Below are positions 1 to 45,829 of a DNA stretch of 45,829 nucleotides, piece after piece. How positions within the stretch are numbered: the first letter of the stretch is position 1; the number at the start of each line of letters is the position of its first letter. The position numbers and the translations under genes were made by a program. The notes below the pieces were generated by a model. That model was not told the origin of the DNA. It worked only from the letters and a program-made list of their open reading frames with translations, and searched no databases. The DNA is from a virus, in the IMG/VR virus record IMGVR_UViG_3300037258_000033, positions 1 to 45,829 of that record; one strand, written 5' to 3'.

Positions 1-14
1 ACATATACAGCCAT
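1..14 (-). CDS. Start of a gene cut by the window edge
   Basis: An ATG (complement of 12-14) follows directly after the TAA of the preceding small ORF, in the arrangement TAA-ATG. Only the first codons (M-A-V-Y) are inside the window, so nothing can be said about the product. The call rests on the tight gene packing of this arm. Confidence 0.3.
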
Positions 15-80
15 TTACTTACCTTTCTCCTTGAAGATGTCGCAGACACGGCAGGACAGGTTCACGGGATCGTCAGCCAT
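15..80 (-). CDS. Micro-ORF of 21 residues with one CxxC pair
   Basis: This ORF begins at ATG 80-78 after a strong ribosome binding site (AAGGAGGA, about 5 bases away) and ends at TAA 17-15. The peptide contains CRVC, a single metal-knuckle-like pair. It overlaps the end of the upstream gene by 8 bases, as other genes of this arm do. The binding site and overlap argue that it is translated. The function is unknown. It could be half of a zinc site completed by a partner protein. Confidence 0.5.
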   Translation of the reverse strand: MADDPVNLSCRVCDIFKEKGK

Positions 81-267
81 TGCTGTCCTCCTTGAAGGGG
101 GTCAACCGGCCACGAAGTTGATCAAGCGCGACAGCGAACCGCGCCGCACAATCACCCGTACAGCCGCAGTAGTAACCACCAATCAGCCCATCGGTACGGC
201 CCTCGTTCGGGTCGTGCCGGTCGTGTGCGCCGACCATGCAGCCGTTGCAATCTCGTGCGAGGCTCAT
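73..267 (-). CDS. Small Cys-rich hypothetical protein (64 aa)
   Basis: The start ATG overlaps the stop of the upstream 147-aa gene in an ATGA arrangement (264-267), which indicates translational coupling. The protein has two cysteine clusters, CNGC near residue 8 and CGC-x3-C near residues 34-39, plus several histidines. This is consistent with a small metal-binding protein. I do not recognise the family. Base composition is high GC like the rest of positions 1-1500. Confidence 0.7.
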   Translation of the reverse strand: MSLARDCNGCMVGAHDRHDPNEGRTDGLIGGYYCGCTGDCAARFAVALDQLRGRLTPFKEDSNG

Positions 268-707
268 CGCTGCACCGGGCCTATCTCGCCTGCACGGAAG
301 GCGTTGACAAGCGCGACGATGAACTCAGCGTCATTCCAGCCTTGGCCGGTGCGTTGAGTTCGAATGATCGGGAATCGCGTCTCTGGTTTGCCATCCCAGA
401 CCCCATACGTTTCTTCTAGCGGTGAGCGATGCCACCCGTCGTAGAACCACGGGCCGGGTGTTGCTGTGTCGCTGAGCCGTTGCAGGTCGTTGTGCGCAGC
501 AGGCGATGTGTCGCCGCGCAGCTCGGCGTCAGCCAGCACGAAGTCAGCGAGCGCTGACGCCGCTCGATATGACATCTGCTCTTTGGCGAGTAGGGCGAGC
601 ACCGCGTCAGCCTGAGCACCATAGTAGCCTGCCGTTGCTGCCCACGTTGGGAACTCTTTGCGGTCAGCCTTGGCTAGTGCGGCGATCAGTTCGTCACGAG
701 TGGGCAT
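264..707 (-). CDS. Phage hypothetical protein with TPGPW and DAEFI motifs
   Basis: This 147-aa protein carries ATPGPW near residue 82 and NDAEFIVALVNAFR near residue 125. That pair is a hallmark of a widespread class of small early phage proteins, often called Ead/Ea22-like, whose biochemical role is not known. The N-terminal half is Ala-rich and helical. It lies between the Ala/Asn-repeat protein and a Cys-rich protein, and couples to the latter by ATGA. It is GC-rich and was probably acquired together with its neighbours. Confidence 0.75.
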   Translation of the reverse strand: MPTRDELIAALAKADRKEFPTWAATAGYYGAQADAVLALLAKEQMSYRAASALADFVLADAELRGDTSPAAHNDLQRLSDTATPGPWFYDGWHRSPLEETYGVWDGKPETRFPIIRTQRTGQGWNDAEFIVALVNAFRAGEIGPVQR

Positions 708-726
708 CGTTATTCACCACTTCGGG

Positions 727-1491
727 TCATCGGTCTACCGCCGCCCCACCGCTGACCATGCAGGCGTAGGCCCGGGCGACGGTCTGCTCGTCGACCGGCG
801 GCTGCACGTGTGCGGTGAGCTCGTCGAACAAATCGAGAGCCCTCTTGGCGAAGATGAGCCGAGCTCCCGGCCCGTCTTCTCTCACTGCGGCGTAGGCGGC
901 GTTTGCGGCGGCGTTGGCGGCGTAGGCGGCGTTGGCGTAGGCGGCGTTGGCGGCGTTGGCGGCGGCGTAGGCGGCGGCGTAGGCGGCGTTGGCGTAGGCG
1001 GCGTTTGCGGCGTTGGCGGCGTTGGCGGCGTATGCGGCGTTGGCGGCGTTGGCGGCGTTGGCGGCGTTGGCGGCGCTTGTGGGGTTCTGAGTCCATTGCT
1101 CAGCTGCCCGGATCGCGTTCAGAGCAATGCCTCGGTGACGTTCAGGGACGAGATGGGTGACCTGCTTGGCCTGGTCGACAGCGATCTTCACCCAGATGAC
1201 GTGCCGCTCAAGATCGGTGAGCGGCAGTCGTCCGGTGCCGACGGTGCGGTGGGCGAGCTCAAGCACGGCGACCGAACAGGCCGGGCAGAGCAGATCCCCT
1301 TGTCGGTGGGTGCAGATTCCGTCGTTGACGCGCTGCACGATGCGTGCCAGCAGCTTGTCGGAGCAGTCCGGGAAGTCGGTGATCGTGGTGTCGCCGTTCT
1401 CCCAGCTGATCAGGTTCATCGCGCAGCCCTTACCGGACCCTGCGGCGTGATTGCCGGTGGCCAGGCGGAGCGGTTCGGTGATGATGTTCAT
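727..1491 (-). CDS. Protein with a long Ala-Ala-Asn/Tyr repeat tract (254 aa)
   Basis: The first 130 residues look globular, with Cys residues at CTH and CPAC that may bind metal. From about residue 137 to 205 the protein is an almost pure run of AAN and AAY triplets, followed by a normal C-terminal segment. The start ATG overlaps the stop of an 18-codon ORF (ATGA). I recall similar N-terminal sequence and Ala/Asn tracts from actinophage hypothetical proteins, where no function is assigned. The tract is encoded by a 9-bp DNA repeat that is prone to length change. Function unknown; a rigid or helical spacer is possible. Confidence 0.8.
   Translation of the reverse strand: MNIITEPLRLATGNHAAGSGKGCAMNLISWENGDTTITDFPDCSDKLLARIVQRVNDGICTHRQGDLLCPACSVAVLELAHRTVGTGRLPLTDLERHVIWVKIAVDQAKQVTHLVPERHRGIALNAIRAAEQWTQNPTSAANAANAANAANAAYAANAANAANAAYANAAYAAAYAAANAANAAYANAAYAANAAANAAYAAVREDGPGARLIFAKRALDLFDELTAHVQPPVDEQTVARAYACMVSGGAAVDR
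888..1076. repeat. Tandem 9-bp GGCGGCGTN repeat inside a coding region
   Basis: About 21 nine-base units of the type GGCGGCGTT or GGCGGCGTA (plus strand) encode the AAN/AAY tract on the minus strand. Units differ mainly in one base, which switches Asn (AAC) and Tyr (TAC). A few units are shifted by one codon, giving ANA or AYA junctions. Confidence 0.9.
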
Positions 1492-1544
1492 TCAGTTTCG
1501 GTCCCTTCGGTGAGTACAGCCAACACAACGGTGCGCCCAGTCAT
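1488..1544 (-). CDS. 18-residue micro-ORF coupled on both sides
   Basis: This ORF starts at ATG 1544-1542 and encodes MTGRTVVLAVLTEGTETE. A strong ribosome binding site (AAGGAG) lies 7 bases upstream. Its ATG overlaps the TGA of the upstream 60-aa gene, and its TGA overlaps the ATG of the downstream repeat protein, both as ATGA. This double coupling suggests it is translated, either as a functional peptide or to carry ribosomes into the downstream gene. Confidence 0.55.
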   Translation of the reverse strand: MTGRTVVLAVLTEGTETE

Positions 1545-1723
1545 ATCTCTTCTCCTTCTGTAAATTCTATCACGACATGTTTCTGTTCCTTCAAAATCTC
1601 TAGCGCACACAATTCGCCGTGTGAATGGTAATGTATAGTTGTAGGCTCGCATCGAGCACGTGCCTCTTTCTGTATTTTGTCCAAATCGAACAACTTACTA
1701 TTACTGTAGAAGACGTTTCTCAC
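1541..1723 (-). CDS. Small acidic hypothetical protein (60 aa, GTG start)
   Basis: The start is GTG at 1723-1721, overlapping the TGA of the helicase gene (GTGA), so it should be translationally coupled to it. The protein is short with a charged, acidic C-terminus. I do not recognise a family. Its base composition is AT-richer than the genes to its left, so the composition break at about 1500-1540 falls just after it. Confidence 0.65.
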   Translation of the reverse strand: MRNVFYSNSKLFDLDKIQKEARARCEPTTIHYHSHGELCALEILKEQKHVVIEFTEGEEI

Positions 1724-3174
1724 TCTGTTAACTCCTTTCCATTAGCCAAAAGTACTTGTGCAACTCCTGGATCTCCTAGCATAGCCTTGATCCAACTCCA
1801 CTTCGTTTCTAGCTTCTGCCAACGACCAAAGTCTAGAGTTCCGCGAGCCATTATGTCGATAATCTGAACGGCATTCTCTTGTAGATCTCGATGTAACCTA
1901 TCCTCAGCCTGCTTGTTCTTAATAGTACTCCAGGAGCGGTCTAAGAAAATAGCGGTATCCGCAGATCGCTGTAGTCCATCAATACCCTCTGCAGCGGCTT
2001 GGATGACTCCGATAAATACCTGATAGCATCCGTCGTTGAATCTCCCAACCATCCCATCACGATCTCTCTGTGACGTATCTCCTGATAGGACTTCTGCACT
2101 AATACCAGCTCTCGCAAACTCTTGCTGCGCAAGGTAGCACGCCTGCTTCGAACTAGAAAAAACAACAAACTGTTTGTTGTCATGATCTAGTATCAATTCT
2201 CTCACTGCGTCGATCTTGGAAGAAGGTCCAGTAAGTTTTACATGCGACTGACCAAATGGGTCCGTTGTCAATGAAGGTGTGGCAAGTGCTATCTGACTTA
2301 GACGGACCATCTGCGCTACTACCACAGATGCCACAAGGGGCGTGTCTTCGTGTTCGTTCACCCACGCCACCATCTCTTTGCGCATCTGTTCATACAAACG
2401 CTTTTGTATCGGATTCAGATCTACCCAGATCTTATCGTACGTCTTCTCCTTCAACCACGGCATAACTCCATTCGGGTGATGATTACAACAAGGCTCGCGC
2501 TTCAAGTGACGTACGAACCAAGGATCCATCTCTTCATGGAGGAACCCGATGGTATCAGGGTTTGGTCCTGTGATCTTCGTGTACCCCTGGCTATGTCCGT
2601 GACCCTCATTGACTTGTTCTTCCAGACAGTACTTATGTCTGAATCGCCAGTAGCTCGTATAGTACGAAGGCCAGAGCCAATGATTTACTGACCAGAGACT
2701 TTCTGGTTTGTCTCCCGTCGCCGTTCCAGATAATCCGAGGCGATGATCCGCACGTAACTTCTTAAGTGCGCGTGTAGCCTGGGCCTTGCGATTACTCGCT
2801 CGATGTACTTCGTCTGCGACGAGAACGGAAAGATCAATTCTTGCCAGCTCAGGCATAAGACGGAGCGCATCCCAATGCATAAGGAATACGTCACCCTGCT
2901 TACGCCTAATAGCGTCGTAGAAGGCTTCACGGTTCTTGCGATCGATAACCCTGATATCAGATCGAGGCGACTGGATTCCATACTTCTCCTGCCAACTATC
3001 AAAAGTGTTTAGAGGCGCCACTACTAATGTAGGCTTGGCGCCCGTAGGATTCCAAATCTCATCCAGTGCGATTGCTTCGTGAGTCTTCCCCGTACCCATT
3101 TCGGACCCGATAAGTACAGACCTCTGGTTAGCTAACTTTTCGACGTCTTCTTTCTGAAATTCATACAGGTCCAT
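1720..3174 (-). CDS. SNF2-type superfamily 2 DNA helicase/translocase
   Basis: This 484-aa protein has the SF2 motifs in order: Q-like FQKED at 6-10, Walker A GSEMGTGKT at 23-31, DEVH at 121-124, SGTA at 149-152, and a C-terminal lobe with FSSSKQA and the arginine-finger motif QAEDRLHR. The DExH box and the spacing fit compact phage SNF2-like ATPases. These translocate on double-stranded DNA and are usually placed in replication or recombination. It is preceded by a leader holding a CCCTGTGGT element and a GGGG ribosome binding site. It couples to the next small gene by GTGA. Confidence 0.93.
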   Translation of the reverse strand: MDLYEFQKEDVEKLANQRSVLIGSEMGTGKTHEAIALDEIWNPTGAKPTLVVAPLNTFDSWQEKYGIQSPRSDIRVIDRKNREAFYDAIRRKQGDVFLMHWDALRLMPELARIDLSVLVADEVHRASNRKAQATRALKKLRADHRLGLSGTATGDKPESLWSVNHWLWPSYYTSYWRFRHKYCLEEQVNEGHGHSQGYTKITGPNPDTIGFLHEEMDPWFVRHLKREPCCNHHPNGVMPWLKEKTYDKIWVDLNPIQKRLYEQMRKEMVAWVNEHEDTPLVASVVVAQMVRLSQIALATPSLTTDPFGQSHVKLTGPSSKIDAVRELILDHDNKQFVVFSSSKQACYLAQQEFARAGISAEVLSGDTSQRDRDGMVGRFNDGCYQVFIGVIQAAAEGIDGLQRSADTAIFLDRSWSTIKNKQAEDRLHRDLQENAVQIIDIMARGTLDFGRWQKLETKWSWIKAMLGDPGVAQVLLANGKELTE

Positions 3175-3197
3175 ACCGGTCCCCTCTCTTTACAAAT

Positions 3198-3206
3198 ACC
3201 ACAGGG
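3198..3206 (-). promoter_or_regulatory. CCCTGTGGT element, helicase leader
   Basis: An exact copy of the dispersed 9-mer lies on the minus strand 24-32 bases before the helicase ATG. The leader following it matches the one at 16593: both read CCCTGTGGTATTTG, then a purine-rich stretch, then GGGACCGGT just before the start codon. Confidence 0.6.
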
Positions 3207-3207
3207 G

Positions 3208-3549
3208 TTAGTTGTCTGTTGGTGTTGAAGGAGCAACGCGAATTAACATACGACCTGACTGTCCGAACTTTACACCAGACATGAACGCTACACCCAAAAG
3301 GTAGCTAAGTGCCTCGTCCATGGTCTCTCCTATCATTTCTGGCGATAGACCCACGATAGAAGTTACCTCGAGCATGTACTCTTTCAGTATGTCCATGCAG
3401 TGAAAGACGATCAGATTGAGCTCTGGAATAACTTGCGGACGATATTTAGTTAGTTCTTGGTCACTCACTACGTTGTCCCAGATCTTTTGCATGCGCGCTT
3501 TGATTTCCGCTTCGCGCTCAGGATCGTTTAGGTCAATCAGTTGAGACAT
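3208..3549 (-). CDS. Hypothetical protein (113 aa)
   Basis: I place the start at ATG 3549 rather than an upstream codon, because GGGAG lies six bases before it and the sequence MSQLIDLNDPERE looks like a natural N-terminus. The protein is mostly helical, with an acidic N-terminal half and a hydrophobic middle (LNLIVFHCMDIL). No known domain is recognised. Its start overlaps the end of the zinc-knuckle gene by 17 bases. Confidence 0.7.
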   Translation of the reverse strand: MSQLIDLNDPEREAEIKARMQKIWDNVVSDQELTKYRPQVIPELNLIVFHCMDILKEYMLEVTSIVGLSPEMIGETMDEALSYLLGVAFMSGVKFGQSGRMLIRVAPSTPTDN

Positions 3550-3778
3550 TGTTACTCCCTTCTGATGTAGGTTTGTGCAGTGTAGTCGTTTCAATTATGT
3601 CGCCGTTAAATGGACACGACCATAACAATTGGAAATTACCCTTACTGTCTTTGCCATAAGTTAATCCCATTGCCATGTATCCGTGTCGCTTCCTACAGCG
3701 TCGACACCAGACACCGTGACCTGCTTCTGCGGATTGGTTCTTCGGTGTCCAGGTTGCACCTTGCCAACGCTTTCTCAC
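3533..3778 (-). CDS. Small Cys-rich protein, zinc-knuckle-like (81 aa, GTG start)
   Basis: The GTG start at 3778 sits one base after the TAG of the upstream zinc-ribbon gene, so re-initiation is likely. The protein has CRRC near residue 25 and a later single Cys (SCPF), with His residues between, and could bind zinc. It is basic at the N-terminus. The family is not recognised. Confidence 0.65.
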   Translation of the reverse strand: MRKRWQGATWTPKNQSAEAGHGVWCRRCRKRHGYMAMGLTYGKDSKGNFQLLWSCPFNGDIIETTTLHKPTSEGSNNVSTD

Positions 3779-3779
3779 A

Positions 3780-3980
3780 CTAGAGTTGCACTACAGCATT
3801 CTCGTCGATGATCAGACACCTATCGCACAACTTGTAGTTGTACCACCACCTAAGGTTCGCACCGCACTGTTGGCATGTGCCGCCCTTGTTGACTCCTGGA
3901 GGATCCGTCTGCATGACGTTACGCTTCTCCTGAATACGATCTTTTTTCGCTTGTGAGTCCTTGCTTCTTGGATTCGACAT
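3780..3980 (-). CDS. Zinc-ribbon protein (66 aa)
   Basis: The protein contains CQQC near residue 36 and CDRC near residue 52, a classical four-cysteine zinc ribbon. It has a very basic N-terminal tail rich in Lys and Arg. Such proteins often bind nucleic acid or act as adaptors; the specific role here is unknown. A purine-rich ribosome binding site (GAGGAAAAG) precedes the ATG. Confidence 0.75.
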   Translation of the reverse strand: MSNPRSKDSQAKKDRIQEKRNVMQTDPPGVNKGGTCQQCGANLRWWYNYKLCDRCLIIDENAVVQL

Positions 3981-4000
3981 GACTACTTTTCCTCGTCTTC

Positions 4001-4303
4001 TCAGGTGTTCATTCTGTTTTTGGTGTCGCGTGCAGCGAAGAATTCGTCTGCGCTTCTTACATCTATAACCTTACGTCCGCAGATACAGGGCTCTTCTTTT
4101 ATCTTACCTGTTCGAATGTAGTAGTAGATCAGTTGTGGCTGCCAAATTGTTCCGGTCATTAGTGACTTGAACTTGGAGTACTCCCGAACAGACATCTTAA
4201 CTGTACCCTGTAGTGCTGCTTCATGTGCATCAGCCAACTCATCCGCTAGAATGGCAGCCTCCAGATCGTCGATACCTCCGACATATCTAGGTGTACTTTC
4301 CAT
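4001..4303 (-). CDS. Helix-turn-helix protein of the PPQ-Y-Y family
   Basis: This 100-aa protein has SVREYSKF followed by QPQLIYYYIRTGKI and then GRKVIDVRSADEFF. The layout is that of a small excisionase/MerR-like winged helix: helix, recognition helix, wing, final helix. The core P-Q-[LM]-x-Y-x-Y-x-[RK] recurs in the proteins at 6616-7098 and 10796-11053, so these look like paralogues. GAAGGGAG is a strong ribosome binding site. It is probably a DNA-binding regulator or structural DNA-binding protein. Confidence 0.7.
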   Translation of the reverse strand: MESTPRYVGGIDDLEAAILADELADAHEAALQGTVKMSVREYSKFKSLMTGTIWQPQLIYYYIRTGKIKEEPCICGRKVIDVRSADEFFAARDTKNRMNT

Positions 4304-4443
4304 TCTACTCCCTTCTAACCTCCTATGTTCCAGCAGACTCTAGACTTATTGTTAGACCTTAGAGACTTGAGAAAGACACGCTAAACCCTACGCTTGAACA
4401 CCCTAAGGTAGCTTCGATGTACGAGCATGTCTAACTCGAATCT
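4304..4443. other. Intergenic gap, no gene seen
   Basis: These 140 bases hold no plausible ORF. They contain the short words TAGACTTATTGTTAGACC and GAGACTTGAG, which resemble words in the gaps at 27070 and 37100. No clear promoter or hairpin was found. Confidence 0.4.
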
Positions 4444-4806
4444 CTATCGACTGAACGGGTTACGTTGTTCGTGTCCCGGTTGCCTCTGTTGCTCTTCTTC
4501 CAGCGCCGCGTTCTCTCGGACCTGTTTGATTAGCTCGTTAGCTTGATTGTCATGGCCTTCGAACCCCGCGTACAGCTTCGGTTCGCCCCTGTGGTTCTTT
4601 GGCGCTGGCACAGTTCCGTCAGCGTTAACCTGTACCATCCAACAGGTATTATTCCACGGACAAAGCTCTCGCCTGCAGTACACTGTATGGATCTGTGTCC
4701 CACGAGGAAGTCTAGCTTGCCTAGGTGCTGGTGCCTTGATTGCAACCTCGCCAGGGTTACCACATTTAGGGCACCTTGTAGCTTCTTCGTACGTTGTTTC
4801 TGTCAT
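4444..4806 (-). CDS. Zinc-ribbon hypothetical protein (120 aa)
   Basis: CPKC near residue 12 and a second cluster (YCRRELC, then C in NNTCW) near residues 44-55 form a probable zinc ribbon. The following segment, WMVQVNADGTVPAPKNHRG, is familiar to me from actinophage hypothetical proteins with no assigned function. The C-terminus is Gln/Glu-rich and likely disordered. The gene overlaps the upstream 68-aa gene by ATGA. Confidence 0.75.
   Translation of the reverse strand: MTETTYEEATRCPKCGNPGEVAIKAPAPRQARLPRGTQIHTVYCRRELCPWNNTCWMVQVNADGTVPAPKNHRGEPKLYAGFEGHDNQANELIKQVRENAALEEEQQRQPGHEQRNPFSR
4587..4595 (+). promoter_or_regulatory. CCCTGTGGT element inside a coding region
   Basis: An exact copy lies on the plus strand within the zinc-ribbon gene. 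The match continues as CCCTGTGGTTCTTTGG, sharing 15 bases with the intergenic copy at 12245. Confidence 0.45.
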
Positions 4807-5009
4807 AACGATAGTTTCCCTTCTCCAACCATCGTATCCATGTCGATGATTTCGCCCGTTATGTCTTCCTCAGCGTACATGCGATCCACGTTCGAATCGT
4901 TGTCTAAGTAGGCCTGACGAATCATCTCTTCCACAAGCGTACGACGCACACTAGCCATAAGCGGAGTAGGCGAATCGTCCCACAACGTAAACGTCTCTTC
5001 CGTTTCCAT
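4803..5009 (-). CDS. Small acidic hypothetical protein (68 aa)
   Basis: The ATG at 5009 overlaps the TAA of the upstream gene (TAATG), and the stop overlaps the next gene (ATGA). The upstream GGAAGGGGAG is a strong binding site lying inside the previous coding sequence. The protein is acidic and mostly helical, with no recognisable domain. Confidence 0.7.
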   Translation of the reverse strand: METEETFTLWDDSPTPLMASVRRTLVEEMIRQAYLDNDSNVDRMYAEEDITGEIIDMDTMVGEGKLSL

Positions 5010-5488
5010 TACTCCCCTTCCTGTTCCTCGATGATAAAGGTAAGAGCTCTCTCCACGACAGAGAGTCTGTTGTTCAGGTTAGCAATCTGATCGCGAAGCT
5101 CTTCCTGCATGGATTGCCTCTTGCGCGGTGTTATATGGTTCGCATCGAGTGTTTCTGAAGAGTACTTAGTAAAGTCTGCCTCGGTAGGCTCTCGCACCAA
5201 TTGCCACTGTGAAGGAGAGGTACCGCCACCACGACGTAATTGCCTTATGCAACCCATCTTCTTCATCGCGCGCGTCATGAACGTGTAATAGGGAACGCTT
5301 AAGTTCATGTCAGCCGTAACGAACTTAGTCAGCATCCCTTCCCAGACGATGATATAGTCCTCGTCGGTCAAATCGTCGGGTGCAGTGTTAGGATCGGGCT
5401 GCAGAGAGGCCTGCGAGTGCATTAACCTATACATATTCTGACAATGTATAAATAGTGCCGCAGGAGCCTCAGTAGCAGTTGTGGTCAC
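5009..5488 (-). CDS. Hypothetical protein with C-terminal coiled coil (159 aa)
   Basis: Residues 1-110 look globular and helical, with a TTSPSQWQLV-like stretch that could be the wing of a winged helix. Residues 125-159 (MQEELRDQIANLNNRLSV) form a heptad-like coiled coil suited to dimerisation. It overlaps its neighbours on both sides (ATGA upstream, TAATG downstream). The function is unknown; a DNA-binding role is only a possibility. Confidence 0.7.
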   Translation of the reverse strand: MTTTATEAPAALFIHCQNMYRLMHSQASLQPDPNTAPDDLTDEDYIIVWEGMLTKFVTADMNLSVPYYTFMTRAMKKMGCIRQLRRGGGTSPSQWQLVREPTEADFTKYSSETLDANHITPRKRQSMQEELRDQIANLNNRLSVVERALTFIIEEQEGE

Positions 5489-5691
5489 AACTTACTCCGA
5501 ATGAGTTGTAAGTGACTACGTTGGACAGCTGCATTCTTGAGTACTGATTCGAGCTCGGGTAGCGCAAGGTTATTATCCGTTGCCATCGCTTCCCAGACCT
5601 CTTTATGCATCTCAAGATGGAGATCCAACGTTTCCTTAAGTGCCGCTCTGGCTTCACGTGTTAGCCATAGTGGCTTGGTTAAACGAGCCAT
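5485..5691 (-). CDS. Small helical hypothetical protein (68 aa)
   Basis: This is the first gene after the non-coding block. A promoter with a perfect TATAAT lies just upstream (5712-5741) and GAAGGAAGGAG precedes the ATG. The protein is helical, with a basic start and LALPELESVLKNAA, and has no recognisable domain. It is coupled to the next gene by ATGA. Confidence 0.7.
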   Translation of the reverse strand: MARLTKPLWLTREARAALKETLDLHLEMHKEVWEAMATDNNLALPELESVLKNAAVQRSHLQLIRSKL

Positions 5692-5711
5692 CTAAACTCC
5701 TTCCTTCTTTT

Positions 5712-5741
5712 ATTATATAGTGTACGAACTAGGTAACACAA
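5712..5741 (-). promoter_or_regulatory. Sigma-70-type promoter
   Basis: The minus strand carries -10 TATAAT (5717-5712) and -35 TTGTGT (5741-5736) with an 18-base spacer. It lies between the terminator-like hairpin at 5757 and the gene at 5691. It shares the TTG-N3, 18-base, TATAAT layout of the promoters at 7212, 7337 and 9897. Confidence 0.6.
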
Positions 5742-5756
5742 GAGGGTAAAATTAGT

Positions 5757-5783
5757 GGGAATAGCGTCCTGGACGCTATTCCC
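5757..5783 (-). terminator. Hairpin closing the structured RNA block
   Basis: GGGAATAGCGT pairs perfectly with ACGCTATTCCC around a CCTGG loop. On the minus strand it is followed by ACTAATTTT. It sits between the tRNA-like block and the next promoter, which suits a terminator. The U-run is weak. Confidence 0.55.
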
Positions 5784-5784
5784 T

Positions 5785-5892
5785 GTTCGCGCAGGAGCCG
5801 AACCCTCATTTATGTCCTTAGATCCGGCCCTGGGGCGACACCCGCGCGCAAGCCGCCCCAGGACCTAACTCAGTGTGATACTCCTACGCAAC
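5785..5892 (-). ncRNA. Structured RNA candidate
   Basis: On the minus strand GUUGCGUAGG (5892-5883) can pair with CCUGCGCGAAC (5795-5785), with one bulge. Inside, CCUGGGGCG (5862-5854) pairs perfectly with CGCCCCAGG (5837-5829), a 9-bp GC hairpin. A GAGGGUUCGGCUCC stretch next to the closing stem resembles a worn T arm. Just upstream, GGACGCGTAGCTC looks like the 5' acceptor and D-stem of a tRNA, but I find no matching 3' acceptor. It could be a diverged class II tRNA or a different RNA. Confidence 0.4.
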
Positions 5893-5912
5893 GCCTGAGC
5901 TACGCGTCCGTA

Positions 5913-5967
5913 TGGTGCGTGAGAGTGGATTCGAACCACTCAAGCTAACCAGTGCCTCTGGTCACGC
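5913..5967 (-). tRNA. Mini tRNA-like unit lacking an anticodon arm, CCA encoded
   Basis: Read on the minus strand, GCGTGA pairs with TCACGC as an acceptor stem. AGGC-ACTGGTTA-GCTT forms a D arm whose loop has A14, G18G19 and A21. AGTGG-TTCGAAT-CCACT is a perfect T arm, followed by discriminator A and an encoded CCA. Total length is 52 bases plus CCA. There is no room for an anticodon arm or variable loop, and no matching 5' acceptor lies at the normal distance of about 73 bases. It is either a decayed tRNA or an elbow-only tRNA mimic. Confidence 0.5.
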
Positions 5968-6025
5968 GCCTGCGACGTTAGTGAGGGTGATCTTATCTCG
6001 GTGCCGCAAGTTCCGAGCCTCCTCG

Positions 6026-6088
6026 TTCGCGTGGCCCGACTCGAACGGGCAGACATGCCTATGTGTTGCGCGAAGACAGTGCACGCGA
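6026..6088 (-). tRNA. Undersized tRNA-like unit (63 nt)
   Basis: TCGCGTG (6088-6082) and CACGCGA (6033-6027) form a perfect 7-bp acceptor stem. GCCCG-TTCGAGT-CGGGC is a canonical T arm. Only 31 bases lie between the acceptor and the T arm, against about 41 in a normal tRNA. They contain ACAT-AGGC-ATGT but no 5+7+5 anticodon arm. CCA is not encoded. The two perfect helices argue against chance. I cannot assign an anticodon. Confidence 0.5.
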
Positions 6089-6095
6089 TCCTTCT

Positions 6096-6154
6096 GTCGC
6101 ACCTACCGCAGGGTAGAAGGGTTAGAACCCTGCTGGCTTTCCCCTCGGTGCGAC
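6096..6154 (-). ncRNA. tRNA-like structured unit (59 nt)
   Basis: GTCGCAC (6154-6148) pairs perfectly with GTGCGAC (6102-6096). Between them GCAGGGT can pair with ACCCTGC, or AGGGT with ACCCT next to CTACC-CTGC-GGTAG. GGGTTCTAACCC resembles a T loop but is not placed beside the 3' acceptor. It is separated from the next unit by only 7 bases. It is probably related to its neighbours; the tRNA identity is doubtful. Confidence 0.4.
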
Positions 6155-6180
6155 AAAACTTGTGAAACTTGTGAAAGTTG

Positions 6181-6486
6181 TTACTCGTCGAATGAGGCGT
6201 GTATCAACTTATCGATGTCATCAACATCGATATCTGCTTCGAGATCCTGAACGAAGTCGGTGTATCGCCTCATGGCATCACTTCGTTCGGAAACGCGCCA
6301 CATTAACAGCCATCGATTTCGAGCGTCCAGTTCCTCGTTGCGGTAGGCAATAATGTACGCCTCCGACATGCCATCGTAGATCAGAGCTGTAGTAGAGCGA
6401 ACTTTCTCGCCAACGCCATTCACCTGAATCGACTTGTAGCTGAGGATGACCCTGTCTCCCTGATTCTGCTCCAGAACGAGATACAT
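6181..6486 (-). CDS. Hypothetical protein (101 aa)
   Basis: AAGGGAG lies seven bases before ATG 6486. The N-terminal part has alternating beta-type hydrophobicity (YLVLEQNQGDRVILSYKSI). The C-terminus is strongly acidic (DLEADIDVDDIDK). No domain is recognised. It is the last protein-coding gene before the structured RNA block, and no terminator separates the two. Confidence 0.75.
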   Translation of the reverse strand: MYLVLEQNQGDRVILSYKSIQVNGVGEKVRSTTALIYDGMSEAYIIAYRNEELDARNRWLLMWRVSERSDAMRRYTDFVQDLEADIDVDDIDKLIHASFDE

Positions 6487-6509
6487 GATCGTACTCCCTT
6501 ATTTAGTTT

Positions 6510-6528
6510 GGCAGTAACTCTTACTGCC
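6510..6528 (-). terminator. Perfect 8-bp hairpin in the gap 6487-6615
   Basis: GGCAGTAA pairs with TTACTGCC around GAG on the minus strand, followed by AAACTAAAT. It lies just downstream of a T-arm-like sequence and upstream of the gene at 6486. It could terminate transcription from 7098 or stabilise the RNA end. Confidence 0.45.
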
Positions 6529-6529
6529 G

Positions 6530-6584
6530 TGAGTAGCGAGGTGTCGAACCTCAATGAGTAGACCTAAAAAGTGTCAGACTCTCA
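6530..6584 (-). other. T-arm-like sequence, possible tRNA remnant
   Basis: The minus strand has GAGG-TTCGACA-CCTC (6552-6538), a T-arm match, followed by CTACTCA. A TGAG at 6584-6581 could pair with its CTCA end, giving a unit of about 55 bases like those at 5913-6088. The acceptor pairing is only four bases, so this is weak. Confidence 0.3.
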
Positions 6585-6615
6585 TGTTCCACAACCTACC
6601 CGACCTGCTACTTCA

Positions 6616-7098
6616 TTACTCGGCCTCAGTCGCCTGCGGCTCGGTGTCCTCTGCCTGAGTGGAAGAGGCCTTCTCTGCCTTCTTCGCCTCCTTGGCAGCC
6701 GCGTTGGTCTTGCGCTCGGCAGCGCGTGCGTTCTTCGCTGTCCACCACGCGAGACCGTCCGCCACCTTCAGTGCCTGCCGATCGTGGCCCAGACTATCCT
6801 GGACCGTCTCGATCGGGAACGGGTTGTCCTTCGGCGCGTTCCGCATGTAGCTGTACACCATCTGCGGGGGCACCTTGTGACTGCCGTCCTTGGCTGTGTG
6901 GTAGAAGTTCCCGTTCGCGTCCTGCTTGTCCGACAGCTCGTTCGCGAGCCCGACAGGCGTGACGTAACCCTCTGGCAGTGCGCCTCGAGCCGGCTCCTTC
7001 TTGACCTTGGGAGCCTTCTCTTCGGTGCTGTCCGACTCATCGACGACGGTGTCGAGCTCGTCGGGAGTGTCCACCTCAGGTGTACCGGTGCGTGCCAT
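6616..7098 (-). CDS. Helix-turn-helix protein of the PPQ-Y-Y family, long form
   Basis: The start at ATG 7098 is chosen because GGAAGGAAG precedes it. The protein (160 aa) has an acidic, disordered N-terminus of about 40 residues. A DNA-binding-type core runs from LPEGYVTPVGLANEL through VPPQMVYSYMRN to the helix at DGLAWW. An Ala/Lys/Glu-rich tail may be helical. The core motif matches the proteins at 4001 and 10796. It is GC-richer than its neighbours. Two promoters lie upstream (7212 and 7337). Confidence 0.72.
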   Translation of the reverse strand: MARTGTPEVDTPDELDTVVDESDSTEEKAPKVKKEPARGALPEGYVTPVGLANELSDKQDANGNFYHTAKDGSHKVPPQMVYSYMRNAPKDNPFPIETVQDSLGHDRQALKVADGLAWWTAKNARAAERKTNAAAKEAKKAEKASSTQAEDTEPQATEAE

Positions 7099-7115
7099 AT
7101 TGCCACTTCCTTCCG

Positions 7116-7142
7116 CCACAACCACACACTATGTAGTTGTGG
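7116..7142 (-). promoter_or_regulatory. Leader hairpin before the 160-aa HTH gene
   Basis: CCACAAC pairs perfectly with GTTGTGG around a 13-base loop, ending about 10 bases before the ribosome binding site. Upstream in the same leader, GGTAGCTC-AGAGG-GAGTTACC forms another 8-bp stem (one G-U pair) that looks like a tRNA D arm. The leader could control translation. Confidence 0.4.
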
Positions 7143-7211
7143 ACCTTGATCGGGTAACTCCCTCTGAGCTACCTCTGCTTGAGTCCAAGTCTTGCTTTGG
7201 CCTCTGTATTT

Positions 7212-7241
7212 ATTATACAGTGACCAAGTTGTTGTACGCAA
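7212..7241 (-). promoter_or_regulatory. Sigma-70-type promoter
   Basis: The minus strand has -10 TATAAT at 7217-7212 and -35 TTGCGT at 7241-7236, with an 18-base spacer. It would start a transcript about 100 bases before the gene at 7098. Confidence 0.6.
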
Positions 7242-7259
7242 GCCCTAGACTCAGAATTA

Positions 7260-7284
7260 CCAAGGTGGAAACTTTACACCTTGG
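7260..7284 (-). terminator. Hairpin between two leftward promoters
   Basis: CCAAGGTG and CACCTTGG pair perfectly over 8 bases with a 9-base loop. No U-run follows, so termination is uncertain. It separates promoter 7337 from promoter 7212. Confidence 0.4.
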
Positions 7285-7325
7285 CAACTCAAAACCTAGG
7301 CCCTTTTCTTGAAGCAATTCTTTCG

Positions 7326-7387
7326 CTTACAATTTAATTATATAGGGAACATAAATGCCCTATCAAGCCCTCGCTACGAGTCAATTT
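7326..7387 (-). repeat. Promoter-bearing repeat, copy A
   Basis: These roughly 62 bases are closely matched at 9886-9947. Shared blocks on the minus strand are AATTGACTCG, GAGGGCTTGA, AGGGCATT and CCCTATATAATT. The repeat holds a complete promoter and flanking conserved sequence that may be an operator. Confidence 0.8.
7337..7366 (-). promoter_or_regulatory. Strong sigma-70-type promoter in repeat copy A
   Basis: The minus strand has -35 TTGATA (7366-7361), an 18-base spacer and -10 TATAAT (7342-7337). It lies immediately downstream of the gene ending at 7389 and drives the leftward genes beginning at 7098. Confidence 0.7.
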
Positions 7388-7388
7388 C

Positions 7389-7715
7389 TTAGAACCAGGG
7401 CGGCAACTCTTTTGGCAACGTTTCCCAATCGTAGCCGTTGTCCTTGCAGCCCACGAAGACGGCATTTCCTACGATCATACCCCCATACCTACCAAGGAGT
7501 GTGGCGCGCTCGTTTATCGGACTTAACTTTACACGTCCGTCTTCATCGACTAACATACACATGCGGTAATTGCGTAACGATTGTGAGTTTACTTGTTCAA
7601 CGTAGCCACCAACCAGCTGTTGCAGCTGCCGTAGGAGGCTTATACCTGTATCCGCTTCCAGTGTCTCCCTTCTCATAAGTTGTTTCACGTCGGCAGGCAC
7701 TACTAGTACAGTCAT
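7389..7715 (-). CDS. DUF3846-like protein (108 aa)
   Basis: MTVLVVPAD, then LRQLQQLVGGYVEQV, MLVDEDGRVK, N-E-R-A-T and GMIVGNAVFVG follow the order typical of DUF3846 proteins. These are common in actinobacterial phages and plasmids and their function is unknown. I choose ATG 7715 because it overlaps the upstream stop as ATGA. It is the last gene before promoter copy A. Confidence 0.75.
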   Translation of the reverse strand: MTVLVVPADVKQLMRRETLEADTGISLLRQLQQLVGGYVEQVNSQSLRNYRMCMLVDEDGRVKLSPINERATLLGRYGGMIVGNAVFVGCKDNGYDWETLPKELPPWF

Positions 7716-8062
7716 GTTTCCCATGGCTTCTCCTTTTCAGGGATATCGTAACGTGCCTCATCGCCTCTATCCCAATCGAACTTTTCGTTTCCTGTCGCCT
7801 TAAAACTGCTCTGGATCGGTTCAGCTTGTAAGGCATCCAGCGCTTCTTTGAACTGCATTCTTACTGCTTGTTCGTTCTTTCTTACGACTACGATCTTTCG
7901 GTCGCGGTACCTGTAACTCTTCTCCAACTTGTGATTTATGTGATGCTCTGTGGGCCATGCAGCTATCTCCATACACTTGCGTGCAAGAGGTAGTCCGAAG
8001 ATAGAGAGTGCTAGCGGTATTGCTACTATTACCCACGGTATACCCCACAGAAGCGCCAACAT
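7712..8062 (-). CDS. Small membrane protein (116 aa)
   Basis: The start at ATG 8062 gives MLALLWGIPWVIVAIPLALSI, an N-terminal membrane segment of about 20 residues. A soluble, charged C-terminal region of about 90 residues follows, probably cytoplasmic. It follows closely after the stop of the upstream gene and couples downstream by ATGA. The function is unknown. Confidence 0.68.
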   Translation of the reverse strand: MLALLWGIPWVIVAIPLALSIFGLPLARKCMEIAAWPTEHHINHKLEKSYRYRDRKIVVVRKNEQAVRMQFKEALDALQAEPIQSSFKATGNEKFDWDRGDEARYDIPEKEKPWET

Positions 8063-8063
8063 C

Positions 8064-8258
8064 CTACGCAAGGAATTGTGCGCACAGACGCGTCTGCAAC
8101 ACTTCTTCGCGAGTTACGAATACCTGGTTTAGTATCCTTGCAGCTACTTCTCTCATGTTGAACAATTCACCAGCGGTAGCGCGAAGATCGGCATCGACTT
8201 CCAGTAGGTAATCGATTGTCTCCGCTTCCATCTCGTGCATAGTCTTGTTAATCATCAC
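8064..8258 (-). CDS. Small helical hypothetical protein (64 aa)
   Basis: The start ATG 8258 overlaps the stop of the upstream gene (ATGA). The sequence is acidic and helical (EAETIDYLLEVDADLRA), with no recognised domain. The coupling and codon pattern support a real gene. Confidence 0.62.
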   Translation of the reverse strand: MMINKTMHEMEAETIDYLLEVDADLRATAGELFNMREVAARILNQVFVTREEVLQTRLCAQFLA

Positions 8259-8416
8259 TTGTCCTTATGTTTCCTAGCAATCATGCGCTCCACGTTAGTA
8301 AGCGAAGAACTGACTGCAGTGACACCACAAGTGCAGACCCCAGCGACAGTTGAGTCGCTAAGTTCCATTACTCGTACTTCGTGGTCATCGATAATGACCA
8401 CTTCACTGTGCGACAT
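8255..8416 (-). CDS. Small hypothetical protein with CTCG motif (53 aa)
   Basis: I start at ATG 8416 (MSHSEVVIIDDHEVRV), right after the upstream TAA, instead of at a longer in-frame extension that would overlap the upstream gene. It has a short beta-type sequence, then GVCTCGVTA. The function is unknown. Confidence 0.55.
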   Translation of the reverse strand: MSHSEVVIIDDHEVRVMELSDSTVAGVCTCGVTAVSSSLTNVERMIARKHKDK

Positions 8417-8417
8417 G

Positions 8418-8756
8418 TTACGACAGCCGTTCCATGTCGACAACGAGCCATACCTCTGCATTCGCGTCTACGCTTGCGATCCAAGTCATCAGATCGTCCC
8501 AGCTCAGACCGTCACGCAAGTTGGTGCCGTTGTTGTACATCTGCCTCGCGGTAGTGTACCACAAGCCGTTGTCGGCTAGGTGTGCACTGTACGAGTACTT
8601 ACGCCTTGGGTAGTTCTTGTAGGTGATCTCGAAGTAGATCGCCTTCTTACCGTCAGCCCAAGGACTATCTGGCTCTTTCGGCAGCGAGTCCAACTTTGCT
8701 AACTGCTCCAAGATAACTTTCGCTTGAGCTTCCAACAGTTTTCTGTTAGGCATCAT
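8418..8756 (-). CDS. Hypothetical protein (112 aa)
   Basis: AGGAGG precedes tandem ATG codons at 8756 and 8753. The protein is mixed alpha/beta, with a helix at EAQAKVILEQLAKL and aromatic strands (AIYFEITYKNYPRRKYSYSA). It ends in WLVVDMERL. No family is recognised. Confidence 0.72.
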   Translation of the reverse strand: MMPNRKLLEAQAKVILEQLAKLDSLPKEPDSPWADGKKAIYFEITYKNYPRRKYSYSAHLADNGLWYTTARQMYNNGTNLRDGLSWDDLMTWIASVDANAEVWLVVDMERLS

Positions 8757-8782
8757 TTACCTCCTGAGCGGGGGCCGGGTTT

Positions 8783-9019
8783 CTATGAATCAACCACCAC
8801 AGGGTGTGGTCGTGGGTGTTGTGTACTCGCAACACTGGCCGCCTTTAATTTGCGGACACCCTCCTTGTTTCTTACTTGAAGCGAACGTTCAACAGCTGCT
8901 CTCTGGCAATACACCAATCGCCGCGTGTCGATGTCATGTGCACGTTTGCCCCGGCTCAGTTTTGCACGGTTCTGGGCTGCTCGTGCAGCGGCTTGCCTTC
9001 GTTGTCTTACTGTCGGCAA
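8783..9019 (-). CDS. Arg-rich hypothetical ORF, start uncertain
   Basis: This open frame (78 codons, TTG at 9019) encodes a very basic protein (RQRRQAAARAAQNRAKLSRG). No convincing ribosome binding site precedes it. Another frame just upstream starts properly at ATG 9068 (MLIKAELMQEGMMFNELADS) and runs on for only 44 codons. The two may be one gene split by a frameshift, or unrelated short ORFs. Confidence 0.4.
   Translation of the reverse strand: MPTVRQRRQAAARAAQNRAKLSRGKRAHDIDTRRLVYCQRAAVERSLQVRNKEGVRKLKAASVASTQHPRPHPVVVDS
8796..8804 (-). promoter_or_regulatory. CCCTGTGGT element
   Basis: An exact copy lies on the minus strand near the 3' end of the doubtful Arg-rich ORF. It extends as CCCTGTGGTGGTTGATTC, matching the copy at 25645 at 17 of 18 bases. 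Confidence 0.5.
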
Positions 9020-9068
9020 GCTCGTTGAACATCATACCTTCTTGCATGAGTTCTGCCTTGATCAACAT

Positions 9069-9176
9069 CTACTTATCCTTTCGTTGTCTGTTCTGCCTTT
9101 GTGGGATACCGTACCCGATTACCCAGTAACTGAGTAAGGTAAAGTACAGTAGTGTGCCGCTTAACAACGTCTCCAT
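9069..9176 (-). CDS. 35-residue single-pass membrane protein
   Basis: ATG 9176 follows the stop of the upstream gene by two bases and is preceded by AAGGGGAAAG. The peptide begins METLLSGTLLYFTLLSYWVI, one hydrophobic segment, and ends in a basic tail (RQNRQRKDK). It is short but has the right signals and a clear membrane topology. The function is unknown. Confidence 0.6.
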   Translation of the reverse strand: METLLSGTLLYFTLLSYWVIGYGIPQRQNRQRKDK

Positions 9177-9178
9177 AG

Positions 9179-9595
9179 CTACTTTCCCCTTCTGCGCAAG
9201 TTGTTTACTCTACGCTTGCGCGCGACTTTGTTTTTAGCACGCTGACGCTGAAACTTGTTCTCGTTCGCAGGGCCTGCATAGATGTTGTTGCCTAGCTTCT
9301 TGTTCAACGCACCTAACGCTGCGAACGAATCTGGCATTGGCATCGTACCTTCAAGTTGCTCCAAAGCTGTGCCTGTGGTAGCTGTTGTTGCGGCGGTGTC
9401 TGTTGGTGCAGTCGCGCTTTCTAGAGCTGCAAGATCGACCTTACCATCTTCGAGCGCCGTCTCTACTTCCCTTAGGCAAACACAACAATCAAGGTTCACC
9501 TCGGTGTCGTGGTACCCTTGCTCGTGTTGGTGTTCGAACCAATCAGCATCGTTCGCATCCAACTCGTCCTGAGCTCGTGTGTGTTCGTCACTCAT
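9179..9595 (-). CDS. Hypothetical protein with basic C-terminus (138 aa)
   Basis: The N-terminal half is acidic with a CCVC cluster near residue 38. A Thr/Ala-rich linker follows, and the C-terminus is very basic (QRAKNKVARKRRVNNLRRRGK), suited to nucleic-acid binding. It begins 5 bases after the upstream gene. No family is recognised. Confidence 0.7.
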   Translation of the reverse strand: MSDEHTRAQDELDANDADWFEHQHEQGYHDTEVNLDCCVCLREVETALEDGKVDLAALESATAPTDTAATTATTGTALEQLEGTMPMPDSFAALGALNKKLGNNIYAGPANENKFQRQRAKNKVARKRRVNNLRRRGK

Positions 9596-9600
9596 CGGTA

Positions 9601-9831
9601 TCAGAACTCATCCAGAACGTCAGCGTCATAATCCCCTGGTTCGTCTGAGTGACGTCTTGCGCACATTACCGCAATGGTAATGGTTTCGTTGATTTCGTCG
9701 TAATCTGACCTGTTCTCGTAGAACCCAGCCAGAATCTCTGCGATCTGTTCTTTTGTGAATTCTGTTCCGTTGATCTCGACTGCGTCGCCGTCGCGGAAGT
9801 CAACGAAATCTAGTGGTGAATATGACATCAT
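9601..9831 (-). CDS. Hypothetical protein (76 aa)
   Basis: The open frame reaches 9897, but the promoter at 9897-9926 would start RNA inside that stretch. I therefore place the start at ATG 9831, which follows GGAAAGGG. The protein contains FRDGDAVEINGTEFTKEQI and an acidic end (DYDADVLDEF). No family is recognised. It is the first gene of the unit read from promoter copy B. Confidence 0.65.
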   Translation of the reverse strand: MMSYSPLDFVDFRDGDAVEINGTEFTKEQIAEILAGFYENRSDYDEINETITIAVMCARRHSDEPGDYDADVLDEF

Positions 9832-9885
9832 TTTACCCTTTCCACTGTTACCAACATCTTGACCTCCTGTTGATTTAGTTTTCCT

Positions 9886-9947
9886 CTTACAACTCAATTA
9901 TATAGGGACTACTAATGCCCTTTCAAGCCCTCAGAGCGAGTCAATTT
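9886..9947 (-). repeat. Promoter-bearing repeat, copy B
   Basis: This is the second copy of the roughly 62-base repeat at 7326-7387, in the same orientation. Differences cluster in short blocks outside the -10, -35 and AGGGCATT parts. Confidence 0.8.
9897..9926 (-). promoter_or_regulatory. Strong sigma-70-type promoter in repeat copy B
   Basis: The minus strand has -35 TTGAAA (9926-9921), an 18-base spacer and -10 TATAAT (9902-9897). It drives the genes from 9831 leftward. Confidence 0.7.
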
Positions 9948-9969
9948 TGGTTTTCCCTTACCTCGTTAT

Positions 9970-10162
9970 ACTACCCTTAATAATGACTTAATAATGACTT
10001 AATAATGACTTAATAATGACTTAATAATGACTTAATAATGACTTAATAATGACTTAATACCGCAGCGGGCACTATTTCTACCTGTACGAGAGAATCGTAG
10101 ATTTAGGTATAATATAGGTTTGTATATAGTTATATATGTTAAAAAGTCATGGGAAGGGTAGT
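9970..10162. other. Iteron region, candidate replication origin
   Basis: Seven exact head-to-tail copies of TTAATAATGAC (9977-10053) plus a partial copy are followed by a very AT-rich stretch (about 10085-10145). The region is framed by ACTACCCTT (9970-9978) and its inverse AAGGGTAGT (10154-10162). The right side also carries an inverted AAGTCAT half of the iteron. The 11-bp period is close to one helical turn. This is the classic layout of an iteron origin. No initiator is identified. Confidence 0.6.
9977..10059. repeat. 11-bp tandem iterons, seven full copies
   Basis: The unit TTAATAATGAC is repeated without variation from 9977 to 10053 and then breaks off as TTAATAC. It lies in a gap of more than 500 bases without genes (9832-10370). 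Confidence 0.95.
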
Positions 10163-10370
10163 TTCTTTCACCGATGCCGTAAATACCATACTAAATCGTC
10201 TTTTATCCGTTGTGTTACGTTATACAAGCGATTTTTTAAGATAAAAGCCTCAAGTCTCAATTTCCTCAATATGACTGGTAGCCTTTACGTCTAACTGACC
10301 GCGTTTGTAGGCAGTCTTTGACACGCACCTTCTTCGCGGAACTACCTCTGGGTAGCCCCGCTATTGTAGA
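10163..10370. other. Rest of the gap, no gene seen
   Basis: This stretch is AT-rich, with ATAAAAGCCTCAAGTCTC near 10241 resembling words at 37150. CTACC-TCTG-GGTAG near 10343 forms a small hairpin just after the stop of the leftward gene at 10371. No ORF is supported. Confidence 0.4.
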
Positions 10371-10673
10371 TCACACACAGCCCACTCGGCCCTGGTATCC
10401 TCTATCAACACCCTGTGGTGTTCTGTATTCAGGGGGGACCGCGCCTGGGGTCGTCACGATGTTCAGTGACTCAGGGTCTACGACCACGCACAGCTCCGTA
10501 TCAGCTGGTGCGTATACTGCCCTCATCGTATCGGCGTACCCTCCGACTGCCCTTTGGGCTGCCCTGCTATTGTGCAGCTTCCGACCTGCGCGCCCTGACT
10601 TGTTCTTGACCTGTCGCTTCGGCGGGTGCGCTAGTTCCTTCATTAAGAACTCATGCAAGTTAAACGTCGACAT
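10371..10673 (-). CDS. Hypothetical protein (100 aa)
   Basis: AAGGAGG lies ten bases before ATG 10673. The N-terminal half is basic (KRQVKNKSGRAGRK). The C-terminal half has beta-type sequence, including TELCVVVDPESLNIVT. It sits between the candidate origin and an HTH gene, so an origin-binding role is possible, but nothing in the sequence proves it. Confidence 0.7.
   Translation of the reverse strand: MSTFNLHEFLMKELAHPPKRQVKNKSGRAGRKLHNSRAAQRAVGGYADTMRAVYAPADTELCVVVDPESLNIVTTPGAVPPEYRTPQGVDRGYQGRVGCV
10411..10419 (+). promoter_or_regulatory. CCCTGTGGT element inside a coding region
   Basis: An exact copy on the plus strand is followed seven bases later by ATTC. It lies within the 100-aa gene, antisense to it. 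Confidence 0.45.
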
Positions 10674-10756
10674 AGTTTTCTCACCTCCTTACGTATGTAT
10701 TTGAGGCAGACTTATATTCTCTTTAGTTCATACCCCTTTCATAAGTAGGGAAGGAA

Positions 10757-10780
10757 GGGATGATATTTTCATATCATCCC
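10757..10780 (-). terminator. Perfect 10-bp hairpin after an HTH gene
   Basis: GGGATGATAT pairs perfectly with ATATCATCCC around TTTC. An outer GTAGG/CCTAC pair may extend it. It lies 15 bases after the stop of the gene at 10796. There is no U-run, so it may act as a terminator, an RNA-stabilising stem or an operator. Confidence 0.5.
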
Positions 10781-10795
10781 AACCTACTCTACTTA

Positions 10796-11053
10796 CTACA
10801 CGTTCGCGATCCGACGGATCACGTTCTTCTCGAGGTACTTCGCCAACCACTTCTCGAAGTCCTCCTTCTCGACTGACACCTTGCCGTCCTCTCCCATCAC
10901 GCACGGAATGAGAGGTTTGAGGTTCTTGTTCAACCTCGACTTGGTGTAGTTGTAGAACATCTGGGGAGGAAGTTCCTTGTTCACACCCAACTCGCTCAAC
11001 GCGAGATTGGTGAGTTTGTGACAAGTCCAGATGGAAATAGTCGTTTCGGACAT
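10796..11053 (-). CDS. Helix-turn-helix protein of the PPQ-Y-Y family, short form
   Basis: This 85-aa protein reads LTNLALSELGVNKELPPQMFYNYTKSRL, then a beta wing (GEDGKVSVEKEDF) and a last helix. It is the shortest of three paralogues (see 4001 and 6616) and probably a minimal winged-helix DNA-binding protein. GAAGGGA precedes the ATG. A 17-base palindrome in its leader (11072-11088) is a natural site for autoregulation. It is the first leftward gene, back to back with the virion operon. Confidence 0.75.
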   Translation of the reverse strand: MSETTISIWTCHKLTNLALSELGVNKELPPQMFYNYTKSRLNKNLKPLIPCVMGEDGKVSVEKEDFEKWLAKYLEKNVIRRIANV

Positions 11054-11071
11054 AGCGATCCCTTCATTTGT

Positions 11072-11088
11072 GTAGGAATTTTTCCTAC
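11072..11088. promoter_or_regulatory. Palindrome GTAGGAA-TTT-TTCCTAC, possible operator
   Basis: A perfect 7-bp inverted repeat with a 3-base centre lies between the -10 box at 11097 and the HTH gene start. It covers the expected transcription start region. Confidence 0.5.
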
Positions 11089-11096
11089 ATAACTAT

Positions 11097-11125
11097 ATTA
11101 TAATTGCGTGAGAGAAAAATTGCAC
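11097..11125 (-). promoter_or_regulatory. Probable leftward promoter
   Basis: The minus strand has -10 TATAAT at 11102-11097. The best -35 is GTGCAA at 11125-11120, with a 17-base spacer. The -10 is perfect and the -35 weak, which fits a regulated promoter. Confidence 0.5.
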
Positions 11126-11324
11126 GACCGGAGCGGTAACATCACCGAAGGGGTCTACCATATGTTACCCTTATATACGTAGAGTAGTCGTACACTGCTC
11201 TTACCCCTTTACAATAAGGTTAAGCGTCGCAACAAAGATAACACCAACAAAGCATACAGAACAAGGGTACCTAGAGGGTACGAAGACGGTACTCTTATAT
11301 ATATATACACGAGGAGCCACTCAG
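11126..11324. other. Divergent control region
   Basis: This gap separates the leftward early genes from the rightward virion operon. It holds an inverted repeat GGTAACAT/ATGTTACC spaced by about 20 bases, a hairpin-prone GAGTAGT-CGTAC-ACTGCTC, and a run of TATATA just before the binding site GAGGAG of terS. I could not assign a clear rightward -35/-10 pair. Confidence 0.4.
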
Positions 11325-11669
11325 ATGAACGAGGATAGCGAACGCGAAACGTCGTCAGACGCTCCGTGGTTGTCGGAAGAGGCGGTAGCAGGATTGGCTG
11401 AGTCAGCACTTCTGGAGAGCCAGTTACACCCCGACGAGGATGAAGAGACCACAGCTCGCCGGCTCCTGCGCGAAAATGTACCTACGGCGGTCACAGCGCT
11501 GACTCACCTGATGACGCACAGCCAGAACGAGCGTGTGCGAATGGATGCGAGTAAGTACGTAATCGATCGCGTTCTTGGTAAGATCGGTGATGACGCGTTC
11601 GGTGGAGATGAAAGCCCGATCGTCAAGTTTCTCTCCGATGTCACTAGTTACGTCGAAGCCGCAAGCTAA
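11325..11669 (+). CDS. terS: Probable terminase small subunit
   Basis: This 114-aa protein opens the virion operon, ahead of terL. Its acidic N-terminus is followed by helices LLRENVPTAVTALTHLMTHS and NERVRMDASKYVIDRVLGKIGDD. That arrangement is familiar from small terminase subunits of actinophages, which recognise the packaging site and feed DNA to the large subunit. There is no classical N-terminal helix-turn-helix. Assignment rests on this resemblance and position. Confidence 0.65.
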   Translation: MNEDSERETSSDAPWLSEEAVAGLAESALLESQLHPDEDEETTARRLLRENVPTAVTALTHLMTHSQNERVRMDASKYVIDRVLGKIGDDAFGGDESPIVKFLSDVTSYVEAAS

Positions 11670-11687
11670 CGACAACCTAGGCATACA

Positions 11688-11960
11688 ATGACTAATCCAC
11701 ATACGTCAGGGCGTACACAGAATTCTTTACGTACGTTACAGACAGGTGGTGGGATCTCAGTACCGACTACGTTGGGCGGCGCACCGATGGTACAGACAAC
11801 ACCTATGACGGGCAAAGGTAAGCCCATAAAGGCAAAGCTCGGCAAGAAGAAGAAGAAGCGCGCCAAAATCAGTACAAGCGCTAACGGGCCGAAAGCCATC
11901 AAGAGTGGCGCTGTAGGTATTAACGCAGCTATGCCGCCTGACGGCCAGATGTATACCTAA
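11688..11960 (+). CDS. Small basic hypothetical protein (90 aa)
   Basis: The protein is low in complexity, with Gly/Thr/Pro-rich ends and a strongly basic centre (KAKLGKKKKKRAKIS). It is probably disordered and able to bind nucleic acid. The ribosome binding site is weak. It lies between terS and a small beta-rich protein. Function not recognised. Confidence 0.6.
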   Translation: MTNPHTSGRTQNSLRTLQTGGGISVPTTLGGAPMVQTTPMTGKGKPIKAKLGKKKKKRAKISTSANGPKAIKSGAVGINAAMPPDGQMYT

Positions 11961-11988
11961 CCATAACACCTACGGGACGGGAGCGAAG

Positions 11989-12243
11989 ATGGCAACGGTT
12001 GACCAGGCAGCGGCCGCTACGGCTCGCTTAGGGAAACATCAGACCTCGGGTAGCATTGTAGTAGGGTACCGCGATACGAATGGTCGCACCCGCAACGCCA
12101 AGGTGTTGGGACCGGGCGGCACAAGCGGTGTCAAGCTTCAGGTAATTGTAACCGGAGAGATCATCGACAACGTTGCCGCCGCTACTGCTAAGAATCAGAC
12201 AGGTGTGTACTTTAGCTACGAGATGACAGCATCAAATACCTAA
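11989..12243 (+). CDS. Small beta-rich hypothetical protein (84 aa)
   Basis: GGGAG precedes the ATG. The middle has alternating strands (GSIVVGYRDTNGRTRNAKVL, then VKLQVIVTGEIIDNV), suggesting a small beta barrel or a virion decoration element. No family is recognised. It is followed by a gap containing a CCCTGTGGT element. Confidence 0.6.
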   Translation: MATVDQAAAATARLGKHQTSGSIVVGYRDTNGRTRNAKVLGPGGTSGVKLQVIVTGEIIDNVAAATAKNQTGVYFSYEMTASNT

Positions 12244-12244
12244 G

Positions 12245-12253
12245 CCCTGTGGT
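12245..12253 (+). promoter_or_regulatory. CCCTGTGGT element between two virion genes
   Basis: An exact copy lies one base after a TAA and 26 bases before the GTG start at 12279. ATTC follows 8 bases later. Confidence 0.6.
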
Positions 12254-12278
12254 TCTTTGAGATTCGAGAGGCCCGCGC

Positions 12279-12473
12279 GTGCGACCGATCAACCCTAAGG
12301 TAGGTCAGACTGTGACCTACTACGATGCAAACTGTAAGCCACGTCCTGGCGTAGTCACTGCCACGGCTGGCACAGTTATTTCCGTACGTATCGGACATTC
12401 GGGTGAAACGCACGATACAGTGCCTTTGAGTACTACAGGGTTTAAGCAGCCTACAAGTTGGCTGCCATCATGA
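12279..12473 (+). CDS. Small SH3/KOW-like beta protein (64 aa, GTG start)
   Basis: VGQTVTYYDANCKPRPGVVTATAG and ISVRIGHSGE suggest a compact five-stranded barrel of the SH3 type. The start is GTG, preceded by GAGAGG. Its stop overlaps the next ATG as ATGA. It is a possible minor head or packaging protein, with no direct evidence. Confidence 0.6.
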   Translation: MRPINPKVGQTVTYYDANCKPRPGVVTATAGTVISVRIGHSGETHDTVPLSTTGFKQPTSWLPS

Positions 12474-12760
12474 TCGGTCGCCGAGTAGACTCTCTCGCTG
12501 AGGTGCGATCACCAGGCGACTACTTCGGTCCTACTTTGGGACGCACGGGTGACGAGCCGGCTGTGTTCTTCCTGCTGCCGAATGCTCGTGATGAGGGCGC
12601 ACCAGCCGGACAGCGCAGTATCCATCACGTTGTCAGTCCGCCGCACGTGTTCCGCGAGTGCGTGGATGGGTCGTTAGAGATCCGCGAGTCCATCGGTGCG
12701 ATGCCGTTCTGGCACGGCTACCTGGATGAGGGCAACGTCTGGAGTGAGTCTGATGAGTGA
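12470..12760 (+). CDS. Hypothetical protein upstream of terL (96 aa)
   Basis: I start at ATG 12470 because it overlaps the previous stop as ATGA. The sequence HHVVSPPHVFRECVDGSLEI, followed by FWHGYLDEGNVW, resembles the DUF6527-type pattern of phage proteins with an S-I core and an HGYL end. The function is unknown. It overlaps the terL start by 8 bases. Confidence 0.65.
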   Translation: MIGRRVDSLAEVRSPGDYFGPTLGRTGDEPAVFFLLPNARDEGAPAGQRSIHHVVSPPHVFRECVDGSLEIRESIGAMPFWHGYLDEGNVWSESDE

Positions 12761-14195
12761 GTCTGTGAGAGTTGTGAACAAGAATGCCTTGTTCAAAAAG
12801 CTCGATTACAGACCGCACCACGGACAAATTCAGTATCACACAAGCTCGGCACGCTTTCGGCTTGCAAATTGCGGTCGTAGGTTTGGTAAGTCTACCATGG
12901 CGGGTAGAGACTTGGAGCCAAAACTGTTTTTGCCGAATAAGCGATTTTGGATTGTTGGCCCTACTTACGACTTGGGTGAGAAAGAGTTTCGCGTTGTCTG
13001 GGATGACCTTATTGTAGGTATGCAAATGGGTAGGGACAAGAGGATAAAGAGGGCGTACAACAAGAAGCAGGGCGTTATGTACATTGAGTTCCCATGGAGT
13101 ACGCGACTTGAGGTACGAAGTGCACAACATCCCGAAAACTTAGTTGGTGACGCGTTAGATCACGTTATTATGTCGGAGGCAGCCAAACATGACAAAGATA
13201 CATGGGAGCGTTTTATTCGACCCGCGTTGGCTGACCGACGCGGTGGTGCAGACTTCCCAACCACACCTGAAGGATACAATTGGCTGTACGATCTCTGGAT
13301 GCTGGGGCAAGACGCGGAGACACCCGAGTACGAGAGTTGGCGTTTTCCTTCGTGGCACAATACAGAGGTGTATCCGGAGGGCGAACAGGACCCTGAGATT
13401 CTGTTGCTGCGTAAGACAATGTCTCCCGAAAGCTTCGAGCAGGAGATTGCTGCAGACTTCGGTAGCTTCGTAGGAAAGATCTATCCGGAGTGGGATGCGG
13501 GCGTTCACGTGCGTAATCTACAGTTCAATCCTGCTTGGCGTAACTACATCGCTTTCGATTGGGGTTACAACAACCCCCTAGCGGCGATAGAGTTTCAGGT
13601 TTCACCACGCGATGAGATATTTGTATGGCGTGAGCACTATAAGTCGTATACGCGAGTGGAGGATCATTGTGCGCAACTCAAAGCGAGAGAGCAGCCGACA
13701 GGCTACCACCTCGACTTGGGCTTTGGCGATTCCGCCGATCCCGAAGCAGTTGCGACCGTTTCGCAGAACTTCATTCAGACGTACGCAATGCCCGAAGCCA
13801 AAGAGAATTGGCGAGAAGGAATTGACCTCGTAAGGTCGTTCATGAATCGCGAAGACGGCGAAGACGAGTACGGTGCGCCGCTCTACAAGCCTGCCTTTTA
13901 CGTAGACTTTAAGTGTGTAAATACGATTCGTGAATTCAACAACTACCGTGCGCCCAGTTCAGTTCGGGGTAGGAACGTGCAAGAGATCGGGTTGCGTCAA
14001 GATGATCACGCTCTCGACGCGCTACGTTATGGAATCGTACATCTCTACAAGTTAGGAGCGAATGCAAAGCTGACCGACGTGATCAGTATGAACGTGCCTA
14101 GCGTTAGCCCCTTCGTTGATGCGACTATGCGTTCAACTGACTTGGTACTTAGTGCTAGTGATCGTGGTTACTTTACGCAGGGAGGTGAATTTTAA
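12753..14195 (+). CDS. terL: Terminase large subunit
   Basis: I start at ATG 12753, which overlaps the previous gene by 8 bases, giving 480 aa. Walker A is CGRRFGKST near residue 40. The Walker B-like segment is HVIMSEAA, with Ser-Glu where many families have Asp-Glu. The nuclease domain shows FDWGYNNP, FGDSADPEAV and HALDALRYG, providing the acidic metal ligands. The enzyme powers DNA packaging and cuts concatemers. It is coupled to the portal gene by TAATG after a GGAGGTG site. Confidence 0.95.
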   Translation: MSESVRVVNKNALFKKLDYRPHHGQIQYHTSSARFRLANCGRRFGKSTMAGRDLEPKLFLPNKRFWIVGPTYDLGEKEFRVVWDDLIVGMQMGRDKRIKRAYNKKQGVMYIEFPWSTRLEVRSAQHPENLVGDALDHVIMSEAAKHDKDTWERFIRPALADRRGGADFPTTPEGYNWLYDLWMLGQDAETPEYESWRFPSWHNTEVYPEGEQDPEILLLRKTMSPESFEQEIAADFGSFVGKIYPEWDAGVHVRNLQFNPAWRNYIAFDWGYNNPLAAIEFQVSPRDEIFVWREHYKSYTRVEDHCAQLKAREQPTGYHLDLGFGDSADPEAVATVSQNFIQTYAMPEAKENWREGIDLVRSFMNREDGEDEYGAPLYKPAFYVDFKCVNTIREFNNYRAPSSVRGRNVQEIGLRQDDHALDALRYGIVHLYKLGANAKLTDVISMNVPSVSPFVDATMRSTDLVLSASDRGYFTQGGEF

Positions 14196-15841
14196 TGTCG
14201 ATGCTTAGTCGTAGGACTAAGGTACAAGTTCTGCCATCCTTGGCTGAGCAATTGGCAACACGTAGACTGACTCTGGAAGAGGTTGTACAGAACTACGACG
14301 TGGTTGATGTAGCGCGTAACGGCGGAGACCCTTATATTATAGCAACGCCCAAGGGTACTTATGACCCTATGCAACAGTACATTGAACACGGCACGAGTTT
14401 GCAATTAGCAGAGACGGGTAGTAAGCAACTTGCCGACTCTACAAGCGTTGCTCTGGGAGAGCTCGGATCTGCTTCACCATCTCCGTTTACTTCTTGGATG
14501 CGCCAAGAGTACAACCCTAAGCTGATCGGGATCAACGGCCTCAAGCAGTACGACAAGATGCGTAAGTCTGATGCAACCGTTAGAGCATCACTTCGCCTGA
14601 TCAAGACGCCCGTACTTGCTGCGCGTTGGTTCATCGAGCCTGCTAGTGACAGCACTACTGATAAGCGCGCGGCTGACTTTGTAGAGTGGACGCTACAAGA
14701 AGCAATGAGTATCTCGTTCAACCAGGTGTTAGTTGAGTCGATGCTCATGTGTGACTTCGGATATTACATGTTCGAAGAGGTTTGGAAGGAAGACGTCTGG
14801 AACGGTAAGAAGGTGCTAACATGGCAGAAGTTAGCACCGAGACATCCCATGGATGTGCAAAACTGGAAGTTCGACCTTAACGGCGGACCGCTAGGTGTGT
14901 TCATGTACCCTAACGCTATGAATGCGTTAGACAACGGTATCTTTATTCCGATCGACAAGATGCTCGTATTCACATTCGATCGCGAAGCAGGTAACATCCA
15001 AGGCGTTTCGGTTTTACGTTCCGCGTATAAGCACTTCTACTTTGCGGACATGTTGTACAAAATCGACGGTATTCAGAAAGAGCGACACGGTATCGGTATC
15101 CCTGTTATTGTGTTGCCACCAGGATTTGGTGATTCTGACAAGTTGGCGGCAGATCAGTTGGGACGAAATCTTCGTACTAACGAGAGAGCTCACGTTGTAT
15201 TGCCTCCTAATTGGCAGTTAATGTTCGCAGAGCTTAAGGGACAGCCCGTCGACATTATGAAGTCGATCGAACATCACAAGGGACAGATTCGCGAAAACGT
15301 ACTTGGTAACTTTATGTCTACAGATCAGACTACTAAGGTCGAAGACCAGACTATGTTCCTGAAGGCGACACGGTTCTTGGCCAATCAGATCTGTGATACG
15401 TTCAACTTGTATGGTATTCCGCAGCTAGTGAAGGCGAATTTCCCTTCAAGTGCCGGTGTACCAAAGCTTCGTGTGCGCCGTATTGGCGAAGAAGAGGCAT
15501 GGCGTACTATTTCGTTTACCCTCCGTAATATGGTGGGCGCAGAGATTATTCGCCCAGATGATGTACTTGAAGCGTGGGCACGTGACGAATTCGACTTGCC
15601 CGCAGCGGATGCTAAGACTGCACGTTATGGTGACGTCATTGAACGCCTAGAGGTACCAGGTAAGGTAGGTCCCGGCGGCACAGTTTTACCAGGTGCACAA
15701 CCTGCACCCGCAGGAACTACGCCGAGTAATACTATAGCGCCTAAGCCTACTAAGGCTAGAATAGGACCACCTCGACAGAAACCATTGCCGCCTAAGGGAT
15801 CGGGTGCTGGCAACGCTGGTACAGACAGGTCGGGTGGTTAA
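14195..15841 (+). CDS. Portal protein, DUF935/Mu gp29-like
   Basis: This 548-aa protein follows terL directly. It contains SDATVRASLRLIKTPVLAARW, DFGYYMFEEVW, KLAPRHPMDVQNW and IQGVSVLRSAYKHFYFADML, a series typical of DUF935/gp29-type portals. These form the dodecameric ring through which DNA enters the head. The last 60 residues are Pro/Gly/Thr-rich and likely disordered. Confidence 0.9.
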   Translation: MSMLSRRTKVQVLPSLAEQLATRRLTLEEVVQNYDVVDVARNGGDPYIIATPKGTYDPMQQYIEHGTSLQLAETGSKQLADSTSVALGELGSASPSPFTSWMRQEYNPKLIGINGLKQYDKMRKSDATVRASLRLIKTPVLAARWFIEPASDSTTDKRAADFVEWTLQEAMSISFNQVLVESMLMCDFGYYMFEEVWKEDVWNGKKVLTWQKLAPRHPMDVQNWKFDLNGGPLGVFMYPNAMNALDNGIFIPIDKMLVFTFDREAGNIQGVSVLRSAYKHFYFADMLYKIDGIQKERHGIGIPVIVLPPGFGDSDKLAADQLGRNLRTNERAHVVLPPNWQLMFAELKGQPVDIMKSIEHHKGQIRENVLGNFMSTDQTTKVEDQTMFLKATRFLANQICDTFNLYGIPQLVKANFPSSAGVPKLRVRRIGEEEAWRTISFTLRNMVGAEIIRPDDVLEAWARDEFDLPAADAKTARYGDVIERLEVPGKVGPGGTVLPGAQPAPAGTTPSNTIAPKPTKARIGPPRQKPLPPKGSGAGNAGTDRSGG

Positions 15842-15842
15842 T

Positions 15843-16211
15843 ATGAACGTAGCCTCCGATCTCGTTTACACCAATCCTCTCATAGCAATTGGTGCCATCA
15901 TGACACTGATTGCTCTAGTAGCAGCTGCAGTAGCAATCGGCAGGTCTTCGTTAGTACAGGCACAACTAGCTGGATTGAGAGCGGATCGTGACGATCAAGA
16001 ACATCGCATAGAGCGCCTCGAAGGCGATAATCAGAGACTTACCGTTGAACTTGCGTCAGAGACAAACGCCCGACAAGTACTTGAGAGACTCGTAACGGGT
16101 AGAGAGCAACTCGATCGAATTATTAAACTGCTACAACAGCACGAAGGTAGTACGAAGACGGCCAATGACTCTATAATTAAGGCGTTAAAAGACCTTAAGC
16201 AGGTATCATGA
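15843..16211 (+). CDS. Membrane protein with coiled-coil tail (122 aa)
   Basis: The start ATG 15843 follows GGGTGG. The N-terminus carries one membrane helix (LIAIGAIMTLIALVAAAVAI). A charged coiled coil of about 80 residues follows (DRDDQEHRIERLEGDNQRLT). It overlaps the next membrane protein by ATGA. The pair between portal and fibre genes is unusual. It could be a virion-associated, superinfection or lysis-related protein. Confidence 0.75.
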   Translation: MNVASDLVYTNPLIAIGAIMTLIALVAAAVAIGRSSLVQAQLAGLRADRDDQEHRIERLEGDNQRLTVELASETNARQVLERLVTGREQLDRIIKLLQQHEGSTKTANDSIIKALKDLKQVS

Positions 16212-16588
16212 CTGAGAGTCGAATTAACAAGAAGCGTGCTCTGGTTAAAGAGTTAAAGGGCGTTCTAGTCTTTCTGATAGCGTTCGCGATATTGTCAACT
16301 CTCGCCGGTGGTGCTATAGCGTTAGATGAAGTACTGAGCAATCAACATAGCGGACATATAACGTTAAACCAAGTCAACACAGCCGTTACTAACACGAACA
16401 AGATCATCCAGTTCATTGAAGATTGTACTAACCCCAAGGGTACTTGCTACAAAGAAGGACAGGCTGCTCAAGTTATTCAGAATGGTAAAATAGAGGATAT
16501 TGTCGTACTTGCAGCAGCATGTGCCAAGCAACCTCAGAATGTGTCCGTACCAGAAATTCGTGCGTGCGTCGATGCTCAACTTAAGTAA
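16208..16588 (+). CDS. Membrane protein with an exported Cys-containing domain (126 aa)
   Basis: A basic N-terminus and one membrane helix (GVLVFLIAFAILSTLAGGAI) are followed by about 85 residues with four cysteines (CTNPKGTC, AAC, RAC), likely outside the membrane and disulfide-bonded. It is coupled to the preceding membrane protein, so the two probably act together. No known family. Confidence 0.75.
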   Translation: MTESRINKKRALVKELKGVLVFLIAFAILSTLAGGAIALDEVLSNQHSGHITLNQVNTAVTNTNKIIQFIEDCTNPKGTCYKEGQAAQVIQNGKIEDIVVLAAACAKQPQNVSVPEIRACVDAQLK

Positions 16589-16592
16589 TACG

Positions 16593-16601
16593 CCCTGTGG
16601 T
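16593..16601 (+). promoter_or_regulatory. CCCTGTGGT element between virion genes
   Basis: An exact copy lies 5 bases after a TAA and 21 bases before the GTG start at 16622. ATTC follows 6 bases later. The leader ends in GGGACCGGT, as at the helicase gene. Confidence 0.6.
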
Positions 16602-16621
16602 ATTTGGATTCGAAGGGACCG

Positions 16622-16948
16622 GTGCCTGGCATGGGAGTTTTCCCAGTATTAACACTAGGCTACAAGCCTCTCGATCTTGTCGTTATTCTTAATAGCAATA
16701 CGAATTATTGGGCGGTGCTTCAAGCAGCTGGTGCTCCGTTTCCTGATGGGACAACGGTGACATTACTATTCGACGTTAGCGATACGCCTTGGACTGCTAC
16801 AGTTACGAGCGATACGATTACGTTTGACATTGATAGCGATACTGTCAATATGTTAATCGTACTCGAACCAAAAAGTGCTGATCTGTACTACTCAACAACG
16901 GACAGACCAGTTTTATGGGCAAGAGGGAGAGTAGATGTAAATGACTAG
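16622..16948 (+). CDS. LtfC-like beta-sandwich virion protein (108 aa)
   Basis: I prefer GTG 16622, with AAGGGA four bases upstream, over the earlier TTG. The sequence (LDLVVILNSNTNYWAVLQ, PFPDGTTVTLLF, TFDIDSDTV, WARGRVDVND) fits the beta-sandwich domain described as LtfC/p132/Gp6 in actinophages. It is a probable minor structural or adaptor protein for the following fibres. Confidence 0.65.
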   Translation: MPGMGVFPVLTLGYKPLDLVVILNSNTNYWAVLQAAGAPFPDGTTVTLLFDVSDTPWTATVTSDTITFDIDSDTVNMLIVLEPKSADLYYSTTDRPVLWARGRVDVND

Positions 16949-17468
16949 CGTTGTCATACCTCCCTCAGTAACTGTCGAACCGCCCCTTGATGGTCCGTTT
17001 GGCTTGGTAATTGTAGATAGCACAGCGCTACCGCCTACCATTAACATCGAAGTGCCCAACGCGACGGTGCTTTATTTACCTGTTGCAGGACCTCCCGGTT
17101 CCGGCGGGGATTCATCTGTTCTTACTGTTATTGCGGGTCAAGACTTGTCTGGAGAAAGAGTTGTTCGTCCGCAGCTAGATGGTACCGTTATATATGCTAC
17201 GAATGCCGATCTTGAAGAAGCGACAGTACCTTTGTGGATCACGCTGCAAGCTGCGTTGATGGGCGATATCCTTACAGTTCAAGCTGTTGGACCTGTTACA
17301 TTTAGTGGATGGACTTGGGTTGATGGACCCATTTTTCTGGATGTCAATGGTAGTATGACACAGATTGCGCCGACTGCGCTTGGTGGAGCGGCGTTTATAA
17401 GGCAAGTCGCTTCACCTCAAACAGCAACTACGCTGTATTGGGATCCACAGAGGCCATACGCACTGTAA
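16941..17468 (+). CDS. Probable minor structural protein, fibre-linked (175 aa)
   Basis: The ATG overlaps the previous gene by 8 bases after GGGAGAG. The N-terminal 60 residues are Pro/Val-rich, with LPVAGPPGSGG as a collagen-like linker. The rest is beta-rich and reads like phage decoration or fibre-base domains. It leads a series of four fibre-type genes. The exact role is unknown. Confidence 0.6.
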   Translation: MTSVVIPPSVTVEPPLDGPFGLVIVDSTALPPTINIEVPNATVLYLPVAGPPGSGGDSSVLTVIAGQDLSGERVVRPQLDGTVIYATNADLEEATVPLWITLQAALMGDILTVQAVGPVTFSGWTWVDGPIFLDVNGSMTQIAPTALGGAAFIRQVASPQTATTLYWDPQRPYAL

Positions 17469-17477
17469 GGGGTCAAA

Positions 17478-18005
17478 ATGGCTGGTAATCCATACCTCGC
17501 GCCGAACGATAGCACGGGTGTGCCTACTGTGACTATTCCTGTGCAAACATCAGCCGGTGCAGGTAGCGCGGGCGACATCGTTGCGTTGAACAGCGCAGGC
17601 ACTATCGATACAACGATGCTCCCTGCTGGTATCGGTCCTGGTGTTTATACTGCAATAACGTCAGAGAATTTAGCAGCAGGTGATTTTGTCAATTTGTATT
17701 CGAACGTAGGTGTAATTACTGTACGTAAGGCGGACGCTAGTGCCGGTAGTGCAGCAAAGCAGGCACATGGCTTTGTTATAGCGGCGGTTACTTCACCTGC
17801 GCTTGCTACTATTTATCCGTTAGGTGAAGACAACACAGGACAGACCGGTCTAACTGTTGGCGAGCAGTGGCTATCTGATACTACCGCGGGCAAAACGATA
17901 ACAGCTCCACCTAGTACGTCAGGACACTTGGTACAGCAAGTCGGCGTGGCTCTGAGTACGACCAATATCGTTACGACTGCTAACGGGTCGATGTATATCC
18001 GATGA
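17478..18005 (+). CDS. Probable fibre or head-decoration protein (175 aa)
   Basis: AAGGGG precedes the ATG. The N-terminal LAPNDSTGVPTVT is repeated in the next gene. The central part (GPGVYTAITSENLAAGDFVNLYSN, KQAHGFVIAAVTSPALATIY) matches small beta-structured virion proteins that coat heads or fibres. It overlaps the next ORF by 4 bases. Confidence 0.65.
   Translation: MAGNPYLAPNDSTGVPTVTIPVQTSAGAGSAGDIVALNSAGTIDTTMLPAGIGPGVYTAITSENLAAGDFVNLYSNVGVITVRKADASAGSAAKQAHGFVIAAVTSPALATIYPLGEDNTGQTGLTVGEQWLSDTTAGKTITAPPSTSGHLVQQVGVALSTTNIVTTANGSMYIR
17496..17530 (+). repeat. 35-bp direct repeat, copy 1
   Basis: These 35 bases are identical to 18020-18054 and encode LAPNDSTGVPTV near the N-terminus of the 175-aa protein. 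Confidence 0.92.
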
Positions 18006-18190
18006 CAACTAGGTTCCCACTCGCGCCGAACGATAGCACGGGTGTGCCTACTGTCATTACGGCGCCTGATACTATCGATCCATCGATCTTGCCTACTAGT
18101 GGTGGAGTTTCATCCTTTGCTATTGATGGTGGCAGTCCTACAACAGTTTATGCTGGTACTTTAAAGATTGACTTCGGAGGGCCTTCATGA
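18002..18190 (+). CDS. Short fibre-linker protein sharing an N-terminal module (62 aa)
   Basis: The start ATGA overlaps the previous stop. The first 20 residues copy those of the upstream protein (LAPNDSTGVPTV), then the sequence becomes Gly/Ser/Thr-rich and ends at the ATG of the tail spike. The shared module may be an attachment peptide for a common partner, with the remainder lost or never present. Confidence 0.6.
   Translation: MTTRFPLAPNDSTGVPTVITAPDTIDPSILPTSGGVSSFAIDGGSPTTVYAGTLKIDFGGPS
18020..18054 (+). repeat. 35-bp direct repeat, copy 2
   Basis: This copy is identical to 17496-17530 and lies at the start of the 62-aa gene. It is long enough to promote recombination between the two genes. 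Confidence 0.92.
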
Positions 18191-20412
18191 GTTTCGGCCA
18201 GTTCCAGATTCGTCGTGGTACGGCGGCACTGTGGACTAGCACTAACCCTACTTTGCTGTCAGGTGAGTTTGGGTTAGAGACTGATACTTTAGCTGTTAAA
18301 TTAGGTGATGGAGTTACAGCCTGGGTATCTTTAGGGTACTATTCTACCAAGATACGAACAGGTAGTGGCGCTCCTTCTGGTAGTTTGGGTGTAATAGGCG
18401 ATCTCTATATTGATAGTACTGCAGGTAATTTGTACCTCAAGACGGCTACTTCGACTTGGACGTTAGAAGGCAGCCTTTTGGGACCTACAGGGCCTACAGG
18501 TTCAACCGGGCCACCTGGTACTAACGGAACTAATGGTGTCATCAATACACTAAATACTACAGCGCCACTCACAGGTGGTGGTAGCGCATCAACTCTTACT
18601 TTAGCTATTAGCGCTGCTACTTCTTCTGCGGCAGGCTCGATGTCTGCTAATGAACACAAGAAACTGCTCTTGTATATCTATGACGTTGTCGCTGATTACG
18701 GTGCAGACCCGACTGGAACGACTAACTCTGCGACTAACATCCAAAACGCAATTAACGCAGCGCAAGCTGCAGGGTACGCGGGCGGTAGCGGTGCTATTGT
18801 TTGGTTCCCACCGGGTCGATACTTGATCGGCACAACACTTATCGTTACAGGCCACAATATCACGCTGTACGGATGTGGTTCAGGCGGTTCACTCGACTTC
18901 GGCAACTATTATGCCGCGATGGGCTCGACCATCGTGCCGAACGGAGCCTTCAAAGCCGTACAGGTGCTGCCGGTACAGACCAACGGTCTCAGCGGCGTGC
19001 CGAACAACGGATTCAAGTGGCGAGGCATTGCAATCGACTGCTACGCGAACGCTGGAACCATCGGGTTGCAGCTCCTGTCCTGCACAGATTTCGATATCGA
19101 TGACTTCTACTCGATCAACGCTACCGACTGCGGACTGGACTTCAACACCCTCTCTGGAGCTACGACGGTAGGGTCACATGTCTGGACCACGAACGTCGCA
19201 CCGACGACCATCAACGTCAACTCCGTAGCAGCGAATGGCAGCGGTCCCGCTTTTACGTCTCCCTCTGGGACGATCGTCGTCCTGGACGGGGGCGGTACGA
19301 AACGAGCTGTTACCTACACGGGTATCTCCGGATCGAGTTTCACCGGATGCTTGGTGGTTGGTGGCGTAGCTACCGCAGGCACCGTGACAGCGGGTTCGCC
19401 TGTACAGGTGCTGCCAGGCGCACAGGACTGTACTCGCGGACGCGTCGGTCAAGTCAACTTCCGTGCAGTGGACGGGGGTGGCGCGAGTGGCATGGCGATT
19501 CGGTTGAACGGTGACGGTGGTGGTCTGGGTAATGCTAACCTGATCAACTTCGTAGGCCCGATCAAGATCAGCCACAACACGGGGATCGCGCTCAAGGACA
19601 TCAACTCTGACTCCAATTACTTCAACTTCATGATAATCAACCGCGCTGGTGGCGGTACAGGCATCGGCGCTGAGATCGGTGCTGGTGCGTCAGTCGCAGG
19701 CGCTTCTCGTAACAACGTGTTCAACCACGTCTCGTTCGGTCCTGGTGGCCTGACATGTAGAGGTACACCTACGAACACGTTTGGTTCGGGTCCTACCTAC
19801 GTACAGGCGTATCAATTGGCCAACGGAGAACCGGCAGCCACTATCGAGGCGGGCGCACAGGCGTTTATTCAGTACAACGGTGCACTCACTCCGGGTATGA
19901 AGAACATCAGTCTCACCGCACAAGCCTTTAGCGCCTCCGCGCTGACCCTAGTTGTCGGCTCGGCGATCATGGTGCCGCCTCAAGGCTTCCAGGTAGGTAC
20001 GACCTTCCGGTGGCGCGTTCCGATCTCTAAGACTGCGGCGGGAACCGCAGGCCGGGTGCTCAGTATCCGCGTAGGCACTACGGGTACGACCGCTGACGCT
20101 ATCGTACAGACTTGGGCAGCAGGTACCGCAACAGCAGCCATCGACTCCGGATGGATGGAGGTGATCTATACCATATCTGCCATCGGCGCATCCGCTAACG
20201 GTTTCGCAACGATGCAGCTGTGTCATGCGGGAGCTACGACGCCTCTGACAGGTTTGGATAACCGGTCTAACCCCATTGTGATCGGTGGCGCATCGGCTTT
20301 TAATTCGCTCTCGTCGACTTACCTATTCATCAGTCTGTCATTGACTACCGGGGCATCAGCGGTCGAAACATGTACGAACGCTACGGCTTACGTCGAGAGA
20401 GCTTCAGCGTGA
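18187..20412 (+). CDS. Tail spike / receptor-binding protein with beta-helix
   Basis: Domains in order over 741 aa: an N-terminal fibre module (IQIRRG-type opening QFQIRRGTAALWTS with LGDGVTAW), a collagen-like linker (GPTGPTGSTGPPGTNG) near residue 100, and a pectate-lyase-3-type beta-helix opening (DYGADPTGTTNSATNIQNAI) near residue 168. A long helix body and a beta-sandwich C-terminus follow. Such proteins bind or cut surface polysaccharide. From about 18790 the gene is clearly GC-richer than its 5' part, a sign of domain exchange. Its place among head genes is unusual. Confidence 0.85.
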   Translation: MSFGQFQIRRGTAALWTSTNPTLLSGEFGLETDTLAVKLGDGVTAWVSLGYYSTKIRTGSGAPSGSLGVIGDLYIDSTAGNLYLKTATSTWTLEGSLLGPTGPTGSTGPPGTNGTNGVINTLNTTAPLTGGGSASTLTLAISAATSSAAGSMSANEHKKLLLYIYDVVADYGADPTGTTNSATNIQNAINAAQAAGYAGGSGAIVWFPPGRYLIGTTLIVTGHNITLYGCGSGGSLDFGNYYAAMGSTIVPNGAFKAVQVLPVQTNGLSGVPNNGFKWRGIAIDCYANAGTIGLQLLSCTDFDIDDFYSINATDCGLDFNTLSGATTVGSHVWTTNVAPTTINVNSVAANGSGPAFTSPSGTIVVLDGGGTKRAVTYTGISGSSFTGCLVVGGVATAGTVTAGSPVQVLPGAQDCTRGRVGQVNFRAVDGGGASGMAIRLNGDGGGLGNANLINFVGPIKISHNTGIALKDINSDSNYFNFMIINRAGGGTGIGAEIGAGASVAGASRNNVFNHVSFGPGGLTCRGTPTNTFGSGPTYVQAYQLANGEPAATIEAGAQAFIQYNGALTPGMKNISLTAQAFSASALTLVVGSAIMVPPQGFQVGTTFRWRVPISKTAAGTAGRVLSIRVGTTGTTADAIVQTWAAGTATAAIDSGWMEVIYTISAIGASANGFATMQLCHAGATTPLTGLDNRSNPIVIGGASAFNSLSSTYLFISLSLTTGASAVETCTNATAYVERASA

Positions 20413-20481
20413 TACTATTATATACTCTGTGTTCGCGTTCGATAAAGGTTTCCATTTAGAATAAGAGAGAGGAGGAACACA
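20413..20481 (+). promoter_or_regulatory. Gap before the protease gene
   Basis: This 69-base gap holds AT-rich words (TATTATATA, TAGAATAAG) and a very strong binding site, GAGAGGAGG. An internal promoter for the capsid genes is possible, but no clear -35 box is visible. Confidence 0.35.
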
Positions 20482-21687
20482 ATGCCTGAGCAACATGTAG
20501 GCTTCTTGGTCGACATGGCGAGCGTTAAGCTCGAAGAGTCCGGTTTAACTTGGATTCAGGCTATGCCTTTGGGCAATTGGGATCACCCACAGTACGGGGA
20601 GATCAAGGTTACTTCCGATCGCGTTAAGCGGTTTGCTGATAACGTCAAGGCAAACGTTCGTGGTCAGGATCTCAATATCGATTACGACCACGAAACAGGT
20701 ATTGCTGCTGGTTGGGTCAAGGATGCCCAAGCGCGTACAGATGGCTTATGGCTCGGCGTCGAGTTTACCAAGCCTGCGATGCAAAAACTGAAGGAAAAGG
20801 AATACCGCTACTTCAGTCCTGACTTCACCGACGAGTGGACACATCCGGCAACTAAGGAGACCTACCAGGATGTTCTCTGGGGCGGAGGTCTAACGAATCG
20901 TCCCCATCTCAAGGGGATCCTTCCGATTAATCTATCGGAAGTCTTCGATGCACAAACCGTCAAGTTCAATGAAGGAGGTAGTAAAGTGACACCAGAACAG
21001 ATCAAGGCTGCTGCGACCAAACTTGGCCTTGGCGAGAGCGCGTCGGAGGACGATGTTTACGCTGCGATCGAGAACCTCGAGATCATCCCTGATGAGGATC
21101 CGGGCACTCCAGCGAGCGAGCCCATCGCTGCTACTGAGGCTCAGATCGCTGAAGTTGTCAAGAAGCTCACCGAGGGCAAGGAGCCTAAGCTGAAGGCGTT
21201 CGGTGAGCAAATCGGACATGTTCTCGATACTCAGCAGAAGACTATCGATACACAGAACAAGCAACTTGCAGAGTTGGCAGCATCTAACAAGTTGGCTGAG
21301 GTTGAGAATACTGTTACCAAGTTGGCTGCGAAGGCTAAGACGAAGGGTTTTGCCGTTCCGCCCGCTCTTCAGGAGGAGTGGCAGAAGCAGCTCGTCATGG
21401 CTGGCGGTAACAAACAGCTGTCCGAGTCGATCGTGAAGACAATCGAGACTACGCTGGATGCTCAGTTGGTCCAGATGGGTGAACGTACAGGTCTCCGTCT
21501 TGTGCAGGACGAAGACGATGACAAGGCGGCTACGCAGGTTCTTGCGGAACGTATTAAGAAGCTCCGTGAGGACGACAAGGACGCACCGCACGCACAGTTG
21601 GCAGAGCGGGCCTTCTCGCAGGACCCGGAGCTCTACAACCGGTACCGCAGTGAGTCGTACGCCAATAACCGTCAGCTCGCTGAGTAA
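20482..21687 (+). CDS. Mu I-like prohead protease with scaffold domain
   Basis: The N-terminal 160 residues match phage I-like proteases (Mu gpI): AMPLGNWDHPQYGEI, DLNIDYDHETGIAAGW, YRYFSPDFTDEW and LTNRPHLKGI. The rest (about 165-401) is charged and helical, with long Gln/Lys/Glu runs, as expected of an internal scaffold that is digested in the prohead. An internal GAAGGAGG at 20971 precedes GTG 20986 and could allow separate production of the scaffold part. It lies directly before the decoration and capsid genes. Confidence 0.88.
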   Translation: MPEQHVGFLVDMASVKLEESGLTWIQAMPLGNWDHPQYGEIKVTSDRVKRFADNVKANVRGQDLNIDYDHETGIAAGWVKDAQARTDGLWLGVEFTKPAMQKLKEKEYRYFSPDFTDEWTHPATKETYQDVLWGGGLTNRPHLKGILPINLSEVFDAQTVKFNEGGSKVTPEQIKAAATKLGLGESASEDDVYAAIENLEIIPDEDPGTPASEPIAATEAQIAEVVKKLTEGKEPKLKAFGEQIGHVLDTQQKTIDTQNKQLAELAASNKLAEVENTVTKLAAKAKTKGFAVPPALQEEWQKQLVMAGGNKQLSESIVKTIETTLDAQLVQMGERTGLRLVQDEDDDKAATQVLAERIKKLREDDKDAPHAQLAERAFSQDPELYNRYRSESYANNRQLAE

Positions 21688-21704
21688 GGGGAGGAGGAAC
21701 TAAC

Positions 21705-22136
21705 ATGGGACAGGGTCCGAACTACGTCCTCGACAAGCCCTTCCTGGCTACAGGGTCGACGGCTTATACCGCAGGCTTGATCGGTCAGGTTCAGGTCGGC
21801 TCGGGTACACAGACTGCGGTGGCTAACGCGATTGCACTAGCAGGTGCTACTCCAACCAACTTACTAGTAGTCGTTCAGGAAGACTTGGATACAGTGCGTT
21901 TGGGATACGGCAAGGCGTACTTAGATTGTCGTGTCATCGGAATTGCTCGTGTTCAAGTAGGTGCCGCTGTTACTGCACTAGCGCGTGTTACGTCTGATAG
22001 TACTTCACGTGCTGTTGCAGTAACTCGAGCTGTTGCTGGAGCACAACCAGTACTGATTCTAGGTATTGCGCTTACTACGGCAACAGCCGCAGGTCAGTTC
22101 ATTGACGTCCTGGTCATTCCAGGCGCTACCTTCTAA
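21705..22136 (+). CDS. Capsid decoration / cement protein (143 aa)
   Basis: GGAGGAGG precedes the ATG. The sequence (TAYTAGLIGQVQVGSGTQT, GKAYLDCRVIGIARVQVG, ILGIALTTATAAGQFIDVLV) matches DUF2190-type capsid cement proteins, which trimerise on the capsid surface. Position immediately before the major capsid gene supports this. Confidence 0.75.
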   Translation: MGQGPNYVLDKPFLATGSTAYTAGLIGQVQVGSGTQTAVANAIALAGATPTNLLVVVQEDLDTVRLGYGKAYLDCRVIGIARVQVGAAVTALARVTSDSTSRAVAVTRAVAGAQPVLILGIALTTATAAGQFIDVLVIPGATF

Positions 22137-22149
22137 GGGGGTGTGTTAG

Positions 22150-23232
22150 GTGTACAATACAATTAAGCACACCCCCAATGAGATTCTCGGTTATCGTAAA
22201 GATGGCCGTCCAATCTTCACTATTGCGGGTGGATCGGTTTACCAGCCTACTGGTACCGGCAACGTCCATATGGATGCGGTGCTCACCGATGTCTCCTTGG
22301 GGTGGCCGAATAACGAGCTGGTCGGTAACCGTCTCTTCCCGCAGGTAACTGTGCGGAAGCAGTCGGACAAGTACTACCAGTTCGGCCGTGAGGCTTGGCT
22401 ACCAGAAGTTGGCGACTATCGAGCTCCTGGTACCGAAGCAAACGAGATTCCTGGCTTCCACGTGTCGCTAGACACGTACTACGCACAGGAACACGCACTG
22501 CAGGTCGCAGTTACTGATGAAGAGCGAGAGAACGTTGACTCACCCTTCTCGCCCGATACTGACGGTACGAACCTCGTTACGTCCAAAATCATGCTGGGTC
22601 GCGAAGTTGCGATGCAGACAATGGTTACGACGATTGCGAACTTCGCATCGGGTCTCTCGACAACGCTGTCGGGTACCGCACAGTGGAACGACTACGTCAA
22701 CAGTAACCCGATTCTCGATATTCGAACTGGTGTTCGTGCAATTAACGCGAAGGTCTTCTTCGATCCGAATACGGCAGTTATTCCGTATCTCGTCATGTCG
22801 ACGTTGGAAGACCACCCCGATATCATCGAGCGTATCAAGTACTCAGAGCGTGCGATTCTGACGCCCGAGATTATCGCTGCGGTGTTTGGTATCGGTAACG
22901 TCATTGTTCCAGGTGTCGCCGTGGGTGTCGGTACTGCCGGTACGCTCGGTAACGCTATTACAGGTTCTTACCTGTGGGGCAAGGATGTTCTGCTCGCTTG
23001 GGTCCCGCCGTCGGCAGGTCTCAAGGTTCCAGCGTTCGCGTACGAGTTCGTTTGGGGTTACGGCGGAACACCTCAAATGGTAGACCGTTGGCGTGAGGAC
23101 AAGCGTGCGTCTGATCTCATTCGAGTTCGACGGCGCTACGACCTCAAAATGGTCGGTGTCGAAATCAACCCAGCATCCGGTGACTTCGGGAAGTCTATTA
23201 CAGGCTACCTGATCAAGGCTGCAATCGCCTAG
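22150..23232 (+). CDS. Major capsid protein
   Basis: This 360-aa protein starts at GTG 22150 and sits in the usual place after protease and decoration genes. Features include LTDVSLGWPNNELVGNRLFP, a P-loop-like E-loop region (YYQFGREAWLPEVGDYRAPG), DEERENVD, and a C-terminal A-domain-type stretch ending at GYLIKAAIA. It is an HK97-fold-type capsid of the Mu/E-like group by context. The GC content is somewhat raised, consistent with codon optimisation for high expression. Confidence 0.88.
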   Translation: MYNTIKHTPNEILGYRKDGRPIFTIAGGSVYQPTGTGNVHMDAVLTDVSLGWPNNELVGNRLFPQVTVRKQSDKYYQFGREAWLPEVGDYRAPGTEANEIPGFHVSLDTYYAQEHALQVAVTDEERENVDSPFSPDTDGTNLVTSKIMLGREVAMQTMVTTIANFASGLSTTLSGTAQWNDYVNSNPILDIRTGVRAINAKVFFDPNTAVIPYLVMSTLEDHPDIIERIKYSERAILTPEIIAAVFGIGNVIVPGVAVGVGTAGTLGNAITGSYLWGKDVLLAWVPPSAGLKVPAFAYEFVWGYGGTPQMVDRWREDKRASDLIRVRRRYDLKMVGVEINPASGDFGKSITGYLIKAAIA

Positions 23233-23244
23233 GAGGTGTGAAGA

Positions 23245-23502
23245 ATGTCAGTTGCACTCACAAACATCGTTCACGGCCTCGAAGACGGCACTCGTGTTGT
23301 TGTCAAGGCGGGTGAAGAGATTGCCGATCAGTTGGAGCAGGACGTTGTTGATGTTCTGAAGAAGACTGGTGCTATTGGTGAACCTGTAGTTGCAGCCGTT
23401 AACACTGCCGCAACTGAAGAAAAGGCCGCACTCGAAGCTGAAGTTGCTGATCTTAAGGCTCAGCTGGAAGAGGCTCTCGCGAAGCAAAACTCTCCTACGT
23501 AG
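23245..23502 (+). CDS. Small head protein with coiled coil (85 aa)
   Basis: AGGAGGTG precedes the ATG. A short beta-type start (GTRVVVKAGEEIADQL) is followed by helices and a C-terminal coiled coil (EEKAALEAEVADLKAQLEEA). It lies between capsid and connector genes, probably as a minor head or connector protein. No firm family. Confidence 0.65.
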   Translation: MSVALTNIVHGLEDGTRVVVKAGEEIADQLEQDVVDVLKKTGAIGEPVVAAVNTAATEEKAALEAEVADLKAQLEEALAKQNSPT

Positions 23503-23508
23503 ACGAAC

Positions 23509-23847
23509 ATGTTCGAACACGAGAGGGTCGTGGAACTACTCGAACACCTACATAGAAAGGTAGATCAACTCATGACCGATCAGGAACATCTCGATCAGGA
23601 CGTTGCAGCACTAACATCCTCGATCGCTCAGGAGGTCTCTGAGTTGAAGGCACAGATCGCTGCTGGTATTTCTGCTTCGGATCTGGACTTCACCAGTCTG
23701 GACGCTCTTGTAGCATCGACTCAGGCCGATGCTACGGCAGACGCACCACCGGTACCGGTTGCTGACACTACGTCAGCTCCGACCGAGTCTACAGATGCGA
23801 CTACGTGGCCTACTACTCCGACTGATTCTTCACCTACGGTTTCATAA
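23509..23847 (+). CDS. Hypothetical virion-region protein with coiled coil (112 aa)
   Basis: Residues 1-60 form a coiled coil (VVELLEHLHRKVDQLMTDQE). Residues 65-112 are Thr/Pro/Asp-rich and disordered. Phages often have such a protein between capsid and adaptor genes. No function is assigned. Confidence 0.6.
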   Translation: MFEHERVVELLEHLHRKVDQLMTDQEHLDQDVAALTSSIAQEVSELKAQIAAGISASDLDFTSLDALVASTQADATADAPPVPVADTTSAPTESTDATTWPTTPTDSSPTVS

Positions 23848-23849
23848 TC

Positions 23850-24335
23850 ATGGCCCATATCACTGTCGATATCGTTAACAGCTGGACCGATAAGGTCAAG
23901 CTGAACGTTGCTAAGCTCGATAGTGATCTGGAAGATTCAGTCTCAGTAGAAGTACTCGCAGTCGTATCACATGCGTATGACGTAAGCGGATGGATCGATT
24001 CTAGTACCACACCGGCATTGATTCAAAAGATCATTGGTATGTGGTATGTAGGTTGGTTCTTCCAGCGTACGTATTCGGAAGACGATGGTATCAATACATA
24101 CGGGGTAATGCTTCTCGCTAACGCGCAGACGCTACTCAATTCTATTGTTACTGGTACCATTGTTCTTCCGGACGCTGGAGCAAACAGCAACTTGAACATT
24201 TCGAATCCTCTGTACTACCCGACGGACGCTTCTTCGTCCATCAAGCCGTCTGACACTGGATGGAGTACTGAATTTGGTCACTTCGCCGATCAGAGCGTAG
24301 GCGAAGAGAAGTTTTCCATGGGTTCGGTGTTCTAG
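23850..24335 (+). CDS. Probable head-tail adaptor protein (161 aa)
   Basis: The position after the capsid and before the tail completion gene, together with mostly helical residues 1-90 (WYVGWFFQRTYSEDDG, NTYGVMLLANAQTLLNSIV), fits a gp6/HK97-type adaptor joining the portal ring. The last 60 residues are Ser-rich. The TAG overlaps the next GTG by one base. Confidence 0.6.
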   Translation: MAHITVDIVNSWTDKVKLNVAKLDSDLEDSVSVEVLAVVSHAYDVSGWIDSSTTPALIQKIIGMWYVGWFFQRTYSEDDGINTYGVMLLANAQTLLNSIVTGTIVLPDAGANSNLNISNPLYYPTDASSSIKPSDTGWSTEFGHFADQSVGEEKFSMGSVF

Positions 24336-24985
24336 TGACAGCACCGGGTTCACTTGCGATCTCACAAGCCGTAGCGAATGGTTTGGGGGTAAATGGATTC
24401 CTTTCACCAGCTGTCGTTCCTAACGTAACGTTCGGGCCAACACTTGGTATCGCAGCGGGACGCATCGATAAGCTTGGAGTAGATATCAGATCCTTTCGAG
24501 TACCTCTCCTACGAGCTATTCGCGAAGTTATGGTACCTAGTATCAGGCGAAACTTCGATGAAGGAGGTCGTCCTGATAAATGGGAGCCACTAAGCGCATA
24601 CACCGTTAAGATTCGTGGTAATGCAGGGCCGATTCTAATTCGTACCAAGCGTCTGATGCAAGTAGCCACACAGATTAACATCTGGGACGTAACGAGTACT
24701 AACGCAGTTATTCGCGATCTTCCCGAAGAGGTCTGGTACGGTAAGGTGCATCAGGAAGGATATGAGAGCGGACATCCATCTCTAATGGCCTCTCTCATAA
24801 AGAAGTACTCTGGTGACCTTATGGCAGCTAATAAGGAATTCACGAAGACAGTAGGTAGCGGAATTGGTGCGCCTACAATTCCTGCGCGACCTTTCTTTGT
24901 TTTCCAACCCGAAGATGAAGCTGCTATTGACGAAATCTTTATCCGTTGGCTAGCTGAGCGTGTTGAACAGGCTTGGCCATCATGA
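24335..24985 (+). CDS. Tail completion / virion morphogenesis protein (Mu gpG-like)
   Basis: The start is GTG 24335. The block IRRNFDEGGRPDKWEPLS, then ILIRTKRLMQVATQ, EVWYGKVHQEGY and APTIPARPFFVF follows the order of the phage virion morphogenesis (tail_S) family. These join head and tail. The stop overlaps the following ATG. Confidence 0.8.
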   Translation: MTAPGSLAISQAVANGLGVNGFLSPAVVPNVTFGPTLGIAAGRIDKLGVDIRSFRVPLLRAIREVMVPSIRRNFDEGGRPDKWEPLSAYTVKIRGNAGPILIRTKRLMQVATQINIWDVTSTNAVIRDLPEEVWYGKVHQEGYESGHPSLMASLIKKYSGDLMAANKEFTKTVGSGIGAPTIPARPFFVFQPEDEAAIDEIFIRWLAERVEQAWPS

Positions 24986-25428
24986 CCGAACTACTCTCTA
25001 ACGACCTAGGTACGATCTGCCAAGCGCTCCAAAGTAAACTCGAAGCCAGTATGAGTAATCTTGGCCTTAATGCAGTTTACTATGGCGATCAAGATTCGAT
25101 TCCTACCACGCCAATAGCTTGTGTTGAACCTGACATGAAGAAGCAAATCTTCCTGGCAGCGCAGTATATGTTTCAAGGTGAAGTAACTGTATTTATTCTT
25201 GTATATAGCAGCTACGTCACTTCGCCGCAGACAAACCGGTTAGAAGCAGACGAGGTTGCGACTGCAATCGAAGACTTACTGCATCAGGACTTGCAGCTCG
25301 GCGGTCTTGTTGTTGCTGGATGGGTAACAGAGATACAGTCGGGCTACGCTAAAAAGAAGAACAGCATCGTAAGGTGCAGTCGTATTACTTGGTCCGCCAA
25401 GACTCGTAAACAGATTCAGCCTAGTTAG
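24982..25428 (+). CDS. Probable tail terminator protein (148 aa)
   Basis: I start at ATG 24982 (ATGA overlap), not at the earlier codon. The protein has an alpha/beta order (helix, VACVEP strand, VTVFILVYSSYV, then a helix EVATAIEDLLHQ and strands) similar to tail terminators such as lambda gpU. Its place between the morphogenesis protein and the tail tube supports that role. Confidence 0.65.
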   Translation: MTELLSNDLGTICQALQSKLEASMSNLGLNAVYYGDQDSIPTTPIACVEPDMKKQIFLAAQYMFQGEVTVFILVYSSYVTSPQTNRLEADEVATAIEDLLHQDLQLGGLVVAGWVTEIQSGYAKKKNSIVRCSRITWSAKTRKQIQPS

Positions 25429-25438
25429 GAGGTAGACA

Positions 25439-25762
25439 ATGTCATATCAGATTACGCTCAACTTGCCTAACGTGGCTGAAGGAGCGGACGTCGAGGTTGA
25501 TGGACTCGGAGTGTACCCGAACGACAACGAGGCACACGATATTCCTGACGACGTTATTACTCAGTACCGAGGCACTCACAAGCACGATCCGTATAGTGGC
25601 GGTGCAATTACGATTACGGACAACGACGAATCTAAGGTCGTTAGCCCTGTGGTGATTGATTCACCAGAACCGCCGTTGGGTGTCCGGCATGAAGATCTGA
25701 AAGAAGTTACTCCACCAAACGACGGCAAAGATGACGATGACACCGAGGAAGGTGCTAAGTAA
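25439..25762 (+). CDS. Hypothetical acidic protein before the tail tube gene (107 aa)
   Basis: AGGAGG precedes the ATG. The first 40 residues form strands (YQITLNLPNVAEGADVEVDG). The C-terminus is an acidic, disordered tail (NDGKDDDDTEEGAK). One-base overlap with the tail tube gene. Unknown role in the tail. Confidence 0.62.
   Translation: MSYQITLNLPNVAEGADVEVDGLGVYPNDNEAHDIPDDVITQYRGTHKHDPYSGGAITITDNDESKVVSPVVIDSPEPPLGVRHEDLKEVTPPNDGKDDDDTEEGAK
25645..25653 (+). promoter_or_regulatory. CCCTGTGGT element inside a coding region
   Basis: An exact plus-strand copy, extending as CCCTGTGGTGATTGATTC, nearly identical to the minus-strand copy at 8804. Confidence 0.5.
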
Positions 25763-27036
25763 TGACCGCTCCAGTTGCAATCGGTGCCTCGGGCATTATG
25801 GGTCTTGGTATCGAGCAATTAGCAGTGCCAAGTACGTTAGCGGGTGCACCCGCCGCAGGCGGTGCCTTGACAGCAGGTATCTACAAGTATGTGATCACTG
25901 CTCTCAGTGCTAATGGTGAAACACCCGTTAGCAACGAGATCACTGTTACTACCTCTGCAGGCAACTTGACCGCTGCGCTTACGTGGTCTGCTACTGTTGG
26001 TGCTACGGGCTACAATATTTATCGTACGGCAGCTAGCGGCGGCACTGGTACTGAACTCTTGCGAGCCACAGTCGGTGCTGTCCTGTTATATAATGATGTT
26101 GCTGTCGGTGTGCCTATTGGTTCGCCTCCTTCTATCAACACGGCGATGAACTACGGAGTATATACAATTCCTACTAAGTTCGTACCGTTCTTGAACGAGT
26201 CGTTGGTTTACTCACAGGCAACAATGTGGCGCCGTCCGATTCGTAACACTCCTGGACTAGTCGGTGCAGAGGCAGGCTGGTCTCATATTGAAGGTACTAT
26301 TCAATGTGAGGCACTGATGGACGTGCTATTGTACTTCCTCAAGGCGTCGCGGTGCACTATGACCAAGACTGGTGGGGGTCCATACACCTACACCTTCACG
26401 CCTGCACCGATTGCGGTTCCCGCCGCGTCTCTGTCCATTACGATTCTTCGTAATGGACAGACCTTCGGATATACAGGTTGTGTAGTGCATGATCTGAAGC
26501 TCGAAGTAGCATCGGACGGTACGATGTCTTTCACTGCTACGATCCTTGGTAGTACAGAAGCGTCGCAGGCAGCTATGACCGGTGTAACGTGGCCTACAAC
26601 TGTACCCATTGCCGCAGGTATGTACAGCTTACAGATTCCGACGGCTACACAGGTGTTTGACACTGATACCTTCTCCTTCGAATCAAATGACAATGGCACA
26701 CCAGAATACCGGATGCAAAGTACTGGTACTGGCGCTAGTTTCATTTCGTTCGGCGAGTCGGATGGTACGATCAACGTTGCACGAGACTTTAGCAGTCGTA
26801 CTGAGTACGACGCGTTCAAGGCTCTCACTGCGAAGTCGATCACCCTTGTTGCGTCGCAAAACGCAACAACTAACCAGATCGCTATTCTCGCTCCGGTCGC
26901 GATCGTGGATACCTACACGACTAACATCGGTGCTCAGGGTGATCTGATTCGTGCAACTATCGCGTATCAGTGTGCAATCGATGGTACAGGAAAGCACTAC
27001 CAGCTTACGCTACAAACAACAGAGAGCATCACTTAA
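25762..27036 (+). CDS. Major tail tube protein with an inserted Ig/FN3-like domain
   Basis: This 424-aa protein precedes the chaperone genes. Residues about 20-110 (GIYKYVITALSANGETPVSNEITVTTS, GYNIYRTAASGG) form a fibronectin-III-like domain often displayed on phage tails. From about 125 on, the sequence (PTKFVPFLNESLVYSQATM, EGTIQCEALMDVLLYFLKAS, YTYTFTP, LKLEVASDGTMSFTATI) is that of siphophage tail tube proteins. The extra domain probably lies on the tube surface. Confidence 0.82.
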   Translation: MTAPVAIGASGIMGLGIEQLAVPSTLAGAPAAGGALTAGIYKYVITALSANGETPVSNEITVTTSAGNLTAALTWSATVGATGYNIYRTAASGGTGTELLRATVGAVLLYNDVAVGVPIGSPPSINTAMNYGVYTIPTKFVPFLNESLVYSQATMWRRPIRNTPGLVGAEAGWSHIEGTIQCEALMDVLLYFLKASRCTMTKTGGGPYTYTFTPAPIAVPAASLSITILRNGQTFGYTGCVVHDLKLEVASDGTMSFTATILGSTEASQAAMTGVTWPTTVPIAAGMYSLQIPTATQVFDTDTFSFESNDNGTPEYRMQSTGTGASFISFGESDGTINVARDFSSRTEYDAFKALTAKSITLVASQNATTNQIAILAPVAIVDTYTTNIGAQGDLIRATIAYQCAIDGTGKHYQLTLQTTESIT

Positions 27037-27062
27037 ACTGCGTGAGCTTAGACAACTTAATA

Positions 27063-27160
27063 GACGCCGGAGACTTAAGTAAGACCCAATTAGTCATAGG
27101 GCTGAATCCCCTAGCTAGGCCTCATGTAGGCAGAAGGTCTTACTTGAGTCTCGCAGCGTC
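27063..27160 (+). promoter_or_regulatory. Large structured RNA element in the tail-chaperone leader
   Basis: GAGACTTAAGTAAGACC (27070-27086) pairs with 27136-27152 over 17 bases with one G-U. An outer GACGC/GCGTC stem (27063-27067 with 27156-27160) extends it. The 49-base interior holds TAGGG-CTGAATC-CCCTA and GCCT-CATGT-AGGC hairpins, giving a branched fold. It lies just after the abundant tail tube mRNA. It may stop or process that RNA, or control the next genes. Confidence 0.6.
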
Positions 27161-27171
27161 AGTCATATAAG
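27144..27171 (+). promoter_or_regulatory. Probable promoter for the tail chaperone genes
   Basis: TTGAGT (27144-27149) and TATAAG (27166-27171) are 16 bases apart on the plus strand. The -35 box lies in the right arm of the long stem. The element is homologous to the leader of the gene at 37062. Confidence 0.5.
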
Positions 27172-27174
27172 AGA

Positions 27175-27183
27175 ACCACAGGG
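27175..27183 (-). promoter_or_regulatory. CCCTGTGGT element at the presumed start site
   Basis: An exact copy in inverse orientation (plus strand ACCACAGGG) begins 4 bases after the -10 box, so it would cover the transcription start. Confidence 0.6.
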
Positions 27184-27201
27184 CAGACTGAGGGAGTCAA
27201 A

Positions 27202-27573
27202 ATGCCTATCGCGATTGCTAATGTACAGGATACACAACGCTTCGATCTCAAGTCAGTAGCTGAGGGCTACATCGTGCTCAAGCGAATGACGTACGGACAG
27301 ATCGTTCAGCGACGCGCAATGACCAAGTTGTCTATTGACACCAGTGGTCGCAGTAAAGACATCAAGGGCGAGCTTGCAATGGCATCTCGCGAAGTGACAC
27401 AGTTCGAGTTCAAGAACTGTATTGTCGAACATAACCTTGAGAAGGCTGACGGCGACAAACTTAATCTCGGTTCCCCTGTGGACTTTGAGATGCTAGACCC
27501 GCGTGTCGGTCAAGAAATCGAAAAGCGGATTTCTGAAATGAACAACTTTGAGGATGATGATCAGGAAAACTGA
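27202..27573 (+). CDS. Tail assembly chaperone, short product (gpG-type)
   Basis: This 123-aa protein lies between tail tube and tape measure, the fixed position of gpG-type chaperones. It has FDLKSVAEGYIVLKRMTYG and an acidic C-terminus. Its end contains a slippery sequence, so part of the ribosomes should continue into the -1 frame to make the longer form. Chaperones of this kind coat the tape measure during tail assembly and are absent from the virion. Confidence 0.85.
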   Translation: MPIAIANVQDTQRFDLKSVAEGYIVLKRMTYGQIVQRRAMTKLSIDTSGRSKDIKGELAMASREVTQFEFKNCIVEHNLEKADGDKLNLGSPVDFEMLDPRVGQEIEKRISEMNNFEDDDQEN

Positions 27574-27800
27574 ATAACCGGGTTGAGGCGGTTCTAGTAC
27601 AGAGTCGGAACGATGAAGACCCACAGCTAATGACGTTCATCATTGAGATGACCATACTAGCAAGGGAATTCCACGTTCTACCTCAACCCGGTGGAATCCT
27701 CGATCAAGACTATCTGTATACAAGGTTCCTGATGGCGGGCCTTCACGGTCTCGGCAAGGAAGCGGAGATGCAGCGGAAGAAGATCGGAGGACGGAAGTAA
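27202..27800 (+). CDS. Tail assembly chaperone, -1 frameshift product (gpGT-type)
   Basis: The -1 frame is open from 27561 to TAA 27798-27800 with no suitable start codon at its beginning. It encodes about 75 more residues (VEAVLVQSRNDEDPQLMTFI, then FHVLPQPGGILDQDYLYTRF). Slippage at GGAAAAC (27564-27570) fuses it to the short chaperone after codon 123. Its stop overlaps the tape measure ATG (TAATG). The T part normally contacts the tail tube protein. Confidence 0.85.
27564..27692 (+). promoter_or_regulatory. Programmed -1 frameshift signal
   Basis: The heptamer G-GAA-AAC (27564-27570) precedes the zero-frame TGA. After a 6-base spacer, ACCGGGTTGAGG (27577-27588) is perfectly complementary to CCTCAACCCGGT (27681-27692), a 12-bp long-range stem enclosing 92 bases. 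Slippery site, spacer and stem have the right order and distance. Confidence 0.8.
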
Positions 27801-30800
27801 TGGCGCTTTCGACTCACGAGCTGTATTTAATTCTACGTGCTCGTGACGAAGCAAGTGGCGTTCTTCGATCTTTTTCCAATAACATCGGCGCTATGGATCG
27901 TGAAGTTGTTGCGTACCAGATTAAGGGTATTCAACAAGTTCGCGCAGAAAGTGCTAGGCAAGCACAAGATCAGATTGCGGGTCTTCAAGCGATACGTGTC
28001 GAACAGCTTGAAGGCATTGCTACTACCAAAGAGCAGATCGTTCAGATTCAGCAACAGCAGACTTTGGATTCCGCATTAGCTACAAAAAAGATCGCCGATC
28101 TTAAATATGCCTCTGTTGCTCGCGACGTAGATGTCAGAGAACAGATAGCACAGATCCAACAGGTACGTGCAACAGAAGCACTTCAAGCGAAGCAGCAGAT
28201 TGCTGATCTTAGAACAGTAGCGTCCTCACAAGGTCTCGACGTAAAGGGAATCGACGCTCGCATTGCTGCTATCAAGGAACTCGATACGGCGAGTGCTAGA
28301 AGCGCTGCAGATCAAATTGCTCAGATCAAAGCTGTTGAACGTGAAGACTTACTCGCTGCCCAAAAGGCAAAGGCAGCTGCACAGACACGTATGACGCATG
28401 GTACCTCTCTAGTAACTACCGGTTTGGCAACTGCTATTGTTGGTGCCGTAACAATAGCAGGACTATCATCCTTTACTACTGCTGCACAAGAATATACCAA
28501 GCAGGCAGCGCTGACGCAGACTCAGACTGACAAGGTCAAGATCAGTTTACAGCAGATCAAGGATATGGGTCGCGATGTTGCAAATTCGTACGCTGTAGAC
28601 TTTGCTCAGGTACAAGGTACGTTATACGATATCTTCTCCTCTATCGATACTAACGCGCCTGGTGCAAAGAAGCTTCTGCAGGGTATTGCTGAGGCGTCAG
28701 TCGCAGGCAATACGTCGATGAGTGATGCAGGCCGAGGCATTATTGGTATTCTAAATGCCTATCACTTAAAGGCGACAGATGTCAATCAGGTCAACGACAT
28801 CATGTTCCAGTTGGTTAGAAAGGGTGTCGGTACCTACTCGCAGTTTGATACTGTACTTGGTCGCGTAACGCCGTCTGCTGTTAAGGCGGGACAGAGTTTC
28901 CAAGAAATGGCCGGTATGATGGCATTCGCCACTCGTAACGGTATGACTACGTCTAACGCGGCGTCTTCCGTTGCACGCGCACTTGATGCTTTGGATAACC
29001 CCAAGGCAGTCGCAGCGCTCAAGCAGTTCGGAGTAAACGTATACGACGCAGGCGGCCAAATGCGTCCGGTTGCTGATATTATGCAAGACTTGCGTGATAA
29101 GATGGCAGGTTTAACACAGCAGGCGAAGGCTGCCGATCTAAAAGAGTTGTTCAAGAGCGCTGGTGGTACGATTCAAGCGATGCGCTTCTTTAACTTAGCG
29201 CTCGGTGATAGTAACAACTTGTTAGGCGAACTAACAGCTTCGATGTATAGCGCGCAGGGTGCTACTGCGGCTGCCTACGCTGTGATGGCAAATACGCCTG
29301 AAAATAAAGTTAAATTGCTGAACAATCAGTGGCAGGTTACTAAGACACTTATTGGCGATCAACTTATTCCGGTTAAGTTAAAGTTCTTGGACGTACTGAC
29401 AAAACTGCTCGGTATGTTCAATAACTTATCACCGGCAGTATTACACACAGTTGTAACCGTAACACTTGCGATCGCAGTCTTCTTGACGCTTGGTGGAATT
29501 CTCGCCTCTATTATAGGCGTATTCACTTTGCTCTCGGGAGCAGTCGAAGCGGCAGGTCTTACCTTTGGCGGCTTCGTTCTTCTTACTACAGGTGTAGGTG
29601 CTGCGATTGCTGGACTAGTCATTGCGGTTCTGTATGTTAGGCAGCACTGGCAGCAATTCAAGAAGGACGCTACCGACGTTTGGACTTGGATTCAGAAGCA
29701 GGTTATCGAGCCGTTTATTGATGCATGGAACAAGCTGTACCCGGACTTCATCACAGGCGCGGATAAAATATACGCAGCGCTTAAGCAGTTTGCGGAATAC
29801 ATCTATAACAAGTTGAAGGATAGCCCCCAGATCTTTGAGGCTATTCATAACGCTATTGTTTCTTTCACCAAGGATGCTGTACCTACAATTAAATTGGCTT
29901 GGACTATAATTGTATCGACTATACAGTCTGCAGTTACGCTCTTGAAGCCCATGCTCGATTTAGTCATTACCTTATTCAAGGATCTATCAGATCTCTGGAA
30001 CGCTATGCCTAGTTGGGCTCGCCAAGTTGTAATCGCGTTGGCTTTAATTACTGTAGCCTTCAAGCAGTTTAACCTGGCCGAGACGGCAATAGGTACGAGT
30101 ATGAGTTTGAAGATGGCTAGTATCTTTGCTCTTCCCGTTGGTGTTACATCTCGCATAGATGCGCTCAAGGCTAGTCTCACGGGACTAGCAGCGACTATGA
30201 CGTCTGTAGCTAAGATCGCAATCGTACCAGCAGTTATTGGCCAAGCCACTTCTGCTAACGGTGCTGGTGGTTGGTTAGAATCTATTCTAGGTGGTAGCGC
30301 TGCAGGTGCAGCCGGAGGTGCTCTTGTAGGAGGCATTGGTGCGGTACCTGGCGCAGTTATCGGAGCAGCTGTAGGAACGATTAGTCACGCGCTAAAGGTA
30401 CTGTCTAGTAGCGGTAAGCAAGCCGCTACTGCGTTAACACCTGTTGAACAGCAACTACAGAGTATCGCTAGTAATGCTACTTCATTGAGCGACGCCATAG
30501 TTACTGCAAACGGTAAGATCACTTCGAGTGTTAAGCAAACAGCTATCAACTTACTCGTTCAGTCTAATACTGCAGTTACTTGGGCTCAGGCGGGCGTAAC
30601 TAATCTAGGCGATGTAACTGCAGCTGTACTTGGAAACAACACTGCTTACAATAGTTTGATCACTACGTTGCAGACTGCTCTACAGACGGGACAAATTTCT
30701 AACCAGCAATACCAGTTGTTAACAGGAACGTTAACTAGCTTGTCTGAACAAGTAGTTGGCGCTAAGGGTAATCTCGCCTTAATGGGCACTAAGGGATTCG

Positions 30801-32311
30801 GTTCAATTTCTTCTAGCGCTGAAACGTCCAAGCAAAAGATGATTTCGTTCATTTTGAGTTTGAATAATACTACCGCTGCTATGCTAAATAATGGCACATC
30901 TGTCAAGAATGCTAATGTTTACTACAAGGGCCAAGTTGCACAACTCTTGCTTACAGGGGCACAGCTCAACCTTACTAAGGGCCAAGTACAACAACTGATT
31001 AGTGAATACACGCACGTACCTCCTTCTATCAAGACAGTAGCGACAGTTGATATTAGTCAAGCAGTTGCTGCTTTGGATACTCTCTATGATGACCTCGCGA
31101 CTGTTGGTGGACCTAACGGTATTGGTAGTATTTTGCAAAAGGGTCTGATTAAGCCTACGGTGGGTTCATTTACAGCAGCTATCAATGCAGCTGCTAAGGC
31201 TGCGGCATCGGCTCCAAAGGTTGCGCTTGCAACAGGCCCTTCGCCTTCAAGCGCAGGTACTGGAGGCGCAAGCGGAGGTACTGGAACAGGTACTGCTGCT
31301 GCAGCAAGCGTACCGAAGTATATTGGCGATGCAATAAATGCCATTCAAAATGCACAAACCGCACTAGCAGGTGCCGGTATTAGCAAGACTAACGTCAGTA
31401 GTTTTAATACACTGATCGGAAGATTGAAAATTACACCAAACCAAAGCGGTCTTGCTGGGTACCTGACTATAGAAAACAACCATCTCAGTAAGTTGGTTAC
31501 TGAGCGTAGTGCAGTCGCTAAGAAGCTCACAGCAGCCAATACCGCCCTTACTACAGCCGAAACACAGTACAACAATTACAAGGCGCAAGTACAGACTAAC
31601 GTTATGGGTAGCTTCGATATTACTCAGCTAACGGGTTATAATGCTAGCGACATAATTACAACACTCTCCGCCGATGTAGCTAATGCGAAGGAGTTCTATA
31701 ACGATCTGGCTACACTAAAGGCTGAAGGGTTTAGTCCTGCACTACTCGCGCAGCTCGGAAATGCTGGACCTGCACAGCTATCTACTGTGCAGGCACTTAT
31801 GAGTATTACGCCAGATCAGATTACGCAGATCAATAACTTATACGGACAATTAAGTTCCGCGGCTAGTTCTATCGCGACGCAATCTGCTAACGAGATGTAC
31901 GGCGCGGGTGTAGCGGCTGCTAAGGGTGTTGTAGCGGGCTTGCAATCTCAAGAGAACGCGATCCAAAAGGAAATGAACAAGATCGGCGCTGCGATGGTAA
32001 GTGCGATTAAGAAGTCGCTAGGCATTGCGTCTCCGTCCAAAGTCTTCCATGGATTGGGTATTAACACTATGCAGGGCTTGAACTTGGGTCTACAGCACGG
32101 GTACAAGAACATTGGCTACACGATGCATTCAATGGGTAACGACATGAGTAGCAAGTACGGAAGTGTTAGTAGCAATAGCGGTCGTAGAGGAATAGGCAGC
32201 GGTAGTGGTGGTGACATTATCTTCCAATCGGGAGCAGTAGTGACGCAAGAAATCAATCCTGTTAAGCACGCAGCTGATCTCGGTTGGGCTCTTAGTAGGA
32301 GGGTATCCTAA
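27800..32311 (+). CDS. Tape measure protein (1503 aa)
   Basis: This is the longest gene of the window, directly after the chaperones. Residues 40-200 form heptad-rich helices with IADL/QIQQ-type repeats. Residues 210-500 match the TP901-type tape measure core (VAGNTSMSDAGRGIIGILNA, FATRNGMTTSNAASSVARAL). A hydrophobic stretch near 555-625 can span a membrane. Ser/Thr/Gln-rich helices and a C-terminal GIASPSKVFHGLGINTMQGL segment follow. It sets tail length and probably lines DNA entry. No lysozyme or peptidase motif was seen. Confidence 0.95.
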   Translation: MALSTHELYLILRARDEASGVLRSFSNNIGAMDREVVAYQIKGIQQVRAESARQAQDQIAGLQAIRVEQLEGIATTKEQIVQIQQQQTLDSALATKKIADLKYASVARDVDVREQIAQIQQVRATEALQAKQQIADLRTVASSQGLDVKGIDARIAAIKELDTASARSAADQIAQIKAVEREDLLAAQKAKAAAQTRMTHGTSLVTTGLATAIVGAVTIAGLSSFTTAAQEYTKQAALTQTQTDKVKISLQQIKDMGRDVANSYAVDFAQVQGTLYDIFSSIDTNAPGAKKLLQGIAEASVAGNTSMSDAGRGIIGILNAYHLKATDVNQVNDIMFQLVRKGVGTYSQFDTVLGRVTPSAVKAGQSFQEMAGMMAFATRNGMTTSNAASSVARALDALDNPKAVAALKQFGVNVYDAGGQMRPVADIMQDLRDKMAGLTQQAKAADLKELFKSAGGTIQAMRFFNLALGDSNNLLGELTASMYSAQGATAAAYAVMANTPENKVKLLNNQWQVTKTLIGDQLIPVKLKFLDVLTKLLGMFNNLSPAVLHTVVTVTLAIAVFLTLGGILASIIGVFTLLSGAVEAAGLTFGGFVLLTTGVGAAIAGLVIAVLYVRQHWQQFKKDATDVWTWIQKQVIEPFIDAWNKLYPDFITGADKIYAALKQFAEYIYNKLKDSPQIFEAIHNAIVSFTKDAVPTIKLAWTIIVSTIQSAVTLLKPMLDLVITLFKDLSDLWNAMPSWARQVVIALALITVAFKQFNLAETAIGTSMSLKMASIFALPVGVTSRIDALKASLTGLAATMTSVAKIAIVPAVIGQATSANGAGGWLESILGGSAAGAAGGALVGGIGAVPGAVIGAAVGTISHALKVLSSSGKQAATALTPVEQQLQSIASNATSLSDAIVTANGKITSSVKQTAINLLVQSNTAVTWAQAGVTNLGDVTAAVLGNNTAYNSLITTLQTALQTGQISNQQYQLLTGTLTSLSEQVVGAKGNLALMGTKGFGSISSSAETSKQKMISFILSLNNTTAAMLNNGTSVKNANVYYKGQVAQLLLTGAQLNLTKGQVQQLISEYTHVPPSIKTVATVDISQAVAALDTLYDDLATVGGPNGIGSILQKGLIKPTVGSFTAAINAAAKAAASAPKVALATGPSPSSAGTGGASGGTGTGTAAAASVPKYIGDAINAIQNAQTALAGAGISKTNVSSFNTLIGRLKITPNQSGLAGYLTIENNHLSKLVTERSAVAKKLTAANTALTTAETQYNNYKAQVQTNVMGSFDITQLTGYNASDIITTLSADVANAKEFYNDLATLKAEGFSPALLAQLGNAGPAQLSTVQALMSITPDQITQINNLYGQLSSAASSIATQSANEMYGAGVAAAKGVVAGLQSQENAIQKEMNKIGAAMVSAIKKSLGIASPSKVFHGLGINTMQGLNLGLQHGYKNIGYTMHSMGNDMSSKYGSVSSNSGRRGIGSGSGGDIIFQSGAVVTQEINPVKHAADLGWALSRRVS

Positions 32312-33951
32312 TGGCACTCACTACATATGATGGCACGACTTGTCCTTTCTGCGCTCAAACTGTTTTCGGTGTCTCCCCCGGACTATACGGAACGGGTAGT
32401 AGTAGCAATGCGGCAACTGCTTCTAGAACTACGACTGAGGGATTTGGACTTGTCCAACCTAACGATTGCATAGTTGTTTGCTTTACAGTAGGTTCTACGA
32501 CTGCGACTGTATCTTCTGTCACTTCACAGGTAGGGTCTCTAACGTGGACTAATAAAGCTGCGCTTACTTTAGGTTCGAACAAATTCTATGTCTACATAGG
32601 ACAGAACTTAACAGGCTCAGCTATTTCCTACTTAGGTACAATCACGGTTACTCTGAGTGCCTCTGTTGCTTGGTCGATGACTGCACTTCAAGTAACCAAT
32701 ATCACTTCGATAGACGCAACAGTCGGAACAGCGAGTAGTGGTAGCACAACTAATCTTTCCCTTACAGGTGCTGCGTATACCCACGATAACGCGTTTGTTA
32801 TGTTCGCTGCGGGATTTGTCAGTACGAGCGCGACTAACAATCAGAGTGACTATCGAGCCGTTCCTGGTATAATTGCTACTGCAGCTGAACAGTCTTTGGT
32901 CTCGTCGAACTACTACACGTCCAACTTCTACACTTCGCAATGGTTAGGTGCTAAGTCTGGTCCTGCAGCTATGTACAATCCGAAGTTCTCGACCGGTACC
33001 GCTGTAGGCTTGGTTCAACTTTATTTCTACGGACCAACTATTAAGTTGGACGACTTCACTTACCTTATTGGCGAACCGAATGGAACGCTGCTTAACAATC
33101 CCGCTAATACTCTGCCGCTGATCGATGTTAGCGATGTTCAGGGATTAACTGATATGAATATCACAGCGGGTAACGACCCTATTGATGGTTCGGACGGTAG
33201 CTATGTGTTTGCTAAATATGCCACAGGCCATACTGTTGTTATTGACGGTACTATCTATACCTCTTCGCCCTTCGACGAAACAGTTCTAGATGGAATTAAA
33301 CAGAATCTTTCACCTCCAGCTAACCCAGCTGTTAGTGGCCCCATACCATTTTTCTACAAGTTGCCTAATCGTAACCCTCGTAAGCTTTTTGTTTACCCCT
33401 CAAAGTTCGTATCTGATCAGGCAAGGGAACGTGCACTAGCACAAGCTGACTACCAGATTCAACTGATGAGTCCCGACGCGAGATCGTATGATCCAACACA
33501 AACAGCATCGAGTGGTAACGGTACAAGCGGTCTCTACGGCGTAACAGTTACTCCTACAGGTAACTGCGAAACCTTTCCACGTATTTATTTCAATCTCGCT
33601 AATGGTGAAGGCACAGGCACTGCTACCATTATTTTCTATGCCGTTACTTGGGCTGGTGCTTTTCCTATCCTACAACAGGGAGCGCCCACTGTTCAGATCA
33701 ATATTCCTGCGTTAGGTGCGATTACTGATGCTTTCAGCGCAGTACTTTGTTTGGACCTTTACAACAGAGCGCTTCTATTGCACACAGCAGCAAGTACTTT
33801 GGAGTACATAGAGTATCCAGGACTAATTAATCCAATTCCTGATTGGTTCTCTTTAATTCCAGGTATTCCTAATACCATCTTCATGCAACGTAGTATCTCG
33901 ACCATCAACGATGCACCTTTTGAGATTCAATACGCGGGTGCATTCCGATGA
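32311..33951 (+). CDS. Distal tail protein (Dit-like) with extra N-terminal domain
   Basis: This 546-aa protein starts at a TAATG overlap after AGGAGG. Residues 1-235 form a beta-rich domain that may bind carbohydrate. From about 250 the sequence (LPLIDVSDVQGLTDMNITAG, GSYVFAKYATGHTVVIDGTI) resembles siphophage Dit ring proteins, with a second beta domain at the C-terminus. It joins the tube to the baseplate. Confidence 0.75.
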   Translation: MALTTYDGTTCPFCAQTVFGVSPGLYGTGSSSNAATASRTTTEGFGLVQPNDCIVVCFTVGSTTATVSSVTSQVGSLTWTNKAALTLGSNKFYVYIGQNLTGSAISYLGTITVTLSASVAWSMTALQVTNITSIDATVGTASSGSTTNLSLTGAAYTHDNAFVMFAAGFVSTSATNNQSDYRAVPGIIATAAEQSLVSSNYYTSNFYTSQWLGAKSGPAAMYNPKFSTGTAVGLVQLYFYGPTIKLDDFTYLIGEPNGTLLNNPANTLPLIDVSDVQGLTDMNITAGNDPIDGSDGSYVFAKYATGHTVVIDGTIYTSSPFDETVLDGIKQNLSPPANPAVSGPIPFFYKLPNRNPRKLFVYPSKFVSDQARERALAQADYQIQLMSPDARSYDPTQTASSGNGTSGLYGVTVTPTGNCETFPRIYFNLANGEGTGTATIIFYAVTWAGAFPILQQGAPTVQINIPALGAITDAFSAVLCLDLYNRALLLHTAASTLEYIEYPGLINPIPDWFSLIPGIPNTIFMQRSISTINDAPFEIQYAGAFR

Positions 33952-35060
33952 GTCTTCCTGTCTACTCAGCACTACCGCCTACGGGCGTATCTGGATCTCG
34001 CTATACTTTATTTTCGGCTGATCATACTGGTAAGATTATAACTGAGTTCCCTTATCGTAATATGCAAATTACTAATATGATGGGCGCTCAGGGCTTTACA
34101 ATGACGTGTGAAATACCTTATAGAGGTAGTAGACGTATTTCTTACGCCAATCTCTATCCAGGTATTCATGACTTAGTAGCGTACGATAATCTCAATAACA
34201 TAGTAGTATTCGCAGGACCCTTATGGGATGCTACGGCTTCTAGTTCTACTGGTGTTATTTCGGTATCGGCACAAGATCCTTTGACCTACTTGGCCAAGAG
34301 ATTGCTCAAGACGACTAAGGTATACGTAGGGCAAGCGCCTACAGCAATCGTGTCCGATCTATTCACCTATATGAATAGTGTACGTAGTACTAACATGAAT
34401 GTTAGCATACAGAGCGCTAACTCAGGTACGGTTACAGTTACTTATCAGGCGCGCGATAGGAACAAAATAAGTGATCTGATCCAAGCACTCAGTCTGATGG
34501 ATAACGGGTTCGACTACTACTTTTCCTGTGATATTGGTTTGACAGTCCAGTACAACCTCTTAGTGTATGGAGGTTTAATTACTCCCAGTAATGCGCCTAT
34601 TCCAGTAGGTCCTAGTCTTGCAACGGGTGCGGGTCTTATGGGTTACTCGTTACAACTTAACGCACAAACTTTAACTAATGATATAGACGAGATTGCCTCA
34701 GATCAGTCTAACATTCAAAACGCTACTGACGCTACTAACGTAACCACTTACAACGCACTCTATCAGTCAGCTGAAACGAACGACGTGACAACGCCTACTG
34801 CACTTACTACTATTGCGAATAAGCGAATTAAGGCTTTGTCTACAACAGATCAAAACCCCACAATGGTAGTTAAGTCTTCTCTCGTATCAGGAACACCTGG
34901 CGTAGATTTCGACATGGGGTCTCAGTTACAGGTCGTGATCAATGATGACTGGGCCCAGTATTATGGCACTGCTCGTGTTGTGGGGTATCAGATTACTCCT
35001 GGACAAGGTGATGGTACTTCTGTTGTTATCTACCAGCAAGACTTGTCGGCGGTGTCTTAA
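33948..35060 (+). CDS. Baseplate hub / tail-associated protein (gp27-like)
   Basis: This 370-aa protein overlaps the Dit-like gene by ATGA. FSADHTGKIITEFPYRNMQI, NIVVFAGPLWDATASS, ISVSAQDPLTYLAKRLL and a C-terminal VQVVINDDWAQYYGTARVVGYQI-type region follow the layout of siphophage hub proteins with a gp27-like fold. It probably closes the tail tube. No lytic domain is attached. Confidence 0.72.
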   Translation: MSLPVYSALPPTGVSGSRYTLFSADHTGKIITEFPYRNMQITNMMGAQGFTMTCEIPYRGSRRISYANLYPGIHDLVAYDNLNNIVVFAGPLWDATASSSTGVISVSAQDPLTYLAKRLLKTTKVYVGQAPTAIVSDLFTYMNSVRSTNMNVSIQSANSGTVTVTYQARDRNKISDLIQALSLMDNGFDYYFSCDIGLTVQYNLLVYGGLITPSNAPIPVGPSLATGAGLMGYSLQLNAQTLTNDIDEIASDQSNIQNATDATNVTTYNALYQSAETNDVTTPTALTTIANKRIKALSTTDQNPTMVVKSSLVSGTPGVDFDMGSQLQVVINDDWAQYYGTARVVGYQITPGQGDGTSVVIYQQDLSAVS

Positions 35061-35425
35061 TGACTAGTTCACCACGTGTAAGCCTTAGTCCTGCTACTCT
35101 GTTCGAAATAGTTAGGCAGATGAGGCAAGATATCGGTACGCTCTACAAGCGAAGTCAGAAACCTCTGTTGGGATCGTTTACTACTTCGGTAACTTCAGGC
35201 ACTGCTTCGACTTCGGGGTCGACTACCTTCCCTTCAGACGCGGGATTCACTAACGCACCAAGTGTATTTCTGTCCATCGTCTACACTGGCGGTACTGACT
35301 TCGCAGTCTTGTTGAGTGCAATACCTACTACAACAGGATTCTCGTGGGTGGTGTTTACTACTACAGGAACTAACTCAGGCTTAACACATAGCTTCACTGT
35401 GCAATACGTAGCACTAGGAAGATAG
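35060..35425 (+). CDS. Minor tail protein (121 aa)
   Basis: A short N-terminal helix (LFEIVRQMRQDIGTLYKRS) is followed by a small beta domain (FVNAPSVFLSIVYTGG-type strands, FAVLLSAIPTTTGFSWVVF). This pattern is common for small baseplate proteins placed after the hub. One-base overlap with the hub gene. Confidence 0.65.
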   Translation: MTSSPRVSLSPATLFEIVRQMRQDIGTLYKRSQKPLLGSFTTSVTSGTASTSGSTTFPSDAGFTNAPSVFLSIVYTGGTDFAVLLSAIPTTTGFSWVVFTTTGTNSGLTHSFTVQYVALGR

Positions 35426-35437
35426 GAAGGAGGGAAT

Positions 35438-36199
35438 ATGGGTACAGCACCCGCAGCTATCATGCAGTTAAGCACTACATTGCAGAGTCGAAAGGATCGC
35501 CCTGGAAGTTACACGTTCCTTGGCATTGTAGGTGATGCTGCGCACTCGTTCGGATATCATTTGAGTAACAACGACCTTATAGGTCTCGGCGAAGGGAGTA
35601 CGGACTACTCGCTACAATTGACGAGAGACAAGACTGGTGCAAGAGCAACCCCTAACTACGCTTCCGCATGGGACTTAGGATTTAGTGATTCCGATATGGT
35701 ACTTGTTACCAATCGCCTACTCACTGCGGCAGTTGCAAAGAATCCGAGTCTTGTTGGCATTCGTGAGTTTTGTGGTACAACGGATAACGTCCATACACAT
35801 CCATACGACTTATCCAATGCGCAGGACGGACCACTTGACTCATGGGACCTGAGTCACCTACACCACGTACACCTTTCGTTCTATCGCGATGTGTGTAACA
35901 ACTACAACGCGATTAAGAGCGTACTCGACACCATTTGTGGTGTCACAGAAGTTAGCGGAAACGGAGCCAACAAGATGCCATTCCTTCAACAATACACGCT
36001 CGGAGCTAAGCATACAGGAGCTGTGTATCTCGTAGACGATGAACCAGGTACTACACAACGGTGGGTCAAGACGCCTGCGGTCTTACAGAATATTCAAGCA
36101 CGCCTAAAGGCTCGCGGTCTTCCGAACAACGTTAGAAAGGCACAACATTCACGCGACTACTACGGTGAAGTTGTTGGACCGGATCCGGAGGCATCATGA
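35438..36199 (+). CDS. Probable endolysin, metallopeptidase-like
   Basis: This 253-aa protein is placed directly before the holin. Possible zinc ligands are H in SFGYHLSNNDL near residue 41, D in ASAWDLGF near 76, and H residues in SHLHHVHLSF near 146-149. The pattern resembles M15/LAS-type peptidoglycan peptidases (H, D, HxH). The C-terminal part (about 190-253) has no recognised wall-binding repeat. I cannot say which bond is cut. Confidence 0.7.
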   Translation: MGTAPAAIMQLSTTLQSRKDRPGSYTFLGIVGDAAHSFGYHLSNNDLIGLGEGSTDYSLQLTRDKTGARATPNYASAWDLGFSDSDMVLVTNRLLTAAVAKNPSLVGIREFCGTTDNVHTHPYDLSNAQDGPLDSWDLSHLHHVHLSFYRDVCNNYNAIKSVLDTICGVTEVSGNGANKMPFLQQYTLGAKHTGAVYLVDDEPGTTQRWVKTPAVLQNIQARLKARGLPNNVRKAQHSRDYYGEVVGPDPEAS

Positions 36200-36507
36200 C
36201 TCTCAAAGTAGACGTTCGTGATCTCGCATCGCGCGCGGGGAAGACATTCCTACAATCGTTTGGGGGTATCCTTAGTGCCTGGTGGATCTCTACCGGAACA
36301 GACTTGATCCACCAGATCAAGGATGTCTCGAGTGCCGAAAGGTTTGGTACTACAATACTCAGCGCAGTTTTAGCTGCAGCAATTAGCGCTGTGCACAACA
36401 CCCTTATCGCGCTGAAGAACGATTCGACAGTGAAATCAATTGCGGATGGTCCTGTCGAGCAGTTCTACTTCGAAACATCGAGCACAGGTAGTACACCTGC
36501 TACCTAG
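36196..36507 (+). CDS. Holin, two membrane segments (103 aa)
   Basis: The ATG overlaps the endolysin stop (ATGA). Two hydrophobic segments, FLQSFGGILSAWWISTG and FGTTILSAVLAAAISAVHNT, are separated by a charged loop, and the tail is hydrophilic. This is the layout of r1t-type phage holins. It is the last gene of the rightward unit, ending 13 bases before the terminator. Confidence 0.82.
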   Translation: MTLKVDVRDLASRAGKTFLQSFGGILSAWWISTGTDLIHQIKDVSSAERFGTTILSAVLAAAISAVHNTLIALKNDSTVKSIADGPVEQFYFETSSTGSTPAT

Positions 36508-36519
36508 TCCGTCATAGAC

Positions 36520-36576
36520 ACCAACCCCCCAGCGCATCGGGTTCGCTCCCCGGTGTCCCTCCGCTGGGGGGTTGGT
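36520..36576. terminator. Bidirectional terminator between convergent units
   Basis: ACCAACCCCCCAGCG (36520-36534) pairs perfectly with CGCTGGGGGGTTGGT (36562-36576). The loop itself can form CATCGGG/CCCGGTG. On the plus strand CTTCTATTTATT follows. It separates the holin gene from the leftward resolvase gene. Confidence 0.88.
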
Positions 36577-36579
36577 CTT

Positions 36580-37062
36580 CTATTTATTATCGCCGTGTGA
36601 CTTACCCCAACCTTTGCGTAGTAGCTCTGTTCTGATCGGTTCAGTCTTGATGTTGTGGATCAAAAAGTACAGTAAGTGCCCGTAAGCGTCCATAGCATGC
36701 TTCATATTAGGTCTATATAAGTCAAGTTTGACAAGGTTTTCTTTTTTCACAAACGTTGTATTTGTCACCTTACCCATAGCAGCTGTTTGTAACACTAACG
36801 GCACACCGTTAACAGCGCACCACAGGTGGGCGACGCCAATGTATTCGCATGAAACTAACTCAAGACCTGGACGCGATCTATTGCGGTACTCGAAGCTCTC
36901 TGACACAATAACATCGGGCTGAAACGCTTCGAATGTTCCTTCAAGTGCTGCGTGGTGGAATTGCGGGCCAAGCTGTCCGCTACTCCAACGAATTAATTCG
37001 TCACGTACTTCAAAAGTCGCGTATCCGGTCGTGCCGCCCGGATCTAATGCTATGATTCTCAC
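36580..37062 (-). CDS. RuvC-like Holliday junction resolvase (GTG start)
   Basis: This 160-aa protein has the RNase H-fold acidic set: D7 in ALDPGGTTGYA, E55 in IVSESFEY, H122 and D125 in HAMDAYGH. These match RuvC-type endonucleases of phages that cut branched DNA before packaging or during recombination. The GTG start overlaps a CCCTGTGGT element, with AGGAG upstream. It is the last gene of the leftward replication unit. Confidence 0.88.
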   Translation of the reverse strand: MRIIALDPGGTTGYATFEVRDELIRWSSGQLGPQFHHAALEGTFEAFQPDVIVSESFEYRNRSRPGLELVSCEYIGVAHLWCAVNGVPLVLQTAAMGKVTNTTFVKKENLVKLDLYRPNMKHAMDAYGHLLYFLIHNIKTEPIRTELLRKGWGKSHGDNK

Positions 37063-37070
37063 CCTGTGGT
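37062..37070 (+). promoter_or_regulatory. CCCTGTGGT element overlapping the resolvase start codon
   Basis: An exact copy lies in inverse orientation relative to the gene (ACCACAGGG on the coding strand), sharing its last base with the GTG. ATTC follows 10 bases later on the plus strand. Confidence 0.6.
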
Positions 37071-37074
37071 CTCC

Positions 37075-37101
37075 TTAATAATTCGGAGCAGCGAGACTCA
37101 A
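37075..37101 (-). promoter_or_regulatory. Probable promoter for the resolvase gene
   Basis: TTGAGT (37101-37096) and TATTAA (37080-37075) lie 15 bases apart on the minus strand. TTGAGTCTCGC and the following ACCACAGGG are shared with the promoter at 27144. Confidence 0.42.
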
Positions 37102-37194
37102 GTTAGACACTCTCGTACCCCAGCCCTATATAACCTATAAGCCCTGTAGGATAAAAGCTGTCTAATACAAGTCTCATTGGTCTAATGAATAGTC
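37102..37194. other. Rest of the gap, no gene seen
   Basis: The region contains repeated GTCTAAT and GTCTC words and CCCTATATAAC, which resembles the -10 area of promoters 7337 and 9897 but points rightward. No ORF or hairpin is supported. Confidence 0.35.
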
Positions 37195-37506
37195 TCAAGT
37201 AGTTTTCAACTCTTGATTTACGAGGTCTAGTTCCGCCTGAGCTTCTCGGATCTTTTCTTCCAATGCAGCCTTACGTCGACGTAGACTTACCGTACCCTTT
37301 TCCTTAATGTTCAGGTTACTCGCAATGAGATTAGTACGGTTGTTGTCCCTGAAGAACACAAGTTCGTTTTCACGCAGTGCTCGACCGAGATGCTTCTCCA
37401 TTACGAGGTGATGTGTTAAACGCCACCTATCCTTTGTACGTGTATAGTGATAACCGTTAGGTGCAACGCGTGTGTCACCCTCACTGGCCTTTTGACCTCT
37501 TGTCAT
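37195..37506 (-). CDS. Degenerate HNH-type protein (103 aa)
   Basis: The first 70 residues follow the HNH homing-type pattern (YTRTKDRWRLTHHLVMEKHL, GRALRENELVFFRDNN, NLIASNLNI). The catalytic position usually written V-V-H-H is F-F here (residues 51-52), so the nuclease is probably inactive. The last 30 residues form a coiled coil (ALEEKIREAQAELDLVNQEL). It may now be a DNA-binding protein. Its ATG overlaps the upstream stop. Confidence 0.72.
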   Translation of the reverse strand: MTRGQKASEGDTRVAPNGYHYTRTKDRWRLTHHLVMEKHLGRALRENELVFFRDNNRTNLIASNLNIKEKGTVSLRRRKAALEEKIREAQAELDLVNQELKTT

Positions 37507-37931
37507 ATGTTCAACTCCTTCTTTAGCCAGGAGAAAGTTTGTAGATTACTCATTCCCGCTGTAGGTGTTATTACTTCGCACCTTTCTCGTAATAGTCTGG
37601 CTAATAGGGGTTCATAGTATGCTCTACCTGCATGTATTTGAACTGAAGTAAGCACATCCTGTTCAGTGTAATCCATCAGGCGTTCAAAGGCTTCACGTTG
37701 CCATACGAGACGCTTCGCTTTTGGCCATTCATGTAGCCAACTATCGTAATGTTCTACGTGAAATGTAGTAGGAATTAATCCGTAAAAACTAGAAAGGATA
37801 TACCACTTATCACAGTGTTGCTCTACATACATCTTACGCGCTCTAAATGTTCTTGATATGTATGCTTCTTCTGCGGACACGTTTGCGTTAGGTGCTTTTT
37901 GAAGTGAACATGAAACTAGACCAATAATCAT
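37503..37931 (-). CDS. DUF6884-like protein (142 aa)
   Basis: I start at ATG 37931 (ATGA overlap with the polymerase). IIGLVSCSLQKAPNANVSAE, FRARKMYVEQHCDKWYILSS and FYGLI follow the pattern of DUF6884 proteins (VSCSK, A-E-LY, WYILSAKYGL). The biochemical role of this family is not established to my knowledge. Here Ser/Gln replaces Lys in the first motif. Co-location with DpdA suggests a nucleotide or base-modification link. Confidence 0.65.
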   Translation of the reverse strand: MIIGLVSCSLQKAPNANVSAEEAYISRTFRARKMYVEQHCDKWYILSSFYGLIPTTFHVEHYDSWLHEWPKAKRLVWQREAFERLMDYTEQDVLTSVQIHAGRAYYEPLLARLLRERCEVITPTAGMSNLQTFSWLKKELNI

Positions 37932-40318
37932 ACTTCGCCCCAATTCTTTCCGACCTTAGTTTCTACAGCGAACTTAACGTAATCGCCTACGATGTGTTCA
38001 GCAGACTCGATCATTCGCCTTTCCATTATAGCTTGGACTTCTTCTACGTTGTCTGGGTGACATTCAGCTAAGATTGAATCGTGTACGATATTTCTAACCC
38101 AGCCAATGCCTTTAAGGTCTTGACGTACGTTGGCCATTGCCATAACGCACATGTCACTAGCTGTAGACTGAGGCAAGAAGGCAAGTGCTTCGTTCATTAC
38201 ATCCTTAACGTTCTCTTTAGTAATAAGCATGTAGCGCCTATGACGCCCCCAAGGTGTTACGAGGTCTTGTCCCGCTAGGACAGACTTACGTGTCTGTTCG
38301 CGAAAAGCTACGATATCAGGAATGACTTGGAAGAATGCGGTCATACCTCGTTTGGCTTCTGCTACTGGAATATCATACTCCATAGCGACGCTGTATGCTT
38401 CTCGACCATAACTTAATCCGTAGACATAAGCCTTGATCCTGATTCTAAGTTCTTTCCACGCGGCAGCCCCCATAGTAGCTTTATCTGATCCAGGATACAA
38501 GAGGGGGGTAAGCTCGTCGAATAGATCACGTTCTCCAGCGTTGAAAATTCCCCGGAAATAACTATCTCTAGCGAGGAACGTGAGCACTCGAAGTTCAGCC
38601 TGAGCGTAATCGGTTTGGAGAAAGACATGTTCAGGTCGGCTTGGAACAAACATGGTTCGAATAGCGTCGCCCCGAGGAATGTTTTGGAGATTTGGGTTTC
38701 GACAAGACAACCTACCTGTTGTAGTTCCGTGCAAAAGGAACGTAGGATAAACCCTTCCCCTATAGAGCCGCTTACGAATCCCTTTAACATAAGTTCCATA
38801 CAGCTTCGCTTCCTTTCGATGCTTCAAAAGAATTTGACAGAATTCCAATACTTCAGTACCAATTGTCTCTGAGTGCTTCTCGATGAGCAGTGTAAGAGTT
38901 TCTTCGTTAGTTGAATCAACCAAAACATTGTGATCCTTCAGGTAGTTCTTGACTTGGAGGGGAGATCGCGGATTGATGCCTCCACGCTTATCGTACGTTT
39001 GATCCCCAATAATCTTATCCATTTCCGCTTCAATACTATCAAGACTTTCGATGTACTTATCGTTAAGAACTTCGAGGTATTCACGGTCAATAGCAATTCC
39101 GTTGAGTTCCACAAACATGAGTTCGTTGGATGCGGCCACGAGAAAGTCATGGACCTTACGAAGGTTCTCGCCATCGGAATGAGAATCAAACCTTGCTCGC
39201 CACAAAAGGTACATGTCGTATGTAGCTGATACATCCGTCGCGTTGTACTTGTATAACTTTGGACGTGGTATGGCTCCATACCCAATACCCGGACCGACAT
39301 ACTGTTTGATCTCGTTGTCATACTGCGGGGCGCCGAGGTACTCCACGGCTTGAACTTTAAGTCCATGAATACCTGGTCTTTCATCGAAGACGTACGATGC
39401 TAACATGGTATCGAACCAAAGCGTTAGGCTTCCACAGTGTCGGTAGAGTCCGGCAAGATCGAACTTACCGTTTTGAGCAACAATCCGTCGGGATCGTAGA
39501 AGCTTTCCAAGTCGATCGAGAACCGCTTTGCTCTGTACTGCACCTTCACCAAGTACAAGTACCTTGCCTGGGGCGTAACCGATTCCAACGCAGAGCAAAC
39601 CGTATTGATTTGGATGCTCGAAAGCGAGGTCCTTCTCAACATCGACCTCAATGTCAATGACAAGTATGTCCGCTCTGTCAGCGCTTTGCTCCGCTCCCGT
39701 ACGCTGCCAGATCTGCTTGAGTAGACTAAGGGCATCCACTTCAGTGTCAGCGACGATGTAGTCTGGTGAATTCCATACATGCTGTTGCGCCTTTACCTTT
39801 CCGATGTCTGTAACGATAAAAGGAAACTGATCAGCCTGACGTAAAGCCGCCGCAGGATGGATCGTTGGGATAATTCTAACTCCAGGTAGATACTTACTGC
39901 TCCTTCCGGGTCCGACTCGTAACTTCGTAACACCAGTCTCGCCCAAGATGGAGAGTGCCGCCGAGTTTCCAAGGCTAATGACTGTACTTGCCGCCCTTCC
40001 TCGTAGTTCTGCCAAGAGGCGACTACGACACGCGACAATGGCACTTTGCGGAGGCGTCGTGCCATCAGCTGGCCTACAGAGGGTAGCATTGCTTAGGAAC
40101 ACCTCTTCACGGTTGATTTGGTGGTAATTAAGAACTGTGTCGAGTAACTTACCTGAAGGTCCGATAAATGGTACGCCGGCTCTAGCTTCTTGAACGCCAG
40201 GTGCCTCTCCCACCACTGCCAGTACTGCTCGTTCAGGTCCGACAGAAGGTACGAATCGCCCTCCGACCTGAAGTGGACATTCTTCGCATTTCGCTTGCGG
40301 ATGTTTCCTTTCATTCAT
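37928..40318 (-). CDS. DNA polymerase A with N-terminal uracil-DNA glycosylase domain
   Basis: I use ATG 40318 (796 aa) rather than GTG 40324. Residues 1-190 are a family 4-type UDG: C11, C14, C81 and C97 can hold the iron-sulfur cluster, with GEAPG at 37-41 and HPAAAL at 154-159. An exonuclease follows (VIDIEVD, NGKFDL, YNATDV). The polymerase palm and fingers show GRLSCRNPNLQNIP, QTDYAQAELR (motif A), RIKAYVYGLSYG (motif B) and IVHDSILAE (motif C). It replicates phage DNA. The fusion may read or repair uracil ahead of synthesis. Confidence 0.93.
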   Translation of the reverse strand: MNERKHPQAKCEECPLQVGGRFVPSVGPERAVLAVVGEAPGVQEARAGVPFIGPSGKLLDTVLNYHQINREEVFLSNATLCRPADGTTPPQSAIVACRSRLLAELRGRAASTVISLGNSAALSILGETGVTKLRVGPGRSSKYLPGVRIIPTIHPAAALRQADQFPFIVTDIGKVKAQQHVWNSPDYIVADTEVDALSLLKQIWQRTGAEQSADRADILVIDIEVDVEKDLAFEHPNQYGLLCVGIGYAPGKVLVLGEGAVQSKAVLDRLGKLLRSRRIVAQNGKFDLAGLYRHCGSLTLWFDTMLASYVFDERPGIHGLKVQAVEYLGAPQYDNEIKQYVGPGIGYGAIPRPKLYKYNATDVSATYDMYLLWRARFDSHSDGENLRKVHDFLVAASNELMFVELNGIAIDREYLEVLNDKYIESLDSIEAEMDKIIGDQTYDKRGGINPRSPLQVKNYLKDHNVLVDSTNEETLTLLIEKHSETIGTEVLEFCQILLKHRKEAKLYGTYVKGIRKRLYRGRVYPTFLLHGTTTGRLSCRNPNLQNIPRGDAIRTMFVPSRPEHVFLQTDYAQAELRVLTFLARDSYFRGIFNAGERDLFDELTPLLYPGSDKATMGAAAWKELRIRIKAYVYGLSYGREAYSVAMEYDIPVAEAKRGMTAFFQVIPDIVAFREQTRKSVLAGQDLVTPWGRHRRYMLITKENVKDVMNEALAFLPQSTASDMCVMAMANVRQDLKGIGWVRNIVHDSILAECHPDNVEEVQAIMERRMIESAEHIVGDYVKFAVETKVGKNWGEV

Positions 40319-41081
40319 ACGCACCTGCCCACTGCATCATAGTGCCTACGTTCTTACTTACGAGAGCCAAATCAACTTCTCTGCAATCCTGCTCAAAGTA
40401 ATCAGTAGCGCGTCCGATCTCTAACGTTTTCAACTCGAGACTATCAAGTGATTTGCCTATGATCGAATAGTTAAATGGCATCGACGTATCTATCGAACGT
40501 ACGTAAGGCACTTCTTTACTGAACATTAGAGCTTCGCGTGCAAAGATCTTACTAGCGCCAAACATATGTATGTTTAGTAGCGGGTACTGCTTGTTAATGT
40601 ACTGTGCAATGGTAATACGGGCAAAGAGATTATTCTTCTTAACCAAAAGTCTCGGCACGAAAGCAGTACATACGTATGGCGCCCAGTGTGTTCTCATTAC
40701 GGCATCGATTAGCGCAATCGCTTCGTCAACGTTTTTTCCTTGAGTTACGAAACCGATCCTGATTTCTGAATCTACTAGCAGGTCACTATAGTCGGTCATG
40801 AAGTGGAGAAACTGTACAAATGTTTTGTCTGCATCACCAAGCACATCAGGCACAGCTAGTTCGTCGACTTTATGAGCTAAAGCGCGCTGAACAAACTGAT
40901 TGTCGGGAAGCGCGATTTTCTCCGCCGCGCCGTTATCCATAATAATATAGTCGCCGCGATCTTTGAACTTCCGGTACGCACGTGTATATTCTGGGTACGT
41001 AATGTGTGGTAGCATTAACTGCATATTCGTCATGCTTTGCCACTCTATCAGGTCGAGTGGTGCTATTAAGGCCAATCTCAT
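40311..41081 (-). CDS. dpdA: DpdA-like DNA guanine transglycosylase
   Basis: I start at ATG 41081 (ATGA overlap), 256 aa. The sequence GDYIIMDNGAAE, DELAVPDVLGDADKTFVQF, IRIGFVTQGKN, IHMFGASKIF and YVRSIDTSMPFNYS follows the phage DpdA pattern, a TIM-barrel relative of tRNA-guanine transglycosylase. DpdA exchanges guanine in DNA for a 7-deazaguanine base. Genes for preQ0 synthesis (QueC, QueD, QueE, FolE) are in the same unit, so preQ0 is the likely substrate. Confidence 0.85.
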   Translation of the reverse strand: MRLALIAPLDLIEWQSMTNMQLMLPHITYPEYTRAYRKFKDRGDYIIMDNGAAEKIALPDNQFVQRALAHKVDELAVPDVLGDADKTFVQFLHFMTDYSDLLVDSEIRIGFVTQGKNVDEAIALIDAVMRTHWAPYVCTAFVPRLLVKKNNLFARITIAQYINKQYPLLNIHMFGASKIFAREALMFSKEVPYVRSIDTSMPFNYSIIGKSLDSLELKTLEIGRATDYFEQDCREVDLALVSKNVGTMMQWAGAYE

Positions 41082-41401
41082 GGCTTCACCCAACCTATAT
41101 CGCCAGTACCTCTGAACGCTTGCACACCGATCGTGATGTCTCCACTATCACTTACTTGTCCAGTTTCTTGCAACTTGTCCTCCAAAATCTGTTGCATGAA
41201 CATTAACTTAACAAAGTGATAGCGAGCGTAGTTTGAAACGTCTGCAAGCTCTTCCGCCATCATACGAATTACATCATTAGCAAGAAAAGTAAATTGCCCA
41301 TACTCCTCCTGGCCCTTTTCGTGACGCTTTTGACAAAGCGTATCAAACTCTTTGCTACACTGGTGAATGAACTCTATCAGGTCTTCGTTCTCTTCAGCCA
41401 T
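41078..41401 (-). CDS. MazG-like/NTP pyrophosphohydrolase-like protein (107 aa)
   Basis: ATG 41401 (MAEENEDLIEF) is preferred, following AAAGGGAAA. RHEKGQEEYGQFTFLAND and MMAEELADVSNYARYH carry the ExxxD helix typical of MazG-like proteins. A full EXXE-EXXD set is not obvious, so activity is uncertain. It may sanitise the nucleotide pool. It is coupled to DpdA by ATGA. Confidence 0.68.
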   Translation of the reverse strand: MAEENEDLIEFIHQCSKEFDTLCQKRHEKGQEEYGQFTFLANDVIRMMAEELADVSNYARYHFVKLMFMQQILEDKLQETGQVSDSGDITIGVQAFRGTGDIGWVKP

Positions 41402-41795
41402 TACGAGTTTCCCTTTCTCCACGTTGTCGGGTGAATCGTTCTTCATTAACACGTCGCTTCTCGAAATACGCCGGCATCATATCGATATGAAGCAAGCCGC
41501 ACAGATTCATAAGGTAGGTAAAGATATCTGCTAGTTCCATTACTATTTCGTAACGGACCTTACCATCACCTAGATCAAGACTACCACGTTCTATCTTCTT
41601 GACTATGTTGGCGAGTTCTCCTACTTCGCCTGCTAACGCTAACGTGTGATGCGGAATGCTAGCTGCAATAGGACTGTCACCAAACCAGCGCTCACTATCC
41701 TCCTGACACTGCTTAGCTAAGTCGGCCAAAACTGAAGGCGCACCAGGCCTACGAGTTCCATTGCCTACCTGGGACTTTTGCCCTTCATACATCAT
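41394..41795 (-). CDS. MazG-like nucleotide pyrophosphohydrolase (133 aa)
   Basis: HHTLALAGEVGELANIVKKI and EIVMELADIFTYLMNLCG supply the EXXE and EXXD metal-binding motifs of MazG enzymes, which hydrolyse nucleoside triphosphates to monophosphates. In this setting it may remove unmodified or unwanted dNTPs or alarmones. It overlaps both neighbours (ATGA with folE). Confidence 0.85.
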   Translation of the reverse strand: MMYEGQKSQVGNGTRRPGAPSVLADLAKQCQEDSERWFGDSPIAASIPHHTLALAGEVGELANIVKKIERGSLDLGDGKVRYEIVMELADIFTYLMNLCGLLHIDMMPAYFEKRRVNEERFTRQRGERETRNG

Positions 41796-42349
41796 CTAAT
41801 TACCTCCATAAACTCTGCTTTAGCCGTACGAGCATGGTCTGCGAACACACCAGTCATTGTCGTAGTCGTTGTGATTGCTCCCGCTACTTGCACCCCACGC
41901 ATTGCCATGCATAGATGTTCTGCTTTAAGCTGCACCGCCACACCCAGAGGCTTCAAATTGTCACCCAAGAAGGAAGCAATCTCTTCAGTAAGTTCTTCCT
42001 GAATGTGAAAACCTTTAGCGATCTGTTGGACAGCTCTTGCGAGTTTCGATAGCCCTGCAACTGACGCATTGGGGACATAACCAACTGAGGCGGTACCGTG
42101 AAATGGTAAAACATGATGTGCGCATAAGGAGTAGAACGGTATCGGTGTGACTACAACCATATTTTGCGACTTGGCCTCGAAGGTTGTAAAGTTGAACGAT
42201 TCACGAGTCGTTAACTCCTTAAGTGCCTGCACGAATCTCTTAGGCGTTCCCGCTCTGTGGTCTTCTGGAATTCTCTCCCACGCTTCTAAAGAGGAAAGGA
42301 GAAGTCTAGCTAAAACTTCAGGCCCAATACTTACGAGGTCAAGACTCAT
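41792..42349 (-). CDS. folE: GTP cyclohydrolase I
   Basis: The start at ATG 42349 overlaps the QueE stop (TAATG), giving 185 aa. CAHHVLPFHG (zinc Cys76, His78-79, with His84) and HLCMAMRGVQ (second zinc Cys) are the signature of FolE. It converts GTP to 7,8-dihydroneopterin triphosphate, the first step toward preQ0. Length and order are normal for the family. Confidence 0.95.
   Translation of the reverse strand: MSLDLVSIGPEVLARLLLSSLEAWERIPEDHRAGTPKRFVQALKELTTRESFNFTTFEAKSQNMVVVTPIPFYSLCAHHVLPFHGTASVGYVPNASVAGLSKLARAVQQIAKGFHIQEELTEEIASFLGDNLKPLGVAVQLKAEHLCMAMRGVQVAGAITTTTTMTGVFADHARTAKAEFMEVIR
42252..42261 (+). promoter_or_regulatory. Degenerate CCCTGTGGT-like element
   Basis: GCTCTGTGGT lies inside folE, followed by ATTC 8 bases later. 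Two mismatches separate it from the 9-mer; it is listed only because the ATTC spacing is kept. Confidence 0.25.
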
Positions 42350-43056
42350 TAAATACCTCTCTGTGATCGAACCCATACAACGTTATGGATCTGCATATTA
42401 AAATACCAAGGCAACTCGTCCTCGAGTACCCACTTGATCAGTTTGGCATTAGCGAGTTGTCCCCACACAACACCGTAGTGTACGGTGTAATCGTACAGGC
42501 CATGAATAATGTATTGATTGTAAATATCCTTGGCGAATTCATAATCTTCGCGACTTGCTATAGTAAACTTGATAGTGCTACCGCGAGCAAGAAGTTCAAG
42601 ATTCTTAAGTCGCACTAAATTAGCAGTCTCACTCCATTCACCTGAGCCTGGAAGTTTCCAGTCCATAATGAATTGAACAAGACCAAACGTCCAATCAGGA
42701 TACAATAGCGTGCCGTTACTAAAACATTCAATACTATTGCCCTGGCTCTTTAGGAGTTCAACCAGCCGCTCCAAGTCTCGGTGTTGCTGGAGGAAAGGTT
42801 CTCCACCCGTAAAGCAGACGGTGTAATCCGGTGTCTCCCTTCTACCGGCAACTTCTGCAATCTCTTCCCAGACCTGTTCTGGTTCTTGAAGTTTCCACTC
42901 CTTGCGAAATGCAGGATCGATAGCATGTGGAGTATCACAAGGCCAACCAGGACAACGGAGATTGCACCCACCAAAGCGAACGAATACAGTAGGACGACCC
43001 ACATTAGGACCCTCTCCTTGTACGCTTAGGTAGATTTCACTTACACGTAGTACCAT
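42349..43056 (-). CDS. queE: 7-carboxy-7-deazaguanine synthase (radical SAM)
   Basis: This 235-aa protein opens with SEIYLSVQGEGPNVGRPTVF, the QueE N-terminal signature. The cluster cysteines are C31, C35 and C40 (CNLRCPGWPC), a CX3CX4C spacing rather than the common CX3CX2C. FTGGEPFLQ is the SAM-contacting GGE motif. It turns 6-carboxy-tetrahydropterin into 7-carboxy-7-deazaguanine. Confidence 0.93.
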   Translation of the reverse strand: MVLRVSEIYLSVQGEGPNVGRPTVFVRFGGCNLRCPGWPCDTPHAIDPAFRKEWKLQEPEQVWEEIAEVAGRRETPDYTVCFTGGEPFLQQHRDLERLVELLKSQGNSIECFSNGTLLYPDWTFGLVQFIMDWKLPGSGEWSETANLVRLKNLELLARGSTIKFTIASREDYEFAKDIYNQYIIHGLYDYTVHYGVVWGQLANAKLIKWVLEDELPWYFNMQIHNVVWVRSQRGI

Positions 43057-43229
43057 TACTTACCCTTCCTGGCACGAACCTTCTTAAGGTTAGAATTGTC
43101 AACTTTCGCCTTAGCACTTGCATTGCGACTTGCCGAGGCAAGAATAGCTGCAGCTGCTGCAGGTGACTTACCTTGCGCCTCGATATTCTTCTGAGCCGCT
43201 TTGAAACCCATTCCCTTACGTGCTTTCAT
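43056..43229 (-). CDS. Small basic protein (57 aa)
   Basis: The start ATG 43229 overlaps the QueD stop (ATGA). KARKGMGFKAAQKNIEAQGK, then AAAILASASRNASAKA and a Lys/Arg-rich end. This type of short, basic phage protein is common and unassigned. It probably binds nucleic acid. It sits between queD and queE in the preQ0 cluster. Confidence 0.75.
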   Translation of the reverse strand: MKARKGMGFKAAQKNIEAQGKSPAAAAAILASASRNASAKAKVDNSNLKKVRARKGK

Positions 43230-43741
43230 GATCGCTCCCACCTAGCCATATTGACGGATGTTTCCCATACTTCAACTGCTAATGGCGTACGTTCGAGTTC
43301 TTGACTCATTGCTATCGCGATCCAACTCGCAATGTTTTCTGTTGTGGGATCTCCTGCTGTAGCATTAAGTCCAGGAAGAAATGATTGTGGTTGTGCATCA
43401 TCCATACCAGCAACAACAATAACTTCACGTTCTTGTTCGTGTGGATTCCACCCACCCATAGTTCTGGTCTCGATATTCTTGACTGGATAGATAGGTCCTG
43501 CGAAAGGATCTGATGCGTTTAGTAGAAGGTGATGATCATATGTTTCATCCAGATGTTTACGAAAAACCTTTTTGACGTCGCCGAAATCGAGTCCATCTAA
43601 CATGCCCCGTTTATCTATCGCACCGTCTAGAAACAACGTTACCCACATTGAGTGTCCGTGTATGTTCTCACACTTACCAGGTGTTTCGTACAAACGATGT
43701 GCCACTTCGATATTATGCTTGACTGCTATTACTGCACCCAT
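43226..43741 (-). CDS. queD: 6-carboxy-5,6,7,8-tetrahydropterin synthase
   Basis: I start at ATG 43741 (171 aa). H15 in AHRLYETPGKCENIHGH, with C24, H28 and H30, gives the zinc ligands and the catalytic Cys. DHH at 69-71 and PTTEN are the other QueD signatures. It is longer than the usual 120-140 aa because of an insertion around residues 78-120. It acts on the FolE product. Confidence 0.93.
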   Translation of the reverse strand: MGAVIAVKHNIEVAHRLYETPGKCENIHGHSMWVTLFLDGAIDKRGMLDGLDFGDVKKVFRKHLDETYDHHLLLNASDPFAGPIYPVKNIETRTMGGWNPHEQEREVIVVAGMDDAQPQSFLPGLNATAGDPTTENIASWIAIAMSQELERTPLAVEVWETSVNMARWERS

Positions 43742-44064
43742 TCGTAATCGCCTACGTTCCAAATTGTCAGAGCGATTACGGAGTAGACAGCGCGATCTAG
43801 GAGCGTATCGGCGATTCCCTCATTGGCTGGCTTCAACTTAGTTTTCTTCCAAAGTCTAGGTAGTAGTATACGTAGTCGCGCCTGCTTAGTTGCGATAAGG
43901 CTCTCAACGCTATGACCCGGCGTGAGACCGAGTTGGTAGGCAACGTCGTAGAAATTCTGATTCGGGTGATCGTCGCCTGCGTAGTCTTGTCGCTTGGCAC
44001 GATGTGTCTCCACCATCTTGATTAGTACAGCATCGAAGGCCTCTTCAGGATTCAGTGTTAGCAT
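43729..44064 (-). CDS. DUF1599-like nucleotide-modification-associated protein (111 aa)
   Basis: HRAKRQDYAGDDHPNQNFYD, SLIATKQARLRILL and NEGIADTLLDRAVYSVIAL follow the pattern of DUF1599, a domain known from nucleotide-modification gene clusters. The role is not established. It overlaps queC by 20 bases and queD by 13, so expression is joint. Confidence 0.7.
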   Translation of the reverse strand: MLTLNPEEAFDAVLIKMVETHRAKRQDYAGDDHPNQNFYDVAYQLGLTPGHSVESLIATKQARLRILLPRLWKKTKLKPANEGIADTLLDRAVYSVIALTIWNVGDYEWVQ

Positions 44065-44821
44065 TCGCAATCGCTTCCTTCCAGAACTCGCTGTCCGCGT
44101 ATCTGGTACGATCGTACCAGGTAGTTAATCCTGTTTCTTCCTTATGCATAGCAATAGCACCATGAATAGCTTCCAAACGTTCTACGCATGTTCCACACCT
44201 ACCGCAATGAATATCGCCACCCTTGTAACAACTCCATGTTTCTTCGAGTGGCACCTCTAGTGTAAGAGCAATATGTGCAATGTCTTCCTTTGTAATGTAC
44301 AAGTAGGGCGCTACAATAGGATTGGACCACAGCTCGCCAAAACTTTCATTACCGCAGTACGTAGTATTGCTTACGGCTCTAATAAATTCAGGTCGACAAT
44401 CAGGATAGATAAAGTGGTCGCCTGCATGAACAGCCGTTGCAACCCTATTAGCACCTTTTGCAACGGCAATACCCGCAGCCATACTTAACATAATCATATT
44501 ACGATTCGGAACAACCGTCGCCTTCATAGTCTCTTGTGCGTAGTGTCCTTCTGGAACTGCTGTATCACTGATAAGAGAACTTTCCGATGAGGAAAGCGCC
44601 TCAGGTAGCCCAGAGCTCCACAGGTCGATTAGGATGTGGTTGATATCGAGTTTCTCGCACGTTGCTTGAGCGAATGAGAGTTCCTTTTTGTGACGTTGCC
44701 CGTAGTTAAATGAAACGGCAGCGACAATCTGATCGCCTATTTCTAGCAGTTCGTACAGCAGTGTAGTACTATCCAGACCTCCGCTAAGAACGACAATAGT
44801 CTTATTTTGTCTTGTTGGCAT
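44045..44821 (-). CDS. queC: 7-cyano-7-deazaguanine (preQ0) synthase
   Basis: This 258-aa protein has the PP-loop SGGLDS at 13-18, FNYGQRH, VPNRN, and a zinc set CYKGGDIHCGRCGTC near the end, all diagnostic for QueC. It makes preQ0 from carboxy-deazaguanine with ATP and ammonia. No amidotransferase domain is fused, and no QueF-like gene is seen nearby. Confidence 0.95.
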   Translation of the reverse strand: MPTRQNKTIVVLSGGLDSTTLLYELLEIGDQIVAAVSFNYGQRHKKELSFAQATCEKLDINHILIDLWSSGLPEALSSSESSLISDTAVPEGHYAQETMKATVVPNRNMIMLSMAAGIAVAKGANRVATAVHAGDHFIYPDCRPEFIRAVSNTTYCGNESFGELWSNPIVAPYLYITKEDIAHIALTLEVPLEETWSCYKGGDIHCGRCGTCVERLEAIHGAIAMHKEETGLTTWYDRTRYADSEFWKEAIANANTES

Positions 44822-45829
44822 GCGTTTCTCCCATTGCGGTCGGTTTAACGATTTCAGACTTGCCCCTGCGTTCTCTTCTCACCAGAGCGCGTTGCTCTAG
44901 AGTATCGAACGCATTGTTAGCATCTCGTGCAGTTAGGTGATGTGCTTGCATTAGGGTAGAACGACTAACACCATTAGGATTACGTACAACTGTTCTAAGG
45001 ATTGCATCCAACAGTCTTTCGGCAGATCCCTTTCCTACATTCTCCATTACGTCGTACGCGTGCGCTGCCCATTGTTCACCATACTTAATTGCACGTAAGA
45101 GATCGAGTTCCTGAACGATAACTTGTTCGCCCTCTCTGCGCGAGGCTGCGACGAGTAGTGCAGCCTTTAAGATGGAGTTAGCTAGACGCGCACCGACAGG
45201 CGTCATAATATCTGCTCTTTCGGTGTTTAATCCCTTTGCTAGTAGGTCTGCCTCTAATTGGTTATACCTTACCCAAGCATCTTCGGTCATCGTTGCTTCG
45301 TACGTTACAGTGCGTTGAATCGAACCCTTCAGCTTTTCAATAATCAATGTCTCTGTGCGATTATACGTCTTATAGATGTCTGTCAGCTCTGCGAGAATCA
45401 CGTCTCTATTTCCTGTGGTTGCTTGGGTTGGAGGCCCGATGGGACGTACTTTTGTTAAGTCGCTCTCTGCTGTGATGAAAACGAACCTAGGCATAAAGCC
45501 TGACGATACCATTTCAAGGCCCATCGAACCAGTAACGCGATTCTTAATTCCGCCAGCGAATACAATTAGTCGCGGATCTCGTACTTCGATTACTTCTTTA
45601 CGTAAGATTCGCTTTTGTAGTTTGCCGTCGTACAACTTAGTTAGAAGCTCAGGCATACCGGCCATGTAGTCTTTTTTAGTCATTTGCTCTAGCAGACCAC
45701 TAAACTCGTCGCGCAAGAAGATCGAAGGTCTACCGGGTCTTGTACTTAACGTAGACAGTAAGCCTTCGATCGAACCGTCGGTAGCCATAATAATATCGTC
45801 GTCGACTTCAACGAGCAAGTCCATCGCGA
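44802..45829 (-). CDS. DUF3987-like protein, 5' end outside the window
   Basis: About 340 residues are visible. RPSIFLRDEFSGLLEQM, ELLTKLYDGKLQKRILRKEV, DPRLIVFAGGIKNRV and GFMPRFVFITAESD follow the pattern of DUF3987 ATPase-like proteins, which are linked to primase-helicase modules. The C-terminal 90 residues look like a winged helix (SRSTLMQAHHLTARDANNAF). The frame stays open to the window edge, so the true start lies beyond it. It overlaps queC by 20 bases. Confidence 0.75.
   Translation of the reverse strand, partial: AMDLLVEVDDDIIMATDGSIEGLLSTLSTRPGRPSIFLRDEFSGLLEQMTKKDYMAGMPELLTKLYDGKLQKRILRKEVIEVRDPRLIVFAGGIKNRVTGSMGLEMVSSGFMPRFVFITAESDLTKVRPIGPPTQATTGNRDVILAELTDIYKTYNRTETLIIEKLKGSIQRTVTYEATMTEDAWVRYNQLEADLLAKGLNTERADIMTPVGARLANSILKAALLVAASRREGEQVIVQELDLLRAIKYGEQWAAHAYDVMENVGKGSAERLLDAILRTVVRNPNGVSRSTLMQAHHLTARDANNAFDTLEQRALVRRERRGKSEIVKPTAMGETHANKTK

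Follow-up and report, generated by a model that had tools for sequence, protein, structure and literature searches.

Why would a phage keep RNA units that have the acceptor stem and T arm of a tRNA and nothing where the anticodon arm should be? The question arises from the window, by which we mean the whole 45,829-base stretch analysed here, the IMG/VR phage contig IMGVR_UViG_3300037258_000033. Terminase, portal and DNA polymerase genes are all present in it, and its early region is on the minus strand, where tRNA-like units lie between the genes at 7125-6616, 6486-6181 and 5691-5485. A preliminary description of the locus placed a block of undersized units at 5757-6154 and offered two readings, a decaying tRNA cluster or functional tRNA mimics. 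That extent was too narrow, since it leaves out unit A (6601-6530), whose T arm is also canonical. The features discussed below are:

12696-14195: terminase gene
6616-7125, minus strand: small gene (169 aa) upstream of unit A, used as a syntenic anchor
6530-6601, minus strand: unit A, with a 6-bp acceptor GGGTAG/CTACTC and T arm TGAGG-TTCGACA-CCTCG
6510-6528, minus strand: hairpin GGCAGTAAGAGTTACTGCC, seen in the sequence between unit A and the ribosome-binding site of the next gene
6181-6486, minus strand: small gene (101 aa) between unit A and units B-E
6095-6155, minus strand: unit B, with a perfect 9-bp terminal helix TGTCGCACC/GGTGCGACA (sequence and fold)
6026-6088, minus strand: unit C, with a perfect 7-bp acceptor TCGCGTG/CACGCGA
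5913-5967, minus strand: unit D, with a 6-bp acceptor GCGTGA/TCACGC and a 6-bp T arm GAGTGG-TTCGAAT-CCACTC
about 5785-5908, minus strand: unit E, a long extended hairpin (fold) with the tRNA-like fragments GTAGCTCAG and GGGTTCGGCT
5757-5783, minus strand: terminator-like hairpin of 12 bp with a weak T tract, at the end of the block
5009-5488, minus strand: small gene (159 aa) downstream of the block, used as a syntenic anchor

Units C and D do have the full acceptors and canonical T arms first ascribed to the block, but unit B has the non-canonical 'T loop' TTCTAAC and resembles a tRNA only weakly. The canonical 5-bp T arm of unit C (GCCCG-TTCGAGT-CGGGC) is preceded by the linker ATAGGCATGTCT, there is no anticodon arm, and the discriminator A is followed by C (6025). 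Unit D carries the D-loop-like motif ACTGGTTA with A14, G18G19 and A21, encodes ACCA and is empty at the anticodon-arm position, all as previously noted. Its D arm is less secure; the motif is there, but in the energy model the D stem AGGC/GCTT loses out to a CCAG/CTGG hairpin. No anticodon stem with a 7-nt loop was found between the acceptor and T arm of either unit, and in both the acceptor and T stems add up to a stack of about 12 bp capped by the T loop (7+5 in C, 6+6 in D). Unit A has a T arm recognized as canonical by the T-arm scan, a non-canonical middle, and a discriminator A followed by C (6529). The 3' end reads A-C-G in units A and C, in keeping with R73-C74 followed by U or G, and differs in unit D (ACCA).

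The strongly folded neighbour reported beside these units, unit E, is indeed a long hairpin but contains only fragments resembling a tRNA. It was not recovered by the T-arm scan, and its standing as a tRNA-like unit is doubtful. The terminator beside the block and the raised GC content of the block (about 0.56, compared with 0.47-0.50 around it) were both found as described. Directly past the terminator-like hairpin is one copy of a TATAAT-type motif; the TATAAT-containing GTACACTATATAATAAAA recurs on the minus strand at 5708-5725, 7208-7225 and 7333-7350, and these copies are likely early promoters. The 101-aa gene has no match in PHROGs, the DNA of the block has no similarity to named phages, and a search of viral_contigs returned no direct homologues of the two flanking small proteins.

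ARAGORN predicts no tRNA or tmRNA in the window, and no Rfam family matches it at gathering score; at E<=10, the only Rfam match in 5000-7500 is a chance match to a microRNA. An ordinary tRNA or tmRNA is therefore ruled out for the window. The G3:U70 alanine identity pair is absent from units C and D, both of which have G3-C70, and we rejected mimicry of alanine tRNA or tmRNA through this pair.

The arrangement of the units is not what chance would produce. Three canonical T arms fall on one strand within ~0.6 kb of the 45.8-kb window. A strict scan for acceptor plus T arm, covering 235 kb (the window plus 12 stretches from relatives), found 27 matches and none in any of five Markov copies. 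A scan for the T arm only, run on 19 sequences from the window and its family, found 35 where the Markov copies gave 0-2. Taken singly against shuffled upstream DNA, the acceptor partners are unremarkable or modest (p = 0.28 for A, 0.10 for D and 0.02 for C). Taken together, the partners of 21 units, comprising T-arm matches that ARAGORN does not call tRNA, beat shuffled upstream DNA with a combined p of about 1.5e-8, and 20 of the 21 keep the acceptor partner along with the T arm. The discriminator is followed by C in all 35 T-arm matches (ordinary tRNAs included; counted by eye, with the acceptor taken as 7 bp or one pair shorter), and then usually by G or T.

Terminase and helicase queries recovered about 50 related contigs, in which we defined a homologous slot by homologues of the window genes 6616-7125 and 5009-5488. 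Homologues of the former adjoin odd units in L071, L207, L076 and L077, and those of the latter occur in L071-L078, L203, L205 and L207. The slot holds four units (B-E) in the window, one of 85 nt in L071, one of 72 nt in L207, one of 49 nt in L076, and four of 55-112 nt in L077. Across the relatives the odd units in the slot span 49-113 nt and keep the acceptor and T arm. We found no unit in the slot of L073, L074, L078, L203 and L205, and the unit is thus not essential in these five. Ordinary tRNAs lie upstream of the homologue of gene 5009 in two relatives, L072 and L075, and at other places in the region in L203 and L080. By the preliminary description, full-length tRNAs at these positions in relatives would refute its observation and point to decay or an assembly error in the window; some relatives do have ordinary tRNAs at or close to the slot, but others have odd units instead. 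Outside the slot, L072 has a second unit without an anticodon arm (3963-4017), with the architecture of window unit D. The T arm is identical in window unit C and the L207 unit, and one loop base off in L072 3546-3632; the acceptors of these three differ at several pairs, with both sides changed. Given the same T arm, the paired changes in the acceptors and the varied contents of the slot, we take this to be a former tRNA slot that has preserved the acceptor-T portion and not the remainder.

The main surprise of the analysis is a class of still smaller units, which we call minis. In the sibling phages L073, L075 and L205 there are units of ~42 nt, made up of an acceptor strand, an 11-nt linker (e.g., AATGGCATACT), a 6-bp T arm, the other acceptor strand, a discriminator and C. 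In its smallest form the element is 40-44 nt long, with a 5-bp acceptor, the linker AnnGGCAnACA and a 6-bp T arm, then R-C-[U/G]. Most matches to a first pattern for armless tRNAs were ordinary tRNAs, 3' ends of tmRNAs or members of a noncanonical class that has an Ile-type anticodon loop, and the pattern was replaced by GGCAYAC, a gap and GGTTCGAGTCC. Applied to viral_contigs with no pairing filter, this pattern gave 138 distinct viral matches among the matches listed, and the acceptor is paired in exact register in 106 of them, compared with 13 (maximum 21) when partners are shuffled. In bacterial genomes it hit 81 stretches, many of which are tRNAs of Pandoraea and other Burkholderiales, or chance.

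Among 199 distinct minis the linker is AnnGGCAnACA, the loop is TTCGAGT, and A73 (78%) and C74 (95%) are followed mostly by U or G. Both sides change in 10 of the 11 pairs of a 49-sequence alignment; these sequences were picked by pairing, and the fair test of pairing is the unfiltered 138-match set. With a covariance model of the element (R1, 44 positions), 59 loci yield 181 units at E<0.01, and many of these lie outside the search pattern. In all, phages of Actinobacteria, of Bacteroidetes and from metagenomes contain about 200 distinct copies, and a stretch of about 6 kb can have as many as about 13. The full minis of L073, L075 and L205 score 58-64 bits, L207 is matched weakly, and nine host genomes searched whole have 0-4 matches each. 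No Rfam family matches the minis, the loci that bear them gave only ordinary tRNAs, and the minis are not annotated where checked. Among open-licence PMC papers we found no description of anticodon-less phage tRNA-like elements or of RNase P punctuation, nor of decoys or repeats in these phages, an absence that is weak evidence. The mini class is apparently both widespread and undescribed.

Some minis lie in regions that look mobile. Amycolatopsis antarctica (L386 6880-7270) and L211 have a tandem array of at least four minis in about 400 nt, separated by GC-rich GGCATGGCA-type repeats, within a prophage-like region. In Bacteroidetes, minis were seen in Tenacibaculum (L374 7802-7759), Flavobacterium cerinum (L373 3313-3356) and Riemerella (L378). 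Those of L373 and L374 are upstream of large genes that by eye resemble Mu-type transposases; otherwise the minis lie in mobile-looking parts of the genomes.

The window units are not members of the class as modelled. The best R1 match in the window (14 bits, E 0.21) covers only the T arm of unit C, and that on unit D again only the T arm (9.2 bits); with the whole 44-position model unmatched at E<0.01, we rejected membership. What the window units and the minis have in common is structure, the 3' signature and, for unit A, placement. A relationship is plausible, and the window units may be expanded or degenerate relatives of a broader phage RNA element.

Where the units lie relative to genes is a further clue. 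A same-strand stop is nearby in 201 of 213 units, a median of 9 nt before the unit (IQR 7-19), and a start with a ribosome-binding site follows in 179 of 213, a median of 41 nt after it (IQR 36-48). Random places in the same loci often have a stop (61%) or a start (40%) in range as well, and therefore the signal is the tight spacing and not mere presence. A hairpin between unit and start is common, with a median of -11.6 kcal/mol compared with -8.3 at random places. In Streptomyces phage Caliburn, for instance, all ten units are in early gene gaps between co-directional genes, and the structural-gene arm has none. The layout is the same in Mycobacterium phage Papyrus and Gordonia phage Aleemily. 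In Microbacterium phage Pavlo a unit is 13 nt after a stop, with a longer gap to the next gene. Unit A of the window follows the rule of the minis, being 14 nt from the preceding stop (6616) and 43 nt from the following ATG (6486), and its hairpin at 6510-6528 has the position of the hairpin that follows mini units. Units B-E instead form an array, as do the R1 units of the Amycolatopsis prophage (at least four in about 400 nt). Given that an ordinary tRNA-Arg in L072 is 7 nt after a stop and 42 nt before a start, a single placement grammar can serve minis, odd units and ordinary tRNAs alike.

What might units of this form and position do? The reading that we put forward, tentatively and with somewhat less than even confidence, is that they are anticodon-free tRNA mimics read by host RNase P, which punctuate early phage mRNAs. 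The units retain the acceptor-T-arm stack and the D-loop-like GG motif of the tRNA 'elbow', and the D stem and anticodon arm would have been lost or replaced. The minis are set between co-directional early genes, directly past a stop codon. In the early polycistronic mRNA, host RNase P would read the stacked acceptor/T helix, the T-loop elbow and R73-C74, and would cut at the 5' side of the unit while the mRNA is being made; RNase Z and the CCA enzyme may act on the 3' side. The mRNA would be split at gene borders, and the downstream messages would often begin with a protective hairpin before the ribosome-binding site. Such processing would call for no more than acceptor, T arm and elbow, which would leave the anticodon and D regions free to drift and would let an ordinary tRNA take the same place. 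Against this reading, RNase P normally prefers RCCA, which in the window is encoded only by unit D; the acceptors of the window units are weak taken one by one, and the units do not match R1 as a whole.

We propose the units as RNase P cutting marks because their constant parts are what RNase P reads, and because AT1, a bare hairpin of acceptor, T stem and T loop, is cleaved by RNase P (PMC11143913). Several phage RNAs are natural substrates of the enzyme (PMC11143913), and in its substrates the D loop is dispensable and a T-like loop is needed (PMC4919913). Punctuation leaves the arrays, the 11-bp (not 12-bp) stacks of most minis and the empty slots in relatives unexplained; four units in one gap of the window, and at least four minis in the Amycolatopsis array, are more than one mark per border would require. 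Avoidance of pairing between N-1 and N73, considered as evidence of a cut site, was not seen in the minis and was dropped.

Several other readings compete with punctuation. A possible though rather unlikely one combines two roles, with minis and longer variants cut from early mRNAs by the tRNA-processing enzymes of the host and completed with CCA, setting mRNA borders and also acting in trans as tRNA mimics. Unlikely, too, is that the units are decoys, that is, excised, stable, anticodon-free mimics that during infection would occupy host factors or tRNA-targeting defence enzymes (modifiers of the 3' CCA, tRNA nucleases, the CCA enzyme or EF-Tu). The structure would suit enzymes that read only acceptor and elbow, the 3' signature is common to units and tRNAs, and the use of many copies (up to 13 in about 6 kb), like the tandem arrays in the window and the Amycolatopsis prophage, speaks for decoys as well. 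However, a decoy has no need of the fixed spacing (stop, 9 nt, unit, 41 nt, start) seen in most phages, no defence partner was identified, and most copies do not encode CCA. One unit per gene gap, as in other phages, fits RNA processing better than decoys, and arrays like that of the window are compatible with decoys. A direct effect in cis, in which a mimic past the stop modulates termination, antitermination or reinitiation at the start ~41 nt downstream, for example by offering a tRNA elbow to the ribosome, would account for the tight spacing to stop and start and for the hairpin that follows. It is nevertheless distinctly improbable. Tandem arrays occur without genes, U-tract terminators are not required, and both R73-C74 and the conserved D-loop/T-loop motif suggest tRNA enzymes as the readers.

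A degenerating old tRNA cluster, whose acceptor and T arms would have outlasted the rest by chance or because simple hairpins regrew, is quite unlikely on present evidence, and simple decay is less likely than mimicry. In favour of decay are the ordinary tRNAs that some relatives have at or close to the slot (L072, L075) or elsewhere in the region (L203, L080), the empty slot of others, and the wide variation of odd units in length and middle sequence. Yet odd units of very different lengths keep both acceptor and T arm, with the partner retained in 20 of the 21 T-arm matches outside ARAGORN predictions; unit C and L207 have identical T arms and acceptors that differ by paired changes; C74 is universal; and the 42-nt minis of sibling phages are strongly conserved. 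The mimic reading of the preliminary description gains correspondingly from the acceptor and T arms kept in relatives, from the C after the discriminator as in tRNAs, and from the large covarying 40-44 nt class found partly in sibling phages. It is very improbable that the units still decode codons as oddly shaped translation tRNAs. A noncanonical class with NAT anticodons, in which the GG motif has moved next to the T arm, does keep an Ile-type anticodon loop, but the 7-nt anticodon loop is missing from units C and D and from the minis, whose linkers are 11 nt.

Were punctuation by RNase P correct, annotation pipelines would be overlooking a repeated RNA element in many phages of Actinobacteria, Bacteroidetes and other hosts, and host RNase P might shape early phage mRNAs alongside promoters and terminators. 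It would explain how selection can maintain the rest of a phage tRNA gene after its anticodon arm is gone. The minis would also offer a natural minimal tRNA mimic for studying the requirements of RNase P, the CCA enzyme and elbow-binding factors, and Streptomyces phage Caliburn and Mycobacterium phage Papyrus are among the cultured phages that could serve as test cases.

In mitochondrial transcripts, tRNA shapes between genes act as cutting marks (tRNA punctuation). The phage units are likewise tRNA shapes between genes, but the proposed marks are mostly not tRNAs and lie in early operons. With canonical tRNAs (RF00005) the units share the acceptor stem, a T arm with a TTCRANY loop, the discriminator and the D-loop-like GG, and the ordinary tRNAs of relatives share with them the A-C-[G/T] 3' end and sometimes the slot; unlike tRNAs, they have no anticodon arm and usually no D stem, and those of the window are missed by ARAGORN and Rfam. 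The tRNA-like domain of tmRNA similarly combines acceptor and T arm with a reduced D loop and no anticodon arm, whereas the units have no tag-coding part, no G3:U70 (C and D) and a length of 40-85 nt instead of about 350 nt. The minimal helix and loop are nearly identical to those of AT1 (PMC11143913), but the units are natural and phage-borne, have a conserved D-loop-like linker, end in R-C-[U/G] and not RCCA, and their cleavage is putative. M3 RNA, C4 antisense RNA and T4 gene 32 mRNA (PMC11143913) are also non-tRNA phage RNAs recognized by RNase P; these are single RNAs, whereas the mini element is repeated between many genes and in many phages.

The searches also brought up other RNAs of unusual form. 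The noncanonical tRNA class mentioned above is separate from the minis and occurs in about 40 viral contigs (L086-L162) and in Streptomyces phage Jay2Jay (KM652554 75243-75305; L415 1201-1263). In its members the acceptor is followed by TA and by a long anticodon arm whose loop reads CTNATA[C/A] (anticodons TAT, GAT and CAT), and AACTGGTTACAT immediately precedes the T arm. The listed members are missed by ARAGORN, two score about 33-35 bits with the Rfam tRNA model, and the class is mostly unannotated in phage records. Short RNAs of about 110-130 nt, far below the length of an ordinary tmRNA, have tmRNA-like ends (e.g., GGGGATGAAATGGTTTCGAC plus a T arm) in the regions upstream of L103 6949-6977, L155 9824-9852 and L161 2000-2028.

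Two observations concern the window away from the block. Near its left end, in a stretch of ~65-69% GC, a minus-strand gene (727-1491) encodes a protein with a long NAANAAYA-type repeat. At 44045-44821, also on the minus strand, a QueC-like 7-deazaguanine biosynthesis gene adjoins a primase-like gene, an observation that hints at modified phage DNA.

Follow-up and report, generated by a model that had tools for sequence, protein, structure and literature searches.

Our analysis indicates that an uncultured, siphovirus-like tailed phage very likely encodes its own 7-deazaguanine pathway and uses it to modify its own DNA, whichever base is inserted. In the sequence analysed (hereafter the window, the whole stretch of 45,829 bases), genes for FolE, QueD, QueE and QueC share a leftward unit with a DpdA-like transglycosylase that standard annotation misses. 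Carrying modified guanine is one of the ways in which phages are known to shield their DNA from restriction enzymes, and the window adds a well-supported further case of self-made 7-deazaguanine DNA, of a kind already known. The window is a 'linear' IMG/VR record that also encodes terminase, portal, head maturation protease, tail proteins and replication genes; megablast against an annotated phage collection returned no close phage for its right third.

The modification genes form a minus-strand unit of overlapping genes at the right end of the contig, given here from left to right:

37928–40324, minus strand: family A DNA polymerase (PolA) with an N-terminal family-4 uracil-DNA glycosylase (UDG) domain and a 3'-5' exonuclease (PF03167, E 8e-23; PF00476, E 5e-60; PF01612, E 2e-7)

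40311–41081, minus strand: DpdA-like, putative DNA guanine transglycosylase, 256 aa, placed in the CP220/immuto branch (family profile, fold, motifs)

41078–41452, likely start 41401, minus strand: MazG-like helical protein 2 (MazG2), usually directly upstream of DpdA

41394–41795, minus strand: MazG-like nucleotide pyrophosphohydrolase 1 (MazG1), possible accessory (phrog_229 MazG, E 6e-9)

41792–42376, minus strand: FolE, GTP cyclohydrolase I (PF01227, E 9e-49)

42349–43056, minus strand: QueE, 7-carboxy-7-deazaguanine synthase (PHROG QueE, E 3e-36; Pfam radical SAM, E 4e-7)

43056–43241, minus strand: 61-aa basic protein (no Pfam or PHROG match)

43226–43762, likely start 43741, minus strand: QueD, 6-carboxytetrahydropterin synthase (PF01242, PTPS, E 3e-24)

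43729–44070, minus strand: small DUF1599-like protein of the all-alpha type, resembling NTP pyrophosphohydrolases, possible accessory (PF07659, E 0.017, below cut-off)

44045–44821, minus strand: QueC, 7-cyano-7-deazaguanine synthase (PF06508, E 2e-56; NCBIfam TIGR00364, above cut-off)

44802–45827, minus strand: DUF3987-type primase/helicase, truncated at its 5' end by the contig boundary (PF13148, E 8e-14; phrog_10514 DNA primase, E 8e-34)

From the primase through an HNH gene, adjacent genes overlap by 1–59 bases. An earlier sequence-only reading had placed the unit at 40311–44821; the genes lie there, leftward and at about those positions, but the unit continues on both sides, with the truncated primase gene on the right and the PolA, DUF6884 and HNH genes on the left. 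Since the primase gene is cut and the record is linear, the gene absences reported below apply just to the sequenced part. Outside the unit, a perfect 11-bp tandem repeat (CTTAATAATGA) at 9965–10070 is intergenic and possibly an origin or regulatory element, and a GGCGTT/GGCGTA repeat array at 868–1102, within the ORF at 727–1491 (minus strand), encodes a low-complexity Ala/Asn/Tyr stretch.

The same reading had described all four preQ0 enzymes as present with intact motifs, and both the Pfam matches and alignments to solved enzymes agree. QueC, which has no fused amidotransferase, keeps the SGGxDSTT loop and CGxCxxC when aligned to the solved QueC 2pg3; QueD keeps the metal and catalytic residues of its solved counterpart (AHR, CxxxHGH and DHH); and FolE, which matches solved GTP cyclohydrolase I at E 2e-35, keeps SLCxHH and HxCMxxRGV. 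QueE aligns its cluster cysteines with those of the solved QueE 5tgs (E 1e-13) and matches the NCBIfam QueE models (TIGR04349, E 1e-37), yet falls under their curated cut-offs. Its cluster motif is odd, CX3CX4C in place of the usual CX3CX2C, the second and third cysteines standing two residues further apart, and a back-translated pattern search showed the motif to be common to 32 viral contigs; the immuto-type QueE has CX3CX7C. The preQ0 set is complete, with its active-site motifs, and in the mechanism we propose the four enzymes would convert GTP to preQ0, QueC acting via the amide ADG.

The transglycosylase, which had likewise been assigned to this unit, was upheld by profile and fold. Neither Pfam nor NCBIfam recognises the protein, and a single-sequence search of the PDB gave nothing useful; the family profile alone succeeded, with 47 relatives matching the solved bacterial DpdA 7ui4 at E 5e-5 and the HLLG and SID..P motifs corresponding. 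Relatives begin at ATG 41081 and not at the upstream TTG 41093, from which the residue numbering used here is counted. An AlphaFold model (pLDDT 93, pTM 0.90) matched 7ui4 in Foldseek at E 7e-4, and TGT structures filled all of the best 50 VIA-align matches (Z about 17 over 229 residues, with an rmsd near 3.4); the epimerases and lyases among the other Foldseek neighbours were set aside as generic TIM barrels. Across 36 clade members D53, N54, E58, D83, R159, H176, G179, D202 and P206 are invariant. In its TGT-fold barrel, conserved aspartates and sequence relation to known DpdA, the protein fits DpdA in the broad sense. D202 is the predicted nucleophile, judged from motif order relative to TGT and without superposition. 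We propose that the enzyme would remove guanines from replicated phage DNA and insert a 7-deazaguanine base, with D202 attacking and D53 and D83 serving in acid/base chemistry and recognition, as TGT does on tRNA.

The fold itself is that of tRNA-guanine transglycosylase, and the preQ0 genes might instead supply queuosine for host tRNA, with the TGT-like protein acting on tRNA; Hutinet et al. raise the possibility of tRNA supply in phages that have the genes but no DpdA (PMC6884629). We consider such a role extremely unlikely here. The TGT zinc motif CxCxxC is missing from the window protein and from all 36 clade sequences, which sets it apart from canonical tRNA TGT; among solved proteins its closest match by sequence (7ui4) is a DNA-guanine transglycosylase, QueF is absent from the window, and genes for primase and DNA polymerase accompany the module.

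Genomic context strongly supports the DNA-modification reading. Among 80 viral contigs with a DpdA relative, 73 carry a preQ0 gene within 7 kb and 52 have three or four preQ0 genes nearby, and 218 of the 219 preQ0 genes near DpdA relatives are on the DpdA strand. The order primase-QueC-QueD-QueE-FolE-(MazG2)-DpdA-PolA is shared by the window and five related contigs (L008, L009, L011, L014 and L018; QueE was not detected in L014), with the primase as the first gene of the conserved module, and recurs as primase-QueC-QueD-QueE-FolE-DpdA-PolA in Bacillus phage BSP7 and Weizmannia phage Youna2. The 32 contigs with the CX3CX4C QueE, many of them short loci, mostly hold the same module: FolE is found in 29, DpdA in 25 (27 with HMM-only matches), QueC in 23 and PolA in 22. 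In a related contig (L016, 4010–4663), a Vut_1/YhhQ-type transporter, of the queuosine-precursor uptake family, lies between QueC and QueD.

Because the transglycosylase gene lies in the same run of overlapping genes as those for primase and polymerase, modification would plausibly be timed with replication. The modified DNA would be protected from host restriction enzymes that have G in their recognition sites. In phage CAjan, deletion of dpdA abolishes both modification and restriction resistance (PMC6884629). That the window phage, with this module, makes no DNA modification at all is in our judgement very unlikely.

Several smaller genes had been put forward as accessory parts, and the proposal survives for the DUF1599-like and MazG-like proteins, which recur in the module. 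MazG1 occurs in 22 of the 32 related contigs, and its relative in L011 passes the Pfam MazG cut-off. MazG2 occurs in 19 of the 32 and in most of L008–L018, with no relative found in BSP7 (Youna2 lay outside that scan); it has no confident family match, and its AlphaFold model is helical and weak (pLDDT 71), too weak for naming by fold. DUF1599-like homologues are present in nine of the 32, at up to 75% identity, and an attempt to equate this protein with those in the same place in BSP7 and Youna2 gave an unconvincing alignment. DUF6884, together with the 61-aa basic protein, drops out as a conserved accessory, with no blastp relative in the 32 contigs. MazG1, MazG2 and the DUF1599-like protein may act on nucleotides, and their role in the proposed mechanism may be to tune the nucleotide pool. 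Members of the clade retain the UDG-PolA fusion, as apparently do BSP7, Youna2 and Brevundimonas phage MaInes, but it was not seen in immuto-type polymerases; we know of no link between a family-4 UDG-polymerase fusion and deazaguanine. In BSP7 and Youna2, PolA (L007, 8686–11589; L111, 9698–12967) is divided between two ORFs with a similar split, and the gap may be an intron.

On profile comparison, the window transglycosylase groups with the CP220/immuto enzymes, not with the CAjan/Rosebush type. In hhalign its clade matched CP220/immuto over the full length (E 2e-24, 243 columns, probability 99.6%) and BSP7/Youna2 at E 1.5e-30; against DpdA1 (CAjan, 9g and Rosebush, the last represented by the Rosebush-species phage ItsyBitsy1) no relation was detectable (E 0.12, probability 0.5%), and the match to DpdA2 of Vibrio nt-1 was marginal (E 3e-4, probability 42%, 89 columns). 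Consistent with this, tblastn with the window protein gave no match to DpdA1 phages of the CAjan/Rosebush type. The phage relatives it did recover were Flavobacterium immuto proteins annotated 'DNA guanine transglycosylase' and Brevundimonas and Bacillus proteins mostly called hypothetical; three of these phages were inspected, and in all of them the gene adjoins preQ0 genes. Identity to the members in named phages is about 20–27%, and bacterial genomes yielded just four distant relatives, all in metagenome-derived assemblies.

Within the same contig pairs, conservation of DpdA lies about 20 percentage points below that of QueC, FolE, PolA and primase, each of which is more conserved than DpdA in essentially every pair. 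Such divergence fits a changing DNA context specificity, with relaxed constraint as an alternative. It is conceivable, if somewhat doubtful, that the clade comprises uncharacterised small DNA transglycosylases of 45–54 kb phages that may replace G fully or at fast-changing contexts, with dADG as a possible base.

Since QueC forms ADG en route to preQ0, dPreQ0 and dADG cannot be told apart from the gene set by itself. We nevertheless favour dPreQ0 as the probable base. The sequence-only reading had derived dPreQ0 from the gene set, and homology, fold and conserved context lend strong support to a self-sufficient preQ0 pathway with a DNA transglycosylase; what does not carry over is the analogy with CAjan and Rosebush, drawn from a different DpdA branch. 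In those DpdA1 phages dPreQ0 makes up about 30% of G (PMC6884629), and the GA/GG nanopore context suggested as a check derives from CAjan and need not apply to the window phage. Weighing against our favoured explanation are the missing profile relation to DpdA1, the low identity to named-phage proteins and, from the same branch, Campylobacter phage CP220, which has QueC without QueF and in which 100% of dG is reported to be replaced by dADG (PMC8306585). With a DpdA of this branch, dPreQ0 and dADG, and partial and complete replacement, are all possible. We give a limited but real chance to the same pathway inserting ADG (7-amido-7-deazaguanine) at all or nearly all guanines, as reported for CP220 and CPt10, whose transglycosylases both fall in the window's branch; at the same time, the CP220 profile match joins proteins that are just about 25% identical.

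If the base were modified further, to dPreQ1, dG+ or some other derivative, the tailoring genes would have to lie beyond the contig end. The contig is linear and cut within the primase gene, which leaves room for such genes and also counts against our favoured explanation, and immuto, which belongs to this broad branch, encodes a separate, real QueF, the only one among the relatives searched. The earlier statement that no QueF, ArcS-like gene or amidotransferase-fused QueC is visible was confirmed for this incomplete contig: QueF, ArcS-type DUF5591, GATase and TGT family searches of the 45.8-kb window were empty. Beyond it, QueF was absent above cut-off from 12 records, including related contigs of 46–54 kb, DUF5591 and GATase were absent from relatives up to 69 kb, and no ArcS-type, Gat or TGT gene appeared in the relatives searched. 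QueF scores above the cut-off in BSP7 and Youna2 fall on genes annotated as FolE; these, like the scores in several contigs, were discarded as cross-matches on FolE, a protein of the same fold. A further-modified base is accordingly improbable, and dPreQ0 remains our preferred reading.

The solved bacterial DpdA (7ui4), a DNA preQ0 insertase, has 436 aa against 256 aa here and belongs to a dpd gene cluster (PMC6884629), whereas the window enzyme sits in a phage replication unit. CAjan and Rosebush (group 2 of Hutinet 2019, dPreQ0) resemble the window in having FolE-QueD-QueE-QueC, no ArcS, Gat or QueF, and a transglycosylase near the DNA polymerase, and differ in that their transglycosylase is DpdA1. 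The CP220 and immuto enzymes, which we take to be the group that Cui et al. 2023 call 'DpdA3', are homologous to the window protein and share its invariant D, N, E, PD, H, G and D..P positions, but at about 25% identity and in genomes of 160–178 kb; immuto also differs in its QueF, and the polymerase of immuto-type contigs lacks the UDG motif. BSP7, Youna2 and MaInes each carry a DpdA homologous to that of the window together with preQ0 genes, and their polymerase matches through the UDG region; BSP7 and Youna2 share the module order, while FolE is displaced in MaInes, and in all three the DpdA is about 22–27% identical and annotated as hypothetical. Since these relatives include cultivable phages, the choices between preQ0 and ADG and between some and all guanines are directly testable in systems whose module resembles that of the window.
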